Assembly (NCBI GenBank): GCA_028280345.1
Contig: JANQLY010000002.1
Coordinates: 124,001-188,000 of the forward strand
Direction: 5' to 3'
Source of the DNA: Pseudomonadales bacterium
Lineage (GTDB): Bacteria; Pseudomonadota; Gammaproteobacteria; Pseudomonadales; UBA7239
DNA length: 64,000 bases
This document shows, piece after piece, positions 1 to 64,000 of the stretch. The first letter of the stretch is position 1, and every line of letters begins with the position of its first letter. Under the pieces are notes generated by a model. The model saw only the letters and a list, made by a program, of their open reading frames with translations. It was not told where the DNA came from and searched no databases. A program made the translations under genes and the position numbers.

Positions 1-80
1 TTAAGGCCGCGGCTTGCTGCCTCTGCGGCAATGCCGGTGCCATGGATGCCGCCGCCGATAATAAAGATGTCAATGCTCAC
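1..80 (-). CDS. glpD: Glycerol-3-phosphate dehydrogenase, N-terminal fragment (cut by window edge)
   Basis: Only the first 26 codons are present, reading leftward from a GTG at 80. They give MSIDIFIIGGGIHGTGIA and then AAEAASRGL. This is the N-terminal FAD-binding Rossmann strand-turn-helix (GGGIxGTGIA) typical of aerobic glycerol-3-phosphate dehydrogenase, the membrane-associated flavoenzyme that oxidises glycerol-3-phosphate to DHAP. Other FAD-dependent oxidoreductases share the dinucleotide fold, but the IHGTGIA wording followed by an AAxRGL stretch fits GlpD best. The start codon is uncertain because no strong ribosome site precedes the GTG. Confidence 0.68.
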   Translation of the reverse strand, partial: MSIDIFIIGGGIHGTGIAAEAASRGL

Positions 81-298
81 CAGAGATTGAATTCCGTCCA
101 GGGGTTAAACCAATTGCGAATTGCCAGTCTAAACCAATGGCTATGCTATTGCATCCGGTTGATTAATGTTAATGTAGGCAGTTCCACATTTTCCCATGTC
201 AATCGGCTGTATCAGCGGTATTCATGATTAATACCCTATGGCGATGTCGGGAATAGGCGATAAACAAACGACAATCAGGATTTGACAGGATAAAGATT

Positions 299-1990
299 AT
301 GGTTGATGCAGTGGGCGAGGTTGCGGCGCTACTTGATGCCAGGCGCAGTGAATTTGGTTTGCCCAATACCATTGATCCTCGTTCCGGTGGTTCCGGAAGC
401 GATACGGTACTCGATGTGTTTGAGCGCGCTGTGCAGGGCTATGGCGATTTACCGGCTTTTACCTGTCTTGGTTGCAGTTTGACGTATCGTGAACTCGGTG
501 AACGAGCCGCGGCATTTGCGGCCTGGTTGCAGCAGCAGAACAATTTGCAGCCCGGTGACCGTATTGCGATCCAGTTACCTAATATTTTGCAATATCCAGT
601 AGCTGTATTTGGAGCGCTCAAAGCTGGACTTATTGTAGTAAATACCAATCCGCTGTACACAACGAGGGAAATGGAACATCAGTTTAATGATGCCGGAGCG
701 AAAGCCGTGGTGGTACTGGCCAATATGGCAGACAAGGTTGAGGCCGTGTTGCCAGTTACCGGTGTAGAAACGGTAATTGTCACGGAGATGGCCGATCTGC
801 ATCCCGGATTTAAGCGGGTGCTATTGAACTTTGCGGTTAAATACGTGAAAAAGATGGTGCCGGCCTATTCATTGCCGCAAGCGCACAGTTTTCGTGAAGT
901 GTTGCAACAGGGGGCAGGTTTGAATTGTGAGCCGCATAGACCTGATGGTGATGATGTCGCGGTATTACAGTACACGGGCGGCACTACAGGCGTAGCGAAA
1001 GGCGCAATGCTTACCCATCGTAATCTTGTGGCGAATATGCAACAGGTAACTCCACTTATGGAGCTCGCGAATGTGGACGAAGGGGATATTTTTATTGCAC
1101 CACTACCGCTCTACCACATCTATGCATTTATGTTACACGGCATGGCGGGCATGGCCTGGGGTGGACACAGTGTGTTGATTCCGAATCCGCGGGATTTGCC
1201 AGCTTTTGTTAAAGAACTCGGCAAGTGGCCGTTTACTGTGATGGTGGGGTTGAACACCTTGTTTGTCGCTCTGATGAACAATGAGCAGTTCAAAGCGCTG
1301 AATTTTTCCAGTCTAAAATTGACTTTGTCCGGTGGTATGGCCTTGTCGGAGTCGGTAGCAAAGGAATGGCAGGCAATGACTGGCTGTTGTATTTCGGAAG
1401 GTTATGGCTTGACTGAAACCTCTCCGGTGGTGACGTTTAACCCCCCCGGGCATGAACAGCTCGGCTCTATTGGTTTGGCCTTGCCGGCGACTTATTTGAA
1501 AACAGTTAATGAAGAAGGGCAGATATGCGGTATTGATGAGCCCGGAGAATTGTGTGTCAGTGGCCCACAGGTAATGAAGGGTTACTGGCAACGTCCGGAG
1601 GCGACGGCGGAAACGATTGTTGATGGGTGGTTGTTAACCGGTGATGTTGCGGTGATACAGCCTGATGGTTTTGTGCGTATTGTGGATCGCAAAAAAGATA
1701 TGATCCTGGTTTCCGGTTTTAATGTCTACCCGAATGAACTGGAGAATACTATCAATGCCCACCCCGGTGTGCTCGAAAGTGCCGCAGTAGGGGTGCCCGA
1801 TGATCACAGTGGTGAAGTGGTGAAAATGTTTGTGATTAAAAAAGATCCGGCGTTAACCGAACAGCAGTTGCAGGATTATTGTCACGAAAATCTTGCCGGT
1901 TATAAGCGTCCGAAATATATTGAGTTCCGCGATGAGCTGCCAAAATCCAATGTGGGCAAGATTTTACGGCGCGAATTGCGAGAGAATTAA
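299..1990 (+). CDS. fadD: Long-chain-fatty-acid--CoA ligase
   Basis: 563 residues, close to the 561 of E. coli FadD. The enzyme activates long-chain fatty acids to acyl-CoA through an acyl-AMP intermediate, at the inner face of the cytoplasmic membrane, and so feeds beta-oxidation. The AMP-binding P-loop-like motif YTGGTTGVAKG lies near residue 225. The YGLTETSP adenine-binding motif follows near 364. The DRKKDMILVSGFNVYPNE fatty-acyl signature begins near 463, and the C-terminal lysine region (SNVGKILRRELR) is intact. The ATG at 299 follows an AGGATAAAG sequence. The gene stands alone ahead of hrpA, with an inverted repeat between the two. Other acyl-CoA synthetases are possible, but length and motifs make FadD the natural reading. 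Confidence 0.93.
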   Translation: MVDAVGEVAALLDARRSEFGLPNTIDPRSGGSGSDTVLDVFERAVQGYGDLPAFTCLGCSLTYRELGERAAAFAAWLQQQNNLQPGDRIAIQLPNILQYPVAVFGALKAGLIVVNTNPLYTTREMEHQFNDAGAKAVVVLANMADKVEAVLPVTGVETVIVTEMADLHPGFKRVLLNFAVKYVKKMVPAYSLPQAHSFREVLQQGAGLNCEPHRPDGDDVAVLQYTGGTTGVAKGAMLTHRNLVANMQQVTPLMELANVDEGDIFIAPLPLYHIYAFMLHGMAGMAWGGHSVLIPNPRDLPAFVKELGKWPFTVMVGLNTLFVALMNNEQFKALNFSSLKLTLSGGMALSESVAKEWQAMTGCCISEGYGLTETSPVVTFNPPGHEQLGSIGLALPATYLKTVNEEGQICGIDEPGELCVSGPQVMKGYWQRPEATAETIVDGWLLTGDVAVIQPDGFVRIVDRKKDMILVSGFNVYPNELENTINAHPGVLESAAVGVPDDHSGEVVKMFVIKKDPALTEQQLQDYCHENLAGYKRPKYIEFRDELPKSNVGKILRRELREN

Positions 1991-2005
1991 TTTTGTTTGT
2001 TAAAG

Positions 2006-2026
2006 AGCCGTTTAAAAGAAACGGCT
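2006..2026 (+). terminator. Intercistronic hairpin between fadD and hrpA
   Basis: A perfect 8-bp inverted repeat, AGCCGTTT and AAACGGCT, is separated by five bases just after the fadD stop. There is no T-run downstream, so it is a weak candidate for an intrinsic terminator. It may instead stabilise the fadD mRNA end or attenuate read-through into hrpA. Confidence 0.4.
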
Positions 2027-2059
2027 AAGCGTACACGTTAAATCCCTGAGTCAAAAATA

Positions 2060-5000
2060 TTGTCAGAATATATTGAACAACACCTGCAGCAGGCGAGTCA
2101 GGCGCTGGATCAGTGTCTGTTGCGCGACCGTCCGCGTATAAAACGTTTGCTTGATAAAATTCGCTCGGCACTTGCGGCGAATAAACCGGTGGATGAATAT
2201 CTGGAAAAGCTTGCTAGCACGCTGGAGCATTCCCGTGAGCAGATTGCACAGCGACAGGCTTTTGATAAAACCGTTACCTACCCGGAGAATTTACCGGTTG
2301 CGGGCAAAATTACACAAATTCGGGAATTGCTTGAAAAACATCAGGTGGTGATTGTGGCCGGGGAAACCGGTTCCGGTAAAACCACCCAATTGCCAAAACT
2401 GTGTCTCGACATGGGGCGCGGTATATTCGGGCGTATCGGACACACCCAGCCACGCCGTATTGCAGCGCGCAATGCAGCGGTGCGTTTGTCTGAAGAACTC
2501 GATACTTCGCTCGGTGATACGGTGGGTTATCAGGTGCGTTTTAACGACGCGGTGAGTGATGGTACCCGCATCAAGGTGATGACAGACGGCATTTTACTCA
2601 GTGAAATTGAGCACGATCGTCTGCTGCTGCAATACGATACGTTGATTATTGATGAGGCCCACGAGCGCAGTCTCAATATTGATTTTTTGCTCGGTTATCT
2701 TAAGGGATTGCTAAAGCGCCGCGATGACCTCAAATTGATTGTTACGTCCGCGACGATTGATGTGGACAGTTTCTCCCGCTACTTCGATGAAGCGCCGGTG
2801 ATGCAGGTAGAGGGGCGCAGCTATCCGGTCGAAGTGCGTTATCACTGTCCACTGGAACGCTCCGAATCAGGACTGGAACTTGAAACAGACAAGGTGATTC
2901 TTGCAGAGCTGGAAACCCTGCTGGAAGAGCAGTATCGATCCGGGAGTGGTGGCGGTGATGTACTGGTGTTTTTGCCTACGGAAAAACATATTCGTCAGAC
3001 CGCTAAAACCCTGCGTCGCGCCAACCTGACAAATACAGAAATCACACCACTCTATGGTCGTTTACCGCTCGCGGAACAAAATAAAATCTTTGCGCAGCAT
3101 CGGGGTACACGTGTTGTGCTCGCTACAAATGTAGCGGAAACTTCCTTGACGGTGCCGGGAATTCGCTATGTCATCGATACGGGAACAGCGCGGGTAAGTC
3201 GTTACAGTTATCGCAGCAAGGTACAGCGCTTGCCGATTGAACCGGTTTCACAGGCGAGTGCAAACCAGCGAGCCGGTCGCTGTGGTCGTGTGCAGGACGG
3301 TATTTGTATTCGCTTGTATAGCGAAGAGGATTTTCTCAATCGCCGTGAGTTTACCGAGCCGGAAATTCTGCGCACTAACCTTGCTTCAGTGATTTTAAAA
3401 ATGTTATCACTGGGTCTGGGTGATATCTATCGCTATCCGTTTATTGAAGCGCCAGAGAAAAAACTTGTTAATGACGGCTTCAGTTTGTTGCAACAACTCG
3501 AAGCTGTAGATGAGCGCAAGCATTTAACGCGCCTGGGTAAGTCGTTGGCGCGTTTGCCGCTGGATCCGCGCCTTGCAGCGATGTTGCTGGCAGCAAAAAA
3601 CATCGACAGTTTGCGGGAGCTGTTAGTGATTGTGAGTTTTTTGTCGGTGCAGGATCCACGCGAGCGGCCACCGGAGAAACAGCAGGCCGCAGATGAAGCG
3701 CACAAGCAGTGGCGCCATGAACAATCAGATTTTATGGCGATACTGGCACTGTGGCAGCATTTTGAGCAGCAACGCCAGGATTTAAGTAACAACCAGTTGC
3801 GCAAATACTGCCAACAAAACTACTTGTCGTTGTTGCGCATGCGGGAGTGGCGCGAAGTACATCACCAGTTGCGCCTCGCGTGTCGCGACCTTGGCTTTCG
3901 GGAAAACCGGCAGGCTGCGAGTTACAAGGATATTCATAGCGCGATTATTGCCGGGATGCTTGATCAGTTAGGTAGCTTCGATGAGAAGGGATGGTATCGT
4001 GGCGCGCGCAATCGTCGTTTTCGGGTTTTTCCCGGTTCTGCCCAGTACAAATCTGATCACAAGTGGTTGGTGGTGGCGCAGTTTATTGAAACCGAACAGT
4101 TGTTTGGTCATACCGTGGCAAAAATCGAACCGGACTGGGTGTTACCGTATTGCAAGAAGCTGGCAAAAAAACAGTATTTTTCACCGTTCTGGCAGACAAA
4201 AGCCGGGCGCGTCAGTGCCTGGCAACAGATCAGCCTGTTTGGTCTTGTGTTAGTTGAAAAACAGGCAGTTCACTATGGTCCAATTGATGAAAAAGCCAGT
4301 CGTGAGATTCTGATACGCGAAGCGCTGGTACATAACACGATAGCATCCGGCGCGCGTACCTATCGCGGTGACGGTGAGTTTATGCGCCATAATCAGCAGC
4401 TCTATAAAGAACTCGCTGCACTGGAAGATCAGGTGCGACGGCGCGATATCGTGGTAGATGAGCAAACGCTTTATCACTACTACGACAATGTTGTGCCCGA
4501 TGGTATTGTCACACTCAAACAGTTTGAAAAATGGCGCCGGCAGGCGGAAAAGAAACAGCACGCTGTGCTATTTTTGCGCCGGGAGCAGTTATTGCTCGAA
4601 CGCGCAGCGGCCTTGCCAACTCAGGCACAGTTTCCGAAACAGCTGGCATGGGAAGGAGAGCGCTGGTCGTTGACCTATCGTTTTGAGCCGGGACACGTCG
4701 ATGATGGTGTCACGATAACGGTTACGATTGAGCAATTGGCGCATCTACCTGGCAGTTTGCTCGACTGGCTGGTGCCGGGTATGTTGCGTGATAAGTGCAT
4801 CGAGCTGGTTAAAACTTTGCCCAAGGCAATGCGCAAAAAGCTGGTACCGGTGCCGGAGTTTGTTGACCAGTGCCTGTTGCGTCTTGAGCCTTCGGAGCGC
4901 AGTCTTGTGGATGTTTTGGCAGAGCTGGTAAAAAACCGTACCGGTACCTCGCCGGCTCGCGACGACTGGCAGCCTGAACAGCTCGATGAGTTTTTTCATT

Positions 5001-5998
5001 TTAATATTCATCTTGTGGATGATAATCGCCAGTTGCTGGAGCGTGGCCGCGACCTCAAGGCGCTGCGCGATAAATACCGCGATTACTTGCAAGCTACGGT
5101 TAAACAAAGTGCAGAAAAAGGCTTTGAAAAGTCCGCTATTACCCGTTGGGATTTTGGTGATTTGCCCGAATATGTGATGCTGGAGCGCGAAGGGCGCTCA
5201 CTCAAGGCTTTTCCTGCATTGGTGGATGATAATGAGAGTGTGACATTGTCTTTGTTTGCCTCGCAGCCGGAGGCAGACCTGGCTAATCGACGTGGACTTG
5301 CACGGCTGTTTTTGCTCACACTGCCACAGCAGCGCCGCTACCTGAAAAAACAGTTTTTCAACCGCACAAAAACACAGCTGGCTTTGGCGGATGTTTATCC
5401 GCGCGAACAACTTGTTGATGATGCCTGCCTTGCCAGTTGTTACGCGTGTTTTCTTGAGGGAAGAGACCGACCAAAAAATCAGGGTGAATTTTCAGCCCTG
5501 TGTGACAGTCAGCGCTCGGAGCTAGTAGGTGTTGCCACTGCCCTGGATAAGTTGCTGGATACCATTGCTGATCATTACCATGAGTTATCGCTTGCCTTGA
5601 AAGGCCTTAATCGCTCGTTATTTGCCGAGGCGATTGCTGATATAAAAGTGCAGTTGAAGCATTTATTGGGGGAGCAGTTTTTACTGGATACGCCGTTGCA
5701 GGCTCTTGAACATTACCCGCGCTATTTGCAGGCGATTGCGCAACGTCTACAAAAGCTCAAAGGGCAGGCGGCAAAAGATAAATCGGCGATTGATGAGCTC
5801 CAGGCCTTGCAGCAGCCGTTTGATGAGCTGTGTGAAAAGGAGCCGCTATTGAGACAGCATGAGGAAGCACAAGCATTGCGCTGGATGTTTGAGGAATGGC
5901 GCGTGTCACTGTTTGCCCAGTCGCTGGGTACGCAATATCCGGTGTCTCGCAAGCGTGTGGAACGGCAGTGGCAAAAGGTTGTGGAAATTCGTTTTTGA
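2060..5998 (+). CDS. hrpA: ATP-dependent RNA helicase HrpA (DEAH box)
   Basis: 1312 residues, the usual size of proteobacterial HrpA (about 1300). It is a DEAH-box helicase implicated in mRNA processing and in rescue of stalled ribosomes. Seen in order: Walker A GETGSGKTTQ at 101-110, the DEAH box near 200 (IIDEAHERS), SATID (motif III), motif V (ATNVAETSLTVPG), motif VI (QRAGRCGR), then HA2 and OB-like regions and the long HrpA-specific C-terminal half. The start is TTG at 2060 giving MSEYIEQHL; no better in-frame ATG precedes the conserved region. It follows fadD by about 70 bp in the same direction and may share its transcript. Confidence 0.96.
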   Translation: MSEYIEQHLQQASQALDQCLLRDRPRIKRLLDKIRSALAANKPVDEYLEKLASTLEHSREQIAQRQAFDKTVTYPENLPVAGKITQIRELLEKHQVVIVAGETGSGKTTQLPKLCLDMGRGIFGRIGHTQPRRIAARNAAVRLSEELDTSLGDTVGYQVRFNDAVSDGTRIKVMTDGILLSEIEHDRLLLQYDTLIIDEAHERSLNIDFLLGYLKGLLKRRDDLKLIVTSATIDVDSFSRYFDEAPVMQVEGRSYPVEVRYHCPLERSESGLELETDKVILAELETLLEEQYRSGSGGGDVLVFLPTEKHIRQTAKTLRRANLTNTEITPLYGRLPLAEQNKIFAQHRGTRVVLATNVAETSLTVPGIRYVIDTGTARVSRYSYRSKVQRLPIEPVSQASANQRAGRCGRVQDGICIRLYSEEDFLNRREFTEPEILRTNLASVILKMLSLGLGDIYRYPFIEAPEKKLVNDGFSLLQQLEAVDERKHLTRLGKSLARLPLDPRLAAMLLAAKNIDSLRELLVIVSFLSVQDPRERPPEKQQAADEAHKQWRHEQSDFMAILALWQHFEQQRQDLSNNQLRKYCQQNYLSLLRMREWREVHHQLRLACRDLGFRENRQAASYKDIHSAIIAGMLDQLGSFDEKGWYRGARNRRFRVFPGSAQYKSDHKWLVVAQFIETEQLFGHTVAKIEPDWVLPYCKKLAKKQYFSPFWQTKAGRVSAWQQISLFGLVLVEKQAVHYGPIDEKASREILIREALVHNTIASGARTYRGDGEFMRHNQQLYKELAALEDQVRRRDIVVDEQTLYHYYDNVVPDGIVTLKQFEKWRRQAEKKQHAVLFLRREQLLLERAAALPTQAQFPKQLAWEGERWSLTYRFEPGHVDDGVTITVTIEQLAHLPGSLLDWLVPGMLRDKCIELVKTLPKAMRKKLVPVPEFVDQCLLRLEPSERSLVDVLAELVKNRTGTSPARDDWQPEQLDEFFHFNIHLVDDNRQLLERGRDLKALRDKYRDYLQATVKQSAEKGFEKSAITRWDFGDLPEYVMLEREGRSLKAFPALVDDNESVTLSLFASQPEADLANRRGLARLFLLTLPQQRRYLKKQFFNRTKTQLALADVYPREQLVDDACLASCYACFLEGRDRPKNQGEFSALCDSQRSELVGVATALDKLLDTIADHYHELSLALKGLNRSLFAEAIADIKVQLKHLLGEQFLLDTPLQALEHYPRYLQAIAQRLQKLKGQAAKDKSAIDELQALQQPFDELCEKEPLLRQHEEAQALRWMFEEWRVSLFAQSLGTQYPVSRKRVERQWQKVVEIRF

Positions 5999-6051
5999 GA
6001 TACATTACAATGCGTCACCTGAAATAAGAATGTATCAAGGGGCTCCGGGGG

Positions 6052-6831
6052 TTGATTGTCGGTCGTTTTCCTGTTCTGTGGATAATATTGCTGCTGTCTG
6101 TGCTGCTGCATAGCTGCGCCTCTACGCCTGACGTTGATGAAGATGGAGCAAATGCGGATGCTGCGGAGCAGACTGAGGGCAGCGAAGGTGATCCCTTTGA
6201 AGGTTTTAACCGCGCGATGTTTGGTTTTAATGATGGCGTGGATCGCTATGTTTACCGTCCTCTTGTGTATGTCTATACGTCTGTTTTGCCTGATCCCGCA
6301 GAGGATGCAGTGTCCCGTTTCTATTCCAACCTGACCGAGCCGCGCAATACGGTTAACGGCTTGTTGCAATTGAAATTCAAGCAGGCGGGTAATGACTTTG
6401 GCCGCTTTGTGGTGAACAGTACTGTGGGCATTCTGGGCTTTTTCGATGTGGCGCAGCATATGGGGCTAGAGCAGGGGCTCGGCGAGGACTTTGGGCAGAC
6501 CTTTGCCCATTGGGGCGTCGGTACCGGGCCCTATCTGGTGTTACCTTTTTTGGGACCATCCAACTTGCGTGATGCACCAGGTCTGTATCTTGACGCCCAG
6601 ATTCATCCGGTGACAGAAATTGACAATGTGCCGTTGCGCAATACGATTATCGGTGTTGGTTTGATTGACTTGCGCCTCTCCCTGCTCAAGGCTGAATCGT
6701 TTGTGGAGGGGGACCGCTATACCTTCATTCGCGATGCCTATTTGCAGCGTCGGGAATACCTTGTCAACGATGGCAAGCTTGAAGATGACTTCGGTGGTGA
6801 TGAATTGGAAGACGAAGAATTTGACTTCTAA
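6052..6831 (+). CDS. mlaA: MlaA (VacJ) outer-membrane phospholipid-trafficking lipoprotein
   Basis: 259 residues. The N-terminal hydrophobic stretch ends in a lipobox (LLHSC, lipidated Cys22), so the mature protein is an outer-membrane lipoprotein. The mature part carries MlaA family blocks: DPFEGFNRAMFGFND, a VNGLLQLKFKQAGNDFGRF-type block and the GPYLVLPFLGPSNLRD segment. MlaA removes mislocalised phospholipid from the outer leaflet and passes it to the Mla ABC system. The C-terminus is an acidic tail rich in Asp and Glu. The start is TTG at 6052 behind a purine-rich AAGGGGC site. The other mla genes are not in the window, which is normal because mlaA is usually unlinked. Confidence 0.94.
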   Translation: MIVGRFPVLWIILLLSVLLHSCASTPDVDEDGANADAAEQTEGSEGDPFEGFNRAMFGFNDGVDRYVYRPLVYVYTSVLPDPAEDAVSRFYSNLTEPRNTVNGLLQLKFKQAGNDFGRFVVNSTVGILGFFDVAQHMGLEQGLGEDFGQTFAHWGVGTGPYLVLPFLGPSNLRDAPGLYLDAQIHPVTEIDNVPLRNTIIGVGLIDLRLSLLKAESFVEGDRYTFIRDAYLQRREYLVNDGKLEDDFGGDELEDEEFDF

Positions 6832-6931
6832 CCTGCCGTTGCTGCTCTTGGTGCTTGCTTGATTCAGTCAGTGAATAAAAACTATAATCGATGACTTTAC
6901 GCTGCCATATGGAGTGTGTACCGAAATTTCC

Positions 6932-8122
6932 ATGACCTTGTCTGCTGGCCGAAAATTGCTACTGATTGATGACGATACCATCGTACGTGAGAGTGTGGCT
7001 GGCTATCTGGAGGACAGCGGTTATGATGTAATTGAAGCCGATGACGGGATGAGCGGCTTCGAGCGTTTTGAAAAAGACTCTCCCGAGTTGGTCATTTGTG
7101 ACCTGCGCATGCCGAAACTCGACGGCATATCTCTGCTGCGTAAAATCAGCAGTGTGGACATGGAAATACCCGTGCCGATTATTGTGATTTCCGGCGCGGG
7201 TGGAATGTCGGATGTGGTTGAAGCCTTGCGCCTTGGCGCGAGCGATTATCTTGTTAAACCTATTGTGGATATGAAAGTGCTGGAGCACTCTATCAAGCAC
7301 TGTCTTGAGCGGGTGGATTTGCAACAGCAAAATCGCCAATACCGCCACGAGCTGGAAAGTGCCAACCGTGAACTGCGTGAGTCATTAAACCTGTTGGAGC
7401 AGGATCAACGTGCAGGTTTGCAGTTGCAATTGAAAATGTTTCCCCAGGAAGTCCTCAGCAAGGGTGACTACCATATTGAGCACAAGCTTGTACCTTCGTT
7501 GTATTTAAGTGGTGATTTCATTGAATATGCGGAGTTCGGTGATGAAGGTATTGGCTTTTATATTGCCGATGTCTCCGGTCATGGTTCTTCCTCGGCGTTT
7601 GTCACAGCACTACTGCATCACTTGTCAGTGAGTATGTTTCGCCAGTATGAAAAATCCGGCCGCCAGTCAGCGGCCCCTTCCGATGTACTCGCCTATTTTA
7701 ACCAGGAATTGTTGGCGGTAGGCATGGATAAATACGTCACGATGTTTCTCGGCCTGATTAATATTGAGACCAATGAGCTGAAATACAGTGTGGCGGGACA
7801 TTTACCGATGCCAATTCTTGCTACTGGCGATGAGGCGAGCTATCTTGAAGGTAACGGGATGCCGTTGGGTATCGTGCAGGATGTGGAATACAGCGATTAC
7901 ATCATTCAGTTGCCTGATGATTTCACTCTGGCGCTATTTTCTGATGGTGTACTCGAAGTACTGCCTGTGGATGGTCTGCTTAAACAGGAAGACTGTCTGC
8001 TCAATATGGTGCGCGAAGGCAAGCGCAGTTTGCCTCAGTTACACGACGCACTGCGGCTCAATGAAGTAGAAGATGTGCCCGATGATATCGCGATAATGAC
8101 GGTGAGCAAAGATGGCCGATGA
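6932..8122 (+). CDS. RssB-type response regulator with PP2C-like (SpoIIE) phosphatase output
   Basis: 396 residues from ATG 6932, very near the length of Pseudomonas RssB. An in-frame GTG at 6914 would add six residues. The N-terminal receiver domain (about 1-120) has the acidic pair DDD near 14-16, phospho-acceptor Asp57 in ICDLRMPKLDG, and Lys in the YLVKPI block. A coiled linker of about 50 residues follows. A PP2C/SpoIIE Ser/Thr phosphatase domain then shows the metal-binding IADVSGHGSSSAF segment and FSDGVLE. Its stop overlaps the start of the STAS gene by 11 bp, which implies translational coupling. Family knowledge suggests that it dephosphorylates the STAS partner when its receiver is phosphorylated. 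In Pseudomonas this pair also sits beside vacJ/mlaA. Confidence 0.9.
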   Translation: MTLSAGRKLLLIDDDTIVRESVAGYLEDSGYDVIEADDGMSGFERFEKDSPELVICDLRMPKLDGISLLRKISSVDMEIPVPIIVISGAGGMSDVVEALRLGASDYLVKPIVDMKVLEHSIKHCLERVDLQQQNRQYRHELESANRELRESLNLLEQDQRAGLQLQLKMFPQEVLSKGDYHIEHKLVPSLYLSGDFIEYAEFGDEGIGFYIADVSGHGSSSAFVTALLHHLSVSMFRQYEKSGRQSAAPSDVLAYFNQELLAVGMDKYVTMFLGLINIETNELKYSVAGHLPMPILATGDEASYLEGNGMPLGIVQDVEYSDYIIQLPDDFTLALFSDGVLEVLPVDGLLKQEDCLLNMVREGKRSLPQLHDALRLNEVEDVPDDIAIMTVSKDGR

Positions 8123-8636
8123 AGAGATAAAAACCGGCAAGGTTTTTGTAGCAGATAAAGACGGCACCTGCGTACTGAAGCTCGTGGGCGATATTCGGGT
8201 GGTGCTCTGCGTGTCGATCGAGACCTATATTGAATCAATTCTTGATCGTGCCGAAGGTTATGACTCGGTGATTGTTGATGTTATGGAAGCCCAGGGTATC
8301 GACAGTACTTCTCTCGGCGTACTAGCCAAGCTCGGTCTTTACTGTCGTGAACATTTTTCACTGACTCCGCTAATTTTTTCCACCAATCCGTCAATTACCA
8401 GATTACTGATTGCGGTGGGTTTTGAGCAGATTTTTACCATTCAAACCGAATTCGATGACAGCCTTGCCAATGTCGATTGTGAGGAACTTGCCTCGTCGCC
8501 GGATGATGAGCAAAGTGATAGCGAAATGGCGGTACGCCGATGTGTTATTGATGCGCATAAAGTGCTGATGTCATTAAGTGAAGACAATAAAAATGCGTTC
8601 AGAGAACTAGTGGAAAATCTTGAGAAAGGGTTCTAA
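8112..8636 (+). CDS. STAS-domain anti-anti-sigma factor, partner of the upstream PP2C regulator
   Basis: 174 residues. A STAS fold fills about residues 12-115. It includes the conserved phosphorylatable serine region AQGIDSTSLGVLAKLG and a final helix (TRLLIAVGFEQIF). The last 60 residues are acidic and extend beyond the usual STAS size, ending in a helical tail. The ATG lies inside the last codons of the regulator gene, so the two proteins are made together. By analogy with the RssB-RssC pair of Pseudomonas, phosphorylation of the DSTS serine would control binding to an anti-sigma kinase. No such kinase or sigma factor lies nearby, so the target is unknown. Confidence 0.88.
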   Translation: MADEEIKTGKVFVADKDGTCVLKLVGDIRVVLCVSIETYIESILDRAEGYDSVIVDVMEAQGIDSTSLGVLAKLGLYCREHFSLTPLIFSTNPSITRLLIAVGFEQIFTIQTEFDDSLANVDCEELASSPDDEQSDSEMAVRRCVIDAHKVLMSLSEDNKNAFRELVENLEKGF

Positions 8637-8653
8637 GTGTTATCGCACACTAG

Positions 8654-9103
8654 TTAGACTGATGTGTTTTTGGCCCTGCTTTTGCTTTTAATAAAATCTG
8701 TGTGACTGACATAAATTAAATCCGCTATGCGCCGGATGGTATGTTCCTCATGTTTGTCGATATTGCCATCCGCATAGGCGAGTAACCAGAGTTGGTAAAT
8801 CAGTTCTGTTTTTTGTTGTGGTGAAAAGTGTTCGTTAATCAGGCTGGTGAATTGAAACAGCCCTGAAGATTCTTTAACTTCCTGATGGGCAAACTCTACG
8901 AGTTTGTCGACTTCCTGTTTGTCAAGGTGGTATTGCTTTTCTAGCAGAGAGTAGAGCGTTTGTTTTTCATGCTCGTCGTAAACGTCATCTGCTTCGATCA
9001 CTTCGATCAATAGTGCGGCAGCAGCGAGTTGCTCCGGTGGGTGAACGGGATTCTCTTCGCTTTGAATATGGTCACTAAAAAAATCCTGAATGGCTTTTAA
9101 CAT
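8654..9103 (-). CDS. TerB-like (tellurite-resistance TerB superfamily) helical protein
   Basis: 149 residues, all helical in appearance. It matches the COG4103-type TerB-like family: an LLIEVIEADDVYDEHEK block with acidic metal-binding residues is followed by the paired LLAYADGNIDKHEEH block. The two related acidic motifs are the hallmark of the TerB fold. Cellular function is not established for these stand-alone members, and there is no ter operon here. Its ATG (9103-9101) overlaps the stop of the upstream membrane-protein gene by one base (TAATG), so the two are coupled. It ends facing the STAS gene, with about 17 bp between their stops. Confidence 0.8.
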   Translation of the reverse strand: MLKAIQDFFSDHIQSEENPVHPPEQLAAAALLIEVIEADDVYDEHEKQTLYSLLEKQYHLDKQEVDKLVEFAHQEVKESSGLFQFTSLINEHFSPQQKTELIYQLWLLAYADGNIDKHEEHTIRRIADLIYVSHTDFIKSKSRAKNTSV

Positions 9104-10830
9104 TAGCTTTTACTCTTGATGTTTTTAATGTTGGCCTGGCAATGTTCGCCGTCTGTACTAATCGCAATTGCATGGCTGACTTGCCCGGTCAATGGTTGTT
9201 GACTAATACCGAGCCACTGTGGCTTTTTCGGTTGTGCTTTAAACGGTGAAAAGCTTTTACTGAAAGCGCCGGCAATAATCTTGCTGTCGTGATAAAACAG
9301 CAGGTAAGGATAAATTTGATCACCTGCCTCGGTGGCGTTTATAACAAGGTTGCGAATTTTTGGGTCCTGGCCGCGAGGCTTTTCAATAATGCGTATATCA
9401 ACACAGTGGGGCAGGTTGTGATCTGTATCTGCGGGTAATTTAACTGCGGCAGCAAGTGGAGATTGGTAAATGCCGAGCTGGTTTTGCTGTAAATACGGTA
9501 GTGATTCAATAATGCCTTTGTGATTAATGGCGCGCCACTCGGGTACCACATTTTCAAATACCGCATTTGGATGCAGATTGCCCGTAGCATAGGCAACCTT
9601 GGCTTTCATAAAGCGGTTGTGGTCGTTGCCGAGGCGATCGGCAATAGCAGTGGTGGATGGGATACTAACCATTGCGAGCCAGACAAAAGCGAGTGTCAGG
9701 GCAATTAGTCCTTTGCGGGGCTGGCTGGTTTGATTGAAAAATTTACTTAAAATCAGCAGGAAAAAGCTGGCCCAGTACAATAGCGCAATCGGTTGAAAGC
9801 GAGGGCCAAACGCTATGTCACCAAGGTAGGCACGTCCCAATGCTGTTGTCAGTGCAAGGCAGATGCAAAAGGCCATAGCGCTGAGCGCAATAATTTGTGT
9901 GCCGTTGAGTTGTTGGCGAAAACGCGAGGTCAGCTGAATGGTAAACCAGATCAGTGAGAGTAGTGACAGTGTAGCGCTGATTGAACCAAAACTGCTATCG
10001 GGAAAGGCAAAGTAGTGAATCAGGTAATGATAAAGTGCTGACAGGATTTGCCAGATTGATGCATCAAACAACGAAGTGACGGTGCTGCTAACCGGCATTT
10101 CGGTTTGTGGTGTCGAAGGTAAAACGAAGACAAAAAACAGACTGTAGAGAATAGATACAGTGAATAATATCAGCAGGTTTTTTCTGTCGACCTTGCAGAG
10201 TAAGGCGAGCAACAGTAGCGCTGGCCAGATAGCTGTTAGCGTAAAGGTGGTGAAGCTGCACAGTATGGCGCAGGCAAGGCCTGCATATAACAGGCTGGAC
10301 TTTTTCGATGTCAGGCCGAGATAGCACAGGGTAATAGCAAGCAGGGCGAAACAGGCACACAATTGCCATTGTGCGTTAAAAGTATGCAATAAATTGAAGC
10401 TGACTGTCGGTATCGTCAGTACGGAGATTGCAAGCAGGGCGAGCAGGTGGCGAATATCCGATGCCAGAGTGTTCTGTGTGCTGATAACCAGGTAACAGAC
10501 AGCCTGAATCAGTATGGCGATGATGCCGGTGGCAACAAGGAATGTATTGGAGGCGTGGAAGAATTGATGGTCGATCAAAAATGCCAGACGAGATAATACA
10601 AGGCGGTGGGCGTTAGACGGGTGCCATAATGATTCGTTGAACCAGCCATAATGTTGTGCCTGCTCAAGAAAGGGTATAACACCCCAGAAGTCGAGTACCG
10701 GGCCGGGCCAGGCGGCGGCGTTAATGATAAGAGTGATTGCAGCAATGTGCAGGCCGATAGCCAGTATAAATAAGACTGACAGTAGTCTGATAGGCGTTGG
10801 ATTTAAAACAGATTGATTGGCCTGGGTCAC
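9103..10830 (-). CDS. Polytopic membrane protein, GT-C-like, unknown function
   Basis: 575 residues with one hydrophobic N-terminal helix, a long first loop, then about nine more membrane segments up to residue 400. A soluble C-terminal part of about 170 residues follows. The first loop (LDFWGVIPFLEQA, then HPSNAHRLVLSRLAFLIDH) has the acidic-then-HR layout seen in many uncharacterised GT-C-type membrane glycosyltransferases, which use polyprenyl-phosphate sugars. That resemblance is inference; no catalytic assignment can be proven by eye. The gene is translationally coupled to the TerB-like gene downstream. The start is ATG at 10830, giving MTQANQSVLNP. Confidence 0.7.
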   Translation of the reverse strand: MTQANQSVLNPTPIRLLSVLFILAIGLHIAAITLIINAAAWPGPVLDFWGVIPFLEQAQHYGWFNESLWHPSNAHRLVLSRLAFLIDHQFFHASNTFLVATGIIAILIQAVCYLVISTQNTLASDIRHLLALLAISVLTIPTVSFNLLHTFNAQWQLCACFALLAITLCYLGLTSKKSSLLYAGLACAILCSFTTFTLTAIWPALLLLALLCKVDRKNLLILFTVSILYSLFFVFVLPSTPQTEMPVSSTVTSLFDASIWQILSALYHYLIHYFAFPDSSFGSISATLSLLSLIWFTIQLTSRFRQQLNGTQIIALSAMAFCICLALTTALGRAYLGDIAFGPRFQPIALLYWASFFLLILSKFFNQTSQPRKGLIALTLAFVWLAMVSIPSTTAIADRLGNDHNRFMKAKVAYATGNLHPNAVFENVVPEWRAINHKGIIESLPYLQQNQLGIYQSPLAAAVKLPADTDHNLPHCVDIRIIEKPRGQDPKIRNLVINATEAGDQIYPYLLFYHDSKIIAGAFSKSFSPFKAQPKKPQWLGISQQPLTGQVSHAIAISTDGEHCQANIKNIKSKS

Positions 10831-10869
10831 GGGTGAGTTACGGGTGAAGAAACGCGGGTAGGTTAGAAG

Positions 10870-11643
10870 CTATTTGGGTTGTGCATCAAACGTACATCCA
10901 TTGGTGTTAACACTATCATCCCCGAATAGATAAAGATAGAGTGGCATAATCGCTTCTGGTGTAGGCAGGGTTTCCGGGTTTTCTGCCGGATAGGCCTGAG
11001 CGCGCATACGAGTGCGTGTGGCGCCCGGATTGATACAGTTCACGCGGATTTTACTGATGGAGTCCAGTTCGTCGGCGAGGGTTTGCATCATGCCTTCGGT
11101 AGCAAACTTGGAAACAGCGTAAGCGCCCCAATAGGCGCGGCCCTTGCGACCTACGGATGATGAGGTAAACACGACCGAGGCACATGGACTTTGTTTTAGC
11201 AGCGGTAGTAAAGCTTGGGTCAGCAGAAAAGCACCGTTCACGTTGACCTGCATAACATCGAGCCAGGGTTTGGGTTTGTAGCTCGCAAGTGTGGCGTGGT
11301 CGCCGAGAACGCCTGCATTGTGTAGCAGGCCATCAAGGCGGCCAAATTCCTCCTCAATTACCTCGGCAACGTTTTTATAAGTGTCGAGGTCAGTGGCCAT
11401 AAGATCCAGTGGGCATAGTGCGGGTTGCGGTAAGCCCATGGCTTCGATTTCATCGTAGACTGCTTCAAGCTTTTCAAGTGTTTTGCCTGCAAGCACCACT
11501 GTAGCGCCATGTTGTGCAAAAGTGATCGCGGCGACACGGCCGATACCATCTCCGGCGCCGGTAACAAGAATGACTTTATCGCCAAGCAGATCAGTAGTGG
11601 CTGTGTAATTGGCGGGTAGGGTATGTATCTGTGTTTCGCTCAT
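10870..11643 (-). CDS. yciK: YciK family short-chain dehydrogenase/reductase
   Basis: 257 residues, classical SDR size. The NAD(P)-binding glycine motif TGAGDGIGR is near residue 30, the NAG motif is HNAGVLG, the catalytic serine lies in FTSSSVGRKG, and the Tyr-Lys pair is in YAVSK. The physiological substrate of YciK is not known. It is the distal gene of a minus-strand group that runs mtaD-ubiG-mupP-yciK, an order also found in Pseudomonas. That conserved neighbourhood is the main reason for choosing YciK over other SDRs. Confidence 0.88.
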   Translation of the reverse strand: MSETQIHTLPANYTATTDLLGDKVILVTGAGDGIGRVAAITFAQHGATVVLAGKTLEKLEAVYDEIEAMGLPQPALCPLDLMATDLDTYKNVAEVIEEEFGRLDGLLHNAGVLGDHATLASYKPKPWLDVMQVNVNGAFLLTQALLPLLKQSPCASVVFTSSSVGRKGRAYWGAYAVSKFATEGMMQTLADELDSISKIRVNCINPGATRTRMRAQAYPAENPETLPTPEAIMPLYLYLFGDDSVNTNGCTFDAQPK

Positions 11644-11675
11644 GGGGTGATTAAACAGAATTGATGATCAGGTGA

Positions 11676-12341
11676 TTAAAGGTAGTGTTGCAGCACCGCA
11701 GGGATTTCACTGGCGTGTTCGATGATATGGCTGGCTTGCCAATCGTGAATACTGTCGCCTTGTTCAATATAGCCATAGCCGCAGGCAATTGTAGGCATGC
11801 CCGCATTACGCCCGGATTCAATATCGCGACGATGATCCCCGAGGTAAATCGCCTCGGCAGGCGTGCAGGTAAGATGCTTGCAAGCGAGCAGTAGTGGCTC
11901 CGGGTGGGGTTTGCGATGAGTGACATGATCCGGGCAGATAACCGTGGCGGGCGGTGTGCCCGGTAGCGTGATTTGTTGCATCAGTGGTTCGGTATAAGCC
12001 TGGGGCTTATTGGTGACAATACCCCAGGCGATGCTTTGTTCGCGCAGGAAGTGAAGAGTGTCTTCAATGCCGGCAAATGGGCCTGTAGCATCGGCCAGGT
12101 GTGCACTGTAGAGTTCCAGTAAACGCAGTCGCAGTCGTTCAAATTCAGTCTCGCCCTCATTGAGATTAAAACCCAGTTGCACCAGTGCTCGTGCACCGCT
12201 GGAGACGGTGGCGCGAATAATGTCATCAGCCAGCGTGTCGCGCCCTTCTTCTATGAGTAGTGTATTGAGCACTGTAACGAAGTCCGGTGCCGTATCGAGC
12301 AAAGTGCCGTCGAGATCGAAGAGAACAGCCTTGAGTGTCAT
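11676..12341 (-). CDS. mupP: N-acetylmuramic acid 6-phosphate phosphatase (HAD family)
   Basis: 221 residues with the full HAD phosphatase set: FDLDGT (nucleophile Asp9, Asp11) at the N-terminus, a helical cap, the VTNKPQ motif II-like threonine, and GDHRRDIESGRNAGM for motifs III and IV. In pseudomonads the phosphatase at this locus is MupP, which dephosphorylates MurNAc-6-phosphate during peptidoglycan recycling through the AmgK/MurU route. It was earlier annotated as Gph, a phosphoglycolate phosphatase, and sequence alone does not separate the two well. The position between ubiG and yciK supports MupP. The ampG permease gene elsewhere in the window fits a recycling pathway. It starts six bases after ubiG ends. 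Confidence 0.83.
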   Translation of the reverse strand: MTLKAVLFDLDGTLLDTAPDFVTVLNTLLIEEGRDTLADDIIRATVSSGARALVQLGFNLNEGETEFERLRLRLLELYSAHLADATGPFAGIEDTLHFLREQSIAWGIVTNKPQAYTEPLMQQITLPGTPPATVICPDHVTHRKPHPEPLLLACKHLTCTPAEAIYLGDHRRDIESGRNAGMPTIACGYGYIEQGDSIHDWQASHIIEHASEIPAVLQHYL

Positions 12342-12346
12342 AAGGT

Positions 12347-13060
12347 TCAGGCAGGTTTCTGGTAATACACAAGGTAGTTAACGTCCACGTCGCGGCTGTT
12401 AAGCTTGTAACGTTTGGTCAGCGGGTTGTAGACCATTCCGGTCATATCCTTGAGCAGTAATCCCGCTTCGCGACACCAGTAGTCGAGCTCCGATGGACGA
12501 ATAAACTTGTCGTAATCGTGGGTGCCTTTTGGCAACAGGTTGAGCAGGTATTCGGCACCGAGAATCGCAAACAGATAAGATTTCGGATTGCGATTGATCG
12601 TGGAAAAATACAGATGGCCACCAGGCTTACACAAATCGGCACAGGCCTGAATCACCGAAGCGGGGTCCGGTACGTGTTCAAGCATTTCCAGACAAGCCAC
12701 AATATCAAATTGACCTGCCTTGTCGCTGACGATTTCCTCGGCGGTAATTTGTTGGTATTGCACATTGGCGCCACTTTCGAGGGCGTGTAATTGTGCTACC
12801 TTGATCGGTGCTTCACCGGCATCAATACCGGTTACGGTGGCGCCACGCTGTGCAAGTGCTTCCGATAACAGACCGCCACCACAACCCACATCAATCACCT
12901 GTTTGCCGGCAACAGGGGAATGTTCGTCGATATAGTTTGCGCGCAAGGGATTAATGTCGTGCAGCGGGCGAAATTCGCTGTTCGGATCCCACCAGCGATT
13001 TGCAAGCTCCTCGAATTTGCGTACCTCGCTGGCATCGATATTCAAACCGGCTTCATTCAT
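12347..13060 (-). CDS. ubiG: Ubiquinone biosynthesis O-methyltransferase
   Basis: 237 residues from the ATG at 13060, whose first bases overlap the upstream mtaD stop as ATGA. It is preceded by AGGACA. A GTG 30 bp further upstream is possible but would lie deeper inside mtaD. The SAM-binding motif I is VIDVGCGGGLLSEAL, followed by the acidic VTGIDAGE. LEMLEHVPDP is the post-I block. The N-terminal signature FEELANRWWDP is diagnostic of UbiG. The enzyme performs both O-methylations of the ubiquinone ring at the cytoplasmic membrane. The tight overlap with mtaD and mupP indicates one transcript. Confidence 0.95.
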   Translation of the reverse strand: MNEAGLNIDASEVRKFEELANRWWDPNSEFRPLHDINPLRANYIDEHSPVAGKQVIDVGCGGGLLSEALAQRGATVTGIDAGEAPIKVAQLHALESGANVQYQQITAEEIVSDKAGQFDIVACLEMLEHVPDPASVIQACADLCKPGGHLYFSTINRNPKSYLFAILGAEYLLNLLPKGTHDYDKFIRPSELDYWCREAGLLLKDMTGMVYNPLTKRYKLNSRDVDVNYLVYYQKPA

Positions 13061-14388
13061 GGAACCTGTCCTGCAATTTTCTGCCCCCACTCGAGAGCCT
13101 TCTGGTAAATTTCCTCAATGTTGAGGGTGGTGAGTTCACCGTCTTTCACCAGCATTTTTCCGTTGACCCACACTTGCTCAACGCGGTTGCCACTGTTGGT
13201 ATACACCAGGGTAGATACCGGAGAGTAGAGTGGTTGTGCTTCAACTGCACCCATATTAATTGCGCAGAGATCGGCGGCTTTGCCAGATTCGAGACTGCCA
13301 ATAGTATCTTCAAGACCGAGTGCGCGCGCACCGTTAATCGTAGCCATGCGCAAGCTGTTGTGGGCATTTACCGCGCTCGGGTTGCCGGAGACTACCTTGC
13401 CGAGCAGCGCGGCAATTTTCATCTCGCAGAACATATCGAGATCATTGTTGCTCGCGGCGCTATCAGTACCGATGGCAACATTAATTCCCTGCTCCTGTAA
13501 TTCGTGTACCGGGCAGAAGCCGCTTGCGAGTTTCATATTGGATTCGGGGCAGTGAATAACATGGCTGCCAGCGTTGTTGACGATATCGATATCCTGCTGG
13601 TTGAGGTTTGCCATATGCACACATTGGGTACGCGATGTCAGGATGCCGAGTGCGTTAAGTCGCTCTATTGGCCGCTTGCCATACTGTTCGATGGACTCTG
13701 CTACTTCGTGGGCCGTTTCGTGCAGATGAATATGGATGCCGACATCAAGCTCATTTGCATACATGGCAATTTTTTCAAAGGCCTCGTCACTAACCGTGTA
13801 CGGTGCATGGGGACCGAAAATCACATTGACCAGTTGCTGGTTTTTATAATCGTCGCGAATTGCAAGTCCTTTGTGGATATAGTCGAGAGGGCCTTCACCG
13901 TAGGCGCTCGGGAAATTAAATATCGGGAATGTGAGCTGACAGCGCATTTGTGCCTTTTGTGCAGCGCGGGCGGTCTGATCGGGGAAAAAATACATATCAC
14001 TGAAACAGGTGGTGCCGGATTTGAGCATTTCGGCGATCGCCAGCGAAGTGCCGTCGTAGACAAATTGTTCACCCACCCATTTTCCCTCAGCGGGCCAGAT
14101 ATGGTTGTCAAGCCAGTCCTGCAGGGCAAGGTCATCGGCGTAGCCGCGCAACAGGGCCATGGCAGCATGACCGTGACAGTTGATAAGGCCGGGGATTAGC
14201 ACATGATTATCGAGTCGCTCGTGATTCGCCGTTTGGTAACCACGTGAGTCGAGCTCATTTTCGGGGAATAAATCGATGATATTGCCTTGATCTATGGCCA
14301 GGCAGTGGTTTTCCAGAACGGTATTTTCCGGGATAACAGGGACGACCCAGCGTGCAGAAATCAGGCTGTCGACAGATTTTTTTGTCAT
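13057..14388 (-). CDS. mtaD: 5-methylthioadenosine/S-adenosylhomocysteine deaminase-type amidohydrolase (TRZ/ATZ family)
   Basis: 443 residues. Amidohydrolase metal ligands are visible: the INCHGHAAMALLRG block (HxH), the IHLHETAHE block, a later His in HCPESNMKLASG, and Asp in GTDSAASNNDLDMF. The family deaminates MTA, SAH or 5'-deoxyadenosine. The equivalent gene beside ubiG in Pseudomonas has been annotated as a TRZ/ATZ hydrolase or methylthioadenosine deaminase. Which substrate applies here cannot be read from the sequence. It is the first gene of the minus-strand mtaD-ubiG-mupP-yciK group. The putative SAH link to the UbiG methyltransferase makes biochemical sense. About 275 bp without a gene separate it from the divergent kinase gene. 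Confidence 0.87.
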   Translation of the reverse strand: MTKKSVDSLISARWVVPVIPENTVLENHCLAIDQGNIIDLFPENELDSRGYQTANHERLDNHVLIPGLINCHGHAAMALLRGYADDLALQDWLDNHIWPAEGKWVGEQFVYDGTSLAIAEMLKSGTTCFSDMYFFPDQTARAAQKAQMRCQLTFPIFNFPSAYGEGPLDYIHKGLAIRDDYKNQQLVNVIFGPHAPYTVSDEAFEKIAMYANELDVGIHIHLHETAHEVAESIEQYGKRPIERLNALGILTSRTQCVHMANLNQQDIDIVNNAGSHVIHCPESNMKLASGFCPVHELQEQGINVAIGTDSAASNNDLDMFCEMKIAALLGKVVSGNPSAVNAHNSLRMATINGARALGLEDTIGSLESGKAADLCAINMGAVEAQPLYSPVSTLVYTNSGNRVEQVWVNGKMLVKDGELTTLNIEEIYQKALEWGQKIAGQVP

Positions 14389-14663
14389 TGCTTCAACAAT
14401 GTATTACAGTGATTCGAGTCGCCAGTATACCGCAAAGCGCTGTGGAGCTGGTTGGCAAGTTACGGAAAGTTGTAGGAATTTGGCATTTATTAGCCGGGCA
14501 GTCATAACATAATCCGGACGAGTGGTGACTTTGGTCACGCTTGTTGGTTGAAAACTTTTATTGTGTGGCGGTAGAAGGGTGTCTGTCGTCGTTCATCCGG
14601 GTCGATTCTCAGACCAGGTTTTGGGTCGTGTAGGTTGGCAGTTGAACAGGAAGAGAGGGTTGT

Positions 14664-17600
14664 ATGGAATACTGGAATCGTTTTTACGATTGGCTGGTTC
14701 CACAGGCGTTACAAAATCAATTAGAAAAAAGAACGCAGATTAATATTCTGGTCGGGGTCTTCCTTGGCAACATAATAGTTTGCTTGCTAACGCTTGTCTT
14801 CCTTCAGGTGGTTCTCGATCTGCCGCCATTCCTCAATATGATTGCCATTATTCTTACATCGATTCCGATCGTTATGTATGCATTGGCGTTATGGGTTTTG
14901 CGCATCTCTGCTTCAATCGTATCTGCAACCAACGTGGCCGTATTTGGTTTATTTCTGGATGATTTCTTTGCGGTGGTAGTAACCGGTGGTTATAGCACGT
15001 CACCGCTGGTTGGATTGTTTTTGCTGGCGCCATTACTGAGTTTTTTGCTTGCCGGGCATCGCTCAGGGGTATTCTGGTCAATTGTGGTAATCGTGACGCA
15101 GTTTATGATGATCTATCTGGAAACGTCCGGCGTTATTCAGGTTAATACCATTGTTGACGAGCAGAGTGCCTTTTTATTGCATCTGGCGATGCCAATTATT
15201 ATCTGCTCCATGCTGGTTATTGCGCTGTATATCTTTGAGAGCATTAATGTCAATTTGCGCCACAAGCTGATTGGGGTTAACGCTACCCTGGAAGGGCATG
15301 CAGATGTACTGGATAAACAAAATCGGGAAATTACTCTGAAAAATGATGAGCTGGAGCGTTCCAGACAGGTGCTGATTCAGAAATCGGAAGAATTGGAAGC
15401 AAGTGGTCGTTATAAAAGCGAGTTCTTATCGACCATGTCTCATGAGTTACGTACTCCGCTTAACAGTATTCTGATTCTTTCCCAGGCATTGTTAAAAAAC
15501 AAAGATGGCAAGCTCGGCGATAAGGAACTGGAGCACGCCAATGTGATTCACTCTGCAGGCAGTGATTTGTTGACCTTGATAAATGATATTCTCGATTTAT
15601 CCAAGGTTGAGGAAGGCAAGATGGAGCTTGTCTATGAGAATGTGGCGTTGGAGCATATCTCCAGTGAACTGGATCGTCAGTTCAAATATGTGGTGACTGA
15701 CAAAGGCCTGGACTTTGCCATTAATATCGCTACGAATCTGCCGAGCCATATCGATACCGATATGCAACGACTCAGTCAGATTATGAAAAACTTTATTTCC
15801 AATGCGATCAAGTTTACAGACAAGGGGGGTGTGTATGTGGATATGTACCGACCGCAGCACCCATTTGTGTCCATGCACCCGCATCTCAGTGAAGAGAAGG
15901 CCGTTGTGTTTGCTGTACGCGATACCGGAGCGGGGATTCCCAAAGAGAAGCAGGATTTGATCTTTGAGGCATTCAAGCAAGCGGATGGCACAACCAGTCG
16001 TAAATATGGGGGTACTGGCCTGGGATTAACAATCTCACGACAATTGGCAAGTCTGATGCACGGTGAGATTTCCGTGTTCAGTTCGGGAGAGGGAACCGGT
16101 AGTACCTTTGGTTTGATTGTGCCGCTGGAAGTCAATGAAGAAGTAGAAATGCTGCAAATGGGGGCATCGGCAGACTATATCCAGGAAGAGCTTGTTGAAG
16201 ATGGGATTATTGATGAATCGACAGAAGCGGTTGATGAAGTTGCTATGCAAGCCAACTTGTCGAATCTGTCGCTGGCAATGCCAAGTAATTCGATTCTAAT
16301 TGTGGAAGACGATATCAAGTTTGCGCGTATTCTACAGGAGATGACAAGTGGGGAAGGTCTGCAGTGTGATGTGCTGTATGAGGGGCTGGATGCTTTGACC
16401 TATCTGGAATATTACATTCCACTTGCGATTATTCTCGATCTTTCATTACCGGACATTAGCGGTTGGGATGTTTTGCAAAAGGTACGTGAGCTGCCACACT
16501 TGAAAAACGTGCCGCTGCATATTGTGTCAGCGATGCCGGAGCAAAAGAAAGCATCGGAGTTAGGGGTTGATGGTTTTATTGAAAAGCCGGTTTCCCATGA
16601 CGATATGCAGGGACTGCTCGGTCAGATCAAGATGGAAATCTCGGAGAGCTTTAACCGTATTCTGATTGTTGAAGACAGTATTGAGTTGCATCGTATTATT
16701 GAGGAGCAGTTCAAGGATCGCGGTCTTGGTGTGGTGCTCGCTGAAACGGGCAACGAGGCGCTAAGGTTAATTGAGGAACAGGACTTTGACTGTTTTATTG
16801 TCGATCTGAATCTGCCGGACTACAAGGATACGCAGTTACTTGAAAAACTGCGCTCAATACCAGCGGTCGCCCGCAAGCCGATAATTGTCTTTACTGCGAT
16901 GACATTGAATGCGGAAAAGGAATTTGAAATTAGCCGCTATGCAGACAGAGTGGTGGTTAAATCGCCGCGAGCGCTTGATAATCTGATTGAAACCACTGGC
17001 ATGTTCCTGCACTCGTTCGCGCAAAATGCCGAAACTGCTGCACCAGCGGCTGCTACAGAGTCGGAGCCGGTTGCAGAGGTTGTGCCGATCAGGCAAGAAC
17101 CGCCGGTGTTTGCAGAAGAGAGTGTACCGGAGATGGTTGAACAGGAACCGTCGGGCCAATATGATGGGGCAGCGCTTGCAGAAACTGCGGTATCATATTC
17201 ACAGTCTGCGAATCTGGCAGATACTAACGAAAGCGATGTAGCTGAAACTGAGGCTGAGGAGAGCGAGTCCATGGGTTTTGTGCCAACGCGAGAGTATATT
17301 GAATACGAAGATGGCTGCCTTGAGAACCGCAAGGTGCTTGTGGTTGACGATGATGTGCGCAACATCTATTCCATGGAAGCTGTACTCGATGGAATTGATA
17401 TGGATGTTGTCTCGGTAATGAGTGGTCAGGAAGCGCTTGATGCCCTCAATGGAGATAGCGGCTTTGAAATTATCCTTATGGATATGATGATGCCGGAAAT
17501 GGACGGCTATGAAGCGACACGCCAGTTGCGCAAGATTGCGGCCTATGAGAAGACCCCGGTTATTGCGCTGACCGCCAAAGCGATGGTGGGAGATCGTGAA

Positions 17601-17699
17601 GAAACCCTCGACGCCGGCTGTGATGATTATGTAACCAAGCCGGTGGATATTGAACACCTGAAACGGGTGATGCACACTTGGCTGTCTGATCAGGCCTGA
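14664..17699 (+). CDS. Hybrid sensor histidine kinase with three receiver domains
   Basis: 1011 residues. About six membrane helices occupy residues 10-210, with no obvious periplasmic sensor domain. A short coiled coil follows, then HisKA with the phospho-accepting His260 in STMSHELRTPLNS, then HATPase_c with N, G1 (DTGAGIP) and G2 (GGTGLGLTISRQ) boxes. Three receivers follow with acceptor aspartates near 592 (ILDLSLPD), 714 (IVDLNLPD) and 940 (LMDMMMPEMDG). An Ala/Glu-rich linker of about 100 residues separates receivers 2 and 3. No HPt domain is present, so a separate phosphotransfer protein is expected. The ATG has a good upstream site (AGGAAGAGAGGG). The gene is monocistronic and its input signal is unknown. 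Confidence 0.93.
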   Translation: MEYWNRFYDWLVPQALQNQLEKRTQINILVGVFLGNIIVCLLTLVFLQVVLDLPPFLNMIAIILTSIPIVMYALALWVLRISASIVSATNVAVFGLFLDDFFAVVVTGGYSTSPLVGLFLLAPLLSFLLAGHRSGVFWSIVVIVTQFMMIYLETSGVIQVNTIVDEQSAFLLHLAMPIIICSMLVIALYIFESINVNLRHKLIGVNATLEGHADVLDKQNREITLKNDELERSRQVLIQKSEELEASGRYKSEFLSTMSHELRTPLNSILILSQALLKNKDGKLGDKELEHANVIHSAGSDLLTLINDILDLSKVEEGKMELVYENVALEHISSELDRQFKYVVTDKGLDFAINIATNLPSHIDTDMQRLSQIMKNFISNAIKFTDKGGVYVDMYRPQHPFVSMHPHLSEEKAVVFAVRDTGAGIPKEKQDLIFEAFKQADGTTSRKYGGTGLGLTISRQLASLMHGEISVFSSGEGTGSTFGLIVPLEVNEEVEMLQMGASADYIQEELVEDGIIDESTEAVDEVAMQANLSNLSLAMPSNSILIVEDDIKFARILQEMTSGEGLQCDVLYEGLDALTYLEYYIPLAIILDLSLPDISGWDVLQKVRELPHLKNVPLHIVSAMPEQKKASELGVDGFIEKPVSHDDMQGLLGQIKMEISESFNRILIVEDSIELHRIIEEQFKDRGLGVVLAETGNEALRLIEEQDFDCFIVDLNLPDYKDTQLLEKLRSIPAVARKPIIVFTAMTLNAEKEFEISRYADRVVVKSPRALDNLIETTGMFLHSFAQNAETAAPAAATESEPVAEVVPIRQEPPVFAEESVPEMVEQEPSGQYDGAALAETAVSYSQSANLADTNESDVAETEAEESESMGFVPTREYIEYEDGCLENRKVLVVDDDVRNIYSMEAVLDGIDMDVVSVMSGQEALDALNGDSGFEIILMDMMMPEMDGYEATRQLRKIAAYEKTPVIALTAKAMVGDREETLDAGCDDYVTKPVDIEHLKRVMHTWLSDQA

Positions 17700-17742
17700 T
17701 CAGCGCAGTTTATATCACGTAATTTTAAAAGCCGAACGGAAT

Positions 17743-18561
17743 CTAGAATCTTTCCCAGACTGGCTTACAGGCATTGGGCAGGTGCGGGTGCATGCCGAGA
17801 TAGCACCAGGAGGTTTGGGTGTGGTGAAAATCCGAGCCGATCGATGCAAGTAATCCCATTTGTTCGCAGATGCCTTGTAGGTTTTGGGTAATATCCGGTG
17901 TTTGTTTCCCTGATAAAACTTCCATGGCTTCGCCACCTGCGGATTTAAAATCCTCAATCAGGCGTAATAGTTTGCTGCGGGTCATCTTGTACTTATGGGG
18001 GTGGGCGAGTACAGCAATACCACCACTGCCGCGTATCCAGTCGACTACATCTTGTAGGCAAGCCCACTCCTGTTTTACATCGCCGGGTTTGCCAGCACCG
18101 AGGTATTTTTTAAACGCCTGATTGTAGTCCTTGCAAAAACCGCTCTCTACAAGGTATTGGGCAAAGTGGGGACGCGACAAGCCGGCATTGCCGGCAATAG
18201 CTTGTGCGCCTTCGAGTGGTCTTTCGGCACCGAGCTTTTCAAGTTTCTGTGCAATAGTTTCAGCGCGGCGTTGGCGGGCGGATTGCTGAAGATTGATAGC
18301 TGCAACCATCGTGCTATCGGTCGGGTCGATATTCAGGCCGACAATATGAATACCGATTTTCTGCCAACTGGTAGAAAACTCAATGCCGGGAATCAGGGTC
18401 AGTGTTTGTTGTGTGGCAGGGAGTTGCTGGTAGGCATCGGCTGTATCGTGATCAGTGATCGATAATACTTCAACGCCGTGGTCGATGGCCCTGGCGATGA
18501 GATCGGTGGGTGCGAGTTCGCCGTCGGAACAATTGCTGTGGCAGTGCAGGTCATAAAGCAT
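17743..18561 (-). CDS. rnm: PHP-domain RNase AM / 3',5'-nucleoside bisphosphate phosphatase (YciV/TrpH family)
   Basis: 272 residues, a full PHP-fold metal-dependent phosphoesterase. The metal-binding HxH is at the N-terminus (LHCHSNCSDGE). SITDHDT, GIEFSTSW, a histidine in LAHPHKYK and the terminal GSDFHH complete the trinuclear site. E. coli YciV (RNase AM) trims the 5' ends of rRNAs and hydrolyses 3',5'-bisphosphonucleotides. The same family reading applies here, although substrate preference cannot be told by eye. It is convergent with the hybrid-kinase gene and divergent from the acyl-CoA dehydrogenase gene. Confidence 0.88.
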   Translation of the reverse strand: MLYDLHCHSNCSDGELAPTDLIARAIDHGVEVLSITDHDTADAYQQLPATQQTLTLIPGIEFSTSWQKIGIHIVGLNIDPTDSTMVAAINLQQSARQRRAETIAQKLEKLGAERPLEGAQAIAGNAGLSRPHFAQYLVESGFCKDYNQAFKKYLGAGKPGDVKQEWACLQDVVDWIRGSGGIAVLAHPHKYKMTRSKLLRLIEDFKSAGGEAMEVLSGKQTPDITQNLQGICEQMGLLASIGSDFHHTQTSWCYLGMHPHLPNACKPVWERF

Positions 18562-18609
18562 GGTGGCAAATTGTAAAGGGTATCGGGAAGAGGTTTCAAA
18601 GTATTTTAG

Positions 18610-18744
18610 CCCTATACATTATGACCATATATCCCATCACCCTATATCTCTTGACCATATAGGAATGGATGAATTTGTGGTTTTTTCGGTAACGGTGGGG
18701 CTGACAAAAATCGTATAATAAGTCCTATATTCACACAATATCCC
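18610..18744. promoter_or_regulatory. Putative operator array and promoter upstream of the acyl-CoA dehydrogenase gene
   Basis: Two 22-bp direct repeats, 18610-18631 and 18640-18661, share CCCTATA-N5-TGACCATATA (17 of 22 identical) and start exactly 30 bp apart, about three helical turns. The second contains a perfect 7-bp inverted repeat, CCTATAT (18641-18647) and ATATAGG (18657-18663), with a 9-nt spacer. A third CCTATAT lies at 18724-18730. A TATAAT box at 18714-18719 has no recognisable -35 at the proper distance, which would fit activator dependence. The binding protein is unknown; the pattern does not resemble the FadR or PsrA operators as I know them. The divergent rnm start is only 49 bp away, so either gene could be the target. 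Confidence 0.5.
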
Positions 18745-18760
18745 TTGCTAAGGAGAAGTT

Positions 18761-20536
18761 ATGCCTGACTATCATGCCCCGCTACGCGACATGCAATTTG
18801 TGCTCAAGGAGTTGCTCGACTGCCAGAACCATTACGACAGTCTATCCGGGCCTGAGCCAGTAAGCGATGACCTGCTCGACGCCATTCTCGATAGTGGCGC
18901 AAAGTTCGCTGAAGAGGTTGTGGCACCACTGAACCGCAGTGGCGATGAAGAGGGTTGCCATTTTGATAATGGCGAGGTCACAACACCAAAAGGGTTTAAA
19001 GAGGCGTTTCGCGAGTATGGCGATGGCGGCTGGCAAGCGCTGAATATTCCTGTTGCTGATGGGGGCCAAGGTTTGCCATCGTCTGTAGGTGTTGCGATTG
19101 GTGAAATGATGGGCTCGGCGAACTGGGCCTGGAGCATGTACTGTGGTTTGTCCCATGCACCGGTCACCTGCCTGTTACAGGCAGGTACCGAAGAGCAGAA
19201 AAAATTCTGGTTGCCAAAACTGTTGACGCTGGAGTGGGCGGGTACGATGTGTCTGACGGAATCCCACTGTGGCTCCGATGTTGGTTTGCTGCGCACCAAA
19301 GCGGAACCGCAGGCAGACGGCACTTATAAGCTGACCGGTACCAAAATTTTTATTTCTTCCGGTGAGCACGATATGGCGGAAAATATTATCCACGCCGTAT
19401 TGGCTCGCATTGAAGGTGCGCCAGAGGGTACCGACGGTATTTCCCTGTTCATTGTGCCGAAGGTGATGGTCAATGACGATGGCAGTCTCGGCGAACGCAA
19501 TGCGGTTCACTGCGGCTCGCTGGAAAAGAAAATGGGCATTAAGGCTTCGGCCACCTGTGTGATGAATTTTGATGGCGCTACCGGCTATCTCGTTGGCGAG
19601 CCGGACAAGGGGCTGCGCGTGATGTTTGCGATGATGAATCAGGCGCGTCTTGGTACTGGCATGCAGGGTGTATCGATGGCAGAAGCTGCGTATCAGGGTA
19701 GCCTGACCTATGCGCGGGAGCGTTTGCAAATGCGCTCGTTAAGCGGCCCGAAAAACCCGGAAGATCCTGCTGATCCGATTATTGTGCATCCCGATGTGCG
19801 CCGTATGTTGCTGACCCAGAAAGCCATCGTAGAAGGCTCCCGTGCCTTTCTCTACTGGTTAAGCTTTCTGGTCGACAAGGTTGAGAACAGCACTGACGAG
19901 GAAGCAAGCAAACACGATGATGATGTTCTCAATCTGTTAACCCCGGTAGCAAAAGCGTTTTGTACTGAGGCTGCATTTGAATCTACCAATCTGGGGTTAC
20001 AGATTTTTGGTGGCCACGGCTATATCGCCGAGCACGGCATGGAACAGATTGTGCGCGATACGCGAATTTCCATGGTGTATGAAGGTACCACAGGTATTCA
20101 GGCGCTGGATTTGCTAGGCCGCAAGGTGATGGGTAGCGGTGGTGAAATGCTGCGCAACTTTACCAAAGTGATTCACAAATACTGTGAGGCAACCACCGAT
20201 CCAGAGATGCAGCAATTTATTGAACCGCTGGCAGCCGTCAATAAGGAATGGGGTGAGCTGACTGCGCAAATCGGTGAAAAGGTGGTGAACGACCTCGATG
20301 AAGTGGGAGCGGCTTCTGTGGACTTTATTATGTATACCGGTTACGTGGTGCTGGCTTATATGTGGGCGCGTATGGCGCAGCTAAGTCTCGCCAAACAGGA
20401 TGATGCTTTTTATAAAGCCAAAGTACAAACGGCGCAGTTCTATTTTGCCCGTTTACTGCCGCGCACCAAGGCGCATGCAGCTGCGATGCTCAGCGGTGCA
20501 GAGAACCTGATGGCCTTTGAGGAAGCCGGTTTCTAG
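18761..20536 (+). CDS. Acyl-CoA dehydrogenase (FadE-like, about 590-residue family)
   Basis: 591 residues with N-terminal helical, central beta-barrel and C-terminal helical domains. The FAD/substrate segment MCLTESHCGSDVG and KIFISSGEHD are followed by the C-terminal FGGHGYIAEHGMEQIVRDTR block and the YEGTTGIQALDLLGRK block, which carries the probable catalytic glutamate. The family catalyses the first, trans-2-enoyl-forming step of fatty-acid beta-oxidation, and Pseudomonas carries several copies of about 600 residues. Chain-length preference cannot be inferred. The ATG has a strong AAGGAG site. The gene is monocistronic, has a repeat-bearing promoter region upstream, and ends at a strong terminator. 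Confidence 0.92.
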   Translation: MPDYHAPLRDMQFVLKELLDCQNHYDSLSGPEPVSDDLLDAILDSGAKFAEEVVAPLNRSGDEEGCHFDNGEVTTPKGFKEAFREYGDGGWQALNIPVADGGQGLPSSVGVAIGEMMGSANWAWSMYCGLSHAPVTCLLQAGTEEQKKFWLPKLLTLEWAGTMCLTESHCGSDVGLLRTKAEPQADGTYKLTGTKIFISSGEHDMAENIIHAVLARIEGAPEGTDGISLFIVPKVMVNDDGSLGERNAVHCGSLEKKMGIKASATCVMNFDGATGYLVGEPDKGLRVMFAMMNQARLGTGMQGVSMAEAAYQGSLTYARERLQMRSLSGPKNPEDPADPIIVHPDVRRMLLTQKAIVEGSRAFLYWLSFLVDKVENSTDEEASKHDDDVLNLLTPVAKAFCTEAAFESTNLGLQIFGGHGYIAEHGMEQIVRDTRISMVYEGTTGIQALDLLGRKVMGSGGEMLRNFTKVIHKYCEATTDPEMQQFIEPLAAVNKEWGELTAQIGEKVVNDLDEVGAASVDFIMYTGYVVLAYMWARMAQLSLAKQDDAFYKAKVQTAQFYFARLLPRTKAHAAAMLSGAENLMAFEEAGF

Positions 20537-20585
20537 ACAGGTTGTTGAGAGGTCAGTTCACTGCGAATAAAAGTGCGCTGCGAAT

Positions 20586-20620
20586 AAAAAACGCGCTATC
20601 AGTTTGGTAGCGCGTTTTTT
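20586..20620. terminator. Bidirectional rho-independent terminator
   Basis: A 9-bp stem (CGCGCTATC with GGTAGCGCG, one G-T pair) with a 5-nt loop is flanked by six A on the left and six T on the right. It therefore works in both orientations. It separates the convergent acyl-CoA dehydrogenase (+) and ABC1-kinase (-) genes. Confidence 0.92.
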
Positions 20621-20650
20621 GTATCAGTTTATGGCAGTTTGTCAGTATTG

Positions 20651-21940
20651 TTAGTGTAGGCTGTCGCCGAGCAAAATACGTTCGTCGTCGAACATTTCCA
20701 GTTCCGGTGCCAGCAGGCGAATATAGCGATCAAAATAGAGAAATTGCTTGATTAACAGAGTAAATTCCCGTGGAAAGCGTACCCCGTGTTTTTGAGCGAC
20801 CTCTGACAGTTTCACTGTGACCTGTTGCAGGAATTGATCCGGATTATCAAATTCATCATCATTATCGGACATAATCGCATTAACGAGGCGTTCGATATCG
20901 TTGGCAAAGGCGTGGGCGTTGACATCCTTGTTGGTAGCGCCAATCGTAATCAGGGAATTGGCAATACTCAGGTAGTCCTTTTGCGGGATTGATACAGTAA
21001 GAGCGATGAGAGCTTCCCAGGTGGGTTTGGAAATCTTGCCGACAATGCCGAAATCAATAAAGCCGATACGGCCATCTTCGAGAATCATGACATTGCCTGC
21101 ATGCAGGTCGGCATGATAAATCTGGCATTGGGTCAGACTGCTAAACCACGTGTTCAACGCACTGATGAGTACGGCTTCCGAGTCAGGGGCATAACGTTTG
21201 ACCTTTTCTATGTCGGACAGCGGCGCGCCGTAAAAGCGTTCCATGGTCAGGACACGCTTTTTAGTGGCCTTCAGGTATACCTTGGGCACTACGACATCAG
21301 TAATCTCTGCTTCGCGCAGAAAGTTGTGATAGGCGTGAATATTCTGGGCTTCCTTGAGGAAGTCACATTCATCAAGCATGCCGTTGCGAATCTCTTCCAC
21401 CATGTCGGTAATAGCCGATTCAGGAATCTTTTTATTGAGTCGTTCAGTGAGTTTGGCGCTAAAACCTAAAAACTGAAAATCGGTTTCGAGAATGCGCTCC
21501 ACACCGGGCTTTTGTACCTTGATAACCACACTATCTCCATTCATGAACTCGGCTGCGTGAACCTGGGCAATGGAGGCAGAGGCCAGTGGTTCCGGGTCTA
21601 TACTGCGAAACAGGCGGCGATAATCCTTGCCAAGTTCCTGCTTGATGACTTTTTCAATAGTCTTGAAGGGCAGTGGTGTGGTCTGATCAAGGCAGGACTG
21701 AAATGCTTCCACATAGTCCGGGGGAAAGATCGATGGTGAGCTCGCAATCAGTTGACCGAGCTTGATATAAGTGGAACCGAGCTCCTCCATGGTATCGCGC
21801 AGCAGCTCGGGCACTGGTTGCTCGCGGTCGCGCAGCCAGCGCAGGCCAGCTTTCTGCAGCGAGAACGTAGTGTGGCCAATACGGCGTGCACTGCTCAGAG
21901 AAGTTTGTACAGATTTTTTGATGGTCAGTCTGTCAGCCAT
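20651..21940 (-). CDS. ABC1/AarF/UbiB-family atypical kinase
   Basis: 429 residues. The family hallmarks are present: the KxGQ helix (STYIKLGQLIASSP), the Ala-rich nucleotide loop ASIAQVHAAEF in place of a Gly-rich loop, the lysine strand VVIKVQKPG, the catalytic-loop-like HADLHAGNVM and the metal-binding IDFGIVGK. It lacks the C-terminal membrane helices of true UbiB and is shorter (UbiB is about 540), so it is a second AarF-type protein rather than UbiB itself. Such proteins act in lipid or quinone handling, probably through ATPase activity, but the substrate is unknown. It starts with ATG at 21940, downstream of the ABC exporter genes on the same strand. Confidence 0.87.
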   Translation of the reverse strand: MADRLTIKKSVQTSLSSARRIGHTTFSLQKAGLRWLRDREQPVPELLRDTMEELGSTYIKLGQLIASSPSIFPPDYVEAFQSCLDQTTPLPFKTIEKVIKQELGKDYRRLFRSIDPEPLASASIAQVHAAEFMNGDSVVIKVQKPGVERILETDFQFLGFSAKLTERLNKKIPESAITDMVEEIRNGMLDECDFLKEAQNIHAYHNFLREAEITDVVVPKVYLKATKKRVLTMERFYGAPLSDIEKVKRYAPDSEAVLISALNTWFSSLTQCQIYHADLHAGNVMILEDGRIGFIDFGIVGKISKPTWEALIALTVSIPQKDYLSIANSLITIGATNKDVNAHAFANDIERLVNAIMSDNDDEFDNPDQFLQQVTVKLSEVAQKHGVRFPREFTLLIKQFLYFDRYIRLLAPELEMFDDERILLGDSLH

Positions 21941-22010
21941 AAATACCCATTAATACATGACATGTTTATTAATCCCCGGATAACACGGGGCAATGTATTG
22001 CAAAAATTGT

Positions 22011-23033
22011 CTAGCTCTTGCTCCAGCGAAACAGGAACGAGGCCAGAATAAGAAAGGTTACAGTCATACCGACTAAAATTGATAAATGCAAACTAATTTC
22101 CGCAAAACCGGCTCCCTCAAGCATAACCTTGCGCGCCGCGGCTACCATGTGAGTGAGGGGTAGAACTTCGGAAATCGTTTTCATCCATTCCGGGGCGCCG
22201 TCGAGAGAAAACCAGACTTCCGAGAGTAATAGCATGGGGAAGGTGGCGAAATTGAGCATGCCACCGGCGAGTTCTTCACTGTCCGTACGGCTCGCAATCA
22301 CGAGGCCAAGGGAAATCATTGCGGCGGCACCCACCACAGCGATACAGAACAGGGTCCAGTAGCTGCCGAGCATCAGGAAATGCAAAAACAGGTTGCAGCC
22401 AGTAAAAATCGCACAGCTTACTGTGACAAGCATCAACATGCGAGAGAAAACCTGGGCGGTGAGATATTCCATTGCAGAGACCGGGGTGGCTTGCAGGCGC
22501 TTCAACACTTCCATTTTGCGGTAGCGCACAATCACATAGCCGATACCAAACAGGGCGCCGAACATGATGTTCATGCCAAGTACACCGGGAATCACCCAGT
22601 CGATATAGCGGATCGGTCGGCCTTCTACGGTTTGTTTAATTGCGTTGCTGTGCTGTGACAGCAACAGTTGCTCAAGCACATCGCCGCGACTTGCTGTGCT
22701 ATTAATCCAGTAATGTAGAGGTTGGTTTTCATTCGCGCCGGGCTTTAGTAGCAGGTCGAGCTGATGGTGACGTACTTTCTCCAATGCGCGTTGCTCATCT
22801 TTGTATTCCACCCAGGTAATCCAGCCCTGCTCGCGCAGTGACAGGTTGGAAAGTTGTTCGCTATCGCCCAGTATGCCTGCCTTGAACAACACCTGGTCTT
22901 CATCTTGAAAGGCAAAGGTAATTGCTGTGATCACCAGCAGCGGAAAAATTAGCGCCCAGGTCAGTGAGCCGCGATCGCGGTAGAACTCCTTGTTGCGTGC
23001 AATGATCAGACTGTAGACGGTTTTCAGATTCAT
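22011..23033 (-). CDS. ABC-2 type transporter permease
   Basis: 340 residues from ATG 23033 (MNLKTVYSLIIARNKEFYRD), preceded by an AGGG site 10 bp after the ATPase stop. One N-terminal membrane helix, a soluble extracytoplasmic domain of about 130 residues and five C-terminal helices give the ABC2_membrane_3 (DrrB/YhfK-like exporter) topology. It forms the membrane half of an exporter with the adjacent ATPase. The substrate cannot be assigned; lipids, polysaccharides or drugs are all possible for this class. Confidence 0.87.
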   Translation of the reverse strand: MNLKTVYSLIIARNKEFYRDRGSLTWALIFPLLVITAITFAFQDEDQVLFKAGILGDSEQLSNLSLREQGWITWVEYKDEQRALEKVRHHQLDLLLKPGANENQPLHYWINSTASRGDVLEQLLLSQHSNAIKQTVEGRPIRYIDWVIPGVLGMNIMFGALFGIGYVIVRYRKMEVLKRLQATPVSAMEYLTAQVFSRMLMLVTVSCAIFTGCNLFLHFLMLGSYWTLFCIAVVGAAAMISLGLVIASRTDSEELAGGMLNFATFPMLLLSEVWFSLDGAPEWMKTISEVLPLTHMVAAARKVMLEGAGFAEISLHLSILVGMTVTFLILASFLFRWSKS

Positions 23034-23043
23034 AAACACAACC

Positions 23044-23928
23044 CTAACTGCGCAGGCGATGACCGGTGAGTTTAAGAAATAAATCTTCCAGTGATGGTTG
23101 GCGTACACTGAGAGAGTCGAGTTTTGCACCTTTATCGATTAACTGTGCGATGGTGTGTTCGACTGAACCGGTAAAAATTTCGATCTGATCTTCTCCAATG
23201 TGAATATCGAGATCGAGTTGTTGTGCGTCCAGTGTAAAGCTGTGTTTGTCCAGTGTGATACATGCGCCGTTAAAGTGCTCGTTGAGTAAATCTTGCGGAG
23301 AGCCTTCGGCAATAATTTTTCCGTGATCCACAATAACAAGATAGTCACACAGTGCTTCAGCTTCATCCATATAGTGAGTGGTAAGAATAACAGTCTTGCC
23401 CTGTTGTTTAATATCCTCGACCAGACGCCAGAAGTTGCGCCGTGCCTGGGGGTCGAGTCCGGTGGTGGGTTCGTCGAGGAAAATAATTTCCGGATTGTTG
23501 ATCAGTGCGAGAGCGAGCAGCAGGCGCTGCTTTTGGCCGCCGGATAGTTTGGTGGAAAACTGTGCGGTGAATTCCTGTAGGTCACACATCTCGATAAGCT
23601 GTTCCAGAGGCAGGGAGGAGGCATAAAAGCTCTGGAACAATTCAAGGGTTTCCTCAACAGTTAAATAGTCCATCAGTGCCGTTTGCTGGAACTGAATACC
23701 CACTTCCTGGGCAAATTGGCGGTTGCGCGGTTGGCCGCGATAGTGAATCTCACCGCTGGTGGGAGCTGTAATGCCCTCGATCATTTCAATAGTGGTGGTT
23801 TTGCCTGCGCCGTTCGGGCCGAGCAAGCCAAAGCAGATACCAGCCGGGATTGAGAAGGAGATGCCGTCCACAGCTTTGATGTGCTTGTAGTGTTTGCTGA
23901 GATCTTTTACTTCGAGCAGGTGGGTCAT
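23044..23928 (-). CDS. ABC transporter ATP-binding protein
   Basis: 294 residues from ATG 23928 (MTHLLEVKDLSKHYKHIKAV). A TTG at 24027 would add 33 atypical residues and is less likely. Walker A is LGPNGAGKTTTIEM, the signature is KLSGGQKQRLLLALAL, Walker B is EIIFLDEPTTGLDPQARR and the switch histidine is in TTHYMDEAE. It belongs to the DrrA/NatA-like exporter class, which pairs with ABC-2 permeases. The permease gene starts 10 bp after this stop, so the two form an operon. The promoter lies in the 146-bp gap shared with the divergent ampG. Confidence 0.92.
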   Translation of the reverse strand: MTHLLEVKDLSKHYKHIKAVDGISFSIPAGICFGLLGPNGAGKTTTIEMIEGITAPTSGEIHYRGQPRNRQFAQEVGIQFQQTALMDYLTVEETLELFQSFYASSLPLEQLIEMCDLQEFTAQFSTKLSGGQKQRLLLALALINNPEIIFLDEPTTGLDPQARRNFWRLVEDIKQQGKTVILTTHYMDEAEALCDYLVIVDHGKIIAEGSPQDLLNEHFNGACITLDKHSFTLDAQQLDLDIHIGEDQIEIFTGSVEHTIAQLIDKGAKLDSLSVRQPSLEDLFLKLTGHRLRS

Positions 23929-24074
23929 AGGGGGTAGATTATAGGTGCTATCCAGTTCGGCTGCGCAAGTATACCGCTCCGGTACACTGGCTAAATAGGT
24001 ATTGGCACCAGAAACGGTAAGAAACAAAGCTCAATCAATGGTATGCTTCGCAGCAATTTGTTCAACATCTGGTT

Positions 24075-25649
24075 ATGACAGAGTTACAGCAACTTCACCC
24101 TGGTCAGAATAACAGGAAAAGCTGGCACGAAACGTTACTGGCGTTTATGCGGCCACAGCCTTTGACACTGCTGTTATTGGGTTTTTCCTCTGGTCTGCCG
24201 CTGTTACTGATATTCTCATCGCTTTCACTCTGGTTGCGTGAGGCGGGAGTGGAACGGGCCACCGTTACTTATTTCAGCTGGGCTGCGCTGGGTTTTTCCT
24301 TCAAGTTTGTCTGGGCTCCTCTGGTGGATAAGCTACCGTTGCCCGTACTCTCGCGACTTGGCAAACGTCGCGGCTGGTTATTGCTGGCACAATGTGCCGT
24401 CGCCGCCTCGATTATCCTGATGGCGTTAACTGATCCGCAACAGGATTCCGGCTTGCAGTGGATGGCAGTGGGTGCTGTATTGCTCGGCTTTACCGCAGCA
24501 ACCCAGGATGTTGTCATTGATGCCTATCGTATTGAGTGCGCGCCTTCTGATCAGCAGGGTATTTTATCTGCCGCTTATGTCGCAGGTTATCGTTTTGCGA
24601 TGATTGTTGCCGGTGCCGGTGCGTTGTACCTGGCAAGCTATTTTGGCACTACGGCAGAAGAGTACGTTTTTGCTGCATGGAGTAATACCTATCTGGTGAT
24701 GAGTTTATGTATGTTGCCGGGTATTTTGACCACATTGCTGATGCGTGAGCCGGACCATCAAAGTGCATCTGTAGACGCTTACTCTACACCGGATTACCTG
24801 GGTTTTCTGTTGCTGTTTGTTGTAGCAGTTTTGGCATTTATTGCAACCTATCAGCTATCGTCAGATATCAGTGTGCATTACAAGTCATATTTAACTGATG
24901 TCTTTGCCAATAAAGCGCTTGCTGCATTCCTTGTGGAAGCCGCAAGATTATGTGTGGGTATTGTCTTTGCAGTGATGGTGGCTGTTTCAGCGGTTAAGTT
25001 AAAACTGGTGAATAGCGATCTGGTGGACGAAAGCTATGTAGCACCGGTACAGGAATTTTTTCAACGCGCAGGCTGGCGTGTGGCGCTGCTGATTTTATTG
25101 TTTGTAGGTTGTTATCGCATCTCTGATATTGTGCTTGGTGTGATCTCCAATGTGTTTTATCAGGATCTGGGCTTTACCAAAAATGAAATAGCCAGTGTGG
25201 TCAAGATATTTGGTTTGATCATGGTCATTGTTGGTGGTTTTCTCGGTGGAGCACTGGTGTTTCGTTTTGGGGTCATGCGTTTACTCATGGCAGGTGCGAT
25301 TCTCTCTGCGGGCACCAATTTGCTGTTTATGTTGCTGGCAAGCAGTGGTAACGATTTTTATTTGTTGTGTGTGGTGATTGCAGCGGATAATTTGTCGGCG
25401 GGTATTGCCAGTGCTGCATTTATTGCATTTTTATCGAGTCTGACGAATACTTCGTTTACCGCCATGCAATACGCTATTTTCAGTTCACTGATGACCTTGA
25501 TTCCAAAGGCGCTAGGGGGTTACTCCGGTAGCATGGTGGATATGATTGGTTATCCGTCATTCTTTCTTGTCACAGCGTTGCTTGGTGTGCCGGTGATATT
25601 TTTAATTGTGCTGGTTAACCGTGTCTACCAGCGTGCAGAACAGAGTTAG
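24075..25649 (+). CDS. ampG: AmpG-family muropeptide permease (MFS)
   Basis: 524 residues with about 12-14 membrane segments. The N-terminal half carries AmpG features: GFSSGLPLLLIFSSLSLWLREAGV after a short cytoplasmic leader, the loop motif KRRGWLLLAQ, and the ATQDVVIDAYRIE block. AmpG imports GlcNAc-anhydroMurNAc muropeptides released from the wall, the first step of peptidoglycan recycling and of AmpC induction in many gammaproteobacteria. The gene belongs functionally with mupP at 12 kb. It starts with ATG at 24075 (MTELQQLHPGQ) and is transcribed away from the ABC exporter. Other MFS members are possible, but the conserved blocks favour AmpG. Confidence 0.9.
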   Translation: MTELQQLHPGQNNRKSWHETLLAFMRPQPLTLLLLGFSSGLPLLLIFSSLSLWLREAGVERATVTYFSWAALGFSFKFVWAPLVDKLPLPVLSRLGKRRGWLLLAQCAVAASIILMALTDPQQDSGLQWMAVGAVLLGFTAATQDVVIDAYRIECAPSDQQGILSAAYVAGYRFAMIVAGAGALYLASYFGTTAEEYVFAAWSNTYLVMSLCMLPGILTTLLMREPDHQSASVDAYSTPDYLGFLLLFVVAVLAFIATYQLSSDISVHYKSYLTDVFANKALAAFLVEAARLCVGIVFAVMVAVSAVKLKLVNSDLVDESYVAPVQEFFQRAGWRVALLILLFVGCYRISDIVLGVISNVFYQDLGFTKNEIASVVKIFGLIMVIVGGFLGGALVFRFGVMRLLMAGAILSAGTNLLFMLLASSGNDFYLLCVVIAADNLSAGIASAAFIAFLSSLTNTSFTAMQYAIFSSLMTLIPKALGGYSGSMVDMIGYPSFFLVTALLGVPVIFLIVLVNRVYQRAEQS

Positions 25650-25694
25650 AGAAGCAGGGTTAGTTAATAAATTAAAGAGGTGAAGGTTGAAGTG

Positions 25695-26708
25695 ATGTGT
25701 CGCAGTTATTTTAAAACGGGGTTGCTTGTGTTGTTGGCTGTTGCCGGTGTCTCTGCGTCGGCAGGTGTGATCGAATTGAATAATGGCGACAAAATTCACG
25801 GGGATCTTGTCAATATTACTGAGGAGCAGGTGATCTGGCAGTCGGAGCTGCTTGGTGAACTGGAAATACCGCACAGTAGTGTCAAAGCGATAGAGAGTGA
25901 TGCAACGCTGGAGATTGTAGATCAGACAGAGCCTTGCAAGCTGGGGAGTATGGTTGAAGGTGTCGCGTTGGACTGTGCAGGCAAATCAGTCACTTATGAA
26001 CATCTATCCGGTCTCGCCAGTCAATTGAGCACAAATAATGCGCCCCTGACCTGGGTTAACAAGGGGAATTTTAGTCTTGCGGCGTATCAACAGCGCGGTA
26101 ATACCTACAGTGATGAGTGGTATATCACTGCAGAAACCCGATTTACCAAAGGGCCGTTTCGACACAGACTGGAATTTGACTACGAAAATTATGTGAGTGG
26201 CCCTGGGGAAACCGATGAAGAGTATAAAGCGCTATATGCCTACGATTACTTTTTCTCGGAGCAGTGGTTTTTTAATACCTATATAGCTTGGGAGAAAGAC
26301 GAGGCGCGTAATCTCGAAGCGCAGTACGATCTCGGTGCTGGCCTCGGCCACCAGTTTTGGGAAACCGAGACCAAAGCGCTGGAAATCGAGGCAGGTCTTT
26401 CCTACATCACCAAGGATTTTCTTGTTGATGACCCCACAGCAGATGGTGAATACGGTGCCGGGCGCTGGTCACTCGACTGGTGGCATGAACTTGCTGAAGA
26501 TTTGCGAGTGTTCCATAACCACCAGTTGTTGCAATCGTTCCAGCAAAGTAATGACTATGAAGTAGATACAGAAACCGGTCTGCGCTATTTCTTCAACGCT
26601 GCCTTACACGGTGAGATCAAGTATGAGTGGGATTATGATAACGACCCGGCAGGTGATGCAGAAAGAGAAGATACCAAGTGGACACTCGGGGCAGGTTATC
26701 GCTGGTAA
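25695..26708 (+). CDS. DUF481 outer-membrane beta-barrel protein
   Basis: 337 residues from ATG 25695, spaced well from AGGTGAAGG. In-frame GTGs at 25680 and 25692 are weaker choices. A signal peptide (hydrophobic LLVLLAVAGVSASAG) is followed by a short domain of about 60 residues with IELNNGDKIHGDLVNI, a motif common in DUF481 proteins. Alternating aromatic beta-strands end in a terminal aromatic (GAGYRW), as expected of an outer-membrane barrel. Salt-induced YdiY-type proteins belong to this family, but the function is not known. It lies 45 bp after ampG on the same strand and may be co-transcribed with it. Confidence 0.82.
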   Translation: MCRSYFKTGLLVLLAVAGVSASAGVIELNNGDKIHGDLVNITEEQVIWQSELLGELEIPHSSVKAIESDATLEIVDQTEPCKLGSMVEGVALDCAGKSVTYEHLSGLASQLSTNNAPLTWVNKGNFSLAAYQQRGNTYSDEWYITAETRFTKGPFRHRLEFDYENYVSGPGETDEEYKALYAYDYFFSEQWFFNTYIAWEKDEARNLEAQYDLGAGLGHQFWETETKALEIEAGLSYITKDFLVDDPTADGEYGAGRWSLDWWHELAEDLRVFHNHQLLQSFQQSNDYEVDTETGLRYFFNAALHGEIKYEWDYDNDPAGDAEREDTKWTLGAGYRW

Positions 26709-26755
26709 GCCGGTTACACAAAAGCAGAATAGAGAGCACAGGAACAGAATAGGCC

Positions 26756-27070
26756 ATGCTTTATAAAATCTGTGTCTATATACCGGAAGAACACCTGCAA
26801 CAGGTGAAAGACGCGCTGTTTGCGGCAGGGGCAGGACGTATCGGCGACTATGATAGCTGTTGCTGGCAAACCCTCGGCGAAGGCCAGTTTCGCCCCCTCG
26901 AGGGCAGTGCGCCCTATATCGGCCAGACTGGCAAGGTGGAAACCGTAGCAGAATACAAGGTTGAGCTGGTGTGTGAAGAGGCGCATGTTGCAGCGGCTAT
27001 TGCAGCGATGAAAGCGGCGCATCCTTATGAGGAGCCGGCATATGATGTGTGGAAGCTTGAGCAGTTCTAA
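26756..27070 (+). CDS. YqfO/Nif3-associated CutA-like small protein (COG3323)
   Basis: 104 residues. The sequence starts MLYKICVYIPEEHLQQVKDA and carries GAGRIGDYDSCCWQT, GQFRPLEGSAPYIG and the terminal AHPYEEPAYDVWKL. These are the conserved blocks of the PII/CutA-like domain that is inserted in some Nif3 (YqfO) proteins and exists alone in gammaproteobacteria. Metal or nucleotide binding has been suggested for the fold, but no function is established. The stop codon TAA (27068-27070) forms the left tip of the palindromic repeat array that follows. Confidence 0.86.
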   Translation: MLYKICVYIPEEHLQQVKDALFAAGAGRIGDYDSCCWQTLGEGQFRPLEGSAPYIGQTGKVETVAEYKVELVCEEAHVAAAIAAMKAAHPYEEPAYDVWKLEQF

Positions 27071-27487
27071 AATGCGAGAATGGGCGGATTGCTGCGTTGT
27101 TTTCCTCGCTCAAGACTCCCCTATCTAGCTGATATGTCTCGCCTTTCGCTGCGGGACGCCTTGCACTCCATCCCATTCTCGCATTTTATTTTTACGGGAA
27201 TGGGCGGATTGTTGCGTTGTGCTGCTCGCCCGAGGCTCCCCTATCTAGCTGATATGTCTCGCCTTTTACTGCGCAGGACGCCTTGCACTCCATTCCATTC
27301 TCGCATTTTATTTTTACGGGAATGGGCGGATTGCAGCGTTGTTTTCCTCGCTCAAGACTCCCCTATCTAGCTGATATGTCTCGCCTTTCGCTGCGGGACG
27401 CCTTGCACTCCACTCCATTCTCGCATTTTATTTTTACGGGAATGGGCGGATTGTTGCGTTGTACTACTTGCTCAAGACTTGTCTGTT
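27068..27487. repeat. Tandem array of about 3.4 copies of a 120-bp imperfect palindrome
   Basis: Units begin with GAATGGGCGGATTG at 27078, 27198, 27320 and 27440; the last is truncated near 27487. Periods are 120, 122 and 120 bp. Units 1 and 3 differ at about 3 of 120 positions; unit 2 is more diverged and has a 2-bp insertion. Unit 1 is bounded by a perfect 17-bp inverted repeat (27068-27084 and 27172-27188, TAAAATGCGAGAATGGG and its complement). The centre is again near-palindromic (TATCTAGCTGATA), so each unit could fold into one long hairpin. The array fills the gap between two convergent genes. It resembles ERIC-type or REP-type intergenic elements in organisation, not in any sequence I recognise. 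There are no unique spacers, so it is not a CRISPR. Confidence 0.9.
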
Positions 27488-27511
27488 TAGTATTGCCAGG
27501 AACTTAAAGAA

Positions 27512-28063
27512 TTAAACCCTGTATTTTTCCGGTCGTATCAATGCTTCATCGCGTACCGGGTAGTGATCGTTATTGCGATCATCAAAGTAGTATTTGAGGG
27601 TTTTATACACGGTATAGAATGCGAGGTCTTTCCAGGGAATTTCATCTTCGCGAAACAGTTGTACTTCAAGCGATTCCTCACCCACACCAAAAGCTTCTGG
27701 ACCGGTCAGGTAGGAGCGATAAAAAAAGAACACCTGGTCTATGTCCGGCACATTGTAAATGCAGTAGAGCTCAACATCGGTGAGTTCAGCACGCGCTTCT
27801 TCCCAGCTTTCCCGTTTTGCCCCGGCATCGGTGGTTTCTCCGTTTTCCATAAAGCCGGCAGGCAGGGTCCAGTAGCCGTGACGCGGTTCAATCGCGCGGC
27901 GACACAGCAATATTTTGTCTTCATAAATGGGTAGGCAGCCAGTGATCACACGCGGGTTCTGGTAGTGGATTGTCGAGCAAACGTCGCAAACAAAGCGCTC
28001 GCGATTATCGCCTTCCGGAATTCGGGTGGTGATGGCGCTGCCACAGTTACTGCAAAACTTCAT
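27512..28063 (-). CDS. Nudix hydrolase with N-terminal zinc ribbon
   Basis: 183 residues from ATG 28063 (MKFCSNCGSAI); the reading frame stays open upstream but without conserved sequence. Two CxxC pairs (CSNC and CDVC) form a zinc ribbon at the N-terminus. The Nudix box GFMENGETTDAGAKRESWEE near residue 76 has the full G-x5-E-x7-RE-x2-EE layout. Zinc-ribbon Nudix proteins of this size include NudC-like and ADP-ribose-type pyrophosphatases, and the substrate cannot be determined here. It converges on the repeat array, with its stop about 25 bp from the last unit. Confidence 0.85.
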   Translation of the reverse strand: MKFCSNCGSAITTRIPEGDNRERFVCDVCSTIHYQNPRVITGCLPIYEDKILLCRRAIEPRHGYWTLPAGFMENGETTDAGAKRESWEEARAELTDVELYCIYNVPDIDQVFFFYRSYLTGPEAFGVGEESLEVQLFREDEIPWKDLAFYTVYKTLKYYFDDRNNDHYPVRDEALIRPEKYRV

Positions 28064-28238
28064 AGTTCGCTGGATCTGTCGTTGAATTGGCAGTATACCA
28101 GCGGGGCGCAGGCTTTGCCGCGAGGATATCTGCCAAATCATTGCGCCTTTCCGAAAACCCCTATTAAAACAAATAGTTAGGTATTAAGATGGAATGCTCC
28201 CAACAAGTACTCACTGTTAACAGAAAGGCGGTAGGACT

Positions 28239-28895
28239 GTGTCAGAACTGATCCGACAACTAAGAGACCAATTGCTCCGTCATGAGCCGGTTGATCGTTG
28301 GGATGATCAGAGTTTTGACGGTGAGGCGGCGGTGCTGATCGCACTCACAGATAGTCATACCCCGGAACTTGTACTCACCAAACGCGCCGAACATTTGTCG
28401 AGCCATCGCGGTGAAGTGGCCCTGCCAGGTGGTAAAAAAGACCCGGAAGATGAGAGTTATATCGCTACTGCACTGCGCGAGGCTCATGAAGAAGTGGATT
28501 TATTACCGGAAAATGTTGAAGTGCTCGGTCAGCTTGATGCGATGGTGACTCGCTTTGGCATGAAGGTAACTCCGGTGGTGGGTTTAATTGCTCCGGATAT
28601 CCAGCTCGTGCCAAACCCGGATGAGCTGGATGCGGTATTTAAAGTGCCGTTTGATTTTTTTCTGCGTGATGAGCGTATGCGCACTGATATTGGTACTGTA
28701 GGTGGTTTCAAAGTCAAAGTGCCTGCCTGGGAATACGATGGTTATGAAATCTGGGGCGTGACAGCAGTGATCCTGGTCTCGATGATGAATACCTTTTTTG
28801 ATAAAAATATTGATACCGGAATGGACAAGTTGCAAGGAGAGTTCAAACCTCAGGACTGGCGCCCGGTCAAAGGCAAAAAAGGCATTACAGAATAA
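28239..28895 (+). CDS. Nudix hydrolase, probable CoA pyrophosphatase (NudL/YeaB type)
   Basis: 218 residues starting at GTG 28239 (MSELIRQLRDQLL) after AGGCGGTAGGA. The upstream UPF0035-like motif SSHRGEVALPGGKKD runs into the Nudix box (GGKKDPEDESYIATALREAHEE), the layout typical of coenzyme-A diphosphatases, which cleave CoA to 4'-phosphopantetheine and 3',5'-ADP. A 16-bp gap separates it from the next gene. These genes and the NTF2-like and phosphotransferase genes downstream are closely spaced on one strand and look like an operon. Confidence 0.83.
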   Translation: MSELIRQLRDQLLRHEPVDRWDDQSFDGEAAVLIALTDSHTPELVLTKRAEHLSSHRGEVALPGGKKDPEDESYIATALREAHEEVDLLPENVEVLGQLDAMVTRFGMKVTPVVGLIAPDIQLVPNPDELDAVFKVPFDFFLRDERMRTDIGTVGGFKVKVPAWEYDGYEIWGVTAVILVSMMNTFFDKNIDTGMDKLQGEFKPQDWRPVKGKKGITE

Positions 28896-28911
28896 GGGCT
28901 AAGCATTCTTT

Positions 28912-29439
28912 ATGATCTTTTCTCTCGGCGATAAAAAATTACAGCTGCAAGGTGAAAACCATTTTCTTGCCGAAACCGCATCGATTGTTGGTGACGTAAG
29001 GCTCGCGAATGAAGTGAGTATCTGGTTTAACGCTGCACTGCGCGCTGAGCATGAGCCGATTACAATTGGCGAGCAATCCAATGTGCAGGAAAGTGCTGTA
29101 TTGCATGTCGATCCAGGCTATCCAATTATCATTGGCAAGCTCGTCACGATAGGACACAAGGCGATGGTACACGGTTGTACGATTGGTGATGGCTCGTTAA
29201 TTGGTATTAATGCTGTGGTGCTCAATGGTGCGAAGATCGGCAAGGGCTGTTTGATAGGTGCGAATGCGCTGGTGACAGAAGGTATGGAAGTGCCGGATTA
29301 CTCCATGGTGCTCGGTTCACCAGGCAAGGTAAAGAAAACACTCGATGAAGAAATGGTCAAAACGCTGGAGCTTGCAGCACTAACCTATGTCGATAACCTG
29401 CATAACTATGCAGCTAACCTGAAACGGGAAGATACTTGA
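28912..29439 (+). CDS. Gamma-class carbonic anhydrase-like hexapeptide protein (YrdA type)
   Basis: 175 residues made of left-handed beta-helix hexapeptide turns. The three metal-ligand histidines expected of gamma-carbonic anhydrases are in place: AVLHVDPG, then IGHKAMVHGC. The usual LRGD motif reads ALRAEHEPITIG here, so the conserved Gly-Asp pair has become Ala-Glu. Stand-alone YrdA-like members often show no measurable carbonic anhydrase activity, so only family membership is safe. C-terminal helix LEEMVKT-like packing follows the beta-helix. Confidence 0.84.
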   Translation: MIFSLGDKKLQLQGENHFLAETASIVGDVRLANEVSIWFNAALRAEHEPITIGEQSNVQESAVLHVDPGYPIIIGKLVTIGHKAMVHGCTIGDGSLIGINAVVLNGAKIGKGCLIGANALVTEGMEVPDYSMVLGSPGKVKKTLDEEMVKTLELAALTYVDNLHNYAANLKREDT

Positions 29440-29467
29440 TGCCCGGATCAGACTAACGGAGTCAGTT

Positions 29468-29908
29468 ATGCCATACCCGGAGCGTAAAGCCCTGTTGCAG
29501 TGGGCGGAAAACTATGTGAAATACTGGAATGCGGGTGACAAACAGGCCTGGATAGATAACTGGCGCAGTGTCGCACCCGGAGAGTTTCGCATGTATGACC
29601 CGGTGGGTACGCCGGAAAAAGTTGGCTTTGAAGAAATTGTCGGTGCCTGGGAGTTGTTTCAGGCGATTGACAAATTTCGTATTGTTGAGAATTCCCTGTT
29701 TGTCTGTGGTAATGAAGTTGCATGGTTTCTCGAAAATCATATTACTACCAATGGTGAAACGTTTATCGGCTATAGCATCGAAACCTATCGCTTTGAAGAG
29801 GATGGTTCAGTATTGATTCGCACCTACTACGATGTACCGAAAAAAGATGATGATGAGCTTGGCAATGCGTTTAAGGAATATCTGCCGGATGATGAAAAAC
29901 CAACATGA
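29468..29908 (+). CDS. NTF2-like (SnoaL-type) protein, nuclear transport factor 2 family
   Basis: 146 residues with the NTF2/SnoaL cone-fold pattern: an N-terminal helix with WAENYVKYWNAGDKQAW, then a strand-rich half with WRSVAPGEFRMYDPVG and VAWFLENHIT. Members are ketosteroid-isomerase-like, polyketide-cyclase-like or purely binding proteins, and function is not predictable. Its stop overlaps the start of the phosphotransferase gene (ATGA at 29905-29908). The two are therefore translationally coupled and probably act together. Confidence 0.75.
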   Translation: MPYPERKALLQWAENYVKYWNAGDKQAWIDNWRSVAPGEFRMYDPVGTPEKVGFEEIVGAWELFQAIDKFRIVENSLFVCGNEVAWFLENHITTNGETFIGYSIETYRFEEDGSVLIRTYYDVPKKDDDELGNAFKEYLPDDEKPT

Positions 29909-31257
29909 CTGATAAATGGGACCAGGCAGTTAGCTGGATAGAACAGGAACTCGGCGGCAAGGTAACGAATGTGCGCGGGCAGGGTCGCTGGCGTGCGGCG
30001 TGGTTCTTTGATCTTGAGAAAGACGGCGAAATACTACCGATGTATTTTCGCGGTCATCGTCCTGGTCTCGGTAAAGATACAAAACGGCTTGTGATGGAAA
30101 TGCAAGTCATGCAGGTGCTTGAGGAACACAAGATTCCTGTGCCTCATATCTATGGTTTGTGTCCAGAGCCGGAAGGCATTGTTATGGAATGCAAGCCCGG
30201 CAGGCCCGATTTAAGTACCCTCGAATCAGAGATCGACCGCACAGCGGTGCTGGATCAATATGTCGATGCGCTTGTCACCATGCATCAGATTGATATTGAG
30301 GCGTTTTCCCATGTCGAATTAACGCGGCCAACAAGTTCTGCAGCACTTGGGCTTGCGGATATCGACTACTGGGAAGCTATTTACCGCAAGCAAAAATTTA
30401 AGCCGGAGCCGCTCATTGAGTGTGTGTTGCGCTGGTTGAAAAGTCATGTGCCCGAAAATCGTGAGAAAATGGTGTTTTTACAAGTGGATTCCGGGCAGTT
30501 TATTTTTCACGGAAACCAGCTCAGCGCCTTGCTGGACTTTGAGCTCAGTATGCTCGGCGACCCGATGGCAGATCTGGCCGGCTTGCGCACACGACATCTG
30601 TCAGAACCGCTGGGCGATTTATCGCGGGCTTATCAGCGCTATGAGCAGGCCACGGGTGAGAGCATAGATTGGGTGGCTCTCGACTATCACACAGCACGCT
30701 TTGCACTGATGACGCCGATGCCGATTGCGGCTCTCGTAGCGTTTCCACCGGAGCGGGTCAATTTGCCGCAGTATCTTGGCTGGTATTATCTCTACAGTCG
30801 TATACCGCTGGAAATTATTGCGCGCCAGGAAAATATAACACTGCAAGAGCCGCAGCTTCCGCCACTAAAAGAAACATCTCCGAGCGAGTTTGCCGCGAGC
30901 TTTAAAGCGTTGCAGGCACATCTTAAGGCTTTGCATGAAGAGGCCGGAAAATCGGATCTTGCCTATGAGCTGGATATTACCCAGCGTATGAGTACCTATC
31001 TGCGCCGGGTAGATGCGCTCGGTGCTGATTTTGATGCAGCTAATCGTGAGGAATTAGGTGGTATTCTTGGCAAATCTGTCGACAACTGGCTATCTGCCTG
31101 GCAGGAGCTGGAAGATCTGGTATTGGTTGCTGAAGATGATCGCTTGCCGGAGTTGGTGAATTTTTTCTATCGTTATACCCAACGCCATCTTTATTTGCTC
31201 GGCCCGGCATTGCGTGAATTGGAAGGGGCGCAGTTGCAGTATGGGAAATCTGCATAA
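29905..31257 (+). CDS. APH/ACAD10-type phosphotransferase family protein
   Basis: 450 residues. An aminoglycoside-phosphotransferase-like kinase fold occupies about residues 1-300: a nucleotide lobe (FDLEKDGEILPMYFRG), then a DFELSMLGDPMADLAG block, which is the metal-binding motif typical of ACAD10-like enzymes. The Brenner catalytic loop reads FLQVDSGQFIFHG, where the usual HGDxxxxN His and Asn are replaced and the loop seems shortened. The last 150 residues are a helical extension. Family members phosphorylate hydroxyacyl-CoAs, choline or drugs; no substrate can be claimed. It is coupled to the upstream NTF2-like gene. Confidence 0.78.
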   Translation: MTDKWDQAVSWIEQELGGKVTNVRGQGRWRAAWFFDLEKDGEILPMYFRGHRPGLGKDTKRLVMEMQVMQVLEEHKIPVPHIYGLCPEPEGIVMECKPGRPDLSTLESEIDRTAVLDQYVDALVTMHQIDIEAFSHVELTRPTSSAALGLADIDYWEAIYRKQKFKPEPLIECVLRWLKSHVPENREKMVFLQVDSGQFIFHGNQLSALLDFELSMLGDPMADLAGLRTRHLSEPLGDLSRAYQRYEQATGESIDWVALDYHTARFALMTPMPIAALVAFPPERVNLPQYLGWYYLYSRIPLEIIARQENITLQEPQLPPLKETSPSEFAASFKALQAHLKALHEEAGKSDLAYELDITQRMSTYLRRVDALGADFDAANREELGGILGKSVDNWLSAWQELEDLVLVAEDDRLPELVNFFYRYTQRHLYLLGPALRELEGAQLQYGKSA

Positions 31258-31357
31258 AATTGATTTGGTCCGAGACAAAGTCACACAAAGTGCGCTACAT
31301 TGGAAAGGTTGTTTGAGTTTTTATACTTTTAGCTAGTCAGGGAATCAGGAGGAAGAT

Positions 31358-31738
31358 ATGGGTATTAAACGACACGGTCTTTCCATCGGTATTGAAAGAG
31401 TGGGTAGCGAGTTCTTTTTATCACTCAAAGCCGTTGGCAAATTAACTCACGAAGATTACGAAACGATCACGCCGATGATCGACTCTGCCCTTGAGGGTGT
31501 CAAGGAGCCCAGCATCAAGGCCTTGATCGATGGTACGGAAATGGAAGGTTGGGAGTTGCGTGCGGCGTGGGATGACTTCAAGTTCGGCCTCAAACACGGA
31601 ACCGAGTTTGAAAAGGTTGCCATCTACGGCAACAAAGGCTGGCAGGAAATCACCGCCAAAATCGGTGCGTGGTTTATATCCGGCGATGTTAAATACTTCG
31701 AAGATGCTGATGAAGCGCTAGCCTGGTTGCAGGGCTAG
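31358..31738 (+). CDS. SpoIIAA-like/STAS-fold protein (DUF3478 family)
   Basis: 126 residues: MGIKRHGLSIGIERVG, then KAVGKLTHEDYETITPMID, a central KALIDGTEMEGWELRAAW, and IYGNKGWQEITAKIGAWF with a terminal DADEALAWL. These are the blocks of the SpoIIAA-like family. It has a STAS-related fold but lacks the regulatory phospho-serine, and membrane association has been suggested for some members. The ATG has a near-perfect AGGAGG site. The gene stands about 100 bp after the phosphotransferase gene. Confidence 0.83.
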   Translation: MGIKRHGLSIGIERVGSEFFLSLKAVGKLTHEDYETITPMIDSALEGVKEPSIKALIDGTEMEGWELRAAWDDFKFGLKHGTEFEKVAIYGNKGWQEITAKIGAWFISGDVKYFEDADEALAWLQG

Positions 31739-31762
31739 CGCTTACTATATAGCTCTTTATTA

Positions 31763-32914
31763 CTAACCCTCAAATCCGTCAAGAATATCCTTAAAGCCTG
31801 AGGGATCGTGGCGCCCGAAGCAAATGGTTTCAAAGGTGCCAATACCTTCAAAGGTTTCGTTGCCGCGGGTGAGTTTGGCTTTGGCAACCTGGTGGATGTG
31901 GATATGCCGGTAGTCGAGCGGGTCGAGTTCACTGAGTTTCCAGTGTTCTCCGGCATAGGCCTCTTCGCCTTTCCAGAATGCGTGACCCCATTCGCTATGA
32001 TGGTAGCCGATGCCGAGAATCTGGAAGCGCACCAGCGGTGTTAGTTCAATGCTATATTCGGTGTTATCAGCATCAAACAGTTGTACCGATGAGGTCTCGG
32101 TCCAGCGTGTGCCTTTTTGCCAGTTAATGTTGTGACTGCATTTTTTTGTGTGATACAAACCATCATCGTCACCTTCGGGGATTTGTTCCATGGAACTGTA
32201 GGCGGGAATAATCGCGCCGCCTTCCTGGGTGGGATTGCCGTCCCTGTCCTGGAAGGTCGCATAGTGGGTACAAAAGTTTTCAAAATGAATCGGTGCCCAT
32301 ACCCAGTACACCCCGGGTTCGCCGTTTAGCAGTCCAGGGGCGCCGGCTTCCGGTTCGCCCACGGGGCGGTAGCCCCAGCTTTTATCGCGGGTACCGTAGG
32401 TGGTGGCCAGATTAACCTCGTGTCGTTCACCGTTAATGGAAATATAACCTTGCCAGAAACCGTATTGGGTAAAACGTGAGTTCTCCATAATCACGCGCAC
32501 ACCCTCACTCATCACATTCTTATCTTCCTGAACCGGGGCGGTGCGTGCATGAAACACCAGGTCACATTCGATACCGGTATCGTTCGGACGTACGAGAATG
32601 CGAATTTTGCGCATCGGTTCTACCACTTCAATACTCATCGGCCCTGCAGTGGTTTGTGTTCTATCCATTGGTGCGCGGCAGGAAGTGTGAAAAGAGTACT
32701 GGTCATCGCCAATTACCACGCTGAAGTGTCCATCCATAACATGGCGGTTCGGATAAATACCGAAACCGGATTCAAAAAAGAACGCGCCGTCTTTATCAAA
32801 GCCGTTAAACCAGTAGCGGTCATAAAAGTTGCGCTCGGCACTGACCGGGATAGCAATCGGATCTGTAGTCTGGTGGATGCAGTAATCGTCGAAGGAAGTA
32901 ATTGTCTGACTCAT
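31763..32914 (-). CDS. Uncharacterised beta-rich protein, lipocalin/AttH-like appearance
   Basis: 383 residues, no signal peptide, rich in aromatic and beta-strand patterns (FFESGFGIYPNRHVMDGHF, YGTRDKSWGYRPVGEP, VYWVWAPIHFENF, HHSEWGHAFWKGEE). I do not recognise a named family with certainty. The two-lobed, Trp-rich pattern recalls AttH/hydroxyneurosporene-synthase-like beta-barrel proteins found in lipid- and steroid-degrading bacteria. The ATG at 32914 has an AGAGGT site. It lies 54 bp downstream of the CofC-CofG-CofH gene on the same strand, so co-transcription is likely. Whether it uses or handles F420 is open. Confidence 0.6.
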   Translation of the reverse strand: MSQTITSFDDYCIHQTTDPIAIPVSAERNFYDRYWFNGFDKDGAFFFESGFGIYPNRHVMDGHFSVVIGDDQYSFHTSCRAPMDRTQTTAGPMSIEVVEPMRKIRILVRPNDTGIECDLVFHARTAPVQEDKNVMSEGVRVIMENSRFTQYGFWQGYISINGERHEVNLATTYGTRDKSWGYRPVGEPEAGAPGLLNGEPGVYWVWAPIHFENFCTHYATFQDRDGNPTQEGGAIIPAYSSMEQIPEGDDDGLYHTKKCSHNINWQKGTRWTETSSVQLFDADNTEYSIELTPLVRFQILGIGYHHSEWGHAFWKGEEAYAGEHWKLSELDPLDYRHIHIHQVAKAKLTRGNETFEGIGTFETICFGRHDPSGFKDILDGFEG

Positions 32915-32968
32915 GGTAAAACCTCTAATGCCCGGTTAATTCATGGTTTGTGATACCGCTTCGACATG

Positions 32969-35900
32969 CTATATGGCGATCAGGGTCTCGGCGGCATTAA
33001 TAATCGGTTGTGATGCTGGCAAGGGGGTGAAACGTAACAATTCCACCTCCTCGATAAAACGGTAATCCGTGGTGCGCTGTTGTGGTTGGCGGTCAATACT
33101 TTCAATCAGTTGTTGCAGCGTTTGCGGTGTCTGCTCCTGGCCGTGGGCGGCACCTGCAGCGCGAGTAATGCTCTCATTCATCAGGGTGCCACCGAGGTCA
33201 TTTGCGCCAGCTTGCAAACACGCGAGAATACCGCTGTGACCGAGTTTAACCCAGGAGGCCTGGATATTGTCGATGTAGCCATGCAGTACAAGGCGTGCAA
33301 TGGCGTGCATGAGTACGGACTCGCGGAAGGTAGGCCCTTTGCGCGATTTGCCGCGTTTGTAGATAGGGGCTTCTTCACCGACAAATGGCAGTGGCACAAA
33401 CTCGGTGAAACCGCCGGTGTCTGCCTGCAAATCGCGGATCGCAAGCAGGTGCGCAGCCCAGTGTTCATAGTGATCTACGTGGCCAAACATAATGGTGGAA
33501 GTAGTTTTGATACCGAGTTCGTGGGCGGTACGTATCACTTCAAGCCACTGCGCGCTATTAATTTTGTCCGGGCAAATAATATTACGTATATCGTCATGCA
33601 AAATTTCTGCAGCCGTACCTGGCAGGGTGGAGAGTCCGGCAGCTTTTAACTGTTGCAGGAATTCGCGCACGCTAATGCCGAGGGTTTCGGCACCTTGAAA
33701 AATTTCCAGTGGTGAAAATGCATGGATATGCATGTTCGGTGTGGCTTCTTTCACGGCACGGCAAATGTTGAGGTAATGCTGACCGGTATAGTCCGGGTGA
33801 ATGCCCCCCTGCATGCAGACTTCTGTTGCCTGGCGGTGCTTTGCTTCGAGACAACGGCTTTTGATTTCCTCAAGGCTGATGTCATAGGGTTTGCCGCGCA
33901 GGTGCTCATGGGTTTTACCTTTGGAGAACGCACAGAACTGGCATTTGAAATAGCAGATGTTGGTGTAGTTGATATTGCGGTTGATGACATAGGTGACGGT
34001 ATCGCCACACACTTGCTGGCGCAGTGCATCGGCAGTTTGACAGATTGCGCTGTAGTCATCGCCACGGGCCTGGAACAGGCGCACAATATCGGCCTCATTC
34101 AGTGGCTGGTTGACAGTTACCTTGTTGAGAATAGCCTGAACATCCTTGCTCAGTGTTTTATGTGAGCTTGTGTGCAAGCGGTGAATATCCTCATCCGGTG
34201 CGTCGCTATGAATACCGGTCACCCAATCGTCGATACGCGGGTAGCCTTCGGCGTCGCTAATCGTTTGCAGTGGATGATGGAAGTTGTGATCTGTCCATTG
34301 CTGTGGTTTACGCGCGTAGGCCGGGTAAATCGTCAGGCGCTCATGCAGGTATTTGCCGGCGATTTCAGTTTCGCGGCGCAGGTTTTCCAGATGTGGCCAC
34401 GGTGCTTCCGGGTTTACATAGTCCGGTGTTAGCGGTGATACACCGCCCCAATCGTTAATACCTGCGTTGACGATCTGCGGCAACACGCCGGGGCTCAGAT
34501 TCGGTGGCGCCTGAATCGCCATGGTGGGGCCAAAGATCAAACGCGCGATCGACAGTGTCCATAGCAATTCGTTGAGGTCGGGCTCCGGTGCTTGCGCCAT
34601 CTGTGTGTTTTCCTTGGCGCGGAAGTTTTGCACGATAATTTCCTGAACATGGCCGTATTGTTCGTGGATCTGGCGAATGGCCAGCAGCGATTCGATACGT
34701 TCGCGGCGAGTTTCGCCAATGCCAATCAGGATGCCGGTAGTAAACGGCACTTGCTGACGGCCCGCTTCAGTGAGGGTGTCGAGACGACGTGCCGGAACCT
34801 TGTCCGGAGAGCCGTAGTGGGGCATGCCTTTCTCACAGAGACGTTCAGAGGCACTTTCCAGCATAATACCCATGGACGGTGAAACCGGACGTAACATGGC
34901 CATTTCTTCCGCATCCATACAGCCGGGATTCAGGTGGGGCAACAGACCGGTTTCAGTAAAGACTTTTTCGGCAACATCACGTAGGTAGTGCAAAGTGCTG
35001 TCATAGCCCATTTCATCAAGCGCATCCCGTGCGGCCTTGTAACGTAGCTCCGGACGCTCGCCCAAGGTAAACAGGGCTTCCTTGCAACCCATCGCCGCAC
35101 CTTCGCGAGCGATTTCCAGTACGTCGTCAACACTTAAAAAGACCTTGTCGAGTTTTTTCGGTACCTGAGCAAATGTGCAGTAGTGGCAGACATCGCGACA
35201 CAGCTGGGTCAGCGGAATAAATACCTTCTTTGAAAAGGTCACCACATTGTTAAAGCCCTGGTCGCGCAGATCGCTCGCGCAGGCCATCAGCAAAGCAGTA
35301 TCTTCTACAGCAGATAGTTGCAGTGCCTGTTGATCAGACAGTTTTCTACCCACGCGCAGCGTATCAAGCAGGGTATGTAATGCCTCGGGGCGGGCCAGTT
35401 GCAGTTCGCTAACATAGGCGGCGGTAAGATTGTCGGCTGTTGCGAGTTGTTGCAGTTGGAAAATATCTTCGCAATTATCGAGATCCAGTGCGAGGTGGTG
35501 GCTATAAAACGTGTTGACTGACAAACCTTGCTGCAAAGCCTGGTCGCGATGCCGGGTAAAACTTTCGGTGCCAAAGCAGAAAGTAAACGGGGTATGCAGA
35601 GCGGTAATCATCGCGTTGGTGCCACCCTTGTGCTGACAGCTGACAAGGGTGATGTCTTTGTCGCTGTTGCGGTGTTCTGCAACCAGTGTATCGATATCGG
35701 TGCTGTTGATCAGTGGCAGGTCGCCGTGCAGGATCAACAGTTCAGTATCAGCAGGTGCTTGACTGGCGAGTAACTGTTGCGCGGCTTGCAGACCGGAATT
35801 CAGGCATTGATCGGCTTCCAGATTGAGCACTTCAATGTTCAATTCAGTGGCAAGCGTAGTGCATTCCGGATCACGACTCAGAATAAAGACCCGCTCAATA

Positions 35901-36037
35901 GCTGCACTGTGCTTCAGGGCCGAGATGCCATCTTTGACCATCAGCAGCATCAATTCCCGGCGCTGTTGTGGCGTCAGGGAATCCGCCAGACGCTGTTTGG
36001 CAAATTGCAGGTTTTTTAACGGAATAACTGCCCACAT
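32969..36037 (-). CDS. Trifunctional coenzyme F420 biosynthesis protein, CofC-CofG-CofH fusion
   Basis: 1022 residues with three domains. Residues 1-210 are a CofC-type guanylyltransferase (IPLKNLQFAKQRLAD, HGDLPL at 104-109, GGTNAM near 138, LDLDNCED near 184), which activates the phospho-acid side chain precursor. Residues about 245-575 are CofG, a radical-SAM enzyme with CxxxCxxC at Cys280, Cys284 and Cys287. Residues about 640-1000 are CofH, also radical-SAM, with CxxxCxxC at Cys694, Cys698 and Cys701. CofG and CofH together make the deazaflavin FO from tyrosine and the ribityl-uracil. Actinobacterial FbiC is a CofG-CofH fusion; here CofC is joined in front. CofD and CofE are not in the window. 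It is divergent from cobB, and the promoter must lie in the 158-bp gap. No frameshift or broken motif is seen. Confidence 0.9.
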   Translation of the reverse strand: MWAVIPLKNLQFAKQRLADSLTPQQRRELMLLMVKDGISALKHSAAIERVFILSRDPECTTLATELNIEVLNLEADQCLNSGLQAAQQLLASQAPADTELLILHGDLPLINSTDIDTLVAEHRNSDKDITLVSCQHKGGTNAMITALHTPFTFCFGTESFTRHRDQALQQGLSVNTFYSHHLALDLDNCEDIFQLQQLATADNLTAAYVSELQLARPEALHTLLDTLRVGRKLSDQQALQLSAVEDTALLMACASDLRDQGFNNVVTFSKKVFIPLTQLCRDVCHYCTFAQVPKKLDKVFLSVDDVLEIAREGAAMGCKEALFTLGERPELRYKAARDALDEMGYDSTLHYLRDVAEKVFTETGLLPHLNPGCMDAEEMAMLRPVSPSMGIMLESASERLCEKGMPHYGSPDKVPARRLDTLTEAGRQQVPFTTGILIGIGETRRERIESLLAIRQIHEQYGHVQEIIVQNFRAKENTQMAQAPEPDLNELLWTLSIARLIFGPTMAIQAPPNLSPGVLPQIVNAGINDWGGVSPLTPDYVNPEAPWPHLENLRRETEIAGKYLHERLTIYPAYARKPQQWTDHNFHHPLQTISDAEGYPRIDDWVTGIHSDAPDEDIHRLHTSSHKTLSKDVQAILNKVTVNQPLNEADIVRLFQARGDDYSAICQTADALRQQVCGDTVTYVINRNINYTNICYFKCQFCAFSKGKTHEHLRGKPYDISLEEIKSRCLEAKHRQATEVCMQGGIHPDYTGQHYLNICRAVKEATPNMHIHAFSPLEIFQGAETLGISVREFLQQLKAAGLSTLPGTAAEILHDDIRNIICPDKINSAQWLEVIRTAHELGIKTTSTIMFGHVDHYEHWAAHLLAIRDLQADTGGFTEFVPLPFVGEEAPIYKRGKSRKGPTFRESVLMHAIARLVLHGYIDNIQASWVKLGHSGILACLQAGANDLGGTLMNESITRAAGAAHGQEQTPQTLQQLIESIDRQPQQRTTDYRFIEEVELLRFTPLPASQPIINAAETLIAI

Positions 36038-36195
36038 AGTGCAATAAAATCACTCAATTTGCAGGCATATTGACGGTAAATCCGGGGGATGTCGATAGGT
36101 AAAAGTGTTGATGTTTTGATCAATCGGAATATGGCTCTCAAATCCGGTTGGGCCTGATACACTGCCCGGACAGCAACTGATAATGTGGTTATTTT

Positions 36196-36903
36196 ATGTC
36201 GTACCAGAATATTGTGATTCTTACCGGTGCCGGCATCTCGGCAGAGTCCGGCATCAGGACTTTTCGCGCTGCCGACGGCCTGTGGGAAGATCACCGGGTC
36301 GAGGATGTGGCTTCCCCGGAGGGCTATGAGCGGGATCCGGAGCTGGTATTGCGTTTTTATAACGAGCGCCGCCGTCAGTTGCTCTCGGATGAGGTAGCGG
36401 AGAATGCGGCTCATAAAGCGTTGGCGAGGCTTGAGCGCGAGCACCCGGGCAATGTGCTTGTGGTCACCCAGAATATCGATGATTTGCACGAGCGTGGTGG
36501 CTCGCAGCAGGTGATCCATATGCATGGTGAGCTGCTGCGCATGTTTTGTACCCACTGTGCTGCAAAGTTTTCGATCGAGGCGGATATTGCTCTTGATAGC
36601 TGCTGCGAGCAGTGCTCAGCTACAGGCACATTGCGCCCCGATATTGTCTGGTTTGGTGAGATTCCGTACCGCATGGATGAGATTGCCCATGCGCTGGAAC
36701 GCTGTGATCTGTTTCTGTCGATCGGTACGTCAGGTAATGTTTATCCTGCGGCGGGATTTGTTGCATTGGCAAATCAGGTGGGGGCGCATACGGTGGAAAT
36801 CAACCTCGAGCCCTCCAATGTAGGCAGCCAGTTTAAACAGCATTTGTATGGCAAGGCGGGGGCGGTTTTGCCACAATATGTTGAATCCTTATTGACTGGG
36901 TAG
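36196..36903 (+). CDS. cobB: NAD-dependent protein deacylase (class III sirtuin)
   Basis: 235 residues with the SIR2 core: [14 protein letters not shown], the [11 protein letters not shown] block, catalytic histidine in HMHGE, and the four zinc cysteines (FCTHC and CCEQC). The Tyr-x-x-Arg pair (FYNERRR) marks class III sirtuins, which remove succinyl and malonyl groups as well as acetyl. The protein is shorter than E. coli CobB, lacking its N-terminal extension. The ATG at 36196 gives [13 protein letters not shown]. The tusA gene follows 17 bp later. Confidence 0.93.
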
Positions 36904-36920
36904 GAGGTTGGCCGGATAGA

Positions 36921-37208
36921 ATGCGCGCCATGGGCGAATTCAGCGATCAAACAGAAACTATTGCAAGGCACCTCGATGCCAGGGGGTTATTTTGCCCGGA
37001 GCCTGTGATGATGTTGCACGGTGCGATTCGCCAGATTGAAGTGGGGCAGTTGCTGGAGGTGGTTGCGACAGATCCATCAACCGCACGGGATATTCCCAAA
37101 TTCTGTCAGTTTCTTGGCCATGAGTTGGTTAAGAAAACCGAATCTGAAGAGCTGTTTACTTATCGTATTCGCAAGGGAGCAGCTCAGCGCGATGCCGAAG
37201 AATCATAG
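36921..37208 (+). CDS. tusA: Sulfurtransferase TusA family protein
   Basis: 95 residues, or 92 if the second ATG at 36930 is used; an AGGAGG sequence precedes both. The core is [15 protein letters not shown], with the active-site cysteine in the CPxP motif, then a [19 protein letters not shown] block typical of the TusA/SirA fold. TusA passes persulfide sulfur from IscS to the TusBCD relay for 2-thiouridine of tRNA, and has other sulfur-carrier roles. It follows cobB closely and is probably co-transcribed. Confidence 0.9.
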
Positions 37209-37250
37209 CGCTGAGTGAAAGGGAAACAGAGCCTATTTATTGCATAGGAA

Positions 37251-37961
37251 TTATTGTGTGGGAGGCTGCTCCACAAGCAGGGCAATCGCGGCCAAGGCTT
37301 CCGGATCCTGTGCTTTGATCTTGTTGGCGATATGGTGCTGGAAGTAGTAGCGAAAATCACTCTGCTTCTCGGCGCTGTAGAGGCAGTCATCGCCAGGTAA
37401 TACCGGGGTCTGGGTGCATTTCTTGTCGTCCACCACCATACCGTGAATTGTGCCGTCATTATGCAGTTGCCAACTGATAATCTCGGTGAGCATCAGGCTA
37501 TGGGGCTCGTTGGTGTTGAACACGGCATGGGTGCCAATGGTGTCGGGAATTTCCTGAACAACGGCATTTGGATCTTCACTTTCGTATTCGTAGTACTCTG
37601 CAGCGGTTTCCAGCTCGACGATCTTGTGGATCGGTGCCTCGAAAAACACTTCATCAATGCCCGGGTCATAAAACCCTTCGAACTGGCCTTCAAGAGGATC
37701 CTCGATTTTGGTGCAAGGGATCAGTTGATTCATCCAGGGGATCAGACCAACCACTTCACCACCTTTGCATAATCCCCAGCACAGGATGCGCATTGCAAAC
37801 AGTTTGCCCGGGTTGGCGTTATTGCTATATAGCATTTCGAGCCCGTCGAGTTCCGGGGCGAGGCGAATAACCTGGTTTTCGGAGTGTGAGGAAAGGAGTT
37901 GACCGCTGAACAGGTCGTAGACATTGTCGTCGTTATTATTATCGTGATGCGTCGTCTTCAT
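37251..37961 (-). CDS. Conserved-looking hypothetical protein, soluble, unknown function
   Basis: 236 residues from ATG 37961, chosen because of the strong AGGAGG site just upstream; an open frame continues 37 codons further without support. The N-terminus is His/Asn/Asp-rich (MKTTHHDNNNDDN). The body is acidic and mixed alpha/beta, with LCWGLCKGGEVVGLIPWMNQ, then IDEVFFEAPIHKIVELE and an acidic YYEYESEDPNA stretch. No signal peptide or membrane segment is seen. I do not recognise a family. It is convergent with tusA. Confidence 0.65.
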   Translation of the reverse strand: MKTTHHDNNNDDNVYDLFSGQLLSSHSENQVIRLAPELDGLEMLYSNNANPGKLFAMRILCWGLCKGGEVVGLIPWMNQLIPCTKIEDPLEGQFEGFYDPGIDEVFFEAPIHKIVELETAAEYYEYESEDPNAVVQEIPDTIGTHAVFNTNEPHSLMLTEIISWQLHNDGTIHGMVVDDKKCTQTPVLPGDDCLYSAEKQSDFRYYFQHHIANKIKAQDPEALAAIALLVEQPPTQ

Positions 37962-38256
37962 ATAACTGCCTCCTGGGGGTGTTCTGCGCCCGGGTAGCGA
38001 GGCTGTGAACACAATGATGTAATAAGGGGCTCGATTACTATATACAGTATAACCCTTGCTACCAAAGCACAAGACCTTGTGGAAAATAATTTTTTAACCC
38101 CTTTATTTATCTGAAATCACGGATATAATAGATAGTTCCCCCCGAAGATATTCCTCTCTGAACATTTTCACAAAAATCCCGGTCAGCTGTTGCGGCTGGT
38201 TGGTAAGTAAGGCGGTTAAAATACGTAAAAACAGGCAGATTGAGTAATCAGTACCG

Positions 38257-38793
38257 GTGGAATGCACACAACTTATCGAGCTTTTTGAGCGGGAATTTTC
38301 TCAAGCCTGGAATATACGGCTATTTGGTGGAGCTGAAGAACCGGTTTATTTACCTGCCGATCAAAAACACCCTAATAACCGTTTGTTTTTTACCCGGGAT
38401 TATCTTTCCAGCGCCTTACATGAAATTTCTCACTGGTGTATTGCCGGTAAACAGCGTTTGCAACAGGAAGACTGGGGATACTGGTATGTGCCCGATGGTC
38501 GCAATATTGAACAACAACGCGCTTTTGAAACGGTTGAAGTTAAAGTACAGGCATTGGAGTGGGCTTTGTCGTTAGCCTGTCAGCAACGCTTTCGCGTTAG
38601 CACGGATAATCTCAACGGTGAGACCTGTGACGATACCCCGTTCAAGGACCAGGTCTACCAACAGGCATTGGAATATTGTCACAACGGTTTGCCGGAGCGT
38701 GGAGAGCGGTTTTATAGAGCATTGCTACAGGCTACAGGGCAATATATTGAGCCGTTAGCAGAGACACAATTTGACCGTCAGATGCTGGATTGA
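38257..38793 (+). CDS. epmC: Elongation factor P hydroxylase
   Basis: 178 residues, the usual EpmC (YfcM) size. The HExxH-like metal motif SALHEISHWCIAG is near the middle, with WGYWYVPDGRN and a helical FETVEVKVQALEW block that carries further ligands. EpmC hydroxylates the beta-lysylated lysine of EF-P. It starts at GTG 38257 (MECTQLIELF). Its presence implies that EpmA and EpmB are encoded elsewhere. About 295 AT-rich bases with no gene precede it. A gap of about 34 bp leads to xni. Confidence 0.9.
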   Translation: MECTQLIELFEREFSQAWNIRLFGGAEEPVYLPADQKHPNNRLFFTRDYLSSALHEISHWCIAGKQRLQQEDWGYWYVPDGRNIEQQRAFETVEVKVQALEWALSLACQQRFRVSTDNLNGETCDDTPFKDQVYQQALEYCHNGLPERGERFYRALLQATGQYIEPLAETQFDRQMLD

Positions 38794-38827
38794 GATTTAA
38801 CGAGTTAAAATGGATTGAATTAAGGTT

Positions 38828-39775
38828 ATGGCAGTCAGGCGGCAGCAAAAAAAGCAGACCACACATAAAACAGCTGAACCACTATATCTGGTGGATGCCT
38901 CCATTTATATTTTTCGCGCGTATTTTTCCATGCCGGATAACTGGCATGCGGACAACGGTTATAGCACACATGCGGTTTATGGCTTTGCGATGTTTTTGTT
39001 GCAATTGCTGGAAAAAGTTTCACCGAAGTATGTGGCGCTTGCGTTTGACGAAAGCCTCGGCAGTTGTTTCAGGAATAAGATTTACCCGGACTATAAAGTC
39101 AGTCGCGCGCTGCCGGATGATGAGCTGGCATTTCAGCTGCACAGTTGCCGCGAACTGGCGAAAAAGATGGGCTTTAAAACCTTTGCCAGCAAGCGTTATG
39201 AAGCGGATGATCTGATTGCAAGCCTCTCTCATCGTTTTGGTAATGAACGTTGTCCCGTCGTCATTGTGACAAGAGATAAGGATCTTGGGCAATTGTTAAT
39301 CCGTAAACATGATCGCATCTGGGATTACGCTGATGATACCTGGTATCAGGCAAAAGAGATTGAAAGTAAATTTGGCGTTAAACCTGCACAGATAGCAGAC
39401 TACCTGGCACTTGTGGGCGACAGTATTGATGATATTCCTGGTGTGCCCGGTGTGGGTGCGAAAACAGCTGCCGGTTTATTGGCGGAGTTTGACACTGTTG
39501 AACAGTTGTTGCGCAATCTCGACAAGGTACTCAATCTGAAATTACGCGGTGTACAGAAGTTGCATACAAACCTTGAGCAATATCGCGAGCAGTTACAGAT
39601 GGCAAAGCAGCTTGCAACCCTGTATCACAAGGTGCCATTAAGCATCAAAAAAAGCGATTTGTGTTGCGGGCATTTTGCCGGAACGGTTTCACAGCGCAAG
39701 GTGGAAAACCTTGTGCGACAACTGGGTTTTGGTCAGCGTACATTGACACGTTTTCAATCGGTCTATGATTGGTAG
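38828..39775 (+). CDS. xni: Flap endonuclease Xni (ExoIX)-like
   Basis: 315 residues with the FEN/5'-3' exonuclease fold: YLVDASIYIFRAYFS with the first metal Asp, EADDLIASL, VTRDKDLGQLL, and the helix-hairpin-helix GDSIDDIPGVPGVGAKTA. These match the exonuclease domain of DNA polymerase I, here as a stand-alone protein like ExoIX of E. coli, which is slightly shorter at about 250. The extra length lies at the C-terminus and in a basic N-terminal leader. It probably processes 5' flaps in DNA repair. pdxB starts 12 bp after the stop. Confidence 0.86.
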   Translation: MAVRRQQKKQTTHKTAEPLYLVDASIYIFRAYFSMPDNWHADNGYSTHAVYGFAMFLLQLLEKVSPKYVALAFDESLGSCFRNKIYPDYKVSRALPDDELAFQLHSCRELAKKMGFKTFASKRYEADDLIASLSHRFGNERCPVVIVTRDKDLGQLLIRKHDRIWDYADDTWYQAKEIESKFGVKPAQIADYLALVGDSIDDIPGVPGVGAKTAAGLLAEFDTVEQLLRNLDKVLNLKLRGVQKLHTNLEQYREQLQMAKQLATLYHKVPLSIKKSDLCCGHFAGTVSQRKVENLVRQLGFGQRTLTRFQSVYDW

Positions 39776-39786
39776 AATTCTTTGTG

Positions 39787-40878
39787 ATGAAAATAGTTGC
39801 TGATGAAAATATTGTTGCGCTTGAGACTTTTGCCAATCATGGCGAAGTAGTGAGGTTGCCCGGGCGCGAGATAACGTCGGCTGATGTGCGGGATGCTGAT
39901 GTTTTACTGGTGCGTACAATTACCGACGTAAATAAAGCCTTGCTTGCAGATAGTGCGGTCAGGTTTGTGGGTAGTTGCACCATCGGTACGGATCATCTTG
40001 ATATTGCCTGGCTTGAAGAAGCCGGGATTCACTGGGCACATGCGCCGGGGTGTAATGCCAACGCTGTCGTAGATTATGTATTAACGGCATTGTATTCACT
40101 TGATGTGCCATTGGCCGATGTTTGTGTAGGTGTGGTGGGTTGCGGCAATGTCGGGTCGCGTTTGTTACAGCGCTTGCAGGCACTCGGGGTTAACACCTTA
40201 GGCTGTGATCCATTTCTTGATACTTACCGCGATAATCGTTTTGAAGATATTGTGTCGCAGTGTGAAGTTATTTGTTTGCATACCCCGTTAACGTCACAAG
40301 GTGAGCACCCGACTTTCCATTTGCTCAATGAATCGTTGCTGGATGCATTAATGCCCAATGCTGTATTGATTAATGCCGGGCGAGGAGCGGTGATTGACAA
40401 TCTCGCGCTGTTACACTGCTTGCAACAGAGAAAAGATATTCGTGTGGTACTCGATGTCTGGGAGGAAGAGCCGCAGATTAATACGACATTGTTAAAGCAC
40501 ACAGCTATCGGTACACCCCATATTGCCGGTTATAGTGAGCGAGGAAAAATTAATGCCACGGTGATGGTTTATGAACAACTATGCGAGTATTTTTCTTTAT
40601 CGTCAGTTGCGCGATCCGATAATAACAATATGGTGGTTGATCTTGACTGGAATAACTTCGGTACATTGCGATCCTTGCTGTTACATGCATACCCGTTGGC
40701 ACAGGATCAACAATTATTGCAGCAGGTAGTTCAGGCGGATGGTGCACAGCAAGGAGAGCTATTTGATCGGCTACGTAAGGATTATATTCCGCGACGGGAG
40801 TTCGGGGATTGCCGTGTGGCAAACGTGCCTGCAGCGCATCGTGCGCAGCTTCGTGCAGTGGGTTTTCAGTTAAGCTAG
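39787..40878 (+). CDS. pdxB: Erythronate-4-phosphate dehydrogenase
   Basis: 363 residues from ATG 39787 (MKIVADENIVALE), aligning with the family start. The D-2-hydroxyacid dehydrogenase fold shows the NAD loop GVVGCGNVGSRLL, catalytic Arg in NAGRGAVID and His in GTPHIAGYSERGK. The last 80 residues form the PdxB-specific dimerisation domain, which separates it from other family members. It catalyses the second step of the DXP-dependent pyridoxal phosphate pathway. Close spacing with xni and the methyltransferase suggests a common transcript. Confidence 0.94.
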   Translation: MKIVADENIVALETFANHGEVVRLPGREITSADVRDADVLLVRTITDVNKALLADSAVRFVGSCTIGTDHLDIAWLEEAGIHWAHAPGCNANAVVDYVLTALYSLDVPLADVCVGVVGCGNVGSRLLQRLQALGVNTLGCDPFLDTYRDNRFEDIVSQCEVICLHTPLTSQGEHPTFHLLNESLLDALMPNAVLINAGRGAVIDNLALLHCLQQRKDIRVVLDVWEEEPQINTTLLKHTAIGTPHIAGYSERGKINATVMVYEQLCEYFSLSSVARSDNNNMVVDLDWNNFGTLRSLLLHAYPLAQDQQLLQQVVQADGAQQGELFDRLRKDYIPRREFGDCRVANVPAAHRAQLRAVGFQLS

Positions 40879-40883
40879 TTGTT

Positions 40884-41822
40884 ATGTCAGTATTGAAAGA
40901 ACTGGAAACATTAAAGACAGTTTTGCAGGTCGCTGAGCAACGCTATAAACAAGCGGATAAAAAGCAAAGTCTGCGTGCCTTTCATGGGCGGGGTCATTGC
41001 TATGAAGGTTTGAGCTTTCTGAATGTCGATATTCATCCGCCGGTTTTACTCGCTACACTTTATGAAGAGCAAAGCGATCACTGGTATGACGAACTCAGTG
41101 AGCAGTTAAAGCAGTGTGCTGAACAGTGCGGCCTCGATGTGGTGATTGTACAAAAACGCTATATTCGCGGTGCGCCCTTCGATCTGCTGGCCGGTGAAGT
41201 ACCGAAAAAAACCTATGCCAACGTCGATGAACTACAGTTCTCATTAAATCTTGATGATAACCAGAATATCGGCTTCTTTCTTGATATGACACCGGGACAT
41301 CGCTGGTTGCAGCAGCGAGCTGAGGGAAAAAACATTCTTAATCTGTTTGCCTATACCTGTGCGTTCTCGGTTTACGGTATTGCTGGTGGTGCAAGGCGGG
41401 TAGTTAATATTGATAAAAGTAAACAGGCATTAAATCGCGGCTGGTTGAACCATTCGCTTAATCAGTTGCCTGCGGACAGGGCGCATTTTTTACCCCATGA
41501 TATTTTTAAGTCGGTAAAAAAGCTTGAGCGGCTGGGTCCCTATGAGCTGATAGTGATTGATCCGCCGTTTAACCAGAAGGGCAGTTTTTTGACGCATAAG
41601 GATTATGCGCGTTTGTTGCGTCATTTGCCGCGCTGGATGGCGGATCAGTGTGAAATTCTTGCCTGCCTCAATGCGCCGGGTCTGGATGAGAGCTTTTTAA
41701 GAGACCTGTTTGCCGAGGAATTGCCGCAGTGTGAGTTTGTGGAGCGTTTACCGACCCGGGAAGATTTTCCCGAGCGAGATGTGCAGCGCAATCTCAAATT
41801 GCTTGTCTATCAATGTAGTTAA
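40884..41822 (+). CDS. Class I SAM-dependent methyltransferase, RlmI/RlmK-like
   Basis: 312 residues from ATG 40884 (MSVLKELETLKTVLQ), starting just after the pdxB stop. An open frame reaching back into pdxB lacks conserved sequence. The SAM motif ILNLFAYTCAFSVYGIAGGA and the catalytic DPPFNQKG block place it in the RlmI/YccW-like group of rRNA cytosine-5 or guanine methyltransferases. There is no PUA domain and the protein is shorter than RlmI (about 396). The substrate is likely RNA, but this is inference. Confidence 0.8.
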   Translation: MSVLKELETLKTVLQVAEQRYKQADKKQSLRAFHGRGHCYEGLSFLNVDIHPPVLLATLYEEQSDHWYDELSEQLKQCAEQCGLDVVIVQKRYIRGAPFDLLAGEVPKKTYANVDELQFSLNLDDNQNIGFFLDMTPGHRWLQQRAEGKNILNLFAYTCAFSVYGIAGGARRVVNIDKSKQALNRGWLNHSLNQLPADRAHFLPHDIFKSVKKLERLGPYELIVIDPPFNQKGSFLTHKDYARLLRHLPRWMADQCEILACLNAPGLDESFLRDLFAEELPQCEFVERLPTREDFPERDVQRNLKLLVYQCS

Positions 41823-41839
41823 TACAGCAATTGCGGCAG

Positions 41840-42292
41840 TTAATGATGTTTAGCTTGTTCAAACAAATGTTGCACAATACTGCGAATCTGTACCGATGAG
41901 CGGTTTTTCAGTGCAATGCGAATCTGATGGACATTGCTGGAGAATTCTTCTATTACAGAGGGCGGGTTATTTTCTTCACTGACGAATGGGTGCTTGTCGG
42001 CGAGTTCCGAGCGAGTGGTCAGCAGTGTAAAGGCTTTCTGCGTTAATACGGCCTGGTCGAGTGCTTCATGGCGAATCGTATCGACAAAGCGGACATAGCC
42101 GGAATCAGCGAGCCAGATCATGGTGCTAAAACAGGCGTTGTGCCGATCACTGTGTAAGCCGAACTCATCCGGGTCGTCCGGGCCGGAAATGTCTTCTACA
42201 TATAACTGGGCGGGCTTGGGAAAATACAGATAAAGTTGTACGAGAATCCGCGCTACATCTTTATAAAAGTCATCAATATGGATATCGGTCAT
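41840..42292 (-). CDS. Hypothetical protein of about 150 residues beside alaA
   Basis: 150 residues, no membrane segment or signal peptide. The sequence includes DDFYKDVARILVQLYLYFPKPAQLYV, then a DRHNACFSTMIWLADSGYVRFVDTIRHEALDQAVLT block that reads like a winged-helix segment. The family is not one I can name. It is the second gene of a minus-strand pair, 18 bp downstream of alaA, and is convergent with the methyltransferase gene. Confidence that it is a real gene is high; function is unknown. Confidence 0.75.
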   Translation of the reverse strand: MTDIHIDDFYKDVARILVQLYLYFPKPAQLYVEDISGPDDPDEFGLHSDRHNACFSTMIWLADSGYVRFVDTIRHEALDQAVLTQKAFTLLTTRSELADKHPFVSEENNPPSVIEEFSSNVHQIRIALKNRSSVQIRSIVQHLFEQAKHH

Positions 42293-42310
42293 GTCGTTAC
42301 CTTTTGGCGC

Positions 42311-43522
42311 CTATTGGGAATAATGCGCGAGAAAGTCACCGATATCGAGAATGGCTTTTTCCAGTTCGTCGAGTTGTGGTAAAAACACCACGCGAAAATG
42401 GTTCGTGTCGGGCCAGTTAAACGCGCTACCCTGAACCACCAGCAGTTTTTTTTGAACCAATAGATCGAGCACCATTTGTTCATCGTCCTGAATATTAAAT
42501 CGCTCATCCAGTTTCGGAAACAGATAGATCGCGCCTTTAGGTTTAACACAGCTCACACCGGGAATGTCGTTAAGCAATTGCCAGGCGGTTTCGCGTTGTT
42601 TATATAAACGACCACCATCTATCACAAGGTCGTCGATACTTTGATAACCACCCAGTGCAGTCTGGATCGCATGTTGTGCGGGCACATTGGCGCACAGTCG
42701 CATTGAGGCGAGAATATCCAGCCCTTCAACATAACTATTTGCCTGGTGTTTGGCGCCGCTGATAAACATCCAGCCGGAACGAAAGCCTGCCAGACGATAG
42801 GCCTTGGATAGACCGTTAAAGGTCAGGCATATCACATCATTGGCAAGGCTTGCCAGAGGAATATGCTGGGCATCATCGTAGAGAATCTTGTCATAGATTT
42901 CGTCGGCAAAAATAACGAGGTTGTGCTCACGGGCAAGCGCTACGATGCTTTCGAGCATATCCTTGCTATAGACTGCGCCGGTGGGGTTGTTCGGATTGAT
43001 GACAACAATGCCGCGGGTCTTGTCGGTGATTTTACTTTTAATGTCATCGAGATCTGGCTGCCAGTCCGATGCTTCATCACAAAGATAGTGTACGGCCTTG
43101 CCACCACTGAGCGAAGTAGACGCTGTCCACAGAGGATAGTCCGGTGCCGGGATCAGTATTTCATCGCCGCTGTTGATGAGTGCCTGCAAGGCCATGGAAA
43201 TCAACTCGCTGGCACCGTTGCCGAGGTAGATATCTTCAATCTGGATGTCGGGTACACCGTGTTGTTGGTAGTACTGCATAACAGCCTTGCGTGCAGAGTA
43301 CAGGCCTTTGGATTCACAGTATCCCTGTGACAAAGCAAGGTTGTGTTTCACATCCTGCAAAATTTCATCGGGGGTTTCGAGGCCAAATGGAGCCGGGTTG
43401 CCGATATTGAGTTTGAGAATACGTTGTCCTTCTTCTTCCATACGATAAGCCTGTTCAAGCACAGGCCCGCGGATGTCGTAACAGACACCGTGGAGTTTGT
43501 TGGACTTTTCAAGAATGTTCAT
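42311..43522 (-). CDS. alaA: Glutamate-pyruvate aminotransferase AlaA (YfbQ)
   Basis: 403 residues from ATG 43522 (MNILEKSNKLHGVCYDIRG), which aligns with the start of E. coli AlaA. A TTG at 43543 with a better AGGT site would add seven residues. It is a class I/II PLP aminotransferase. NPNNPTGAVY, FADEIYDKILYDD and the PLP lysine in NGLSKAYRLAGFRSGW are all intact, as is the arginine in NHFRVVFLP. It makes alanine from pyruvate with glutamate as donor. The next gene, of unknown function, follows closely. Confidence 0.93.
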   Translation of the reverse strand: MNILEKSNKLHGVCYDIRGPVLEQAYRMEEEGQRILKLNIGNPAPFGLETPDEILQDVKHNLALSQGYCESKGLYSARKAVMQYYQQHGVPDIQIEDIYLGNGASELISMALQALINSGDEILIPAPDYPLWTASTSLSGGKAVHYLCDEASDWQPDLDDIKSKITDKTRGIVVINPNNPTGAVYSKDMLESIVALAREHNLVIFADEIYDKILYDDAQHIPLASLANDVICLTFNGLSKAYRLAGFRSGWMFISGAKHQANSYVEGLDILASMRLCANVPAQHAIQTALGGYQSIDDLVIDGGRLYKQRETAWQLLNDIPGVSCVKPKGAIYLFPKLDERFNIQDDEQMVLDLLVQKKLLVVQGSAFNWPDTNHFRVVFLPQLDELEKAILDIGDFLAHYSQ

Positions 43523-43642
43523 AAGTGTCAATTGCTTGTTCAATTACCTGACAGAGTTAATTAGCTGGATTACAGAGAGCTGTTGCAACAACAGTGTGGC
43601 ACTTTTCAGCCTTTGGTCTGTCAATAATAAGCTGGTTTAAGG

Positions 43643-43659
43643 AATAACAGTAAGTTATT
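43643..43659. promoter_or_regulatory. Small inverted repeat in the alaA-msrB intergenic region
   Basis: AATAAC and GTTATT form a perfect 6-bp inverted repeat around AGTAA. It lies between the divergent alaA and msrB genes, where an operator would be expected, but a repeat this short can arise by chance. No regulator can be named. Confidence 0.25.
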
Positions 43660-43750
43660 GTAACTGCTTCATATTTTTCAGGCTAATACTTATTCACTTC
43701 AGGCCAGCCACAGCCATAATCGAGAGCAATAACCGAGTGAGGAGCTTATT

Positions 43751-44143
43751 ATGAGTGATGATCTAACTAGCGACGAGCAATGGAAAGAAAAACTCTCTCC
43801 CGAAGCCTATGTGGTTTGTCGGCAGAAGGGTACAGAGCCGCCGTTCAGTGGCGCCTTGCTTGATGAAAAGCGCGGCGGGGTATTTACCTGTGCCTGCTGT
43901 GGACAGCCGCTGTTCAGTAGCAATAGCAAGTTTGACTCCGGTTCCGGCTGGCCTAGTTTCTTCGAAAAGATTGATGAATCAGCGGTGCGCGAGATCGTCG
44001 ACCACTCCCATGGCATGGTGCGCACCGAGGTGGTGTGTGACAAATGTAATTCTCACCTGGGTCATGTATTCCCCGATGGCCCGCCACCGAGTGGCCTGCG
44101 TTTCTGCATTAACTCGCTGTCACTGGATTTTGTACCCGAGTAA
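43751..44143 (+). CDS. msrB: Peptide methionine-(R)-S-oxide reductase
   Basis: 130 residues, standard for MsrB. The zinc-binding cysteine pairs (CACCGQPLF and [12 protein letters not shown]) and the catalytic cysteine block [13 protein letters not shown] are present, along with the [10 protein letters not shown] substrate loop. It reduces methionine-R-sulfoxide in proteins through thioredoxin. The ATG at 43751 follows GAGGAG. The S-specific partner msrA starts near the right edge of the window at 63.4 kb, so the two are not linked. Confidence 0.95.
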
Positions 44144-44162
44144 TTAGCAAGCTCTTTTATAA

Positions 44163-44186
44163 GCCGGTTATTGCTATAAAACCGGC
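44163..44186 (+). terminator. Hairpin after msrB, possible terminator
   Basis: GCCGGTT (44163-44169) pairs perfectly with AACCGGC (44180-44186) over a 10-nt loop. It lies 20 bp after the msrB stop. The following CCTTCGG has no T-run, so termination strength is doubtful. Confidence 0.45.
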
Positions 44187-44251
44187 CTTCGGAAAACCAC
44201 AGTCCGTGTCGGCAGGTTATTGATTCTACGGGACTAAACGTCCACGGGGCC

Positions 44252-44280
44252 TTGACTCCGTCCGGTCTGGCCCCTAGAAT
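44252..44280 (+). promoter_or_regulatory. Sigma-70 promoter of the tRNA-Glu/tRNA-Gly unit
   Basis: TTGACT at 44252-44257 and TAGAAT at 44275-44280 are separated by an ideal 17 bp. The bases just after the -10 are GCGCGC, the GC-rich discriminator characteristic of stable-RNA promoters under stringent control. The tRNA-Glu begins 25 bp downstream. Confidence 0.85.
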
Positions 44281-44304
44281 GCGCGCTCTCTGGAAGTCTG
44301 TTGC

Positions 44305-44380
44305 GTCCCCTTCGTCTAGAGGCCTAGGACACCGCCCTTTCACGGCGGTAACAGGGGTTCGACTCCCCTAGGGGACGCCA
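44305..44380 (+). tRNA. tRNA-Glu (UUC)
   Basis: 76 nt including an encoded CCA. The acceptor stem GTCCCCT pairs with AGGGGAC. The anticodon stem CCGCC/GGCGG holds loop CTTTCAC with anticodon TTC. The T-loop is TTCGACT. The D-arm reads CGTCTAGAGGCCTAGGACAC, typical of glutamate tRNAs. Confidence 0.97.
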
Positions 44381-44430
44381 TTTCAGACTTACCCGGGAAC
44401 ATGTGCTTTTGTGGTATCGTGCATGTTCAG

Positions 44431-44506
<76 letters not shown>

Positions 44507-44514
44507 AATTATTT

Positions 44515-44544
44515 AAAGGCCACCTGTTGCAGGTGGCCTTTTTT
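44515..44544 (+). terminator. Rho-independent terminator of the tRNA unit
   Basis: A 9-bp stem GGCCACCTG (44518-44526) and CAGGTGGCC (44530-44538) with a TTG loop is followed by six T. It begins 11 bp after tRNA-Gly. Confidence 0.95.
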
Positions 44545-44674
44545 ATTGTCTGTTTTCATCACTTATTGCCCGGGTTAAGGCCTTTTAATTTCCGATTCTG
44601 CCCATACCTACTACTGATACCCATCAGAACCCTGTCCGTTCTATAATCTGTCGCTACTTTCCGGGGAGAACAAC

Positions 44675-45613
44675 TTGCCAGCACTTTCGATACGTCAGCT
44701 GAAGAAAACCTATGACAATGGCTTTGAGGCACTCAAAGGTGTTGATCTCGATGTGGAAGAGGGGGATTTCTTTGCGTTACTCGGCCCGAACGGAGCGGGT
44801 AAGTCCACGTTAATTAGCAGCCTGTGTTCGCTGGCCGTAAAAAGTGCCGGTCAGGTAAAAATCTTTGGTATTGATATTGATGAATCTTTCTCCAAAGCAA
44901 AAAAGCAAATTGGCGTTGTGCCGCAGGAGTTCAATTTCAGTCAGTTTGAAAAAGTGCTGGATATTGTTGTGACCCAGGCCGGGTTCTACGGTATACCGCG
45001 TCCGCTGGCATTGGAGCGCGCAGAAAAATATCTGCGCAAGCTTGGACTCTGGGAGAAACGCAATGAACGCTCACGACTGTTATCCGGTGGTATGAAACGC
45101 CGCCTGATGATTGCCCGCGCACTTGTGCATGAACCGAAACTATTAATTCTCGACGAGCCCACCGCCGGTGTTGATATCGAACTGCGTCGTTCGATGTGGG
45201 ATTTTCTTGAAGAGATCAATGCTGCCGGTACGACAATTATTCTGACCACACACTACCTTGAAGAGGCAGAAAGCCTGTGTCGCAATATTGCGATAATTGA
45301 TCACGGTGAGCTTGTCCAGAATACATCGATAAAGGATTTGCTTGCACAGCTTAACCAGGAAACCTTTGTACTTGATCTGACCAGGCCGCTGGATAAAACA
45401 CCGGACCTCGGCAAGTATCGGGTGGTGGCTTGTGAGGGAGCCAATCTGGAAATTGAAGTTATGAAAGGAGACTCACTCAACGATGTGTTTGCTGAGCTTG
45501 AAAAGCAACAGATCGAAGTGACCAGCATGCGCAACAAGGTGAACCGGCTTGAAGAACTGTTTATGCGTCTGCTTAATGAGCACGATGAACAAGCTGTAGA
45601 GGGGGCTGCCTGA
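44675..45613 (+). CDS. yadG: ABC transporter ATP-binding protein YadG-like
   Basis: 312 residues from TTG 44675, preceded by GGGGAG. Walker A is LGPNGAGKSTLIS, the signature is LLSGGMKRRLMIARAL, Walker B is LLILDEPTAGVDIELRR and the H-loop is TTHYLEEAE. The close match to the YadG layout and the following YadH-like permease suggest the YadGH exporter, whose substrate is not established. The stop overlaps the permease start (TGATG at 45611-45615). A TATAAT at 44642-44647 is a possible -10, without a clear -35. Confidence 0.9.
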   Translation: MPALSIRQLKKTYDNGFEALKGVDLDVEEGDFFALLGPNGAGKSTLISSLCSLAVKSAGQVKIFGIDIDESFSKAKKQIGVVPQEFNFSQFEKVLDIVVTQAGFYGIPRPLALERAEKYLRKLGLWEKRNERSRLLSGGMKRRLMIARALVHEPKLLILDEPTAGVDIELRRSMWDFLEEINAAGTTIILTTHYLEEAESLCRNIAIIDHGELVQNTSIKDLLAQLNQETFVLDLTRPLDKTPDLGKYRVVACEGANLEIEVMKGDSLNDVFAELEKQQIEVTSMRNKVNRLEELFMRLLNEHDEQAVEGAA

Positions 45614-46386
45614 TGGAACCCCGCGAGATTCTTATTGCATTCAATACTATTGTAGTCCGTGAGATACGCCGGTTTATGCGCATCTGGGTGCAAACCCTGA
45701 TTCCGCCTGTGATCACCATGGCGTTGTACTTTGTGATTTTTGGTGCCTTGATTGGTTCGCGTATTGGTGAGATGGGTGGCTATGACTATATGCAATTTGT
45801 CGTGCCGGGGTTAATCATGATGTCGGTGATTACCAACTCCTACGCCAATGTGGTGTCGTCGTTCTTCAGTACCAAATTTCAACGTAATATCGAGGAATTA
45901 CTCGTATCACCTGTGCCCGATATGGTGATACTGCTCGGCGTAGTCATTGGTGGTGTGGTGCGCGGATTAATGGTGGGCGCATTGGTGACCGTACTGTCAT
46001 TGTTTTTCACTGAACTCAATGTGGCGAACTGGTTCGTGATGATTGCAATTGTGTTTCTAACTGCACTGCTGTTTTCACTGGCCGGCTTTATTAATGCTAT
46101 TTATGCGCAGAGCTTTGATGATATTTCGATTATTCCCACCTTTGTACTGACACCGCTCACCTATCTCGGCGGAGTGTTTTATTCGATCTCGCTGTTGCCG
46201 GAGTTCTGGCAGAATGTATCGATGCTGAACCCCGTGCTGTATATGGTGAACACCTTTCGCTACGGTGTGCTCGGTGTATCCGATATCAATATTGTCACCG
46301 CCTTTGTGATGATTATGGTATTTATCGTGATTGCGTTTGCCTATTCCCTGTCGCTGTTAAAAAGTGGCAAGGGCCTGCGTAACTAG
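45613..46386 (+). CDS. yadH: ABC-2 type permease YadH-like
   Basis: 257 residues with six membrane helices in the ABC2_membrane pattern: an N-terminal REIRRFMRIWVQTLIPP interface helix, then YDYMQFVVPGLIMM, STKFQRNIEELLVSP and the TPLTYLGGVFYSISLLP motif that marks this family. It pairs with the overlapping ATPase gene. The substrate is unknown. Confidence 0.9.
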   Translation: MEPREILIAFNTIVVREIRRFMRIWVQTLIPPVITMALYFVIFGALIGSRIGEMGGYDYMQFVVPGLIMMSVITNSYANVVSSFFSTKFQRNIEELLVSPVPDMVILLGVVIGGVVRGLMVGALVTVLSLFFTELNVANWFVMIAIVFLTALLFSLAGFINAIYAQSFDDISIIPTFVLTPLTYLGGVFYSISLLPEFWQNVSMLNPVLYMVNTFRYGVLGVSDINIVTAFVMIMVFIVIAFAYSLSLLKSGKGLRN

Positions 46387-46410
46387 GTCGGCAACCAGAT
46401 CGGCAAATAG

Positions 46411-47280
46411 ATGGGTAAAGGCACCGTGGCAAACGACAAGTCAGATATTCAAACCCTTGGCGGCAACCTGCCGTTAGGCAAGGATGTTGTTTACTGCTCT
46501 ACCTATAGCCCCGAATTGCTCTGCGCGTTACCGCGCCTTGCAGGTAGAGAGACGCTTGGCATCGATAATGATGCATTGCCGTTTGACGGCTTTGATAGCT
46601 GGAATGCCTACGAAGTATCCTGGTTGGAAAAATCCGGCAAGCCTGTGGTTGCGATGGCACAGTTTCGTTTTCCATGTGATTCGCCAGGTATTGTGGAGTC
46701 GAAGTCTTTTAAACTCTATCTCAATTCGTTTAACCAGAGTCGCTTTAGTGATAGTGACGAAGTGCGCCAAATCCTGATCAGGGATTTGAGTGCAGCCGTA
46801 CAGGCCGGTGTAGAAGTTGAACTGCGTAATAGAAATGACTTTGCTGAGCCGCAGCAGTTTATCGGTGTGATGCCCGGAGACTGTATTGATGATGAACCAG
46901 TGAGCATAGAAGAGTATACGGTTAACCCGGCGTTACTTGAGACCGAAGGAAATACAAAGGTTGAAGAGACACTCCACAGTCATCTGCTAAAAACCAATTG
47001 CCCGGTTACCGGGCAACCGGACTGGGCAAGCGTATTGATTCGCTACCGCGGTAACAAAATTAGTCGGGCAGGGCTGTTGCGCTATCTCTGCTCATTTCGT
47101 GAACACAATGATTTTCACGAGCAATGTGTAGAAATGATATTTAGAGATATTATTGGGCGTTGTGACTGTGAGAGCTTGACCGTAGAGGCGCACTACACAC
47201 GCCGCGGCGGACTCGATATCAATCCGTTGCGCAGTAATTGCAATGACAAGCCCGCACTGCAACGCATGCTGCGTCAATAG
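46411..47280 (+). CDS. queF: NADPH-dependent 7-cyano-7-deazaguanine reductase
   Basis: 289 residues, the long bimodular QueF of gammaproteobacteria. The catalytic cysteine block is KTNCPVTGQPDWAS; the substrate-binding ESKSFKLYLNSF (QueF motif) lies in the N-terminal half. HNDFHEQC carries the conserved His-Glu. QueF reduces preQ0 to preQ1 for queuosine in tRNA. The start is ATG 46411, with an in-frame GTG at 46426 as an alternative. It follows yadH by 24 bp. Confidence 0.95.
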   Translation: MGKGTVANDKSDIQTLGGNLPLGKDVVYCSTYSPELLCALPRLAGRETLGIDNDALPFDGFDSWNAYEVSWLEKSGKPVVAMAQFRFPCDSPGIVESKSFKLYLNSFNQSRFSDSDEVRQILIRDLSAAVQAGVEVELRNRNDFAEPQQFIGVMPGDCIDDEPVSIEEYTVNPALLETEGNTKVEETLHSHLLKTNCPVTGQPDWASVLIRYRGNKISRAGLLRYLCSFREHNDFHEQCVEMIFRDIIGRCDCESLTVEAHYTRRGGLDINPLRSNCNDKPALQRMLRQ

Positions 47281-47310
47281 CCGTTTTGGTTAAAACGTTT
47301 AATAAAAAGA

Positions 47311-48702
47311 TCAGTTAACTTTATTTTTGAGCTTGTTGGCAATACCGACCAGTGATTTGATAATCTTTTCCCGATCGTAGTTTTTCACCTTGTCGATATC
47401 CATATACAGCGTGTAGCCGTCGAGACGCTGCTCAAAGTAGGTCTGACTCGCGCCGAGGTTTTTACGGAAATCCATTACCTGGAAAACCTGCACTGGCTCG
47501 GCAAAACCTTTTACCTTGATCTTGCCACGGTCGCGGCACATGATGCTGTCCTTGATCAGTGAGTAGGTCTCGTGTGAAATCAGAATTTCACCTGGCGGTG
47601 CATTCGCCTCCAGACGGCTCGCGAGGTTAACCTCGGTGCCGAGCAGGGTATAGTCGAGACGCTGCTCGGTACCGAAATTGCCTACCGTACAGTAACCGGA
47701 GTTGACGCCGATACGAATTTCCAGAGAGCGAGTAATGCCCTCGCTATTCCAACGCTGTTGTAAATCCTTCATCAGGCGTTTCATTTCAATCGCCATCGAC
47801 ACACAGGCCAGTGCATCTTCCTTTGGTCCGCGGGTAGTCGGGTCACCATAGAAGATCATAATCGCATCACCGATAAACTTATCGATGGTGCCACCAAACT
47901 TATGGGCGATCTTGCTCATCTCGGTGAGATAATCGTTGAGCATCTTGGTCAGCTCTTCCGGTTCAAGTTGTTCGGAAAGCTCGCTGAAACCCTTGATATC
48001 GGAGAAGAACACCGTGAGGAACTTTCTTTTCGTATTGAGCTTGGAGTCCTGTCCGGAAAAAATTGTCTGCCAGATCTGCGGTGAGACATAACGGGACAGC
48101 TTCCAGGTTTTCATTTTCAGTTCATGCTGCTCTTCGCGCAGCTTGTCTGCGTTTTCGCGATTTTCCCTCGTGTTGTTATAGACAAGGAAAGAGTACACCA
48201 CAAAATAGAAACTGATACCGATAACACTCGGCAAGCTGCCGGAGACATCATTCATCGGCAGAAATTCAGCCTGGTTATAAAGGAAGGCTGTGCCCATGCC
48301 AAATACAAACACTGCGATATTCTCACGCCAGCGCAGCAGGCCACCGGCGATCAATGCCTGACATTGGATAATGGTGAAAAACAGAATGCCGGGCAATAAA
48401 CTGAAATCAATAATATTGATCAGGCTGCCGAGCAGAAAGGCGTCCAGAGAACTAAACCCCCGCGATACCGTTTCCAGCTTGTGGGAGAAATACTTGGTAA
48501 TACCAAAAACAATATGGGGGTAGACAATCCAGAAAAAGAAAAAGAAAAAACGCAGACTGTATTCAGTCCAGTCGATATAGGAGATTAGTGTGCTTGCCGC
48601 AGCCGCGGAAAGTAATAATCGGAAATAATAGTCGTTACGTGGAATCTCTGCCTGACGGCGCTCCTGTTCCGACATTTCCTCTGAAACTGCTACTTCACTC
48701 AT
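47311..48702 (-). CDS. cyaB: Class III adenylate cyclase with MASE2 membrane domain
   Basis: 463 residues, the same size and layout as Pseudomonas CyaB. Six hydrophobic helices (about 25-175) form a MASE2 sensor, followed by a short coiled linker and a class III cyclase domain. The metal aspartates are in VFFSDIKGFSEL and DKFIGDAIMIFYGDP. The adenine-specifying region DYTLLGTEVNLASRLEA includes the transition-state Asn and Arg. In Pseudomonas, CyaB makes the cAMP that activates Vfr. Here neither Vfr nor chemosensory genes are nearby. It is convergent with queF. Confidence 0.9.
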   Translation of the reverse strand: MSEVAVSEEMSEQERRQAEIPRNDYYFRLLLSAAAASTLISYIDWTEYSLRFFFFFFWIVYPHIVFGITKYFSHKLETVSRGFSSLDAFLLGSLINIIDFSLLPGILFFTIIQCQALIAGGLLRWRENIAVFVFGMGTAFLYNQAEFLPMNDVSGSLPSVIGISFYFVVYSFLVYNNTRENRENADKLREEQHELKMKTWKLSRYVSPQIWQTIFSGQDSKLNTKRKFLTVFFSDIKGFSELSEQLEPEELTKMLNDYLTEMSKIAHKFGGTIDKFIGDAIMIFYGDPTTRGPKEDALACVSMAIEMKRLMKDLQQRWNSEGITRSLEIRIGVNSGYCTVGNFGTEQRLDYTLLGTEVNLASRLEANAPPGEILISHETYSLIKDSIMCRDRGKIKVKGFAEPVQVFQVMDFRKNLGASQTYFEQRLDGYTLYMDIDKVKNYDREKIIKSLVGIANKLKNKVN

Positions 48703-48988
48703 GGATGTTATTGAAATATATTTTAGTTCGAATTAAAACCTGTCTACGATCAGATACTTACAAAAAGTACCGCGCCGTAATCTACCATAATTAAGGTGTA
48801 TTACCTATTACTTCGGAAAATACCTAAAAATGGTCGCTTTTTACCCCTGTTTTCCCATTCGGGCTGCCGATCTGCAGGTTACAGGGGAGAAACCACGCAC
48901 TATTGCTTTCAACAAGGTGCTTGTGTAGAGTTGCCGCCTCGATTTTGCGAGCTTTTTCGGTCAGTTTGAGGCTGAAAAACTGTGTTTC

Positions 48989-49146
48989 GGTGAGGTGTCC
49001 GAGTGGGTGGAGCCTTATCGTTTGCAAAGCAAAGCTTTGCATAAGGCGGAACGACAAAAAGCTACGCTTTTTGGCCGGGCCGCAGGAGCACGCAGGCGTG
49101 TGGACTGGAAGCTCTGAAAAAATCCAAATCCCCAAGAAAAAATTAT
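48989..49146 (+). pseudogene. Split 5' remnant of tRNA-Ser with a hairpin-rich insert
   Basis: 48989-49006 (GGTGAGGTGTCCGAGTGG) is identical to the first 18 nt of the intact tRNA-Ser 158 bp downstream. The next about 80 bp are foreign to a tRNA and contain two strong hairpins. One is CCTTAT/ATAAGG enclosing GCAAAGC/GCTTTGC (49013-49046); the other is CAAAAAGC/GCTTTTTG (49055-49073). After it, GGAGCACGC reappears near 49086, as in the tRNA anticodon arm, and the similarity then decays. This looks like a second tRNA-Ser copy broken by an insertion. The 286 bp to the left (48703-48988) hold no gene or signal I can support. Confidence 0.65.
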
Positions 49147-49234
49147 GGTGAGGTGTCCGAGTGGTCGAAGGAGCACGCCTGGAAAGTGTGTGTACGGCAA
49201 CGTACCGAGGGTTCGAATCCCTCCCTCACCGCCA
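49147..49234 (+). tRNA. tRNA-Ser (GGA)
   Basis: 88 nt including CCA, with the long variable arm of a class II tRNA (TGTACGGCAACGTACC). Acceptor GGTGAGG pairs with CCTCACC. The anticodon stem CACGC/GTGTG (with G-T) holds loop CTGGAAA, anticodon GGA. The T-arm GAGGG-TTCGAAT-CCCTC is perfect. No clear promoter lies directly upstream, where the broken copy sits. Confidence 0.95.
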
Positions 49235-49239
49235 AATTT

Positions 49240-49268
49240 AAAAAGGCACCCCTTGTGGGTGCCTTTTT
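49240..49268 (+). terminator. Rho-independent terminator of tRNA-Ser
   Basis: AAAAAGGCACCC and GGGTGCCTTTTT form a 12-bp perfect stem around CTTGT, ending in the T-run. It lies six bases after the tRNA CCA. Confidence 0.93.
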
Positions 49269-49558
49269 AATTTGTTGGTTCGGGAGTGAATGGAGGCAAA
49301 ATCTCCGGTTCGACAAAATGCGATTAAGCGTTTTGGACGTCGCCTTGGCGACGGGGCGAAGCCCCGAAAACAGCCCTTATGGCCAAAACACTTCGTGGGC
49401 CACACTGGGCTGTTTGAGTCAATCCCTCCCTCACCCCGCCATCGAAGATAGCGGCTCAGTCGCGAGCGTCCGGCCCGCTAGCATGGCTACCGGGCGTTCA
49501 CGATACGCGAAATATATTTCGCAAAAAACGTATCGTTCACCCCTCACCGCCAATAAAT
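49269..49558. repeat. Hairpin-rich segment with two remnants of the tRNA-Ser 3' end
   Basis: No gene is seen. Two partial copies of the tRNA 3' end occur: TCAATCCCTCCCTCACCCCGCCA-like sequence at 49419-49441 and CCCTCACCGCCA at 49541-49552. Between the intact tRNA and these lie several hairpins: CAAAATGC/GCGTTTTG (49314-49335), CGTCGCC/GGCGACG and GGGGC/GCCCC in series (about 49338-49364), CAGCCC/GGGCTG spanning about 49372-49413, and GCGAAATATATTTCGC (49507-49522) inside CGATACG/CGTATCG (49501-49535). The organisation suggests repeated integration or recombination at the tRNA 3' end. Confidence 0.7.
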
Positions 49559-49559
49559 A

Positions 49560-49589
49560 AAAAAACCCGGTCTTGTGCCGGGCTTTTTT
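49560..49589. terminator. Rho-independent terminator-like hairpin
   Basis: CCCGG (49566-49570) and CCGGG (49578-49582) with a 7-nt loop are flanked by an A-run and a T-run. It could stop transcripts from either side. The 165 bp between it and the FG-GAP gene stop at 49755 contain nothing else recognisable. Confidence 0.75.
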
Positions 49590-49754
49590 ATTTAACCTGC
49601 CGGTAGACAAGGCGCCGATAGCGGTTCAAGCTAAACTTGATCACCGCAAGTCAGCCCGGAACCGCATATCAATAAGTTATGGGTCTGTTTCCAGAGAATT
49701 CTCTTGTAAATCCACTTAACTTATCAATACCTTATATTAACGACTAAGCTAAAG

Positions 49755-52706
49755 TTAATTATTATTCAGTAATCTTTGTCCACGGTAATCACCATCCAAA
49801 GGCCAAACATCATTAATGTTAGGGTCCAATGGGTCTGCATCTATAATATCTGGTGTTAAGTCATTGTCGTCATCGTTATCTTCTGTTAGATCATCGCAGC
49901 CATCACCATCATTATCATTATCCAGACTTACCGTTGCATCACAGGCATCAGCATTATTCCCCATACCATCACCATCACTATCTTGTGATTCAGTAATATC
50001 CAGAGGAAATGCATCACTCACATCGGGCTCGCCGTCATTATCGTCATCGGTATCCGCATTATCCCCAATGCCATCGGCATCGGAATCGGCTGTCTCAGTA
50101 GCGTCTAACGGGAAAGCATCTTCAGCATCAATGGTACCATCATTGTCATCATCTTCATCAATACTATTGCCTATGCCGTCCAGGTCAGTGTCAACCCATT
50201 CGTCAACATTATTCGGATCAAAATCAATGGCATTGTGATAAAAGTCAGTATCAATATCATTAAGTAAATCAGCGATTAAGATGATTCGAACCGAGCCTGT
50301 ATTTATTTGATTCCAGTGGTCAAGACGTCTTCCACCGATAATAAGGTCTGCGTACCCGTCCATATCGATATCACCAGCGCCGCTTACAGCTTCACCGAAG
50401 GATGCCCACTTAGCTGCACGCCCAATTCTAAACAATGACATACCATCAATACCTGAGTACACATGGGCTTCACCAAAGGAACCAATTGCCACATCATCAT
50501 AACCATCATTATTCACATCACCAACATCACTCACTGAGCGGCCAAACTCTCCAGGAGGAGTATCCAGACTAAAGTCATAGAGTACAGCCCCGTTGGCACC
50601 GGAGAATACTCGAGCAAAGCCATTGCACTGAATCGGAAATGAAGCTGAACAATAAGCAGGTGCGCCAACGATGACATCAGTATGGCCATCCCCATTCATA
50701 TCACCTGCGCCACTGACCGATACACCAAAGGTTTTCGCGGTACCACCTAAAAATTCATATAATATTGCGCCATTTGCGCCAGAAAAAACTTTGGCGGAGC
50801 CGCCGTCCAAATAAGCTCCGTTGGAGCCAACAACAACATCAGCATAGCCATCATTATTCACATCACCTGCATCGCTGACATCTATGCCTAGATGATAATC
50901 CCAACCATCACCATCAAAGCTATAAAGAATGCTGCCATCCTTGCCGGAAAAAACTTTTGCCTGGCCGCTATTCATGCCCGTAGTGTCAGCGAGAGGTTCA
51001 CCAATAATAATGTCATCGTAACCGTCATTGTTGACATCCCCGGCATCACTGACGGAATAACCAAAGGTATAGGAGTTGCCACCAGAACCATTGAAGGAAT
51101 ACAGTTCAATACCATCACGCCCGGAATAAACTTTAACATAATCGCCACTTGGGTATTGATAGCCCTTATTAGTTCCGACAACTACATCATCATAACCATC
51201 ATTGTTGACATCGCCAGCACTGCTGACAGAGCCTCCAAAATAATCTAAAGCGTTGTCACCGTAAAAATTATATAAGACCTCTCCATTGATTCCGGATAAA
51301 ACGAGGGCTGAGCCACTATCTTCCCCGTTTGTATCGTCTCGGCTCACGCCAATAATGCTGTCAGGGTAACCGTCGCCGTTAACGTCGCCGGCATCGCTAA
51401 CGTCATCACCAAAAAAATCCTCATAATCTTCTCCGTAATAAGACCGCCTCCAGTAAGGCTGAATTTCAGCATTATGAGGATCTGAGCCTAGAAAAACTTC
51501 TTCTTGATCTGAATGGCCGTCACCATCATGATCGGCAACATCACACGCGTCGCCAACCTGATCATTATCAACATCTTCCTGTAAATAATTGCTTACACTG
51601 ATACAGTTATCAACGCTGTCTTCTATGAGATCTCCATCAGCATCGGCCCACCGGGTTATATCAAATGGAAAACCATCGATTGTATCAATATAACCATCTC
51701 CATCATCATCAGGGTCTACACTGTTTAATAACTGGTCGCCATCAATATCAATGTCTCCCACAAAGAATGGATTAAAATCGTCATGATCAATAGTGTCAGG
51801 CACTCCGTCGTTATCATCATCTGTATCATATTCGTTTCTGATGTTATCTTTATCGGCGTCAAAGATCAGCTCACCCAGAGGTGGCTCAAAAGGCTCATTG
51901 AATCCCCAGCTGGTTACTATTGCCGTAGTCGGAAAGTCCACCAGGTTTTCATTAATATTTACATAAGTCTTATAACACTGAACTAAAGACTGCTCCGCAT
52001 TCAGTGTTAATGTACAAAGAGTGAAGTCATTAACACCGTAAGAAAATTGAATTGAGTTTGATATATTAAGGGTTTCCGTTTGTGCATTTGTAACGCTGAT
52101 GTTATTGGTTTCGTTAAAGCATACATTGATCATAAAATCGTAACAATAGCTCCTGTCTTGCTCCCAGTTCTGAAATAGATTACATTCGAGAATCGAATTT
52201 CCGCTACAGGAAAATTCAATTCTTGATTGTAATTCTCCGCCAGCAAAGTATTGATCGGGAAGATTAAAGGGCTCATTAATCAATTGCATGCCACTATCTC
52301 TGGGTGGGTCATCATTATTTCTATGATTAAAGAGAGAATAGTCAGACAAGCGAAGGCAGTTAGGGCCTGTTTCATCCACGACACATAGTTTTGCATTCAC
52401 AGTGCCAGCTTCAAGAGAGAAAAATATATCACCTCCCTGGCTATGGGGTTTGTCACTCCATATATCTATACTTAATTCATAACGCTTGACGGTAGGGTCT
52501 TCTCCAATAATTACTTCCCATCCATCAGCTATAGAGTCAGAGTCTGAATCAGTAATCAGAGGGTCAGTTCCATAGATTATTTCTTCAGCATCTGACAAGC
52601 CATCATTATCAGAATCCAATGCAAGCGCAGCACAAGGTAAAAAACAAAGCAAAGTACAGATGCGTTGGTATTTTAAAAAAGCTGGTAGTAAGGTATTTTT
52701 CATCAT
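49755..52706 (-). CDS. Secreted FG-GAP (integrin-like) beta-propeller protein with thrombospondin type 3-like calcium repeats
   Basis: 983 residues. Signal peptide 1-30 (ends PCAALA). DSDNDGLSDAEE-type calcium motifs follow, then a Cys-containing domain of about 200 residues with no recognised family, a run of DDDNDGVPD-type thrombospondin-3-like repeats (about 285-410), and seven FG-GAP repeats (about 425-830), each with an FGxxVSxAGDVNxDGYxD calcium loop. A second run of Asp-rich repeats closes the protein, ending in an Asn-rich tail. Seven FG-GAP units predict a complete seven-bladed propeller. The coding DNA looks more AT-rich than the core genes nearby. It is divergent from a related gene and beside tRNA-Ser. 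Likely extracellular; role unknown. Confidence 0.85.
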   Translation of the reverse strand: MMKNTLLPAFLKYQRICTLLCFLPCAALALDSDNDGLSDAEEIIYGTDPLITDSDSDSIADGWEVIIGEDPTVKRYELSIDIWSDKPHSQGGDIFFSLEAGTVNAKLCVVDETGPNCLRLSDYSLFNHRNNDDPPRDSGMQLINEPFNLPDQYFAGGELQSRIEFSCSGNSILECNLFQNWEQDRSYCYDFMINVCFNETNNISVTNAQTETLNISNSIQFSYGVNDFTLCTLTLNAEQSLVQCYKTYVNINENLVDFPTTAIVTSWGFNEPFEPPLGELIFDADKDNIRNEYDTDDDNDGVPDTIDHDDFNPFFVGDIDIDGDQLLNSVDPDDDGDGYIDTIDGFPFDITRWADADGDLIEDSVDNCISVSNYLQEDVDNDQVGDACDVADHDGDGHSDQEEVFLGSDPHNAEIQPYWRRSYYGEDYEDFFGDDVSDAGDVNGDGYPDSIIGVSRDDTNGEDSGSALVLSGINGEVLYNFYGDNALDYFGGSVSSAGDVNNDGYDDVVVGTNKGYQYPSGDYVKVYSGRDGIELYSFNGSGGNSYTFGYSVSDAGDVNNDGYDDIIIGEPLADTTGMNSGQAKVFSGKDGSILYSFDGDGWDYHLGIDVSDAGDVNNDGYADVVVGSNGAYLDGGSAKVFSGANGAILYEFLGGTAKTFGVSVSGAGDMNGDGHTDVIVGAPAYCSASFPIQCNGFARVFSGANGAVLYDFSLDTPPGEFGRSVSDVGDVNNDGYDDVAIGSFGEAHVYSGIDGMSLFRIGRAAKWASFGEAVSGAGDIDMDGYADLIIGGRRLDHWNQINTGSVRIILIADLLNDIDTDFYHNAIDFDPNNVDEWVDTDLDGIGNSIDEDDDNDGTIDAEDAFPLDATETADSDADGIGDNADTDDDNDGEPDVSDAFPLDITESQDSDGDGMGNNADACDATVSLDNDNDGDGCDDLTEDNDDDNDLTPDIIDADPLDPNINDVWPLDGDYRGQRLLNNN

Positions 52707-53089
52707 TATAGTTCTAAATATGGACTATTAAGCTCTTTCTCACTCTATCCGAGTCTACAGCATGATAGCTGTTCCGAGTAGTGATTTTCTATATAGGCCT
52801 TTGATTTCAATAGGTTACAGGCGGTGATAGAGACTCTGTTTATAACCGGATTCGGCAAAATACGGTTGAGTATTTTGGGTGTCTGCATGCCGAGAGCCTG
52901 CTCCGCGAGCGAAGCGAGTGTAATGGGTACGCAGTGCAGCCCCTTATTCCATTAAGTGATTGGCGCTAATTCGGGGTAAAGACCTCCAGTCCACCCTTGA
53001 TGGGCAAGGAATTTGTAATAGATAGCATTTAGCAGGTATCGTAACAGGCATTAAGACATGACTTTATACCCCAAAGGAATTGGAAAATA
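52707..53089. other. Intergenic region between divergent FG-GAP genes, with a hairpin related to the one near tRNA-Ser
   Basis: No gene is seen in these 383 bases. A perfect 8-bp hairpin, CAAAATAC (52856-52863) and GTATTTTG (52870-52877) with a 6-nt loop, resembles the hairpin at 49314-49335 in both stem and flanks (GGTTCGaC and GGATTCGgC on the left, GGaCGTC and GGgTGTC on the right). A further GC-rich segment with CTGCATGC, CGCGAGCGAAGCGAG and CAGCCCCTTAT follows. Promoters for both divergent genes must lie here, but none can be defined. Confidence 0.6.
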
Positions 53090-54766
53090 TTGAAATCAAT
53101 CAATAATCTATACCGTTTCGCCCAGGAACGTAGTACGCCGGGTCCTTTCCTGGGATGTCTTTTCAAATGCTTCAGTCATTTGGCGTTGCCGCTTCTTGTT
53201 CTATTTTCCAGTCATACCTTGTCCATAGACGTTGACAGTGATGGTTCGCTGGCTGAGGAAGAGATGTTGGCGGGAACTAGCGATAATGACCCGAATGAGA
53301 GGCCTTATTGGTGGCGCACCTTTAACGGAGACCATCCAGGTGATTATTTGGGTTATTCGGTCAGCGGCGCCGGCGATGTGAATAATGATGGCTACGGGGA
53401 TCTGATTGTCGGCGCGTATCGGGATGACAATAACGGCGCTGATAGCGGCACAACGCGAGTGTTCTCCGGTGTGGATGGTTCGATTCTCCATGCTTTTAAT
53501 GGTGATAGTGCGGGTGACTGGTCGGGCTATGCGGTCAGCAGTGCCGGCGATGTGAACGGTGATGGTTACGGGGATCTGATTGTCGGCGCTTCCAGAGATG
53601 GCAACAACGGTAATTTTAGTGGTTCAGCGCGGGTATTCTCCGGTGTGGATGGCTCTATTCTATATACCTTTAATGGCGATAATGAGAATGATTATTTTGG
53701 TGTTTCAGTCAGTGATGCCGGTGATGTGAATGGCGATGGCTATGGGGACCTGATTGTTGGGGCAACGTTCGATGACAATAACGGAGCTGACAGTGGCTCA
53801 GCGCGGGTATTCTCCGGTGTGGATGGTTCTATTCTGTACACCTTTAACGGTGACAGTGAAGGTGATTGGTTTGGTGTTTCTGTTAGCGATGCAGGGGATG
53901 TAGATGGCGATAGCCGCGGAGACCTGATTGTTGGAGCTTATCTGGATGATAACAATGGTTATAGAAGTGGCTCGGCGAGGGTGTTCTCGGGTATGGATGG
54001 TTCTATTCTGTATACCTTTAATGGTGATGACGAAAATAACTATTTTGGCTTTTCGGTCGATGGTGCCGGCGATGTGAATAATGATGGCTATGGGGATCTG
54101 ATTGTCGGCGCTTACAGGGATGATAATAACGGCACGGAAAGTGGCTCAGCACGGGTATTCAGTGGTGCGGATGGTGCAATCTTGTACACCTTTGCGGGTG
54201 ACAGTGCCGGCGACTTTTTTGGTCGGTCGGTTAGTGGTATTGGTGATATAAACAATGACGGTTATGCCGACCTTATGGTTGGCGCTGATGAAGATGACAA
54301 TAACGGCACGAGCAGTGGCTCGGTGCGGATATTCAGTGGTGTAAATGGCTCGATCCTCTATAACCTTAATGGCGACAGTGAGGGTGATGGTTTTGGTCGT
54401 TCCGTTAGTGGTGCCGGTGATGTAAACAATGACGGCTACCCGGATGTGATAGTCGGGGCTTACGGGGATGATAATAACGATATTTTCAGTGGTTCAGCGC
54501 GGGTGATATTGAGCTCGGATTTGGTTGGTGATCGGGATCTTGACTTTGTTTTGAATGGTGTCGATGCATTTCCTGATGATCCTTCTGAATGGCTTGATAC
54601 GGATGAAGATGATATCGGTAATAACGAGGATTGGGATGATGATGGTGACGGTGCTCCGGATATCGTGGATAGTGCCCCGTTGGATCACAATAATTCCACG
54701 GAGCTGGCTTTGCCTATCGATTCAACCTTCAAAGGTCTTGGGTATAAGGCGTCTCATCAACAGTAA
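53090..54766 (+). CDS. Secreted FG-GAP (integrin-like) seven-repeat protein
   Basis: 558 residues from TTG 53090, with AAAGGAA upstream. A 20-residue hydrophobic segment (HLALPLLVLFSSHTLSI, about 39-55) acts as a signal or anchor. A short Asp-rich linker (IDVDSDGSLAEEEM) precedes seven near-identical 58-residue FG-GAP repeats starting near residue 80, each with GDVNxDGYGDLIVGA. They are encoded by seven direct repeats of exactly 174 bp. The C-terminal 70 residues carry thrombospondin-3-like DTDEDDIGN and DDDGDGAPD motifs. It is the smaller divergent relative of the 983-residue protein. It probably binds calcium outside the cell; binding partner unknown. Confidence 0.87.
   Translation: MKSINNLYRFAQERSTPGPFLGCLFKCFSHLALPLLVLFSSHTLSIDVDSDGSLAEEEMLAGTSDNDPNERPYWWRTFNGDHPGDYLGYSVSGAGDVNNDGYGDLIVGAYRDDNNGADSGTTRVFSGVDGSILHAFNGDSAGDWSGYAVSSAGDVNGDGYGDLIVGASRDGNNGNFSGSARVFSGVDGSILYTFNGDNENDYFGVSVSDAGDVNGDGYGDLIVGATFDDNNGADSGSARVFSGVDGSILYTFNGDSEGDWFGVSVSDAGDVDGDSRGDLIVGAYLDDNNGYRSGSARVFSGMDGSILYTFNGDDENNYFGFSVDGAGDVNNDGYGDLIVGAYRDDNNGTESGSARVFSGADGAILYTFAGDSAGDFFGRSVSGIGDINNDGYADLMVGADEDDNNGTSSGSVRIFSGVNGSILYNLNGDSEGDGFGRSVSGAGDVNNDGYPDVIVGAYGDDNNDIFSGSARVILSSDLVGDRDLDFVLNGVDAFPDDPSEWLDTDEDDIGNNEDWDDDGDGAPDIVDSAPLDHNNSTELALPIDSTFKGLGYKASHQQ
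53327..54544 (+). repeat. Seven intragenic direct repeats of exactly 174 bp
   Basis: Units start at 53327, 53501, 53675, 53849, 54023, 54197 and 54371, each opening with a GGN-GAN codon pair (Gly-Asp) and encoding 58 residues. The spacing never deviates. Long stretches such as the GATCTGATTGTCGGCGC-type segments are shared between units, which implies recent duplication or gene conversion. Confidence 0.93.
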
Positions 54767-54905
54767 TCTTCCCGGTCATAGTGTATTCTCGAAGTGGAAA
54801 CGTAAGAGATAATCTAACGCTTATTGGCAAGATTAAAATCTACCTGATAGGGTAGTTATATTGAGTGCAATAAATATACTTAAAAGACAGTAACCAGGAG
54901 TCCCC

Positions 54906-55253
54906 ATGTTCTTCGAGCGCGCCCGTCACGACCTTCTTCCCACTCGCGAGTTTATTGTTCGTATGATTCGCTGCTATTTGTTTGCCACGGCCTTTCTGGC
55001 ATTTTCCCTGTTCGTGGGCATCGTGGGGTTCAATATGATCGAAGGCTTTAATTTCAAAATGGCGCTGGTGAATGCGGCTTCAATGCTTGGTTCTGTCGAT
55101 TTGCCTTATCCTCCCAAATCCGGTTACGGCATGTTGTTTGCGGCCTGGTATGGTTTGTTTGCTGAGACAGTCTTCCTGCTTGCGGTTGCCACCTTGCTGG
55201 CTCCGGTGATTCATCGCATCTACCACCGCTTTCATCTTATTGAGGAGGAATAG
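54906..55253 (+). CDS. Small membrane protein, two-TM channel-like, unknown function
   Basis: 115 residues. Helix 1 is CYLFATAFLAFSLFVGIVGF. A loop with MLGSVDLPYPPKSGYG follows, then helix 2 YGLFAETVFLLAVATLLAP and a basic cytoplasmic tail. The TM-loop-TM plan recalls two-helix potassium channels, but the loop has no TxGYG selectivity filter, so conduction cannot be claimed. The ATG at 54906 has a good AGGAG site. Its last 17 bp overlap the end of the convergent glycosyltransferase gene. Confidence 0.7.
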   Translation: MFFERARHDLLPTREFIVRMIRCYLFATAFLAFSLFVGIVGFNMIEGFNFKMALVNAASMLGSVDLPYPPKSGYGMLFAAWYGLFAETVFLLAVATLLAPVIHRIYHRFHLIEEE

Positions 55254-56463
55254 GGGATATCTTGTACTGGAACGGGCAATTGTTCAGACTCTGCGGCAAT
55301 GGTTGATCCGGGTAGCTGTTATCCCGGAGTGTATGAATCAGTTTTAGGGTTTTAAAGCCATCAAGCCAGTCGTGCATGTGTTTTAGAAACTGCTCCGTGT
55401 TTTTTGCCTGTTTGCGGCTGTGAGTTAGCCCTTCGTCGAACCGAATGATTTCAAGAGCATTGTCCAGTTCAATGGAAAGATTAACCGGTTTTTCCTCATT
55501 AAAAAAACTTTCAAGTTGTTTGAGCAGGGTTTTGAGTTCAGCAAAAACCTGTGGGTGGTAGCTGCAGTAATCGGTTTGTGGATTGTTGAGTGCCATAATA
55601 CTTGCAACTGCCGGGCCTGTGCCAAATGGCACTCTATCGGAAACACGTGCCTCAAGCTTGATGCGGCATTCAGGAATAAAGAGAACCTCACCGGTTTTGG
55701 CAAGTTTGTTTAATAGATAAAAATCCTCGCCGCCATTACGTTTTGGAAAACCACGTACCCTGGCATAGTATTCGTAATGAACAGCAAGCGTGCTGCCCAG
55801 CGTATAAAACGCATAGGGGGAGCCGGCCCATTCGAGACCTGCATGGTAGTATCGTAAATGTTGTTCATACAGTATTGTGGCGCTGCGTAGCGTTTCATCT
55901 ATTTGTGGGTCTTTTACATCGTGATAAAAATCAAACACCCGTGCGGCACACGGTACGTCAGTTTGTTCGAAATAGTTATCAGGTAAGCTTGCGTCCGCAT
56001 CGCTGGAATATATCCATGGATCGCGTATTACCTGTTGTGTAATCAGCCGACATGCGATATCGCAACCGATCTTGCGCGCGAGGCCAACCCCCTGTGCTGC
56101 GGGAATGCTGTTGTGAGCGGTGCGGTCAATCACGAGCAACTGCGAGGTCTGGTTGTCTTTGCCAAACAGATAGAGCGGTGCGAGTGACTGCTGTTGCGAA
56201 TAACGGGTCTGCATGGATGTTAGTAAAGCAGCATTTTGCTGGTGCGTTTCTACTGTGGCATTGTCTGGCTCGTTGATAATCACAATTAACAGGTAGGATT
56301 TGTCACCAAACTGTGACTCAAAGCGGTCGATAAAGGTCATATCTTCGGCACAGGCGGGAATTACCAGACAGTATTCGAATTGGTTAGTTGAAAACCAGTC
56401 GGGCAGGTTAGCGGCTTCCGTTTCTATGTGGCGTTGCAGATATTGTTGCAGTGCATTGGCCAT
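55237..56463 (-). CDS. Glycosyltransferase family 2-like (GT-A) protein
   Basis: 408 residues, soluble. FEYCLVIPACAEDMTFID opens a GT-A fold. WIYSSDADASLPDNYF carries the DxD-type metal motif, and GSTLAVHYEYYARVRGFPKRNGGEDFYLLNKL contains the acceptor-site GGEDF motif of GT2 enzymes. The last 130 residues are helical. Donor and acceptor sugars are unknown, and no other envelope-sugar genes flank it. It precedes miaE's downstream end by 20 bp on the same strand, so the pair may be co-transcribed. Confidence 0.84.
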   Translation of the reverse strand: MANALQQYLQRHIETEAANLPDWFSTNQFEYCLVIPACAEDMTFIDRFESQFGDKSYLLIVIINEPDNATVETHQQNAALLTSMQTRYSQQQSLAPLYLFGKDNQTSQLLVIDRTAHNSIPAAQGVGLARKIGCDIACRLITQQVIRDPWIYSSDADASLPDNYFEQTDVPCAARVFDFYHDVKDPQIDETLRSATILYEQHLRYYHAGLEWAGSPYAFYTLGSTLAVHYEYYARVRGFPKRNGGEDFYLLNKLAKTGEVLFIPECRIKLEARVSDRVPFGTGPAVASIMALNNPQTDYCSYHPQVFAELKTLLKQLESFFNEEKPVNLSIELDNALEIIRFDEGLTHSRKQAKNTEQFLKHMHDWLDGFKTLKLIHTLRDNSYPDQPLPQSLNNCPFQYKISPIPPQ

Positions 56464-56483
56464 GAGAATAGTCGGAATTGCAA

Positions 56484-57077
56484 TCAGTGCAGCGCGCAGC
56501 GCAGCGGTAAATTGCGCACGATCTCTGCTTCGACATCCAGCAGTTCATCCAGACGTGCATTCACTTCATTGTTAGGCAGATAATGATGGGCGAGTTCGAT
56601 AAAAATATTCTGATGGCGTTCTTCAGACTGGGTGATGGTTTGGTAGAACGTAAAAAGTTCTGCATCTGAGCTTGAGTTGTGATCCGGGCTGAGTGCGTCA
56701 CGCACCAGACCAAAGCGCTCGGCGCCGCGGGCCTCGACAATCGCACCGATGATCAGGCGATCCATAAGATAGAGGTCACTGTCCTTGCGAAAATACTTGC
56801 GTAGTTGGTTGATATAAGGATCTTTCTCATCCGGGGTTTGAGTGAGTCCACGTGACTGCATCACTTTGATCACATCGCGGAAGTGAGCGAGCTCTTCAAT
56901 CGCGATATCCGTCATGATTTTCACCAGATGATCGCGATCCGGATAGTGGGAGGCCATGGAAAGTGCCATACCTGAGGCTTTTTTCTCGGCGGCGGCATGA
57001 TCCGGCAGGAAGGTATCCATATCGGAGCTGACGATATCGGCCCATTCGGCGGGGGTGTGGTAGCGTAGGGTAAACAT
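56484..57077 (-). CDS. miaE: tRNA 2-methylthio-N6-isopentenyl adenosine-37 hydroxylase MiaE
   Basis: 197 residues with a ferritin-like four-helix di-iron centre: Glu in the AAEKKASG helix, EELAHFRDV (ExxH), EARGAERFG, and SEERHQNIF (ExxH). MiaE hydroxylates the isopentenyl group of ms2i6A37 in tRNAs that read U-starting codons and needs oxygen. The substrate tRNAs include the Ser family, though not the GGA isoacceptor alone. It is divergent from fabV. Confidence 0.93.
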   Translation of the reverse strand: MFTLRYHTPAEWADIVSSDMDTFLPDHAAAEKKASGMALSMASHYPDRDHLVKIMTDIAIEELAHFRDVIKVMQSRGLTQTPDEKDPYINQLRKYFRKDSDLYLMDRLIIGAIVEARGAERFGLVRDALSPDHNSSSDAELFTFYQTITQSEERHQNIFIELAHHYLPNNEVNARLDELLDVEAEIVRNLPLRCALH

Positions 57078-57230
57078 GCGGCGATTATAACGGCTGTTGC
57101 AACTGTTTGCGGGGGTAGTAGTTGCAGCGGTACTTAATCATTATAATGTGCGACTTTTGGTCGGAAGTTATTCTACATCGAGGCCAAAATCGCATTTGTA
57201 CCAGCAAGGGTTTCAGAAAGGGGTCAATAT

Positions 57231-58418
57231 ATGGTCATTAAGCCAAAAGTTCGGGGTTTCATTTGTACCAATGCCCATCCGGCGGGATGTGCAGCCAATG
57301 TGCAGGAGCAGATTGCCTATGTGAAGCAGCAGGGGGCTGTGGAAAACGGGCCGAAAAATGTGCTCGTGATCGGGGCATCTACGGGCTATGGGCTGGCGTC
57401 GAGGATTTCAGCAGCGTTTGGTTGTGGCGCGAAAACCATCGGTCTGTTCTTTGAAAAGCCCGGGGAAGAGAAACGCACCGGATCAGCAGGTTGGTACAAT
57501 TCGGCGGCGTTTCATCAGGCCGCTGAAGCGGAAGGGCTTTATGCGAAAAGCATTAATGGTGATGCGTTTTCCGATGAGATCAAGCAGCAGACGATTGACC
57601 TGATCAAGCAGGATCTCGGCCAGGTGGATCTGGTGGTGTATAGCCTCGCGTCGCCGCGTCGCCAGCACCCAAAAACTGGAGAAGTATTCAATTCCACACT
57701 GAAGCCGATCGGCAAATCGGTTACCCAGCGCGGCGTAAACACCAACAAGAACGTTATTGAGGAAGTCACTCTCGAAGCGGCTACGGATGAGGAAATTGCC
57801 GGTACAGTTGCGGTGATGGGGGGCGAAGATTGGGAAATGTGGATCGATGCACTTTCCGCAGCCGGTGTACTCGCCGAAGGCTGTAAAACCACAGCCTATA
57901 CCTACCTCGGTGAGAAGGTGACCTGGGATATTTATTGGCACGGTACGATTGGTGCGGCGAAAAAAGATCTCGACCGCGCCTGTGGTGTGATTCAGCAAAA
58001 ACTTGATGGTATCAATGGCAATGCCTATGTGTCGGTGCTCAAGGCAGTAGTGACCCAGGCGTCGGCGGCAATTCCGATTATGCCGCTCTATCTGGCACTG
58101 CTGTTCAAGGTGATGAAGGAAAAGGGCATTCACGAGGGTTGTATTGAACAGGTTTACGGCCTGTTTGCCGGTGGTCTGACCGATGCCGAGCCGGAACTTG
58201 ATGAAGACGGCCGCTTGCGTCGCGATGGTCTCGAATTACAGCCGGAGGTTCAGCAAACCGTCGAAGAGCTTTGGCTGCAGGTGACTGATGACAACCTCAA
58301 TGATATTTCTGACTATCAGGGCTACAAGGACGAGTTTCTCAAGTTGTTCGGGTTTGGCTTTGACAGCGTGGATTACGAACAGGATATCAGCCCGGTGGTT
58401 GATATCGAACTGGCCTGA
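57231..58418 (+). CDS. fabV: Enoyl-ACP reductase FabV / trans-2-enoyl-CoA reductase
   Basis: 395 residues, standard for FabV. The N-terminal block [14 protein letters not shown], the NADH-binding [20 protein letters not shown], the SLASPRR block and the catalytic Tyr-x8-Lys ([10 protein letters not shown]) are all present. FabV completes each fatty-acid elongation cycle and is poorly sensitive to triclosan. The ATG at 57231 is preceded by AAAGGGG. A separate fabI is not in the window. The downstream MBL hydrolase starts 18 bp later. Confidence 0.95.
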
Positions 58419-58436
58419 TCACGTTCAGACCGCGCT

Positions 58437-59318
58437 ATGAGTGTGACAGGCGAAGGCATTATTGCGGGTGAGGAAACCCGGCTTTCGCCACTGGTGCGTC
58501 GCATAACTGCGCCGAATCCGAGCCCGCTCACGGGCCCGGGTACAAATACCTATCTGATTGGCAATAAGGATGTAGCGGTGCTCGATCCCGGGCCCGCTGA
58601 TAAAGATCATATTGAGGCGATCCTCGCCGCTCTCGAGAGCAAGCAACAGCATTTGCGCTGGATACTCGTGACCCACACTCATGCGGATCATTCCCCGGGG
58701 GCAGCGTTACTGGCTCAGCAAACCGGCGCGCAACTGATTGGAGCAACCTGTGATGATGGTCTTCAGGATCCGACCTTTCAGGTAAAACAACAACTGGTGC
58801 ACGGGGAGTGTCTGGAGACGGATGAATTCTGCCTTGAAGCGATTCACACGCCGGGCCATGTCAGCAACCACTTTTGCTATTGCCTGCACGAAGAGGGCAT
58901 GGTGTTTGCCGGAGATCACATAATGGAAGGCTCCACCGTCGTGATTGTGCCGCCGGGAGGGGATATGGCGGACTACATTGCCTCCCTGAAACTGCTGCGT
59001 GACTATCCACTGAGCAGTATTGCCCCGGGCCACGGCAATCTGATTACGGATTCATTGGCCTGGGTGGACTATCTGATCGAGCACCGTCTGCAGCGTGAAC
59101 GCAAGGTGCTGGACCGTCTGGGTGGTATGAAGGACGAAACGACGCTGCAAGCACTGACAAAAGTGGTCTATGACGATGTCGATCCGTCATTGCACCTGAT
59201 CGCCAGTGTGTCGTTGTGGGCGCATTTGCTCAAGCTGGAACGGGAGGGGCTGGCCAGGCGCACGGATAGTGATGCGGGTGAGTTTGGCGAGCAGTGCTGG
59301 GTGATAGTCCCGGCGTAA
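58437..59318 (+). CDS. MBL-fold metallo-hydrolase (LACTB2-like)
   Basis: 293 residues. The metallo-beta-lactamase HxHxDH motif is in VTHTHADHSPGA. Further metal ligands lie in HTPGHVSNHF, FAGDHIMEGST and APGHGNLI. A C-terminal winged-helix-like region (TLQALTKVVYDDVDP) matches the LACTB2/endoribonuclease-like group. Substrate could be a thioester or RNA; unknown. It starts 18 bp after fabV. Confidence 0.86.
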   Translation: MSVTGEGIIAGEETRLSPLVRRITAPNPSPLTGPGTNTYLIGNKDVAVLDPGPADKDHIEAILAALESKQQHLRWILVTHTHADHSPGAALLAQQTGAQLIGATCDDGLQDPTFQVKQQLVHGECLETDEFCLEAIHTPGHVSNHFCYCLHEEGMVFAGDHIMEGSTVVIVPPGGDMADYIASLKLLRDYPLSSIAPGHGNLITDSLAWVDYLIEHRLQRERKVLDRLGGMKDETTLQALTKVVYDDVDPSLHLIASVSLWAHLLKLEREGLARRTDSDAGEFGEQCWVIVPA

Positions 59319-59399
59319 CAGATTGATTCCTAATAAAGCTTGAGCCAAGCGGCCTGCGTCAGTAACATTACCGCCTTTGCGGACCAAGACCCATATCCC

Positions 59400-60278
59400 A
59401 TGAATATTACCGGCAGTATTGTTGCGTTAGCCACTCCTATGAAAGCCGATGGTTCGGTGGACTGGAGCAGCCTCGACCACCTTCTCGAGTTCCATATTGA
59501 ACAGGGTACCAACGCCATTGTGGCGGTGGGCACGACCGGCGAGTCGGCCACCCTGACTATACCGGAGCACAAGGCGGTGATTGCCCGTGTGGTGGAAACC
59601 AGCAATGGTCGTGTTCCGGTGATTGCAGGTACTGGCGCCAATTCAACCCAGGAAGCCGTGGAACTCACCGAAGCGGCAAAAGAAGTAGGTGCCGACGCCT
59701 GTCTGCTGGTCACGCCGTATTACAACAAGCCAACCCAGCAGGGGCTTTATCTGCATCACAAAACCATTGCCGAAGCGGTCAATATCCCCCAGATTCTCTA
59801 CAATGTGCCGGGCCGTACGGCCTGCGATATGCTACCGGAAACCGTTGAGCGCCTTGCGAGCATTAATAATATTATCGGCATCAAGGAAGCCACGGGTGAT
59901 ATGGAGCGGGCCAGGGCGGTGATCGAACGCTGTGATAGTGATTTCCTTGTGTATTCCGGTGATGATGAAACCGCTGTTGAATTAATGCTGATGGGTGGCA
60001 AGGGCAGTATTTCGGTGACGGCAAATGTAGCGCCGGCGGCACTGGCAGAAATGTGTCGCCTTGCGATGGCCGGTGAAGCCGATGCAGCCCGCGCTGCAAA
60101 CGACAAACTCATGCCCATTCACAAGGCTCTGTTCGTTGAAGCAAACCCGATTCCGGTAAAATGGGCGTTACAGGCCATGGGTCTGATCGGTGATGGTATT
60201 CGTTTGCCGCTCACAACCCTTTCTGAAAATTATCACGACGAGGTTCGTGCCGCCCTGCAGCAAGTCGGAGTTATTTAA
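59400..60278 (+). CDS. dapA: 4-hydroxy-tetrahydrodipicolinate synthase
   Basis: 292 residues from ATG 59400 ([14 protein letters not shown]), matching the E. coli start; the upstream extension to 59340 is not conserved. GTTGESATL carries the pyruvate-binding threonines, YNVPGRT the catalytic tyrosine and GIKEATGD the Schiff-base lysine. DapA condenses pyruvate with aspartate semialdehyde at the entry to lysine and diaminopimelate. The stop overlaps the bamC start (TAATG). The dapA-bamC-MBL-purC order is that of Pseudomonas. Confidence 0.96.
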
Positions 60279-61351
60279 TGCGTTTTAGTTTTGGCAAGCT
60301 GTCGCTTGTTCTGGTTACCCTGTTTACTCTTAATGCCTGTGGCTCACTGTTTGGTCGCGATGGTTACTTCCGTGATCGCGGCGATTCCTACGTGTATGCA
60401 GAAGAAATTCCACCGATGTCAGTGCCTGAAGAGCTTGATGATTCCGCGATCACCGAGTTGTTTGTGATTCCCCCGGTATCAAATGATTACGTAGATCCGG
60501 ATGTGGAATTTGAAGCGCCGCGTCACAGCATGATTGAAGCGCGTGAAGTGGCTCAGGTAAAAATACAGAAACTAGGTACGCGGCGCTGGATTGCAATTAA
60601 TAGCCCTCCCGGAGGCGTCTGGCCACAGGTTAACAGCTATCTGGACGAGCAGAGTATCAAGGTGGCCCATTCAGATGCAGTGACCGGTGAAATTGAAACG
60701 GTGTGGCTGCGTCTGAAAGAGGAACCGGAAACCAAGGATCGTTACCGTTTAAGTGTGCAGCAGGGCTTACACCCGAATACCACAGAGATTCATATTGTCC
60801 AGATAACAGTGGATCGCATGGTGCCCGCAGAGGGCAAGGTGAACTGGCCCGACACGTCGATGAACGCAAACCGCGAAGCGTGGATGCTCAACAAACTTGC
60901 CAACCATCTGGCGCGACAGCAGGGAGATTCTATATCGCTGTTGGCGCAAGCTATCGGCGGTGATCGCAAGGTAGAGCTGGTACGCCCTTATCAGGGAGAC
61001 CCTTTCCTGCTGGTTTATCTGGATATGGATCGCACCTGGGCAACGGTGAGTGGCGCGGTCAGTGATCAGGCGATGCGACTCGATGAAATGGTCGAATCTG
61101 AACGCCTGCTCAAGGTAACCTTTGATCCATCCTGGCGGCCGGAAGATGGGGAAGACGAAGACGGGTTCTTCAGTCGTTTCTTTGATTTTGGTGATGACGA
61201 CGACAATGAAGGGTTGCGTCGCTATCACATATATCTCGAAGAGTTTGATCAAAATGAGATCAGGGTTTACGTTAAGGACAGTAACGGTAACCCCGTACCG
61301 CATCAGGAAGCAGCGAAAATTCTCAGCTATATTCGTTATCATCTCGTTTAA
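60278..61351 (+). CDS. bamC: Outer membrane protein assembly factor BamC
   Basis: 357 residues. Signal peptide with lipobox LNAC (lipidated Cys21). An N-terminal unstructured segment contains PPMSVPEELDDSAITELF, which binds BamD. Two helix-grip domains follow, with WIAINSPPGGVWPQVNSYLDE in the first. The last part is Asp/Glu-rich (DFGDDDDNE) before the second domain's end. BamC is the lipoprotein of the BAM complex that stabilises BamD. It is coupled to dapA by a one-base overlap. Confidence 0.93.
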   Translation: MRFSFGKLSLVLVTLFTLNACGSLFGRDGYFRDRGDSYVYAEEIPPMSVPEELDDSAITELFVIPPVSNDYVDPDVEFEAPRHSMIEAREVAQVKIQKLGTRRWIAINSPPGGVWPQVNSYLDEQSIKVAHSDAVTGEIETVWLRLKEEPETKDRYRLSVQQGLHPNTTEIHIVQITVDRMVPAEGKVNWPDTSMNANREAWMLNKLANHLARQQGDSISLLAQAIGGDRKVELVRPYQGDPFLLVYLDMDRTWATVSGAVSDQAMRLDEMVESERLLKVTFDPSWRPEDGEDEDGFFSRFFDFGDDDDNEGLRRYHIYLEEFDQNEIRVYVKDSNGNPVPHQEAAKILSYIRYHLV

Positions 61352-61356
61352 CACGA

Positions 61357-62112
61357 ATGAGATTTGCATCCATCGGCAGTGGCAGCAAGGGCAATGGTAC
61401 TCTTGTGCAGGTTGGCGATACCTGTGTGCTTATTGATTGTGGATTCACGATCAAGGAAACCGAGCAACGCCTTGCTCGCCTGGATGTGTCGGTAGAGCGA
61501 TTAAGCGCAATTCTTGTAACCCATGAGCACAGTGATCACATTGGTGGTGTAGGTCCGTTTGCCCGCCGTCACGATGTACCGGTCTATATCACGGCCGGCA
61601 CCCATCGCTCCGGTAAAACCGGCGAGGTTCCCCAACTGCATATTATTGATAGCCATGACACGTTTGTGTTGGGTGAACTGACCATTATTCCGGTGCCTGT
61701 GCCCCATGATTCACGTGAACCGGTGCAGTATGTGCTTGCAGCCAATAATAAAAAGCTCGGTGTGTTGACTGACCTCGGTTCGCTGACGCGCCATGTTACA
61801 GAACAATATCGTGATTGTGATGCATTGATTCTTGAATGTAACCATTGCCCGGGGATGTTGCAGGTGGGGCCTTATCCACCTTCAGTAAAAGAGCGTGTGG
61901 CTGGTGACTGGGGACATTTGAGTAACGAGCAGGCAGCGGCTTTTCTCGATCAGGTCGAAGGTGGCTTGCAGCACCTCGTGCTGGCCCATCTCAGTGAACA
62001 AAACAATTCTCTTGAGCAGGTGAAAGCAGTCATGGCGGATCGCCTGAAAAAAGCGCAAAATACACTCTTCGCCTGTCAGCAACAGGGTTTTGACTGGCTA
62101 ACGATTTCGTAA
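61357..62112 (+). CDS. MBL-fold metal-dependent hydrolase, WalJ/YycJ-like
   Basis: 251 residues. The N-terminal FASIGSGSKGNGTLVQVG strand motif, HxHxDH in VTHEHSDHIGGV, VPVPHDSREP, and DLGSLTRH and ECNHCPGML ligands define the YycJ/WalJ-like metallo-beta-lactamase-fold group. Members are putative nucleases or phosphodiesterases. It begins 5 bp after bamC and occupies the same place as the MBL gene between bamC and purC in Pseudomonas. Confidence 0.88.
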   Translation: MRFASIGSGSKGNGTLVQVGDTCVLIDCGFTIKETEQRLARLDVSVERLSAILVTHEHSDHIGGVGPFARRHDVPVYITAGTHRSGKTGEVPQLHIIDSHDTFVLGELTIIPVPVPHDSREPVQYVLAANNKKLGVLTDLGSLTRHVTEQYRDCDALILECNHCPGMLQVGPYPPSVKERVAGDWGHLSNEQAAAFLDQVEGGLQHLVLAHLSEQNNSLEQVKAVMADRLKKAQNTLFACQQQGFDWLTIS

Positions 62113-62234
62113 TGAAATCAATAGTTTGGCTGGTATTTGTCTATTGGCAAGTGCTTTGGTGGCGGTTAAAAATCTGCTAAAGTCCGCTGTTTCGTTTCAC
62201 CTGATCTATTTTTCTTCACAACAAAGCTGATGTT

Positions 62235-63329
62235 ATGAGCAAAGTCCTCGAAGCCAACAATGATTTACCGATTCGTACTGATCAACCTGTTCACAGCGGT
62301 AAGGTACGTTCGGTTTACTGGTTGACTGAAGCGGATAGCAAGCGCCTGATTGAAGAGAAAGATTATGATGTTGCTGCGGATGCACCGCTGGCAATTATGG
62401 TGATCAGTGATCGTATTTCAGCGTTTGAATGTATCTGGCATGGCGAGAACGGATTGAATGGTGTTCCTGGTAAGGGCGCCTCGCTGAATGCTATTTCAAA
62501 CCATTGGTTCAAGCTGTTTAAAGAAAAAGGTCTGGCTGATAGCCATATCCTGGATATTCCACATCCATTGGTCTGGATTGTGCAAAAGGCCAGGCCAGTG
62601 ATGATTGAGGCCATTGCGCGTCAATATATTACCGGCTCAATGTGGCGTGCCTATGCAAAAGGTGAGCGTGAGTTCTGCGGTATTCAGATTGCAGAAGGTC
62701 TGGAAAAAGACCAGAAATTACCGGAACTGTTAATTACGCCTTCTACCAAAGGCATACTCGAAGGTATACCGGGTGTTCCTGCTCAGGATGATGTAAATAT
62801 TACCCGACAGAATATTATTGAGAATATTGAAACGTTTAATTTCAAGTCAGTTGAAGATGTTGATCGCTATGAAAAATTGTTAACAGAAGGCTTTGACACA
62901 ATTTCTGCAGCACTATCAGAAATTGACCAGATATTTGTTGATACCAAATTTGAGTTTGGTTACGTAACCGATAAAGCCGGCAATGAGAAATTAATTTATA
63001 TGGATGAGGTGGGTACACCGGATTCATCACGCATCTGGGATGGCGCACAATACAGAGATGGCAAAATTGTTGAAAACTCGAAAGAGGGCTTCCGACAGTT
63101 GTTGCTTAAGCATTTCCCTGATCCTGATATTCTGTTGAATAAAGAGCGTATGGATGAACGTACGGCTCTTGCCCGTGACAATGACTTGCCTGAAGCTGTA
63201 TTGATGGAGGTTTCAAATACCTATACCAGTATTGCCGAAAAGATTACCGGTCAGAAGATAGAGCTTTCTGATAACCCCAAGCAGGAAATTATCGACCTTT
63301 TGAACAAGGACTACGGTCTTATTGATTGA
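62235..63329 (+). CDS. purC: Phosphoribosylaminoimidazole-succinocarboxamide synthase (long form)
   Basis: 364 residues, longer than the 236-237 residues of E. coli and Pseudomonas Pur[10 protein letters not shown], an [19 protein letters not shown] block and the [17 protein letters not shown] block are the ATP- and substrate-binding motifs; [14 protein letters not shown] marks the C-terminal lobe. It joins CAIR with aspartate in purine synthesis. The 122-bp gap upstream probably carries its own promoter. The long form argues that the organism is not a pseudomonad. Confidence 0.95.
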
Positions 63330-63429
63330 TTTTCAGCTGCAATACAAACGTCGGGAACTTTGCTTGTGGGGACCGGTCTCTGTAACAGACTTTCGCTAAT
63401 AGCTCTCCGTTTAAGTTAAAGGTGACAAT

Positions 63430-64000
63430 ATGTTTGGACGCTCCGTTGCTCTCAAAAAACTGATGCTTGCCGATGCTGATACCGCCTTGCCGGGTCGTGA
63501 TAAGCCTATCGCAACGGCGGCTACGCACTATGTTAATGGTGCGTCTCTTCACCCTCCGTTTAAAGATGGCCTGCAGCAAGTGCAGTTTGGCATGGGTTGT
63601 TTCTGGGGGGCAGAAAAGCTGTTTTGGGAGCTCGATGGCGTAGTTGTTACCGCGGTGGGCTATGCTGGTGGCATTACCTTGAATCCAACTTATGAAGAAG
63701 TGTGTGGCGGGCAAACGGCGCACACAGAAGTTGTGTTGGTGGTGTTTGATCCGGCAGTGGTCAGCTTTGACAAACTGCTTAAGGTGTTTTGGGAGAGTCA
63801 TAGTCCGATTCTCGGAATGCGTCAGGGTAACGATGTTGGCACCCAGTATCGCTCGGCTATTTATGCTGATGATGTGCGCTTGCTCGATGCGGCGCGTGAG
63901 AGTCTTGCGGCCTATCAGGTGGAGTTGTGGGCCAAGGGCTACGGTGGTATTACAACAGAGGTTAAAAGTGGGCAGACATTCTACTATGCCGAAGACTACC
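63430..64000 (+). CDS. msrA: Peptide methionine-(S)-S-oxide reductase, cut by window edge
   Basis: 190 codons are present from ATG 63430, behind AAAGGTGA. The catalytic block is [14 protein letters not shown] with Cys57. VGYAGG, a [15 protein letters not shown] block and the [12 protein letters not shown] active-site motif follow. The 50-residue N-terminal leader matches E. coli-type MsrA. The reading frame stays open to the last base, so the C-terminus lies outside the window. Confidence 0.95.

Follow-up and report, generated by a model that had tools for sequence, protein, structure and literature searches.

Two related hairpins lie on either side of an FG-GAP gene in the window, by which we mean the whole 64,000-nt stretch of DNA analysed, and the question they raise is what they mark. 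A preliminary description took them for structures maintained by selection that might be the ends of a mobile unit or sites recognised as folded DNA, as in integron attC sites. Its coordinates, stems and loops were reproduced exactly: the left hairpin (49314-49335) reads CAAAATGC-GATTAA-GCGTTTTG and the right (52856-52877) CAAAATAC-GGTTGA-GTATTTTG, each a perfect 8-bp stem with a 6-nt loop. Two such matches were obtained by chance in 0 of 100 shuffles (shuffle mean 0.05), and on folding alone each hairpin beat every shuffle (z of -3.9 at 49314 and -5.9 at 52856).

Compensatory change was assessed in ten copies from the same genome, where the covariation score was 0.220 compared with 0.088 when shuffled (0/500), and in 74 distinct copies in an alignment fitted to the model. 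In the latter, stem 1 was paired in 98.5%, doubly changed cells numbered 97 versus 25.7 in shuffled data, and the covariation score was 0.273 as against 0.034 or less with a slid alignment. Both sets, which cannot separate RNA folding from DNA folding, bear out the proposed selection on structure, and judged by these alignments the pairing of the hairpin is under selection.

The left hairpin belongs to the surroundings of a tRNA-Ser(GGA) gene, and the features of this locus, together with those of the right hairpin, are the following (window positions).

48989..49006, + strand, tRNA-Ser 5' end repeated as far as the D-loop (18 nt, all identical)
49007..49146, + strand, D-loop unit and sequence running into the intact tRNA
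49147..49234, + strand, intact tRNA-Ser(GGA) gene, host of the repeat (ARAGORN, Rfam tRNA)
49240..49268, + strand, palindromic terminator-like hairpin between tRNA-Ser(GGA) and the unit
49283..49306, + strand, degenerate inverted T-arm-like stretch preceding the interrupted T-arm (by comparison with better-preserved copies, L098 and tRNA-Ser(gct) among them)
49307..49415, + strand, RtT-like unit, structured body made up of GGTTCGAC (T-arm, 5' half) and at least four hairpins
49314..49335, + strand, hairpin 1, the left hairpin (chance and folding tests)
49339..49352, + strand, hairpin 2, GTCGCC/GGCGAC (folding, covariation, sequence comparison)
49353..49365, + strand, hairpin 3, GGGGC/GCCCC (folding)
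49369..49414, + strand, hairpin 4, long, AACAGCCC...GGGCTGTT (folding)
49416..49435, + strand, repeat of the tRNA-Ser 3' end, T-loop onward, GAGTC-AATCCCTCCCTCACC (direct repeat)
49441..49540, + strand, second hairpin unit, differently built, GTTC...GTTCAC type (comparison by eye)
49540..49594, + strand, second copy of the tRNA 3' end, CCCCTCACCGCCA, then another terminator
52835..52931, + strand, degenerate orphan with no tRNA of its own, a homologue of unit 1 at tRNA-Ser(tga)
52856..52877, + strand, hairpin 1 of the orphan, the right hairpin (chance and folding tests)

The hairpin at 49314 is the first stem of a body of about 110 nt that splits the T-loop of a second, truncated copy of the 3' end of tRNA-Ser(GGA). 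The copy at 49416..49435 includes a 15-nt exact direct repeat of 49216-49230, and the whole unit at 49307 folds better than every shuffle (z -4.2). Terminators near-identical to that at 49240..49268 precede units at the Lys, Arg(acg) and Ser(tga) tRNA genes of this genome. The second unit resembles, by eye, T-loop inserts at its Ala, Leu(gag) and Met tRNAs. Upstream of the gene, the D-loop unit (hairpins at 49020-49046 and 49049-49083) has relatives ahead of Ser(tga) and Arg(acg), the Ser(GGA) and Ser(tga) upstream regions being 76% identical over 97 nt (E 3e-13). The tRNA gene, 73 nt before the first copy and with fragments of itself around that copy, had been overlooked in the preliminary description; the CAGCCC-TTAT element recorded there falls inside hairpin 4.

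A covariance-type search of the genome, as had been suggested, was made with a model (R1) built from its own copies, and gave ten matches, including the window unit (62.8 bits at 49307-49355). Nine adjoin a tRNA gene, and eight of these lie directly 3' of one, at three Ser genes (four units), Arg(acg) (two), Lys and Val; the remaining two are a copy in a pseudo-tRNA-Arg beside a tRNA gene and the orphan at 52856. Units stand in tandem pairs at Ser(tga) and Arg(acg) and singly at the tRNA of the window, and relatives have arrays of three or more. R1 matches occurred in 61 of 195 genomes of the order and 47 of 274 genomes of the class. An exact-pattern search in relatives returned only chance-like matches, and in the window Rfam, run at its curated cut-offs, detected tRNAs and nothing else. 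From its genomic positions, the unit is tied to tRNA genes, and its conserved body is not tRNA sequence yet is common to many tRNA types. A few similar pairs suggest recent spread between tRNA genes; such spread is not proven, because the bodies do not group according to genome or tRNA type, and clustering by genome was accordingly dropped as a proof of it.

The right end of a unit evidently matches the 3' end of the particular tRNA that precedes it. Own-tRNA copies followed 48 of 61 tRNA-adjoining units, compared with 2 of 61 when the tRNA was swapped, and they start at the same T-loop position, the interrupted loop being GGTTCGA^AATCC. At tRNA-Pro(ggg), a filled and an empty site from different species of one genus (G070 and G032), the single pair aligning well on both sides, differ by a clean 208-bp T-loop insertion, with the tRNA 3' end duplicated and the tRNA left intact. 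This supports an element inserted at a defined site, not the pair of hairpins as bounds of a mobile FG-GAP unit. The genome with the empty site has units at 0 of 38 tRNAs, where its congeners have 8-14, and neither 5'-end nor 3'-end tRNA copies (0/38 each); in the genome of the window these occur at 10/37 and 9/37 genes, respectively. A terminator-like hairpin with a T-run separates the tRNA from the first unit in 35 of 42 cases (9.5% in shuffles), an inverted-T-arm-like motif lies ahead of 26 of 56 units, and at Ser(gct) an exact inverted tRNA 3' end follows the terminator. Related units occur in the D-arm.

This arrangement recalls RtT (RF00391), and the 49.3-kb hairpin very probably forms stem 1 of a tRNA-trailer repeat of RtT-like type. 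Since about 1978 the repeats at tyrT of E. coli have passed for a peculiarity confined to a single tRNA locus; those of tyrT/tyrV read GGATGAGAAGCTTCG..AAGGTTCGA (hairpins) ..GAGTAATCC followed by the tRNA 3' end, and RtT occupies 1-10 places per E. coli genome. RF00391 matches were found in 61 of the 274 class genomes and overlapped R1 matches 24 times in 19 genomes, always on the same strand and never on the opposite one; the offset was 26-48 nt in 22-23 of the 24, and 31-39 in most. There was no RF00391 match at E<=0.01 in the genome of the window, and the best score among order relatives tested (36.9 bits, L098) is below the gathering cut-off of 45 bits; since scores fall under this cut-off, we name the unit RtT-like and not RtT. 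Both kinds of repeat lie 3' of a tRNA gene, end in a copy of its 3' end, form tandem arrays and share one conserved architecture in the same register: an inverted T-arm-like stretch, GGTTCGA, a multi-hairpin body, a ..CCCGAAGGG.. region, and GAgT-AATCC running into the tRNA copy. They differ in the first hairpin, which here has the CAAAATGC-type stem, and new with respect to RtT are the many host tRNAs (Ser, Arg, Lys, Val, Phe, Leu, Gln, Pro and Asp, not Tyr), the terminator before the unit in most cases (35/42) and the D-arm counterparts. In the literature, rtT RNA appears among the variable-number tandem repeats of Salmonella (PMC2658671), and a tandem GA motif has been noted in its structure (PMC7657543); nothing was found describing the present units beyond RtT. 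The unit is related to the RtT repeats that follow the tyrosine tRNA genes of E. coli; it is widespread and has been little described. With this architecture at many tRNA types across a large part of the order, together with empty sites, arrays and D-arm counterparts, the nature of RtT becomes directly testable, namely whether it moves, what recognises its fold and whether it is to be understood as RNA or as a feature of the DNA.

The right hairpin belongs to the orphan (R1 51.4 bits), whose match to unit 1 of tRNA-Ser(tga), also on this contig, is 79% over 98 nt (E 9e-15); the similarity of the flanks noticed earlier is therefore real and reaches further than described. Past its first hairpin the orphan is degenerate (whole-unit fold z -0.56), and by this homology the 52.86-kb hairpin represents the same unit as that at 49.3 kb, decayed and lacking a tRNA. 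The two hairpins flank the FG-GAP gene by position only and are not its borders, the real boundary partner being the tRNA gene. That they are the ends of a mobile unit carrying this gene is very improbable: nine of the ten copies in the genome adjoin tRNA genes instead, the window copies are co-oriented with no inverted ends or common junction repeat seen between them, and the right copy is kin to the Ser(tga) unit and has decayed. No FG-GAP gene stands beside the other copies except at tRNA-Val, where a paralogue of at least 2064 aa also comes after the unit. This exception speaks for a mobile FG-GAP unit, as does the position of the hairpins on either side of the gene. The tRNA-Ser/cyclase neighbourhood of another, distant family can be read both ways: no FG-GAP homologue lies within the 4 kb covered there, yet an array of three units is present. 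Synteny comparison around FG-GAP genes did not find the tRNA-Ser/FG-GAP junction in relatives, and p408/MiaE was conserved. The RtT-like unit has no demonstrable link to the FG-GAP gene.

Overall, we consider it quite probable that the locus holds an RtT-like repeat tied to tRNA genes and not an FG-GAP border. How such repeats arise is less certain, and we infer with about even confidence that a tiny gene-less element would enter the tRNA T-loop (related units the D-arm) and duplicate the tRNA end, usually with a terminator, the tRNA staying functional because its end is duplicated; the unit would then multiply locally in tandem, and its hairpins would be kept because the folded strand, as ssDNA or read-through RNA, is recognised by a putative enzyme. 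Extending this to a Gammaproteobacterial family of gene-less mobile elements is rather doubtful: insertion would take place after D-stem position 12, in the D-loop or in the T-loop, the tRNA would be rebuilt by duplicating its end with promoter or terminator, movement would proceed through the folded strand, and E. coli RtT would be one surviving branch. A role as RNA, in which the unit is read as a tRNA trailer and processed to a putative small structured RNA like RttR, is a real possibility that falls short of an even chance. Homology and shared register with RtT, annotated in E. coli as an sRNA (RttR) by RefSeq, covarying stems and the folding of the whole 49307 unit agree with it; the terminators, however, mean that in most genomes only read-through would transcribe the unit, and for the same reason folded DNA could be what is recognised. 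Replication errors alone are a rather unlikely source. The terminator palindrome and TTCGAA, which is self-complementary and lies in the T-loop, could be sites of template switching; this could produce similar duplications without mobility, yielding inverted and direct tRNA-end copies that unequal crossing-over would later amplify while the body is inherited vertically. The inverted 3' end at Ser(gct), the inverted-T-arm-like motifs, the arrays with their copy-number variation and the lack of clustering by genome fit this view, but the conserved non-tRNA body common to many tRNA types and the unit-free genome among unit-rich congeners do not.

The comparison with integron attC sites fared less well, and a folded ssDNA site at which a tyrosine recombinase builds arrays beside tRNA genes is improbable. 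The likeness consists of a hairpin whose single-strand fold is kept by covariation, mostly behind a terminator, and of arrays adjoining one fixed site; in addition, the two units at tRNA-Ser(tga) have a gene for an Xer-like recombinase immediately behind them. Against it, no R'' (RYYYAAC) or R' (GTTRRRY) boxes occur in 49235-49470, no protein of the genome exceeds the cut-off for integron integrase (TIGR02249), all matches to it being partial and of Xer type, a result shared by 13 of 14 control genomes, and there are no gene cassettes. The hairpin of the orphan contains one chance GTTGAGT. The recombinase at Ser(tga) was rejected as the driver of the units, being absent near other unit loci; proteins homologous to it are of the general Xer type and come from unrelated phyla, one locus (L006) has a weak match and no unit, and no enzyme associated with the units was found. 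Units 1.5-12 kb apart were likewise rejected as gene-cassette borders, the second copy being mostly a displaced tRNA 3' half or a pseudo-tRNA. At the loci examined, these second copies lie at apparent island ends, and the wide spacings resemble islands inserted in or near tRNA anticodon arms.

The units share with island att direct repeats the duplicated tRNA 3' end, the intact tRNA and the T-loop site, but the inserted segment is only about 160-210 bp and gene-less, and its structured body is common to different tRNA types. They account for the tRNA fragments strung out behind tRNA genes, which lend themselves to confusion with island att sites, integron sites or pseudo-tRNAs. Like REP/BIME sequences they are short, dispersed and structured, with a few tRNA-less copies in related genomes, but they differ from these in being tied to tRNA genes.

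A pattern search of the window allowing up to three mismatches matched only the hairpins at 49314-49335 and 52856-52877, both present exactly as in the preliminary description (0.05 matches expected). A third copy was found on the same contig (C11:215584-215605, minus strand), with a tRNA-Ser(tga) gene on one side, a recombinase gene on the other and tRNA fragments around it. The left window hairpin is located 3' of tRNA-Ser(GGA), with the following features.

Features of the tRNA-Ser(GGA) locus in the window
48989-49006, copy of the tRNA 5' end
49147-49234, tRNA-Ser(GGA)
49314-49335, left hairpin
49421-49435, copy of the tRNA 3' end
about 49540-49553, copy of the tRNA 3' end

When the window stretch was compared with its own genome by BLAST, good matches lay directly behind tRNA-Ser(gct), tRNA-Lys, tRNA-Arg(acg) (two copies) and tRNA-Ser(tga). 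A covariance model search, a check proposed in the preliminary description for the two hairpins, was conducted with a model of the repeat unit built from 10 copies (R1) and gave 10 strong matches in this genome. Eight are located 3' of tRNA genes, one is the window 52856 copy, which has no tRNA, and one lies inside a pseudo-tRNA-Arg(tct), with insertions in both D-stem and T-loop, between tRNA-Pro and an intact tRNA-Arg. Tandem pseudo-tRNA-Arg copies with hairpin insertions in D-stem and T-loop precede an intact tRNA at loci L073 (3387-3700; own genome C12:279386-279700), L096 and L124.

From the intact tRNA, the order of parts is a palindromic terminator, an inverted T-arm-like stretch, GGTTCGAC, hairpin 1 (the hairpin already mentioned), more hairpins, GAGTC or similar, and a stretch beginning AATCC, which is the 3' end of the unit's own tRNA from the T-loop onward and is often followed by another terminator. 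The unit is a second copy of the tRNA 3' end with a structured insertion in its T-loop. Hairpin 1 is strongly supported by covariation, which bears out the earlier proposal of selection on the fold. The 49307 unit as a whole gives a good fold (z -4.2); the orphan at 52849 has kept the hairpin but not the remainder (whole-unit z -0.56), and its 79% identity, across 98 nt, to the first of the tRNA-Ser(tga) units marks it as a relic of that lineage. Some units contain a module, GAGCCTGCCCCGCAAGCGCAGTGAGTGCTTTGGGTAC (window 52900-52931, L066 10711-10760, L155 and L156), which also turns up close to other tRNAs (Cys, Leu) and, in related genomes, in repeats that have no tRNA; it may be a separate dispersed repeat.

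R1 detected units in 61 of the 195 order genomes and in 47 of the 274 class genomes, frequently in tandem with a spacing of 160-190 bp. Detailed reading of 81 units placed 57 behind a complete tRNA and four before one. For 48 of the 61, the body, the multi-hairpin part, is followed by the 3' end of the unit's own tRNA (9 or more of 12 letters matching), compared with 2/61 in a different-tRNA control, and this copy starts nearly always at the same T-loop position. The remaining 20 comprise four behind a recognisable tRNA 3' part, four in a single array with its tRNA outside the contig, and others that have no tRNA or are unclear, a few intergenic orphans among them. At L123 (2201 and 13957), L124 (4960) and L126 (3861), island-end-like sequence meets tRNA-Arg 3' halves or pseudo-tRNA copies at the anticodon arm, with the RtT-like unit carried along.

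In genus g32, none of the tRNAs of G032 has a unit, compared with 8-14 units in three congeners. Both flanks of tRNA-Pro(ggg) align between G070 and G032, with a single 208-bp insertion in the T-loop that starts with a 19-nt tRNA 3'-end copy, followed by terminator and body; the original 3' end and terminator lie downstream. At Ala, Val, Leu(gag) and Arg(tcg) in the own genome the duplication spans the terminator as well, 54-76 nt in all. Insertion with a long target duplication would produce such tRNA 3'-end duplications. Since template switching at the two palindromes is a real alternative source of them, and since the bodies do not cluster clearly by genome or by tRNA, we go no further than to infer an insertion mechanism from these alignments. 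As to function, 35 of 42 first units have a terminator-like hairpin between them and the tRNA (9.5% in shuffles), none being seen at E. coli tyrT, and this separation weakens the suggestion that the unit may act as a processed trailer RNA.

The E. coli K-12 repeats behind tyrT/tyrV, the RtT family (RF00391), have their parts in the same order as the window unit. RF00391 matched relatives in the order below its cut-off (36.9 bits for L098), and was found in 61 of 274 class genomes, over cut-off in 18. RF00391 and R1 overlap at 24 loci, spread over 19 genomes and always on the same strand, with an offset of 26-48 nt at 23 of the 24. Because architecture and register are shared but the score is under the cut-off, we call the window unit RtT-like, that is, homologous in architecture yet outside the family as Rfam delimits it. 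It belongs to a broad and poorly described class of RtT-like tRNA-flank repeats, in which it looks ordinary, and its main interest is in showing that RtT is not peculiar to tyrT. E. coli genomes have 1 to 10 RtT places (median 3), with 734 of 5426 lacking a match at the sensitivity used.

FG-GAP genes flank the orphan unit, one on each side, and a giant paralogue lies 3' of the unit at tRNA-Val. In G181, which shares the tRNA-Ser/cyclase neighbourhood, three tandem units are present and no FG-GAP homologue was found within the 4 kb examined. We found no evidence of units carrying the FG-GAP gene, and neither the earlier proposal of a mobile unit around that gene nor the suggested integron-type attC reading is supported; FG-GAP genes by tRNA loci may simply sit on variable ground. 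The tRNA-Val(gac) paralogue (L269 809-7000; own genome C11:341308 on), directly behind the unit, has at least 2064 codons and is a paralogue of both FG-GAP genes in the window. Directly behind the two tRNA-Ser(tga) units is a third Xer-like tyrosine recombinase (L066 9444-10544, minus strand; C11:214.4-215.5 kb), scoring under the XerC/XerD cut-offs, beside a D-Ala-D-Ala-ligase-like ATP-grasp protein and a TPR-containing protein.

Copies of the tRNA 5' end occur upstream of 10 of 37 tRNA genes in the own genome (0.1 in a swapped-flank control) and 0 of 38 in G032. Each copy breaks off at position 12 or about 18; hairpins come next, with sequence running into the intact tRNA. These D-arm units, of which we know no description in open-access text, are alike across tRNA genes (e.g., Ser(gga)/Ser(tga), 76% over 97 nt, E 3e-13). 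They are seen at window 48989-49146, L066 and other tRNA upstream flanks of the own genome, are of a kind related to the RtT-like units, and have hairpins of the GACAANAAGC-TAT-GCTTNTTGGCCGG type.
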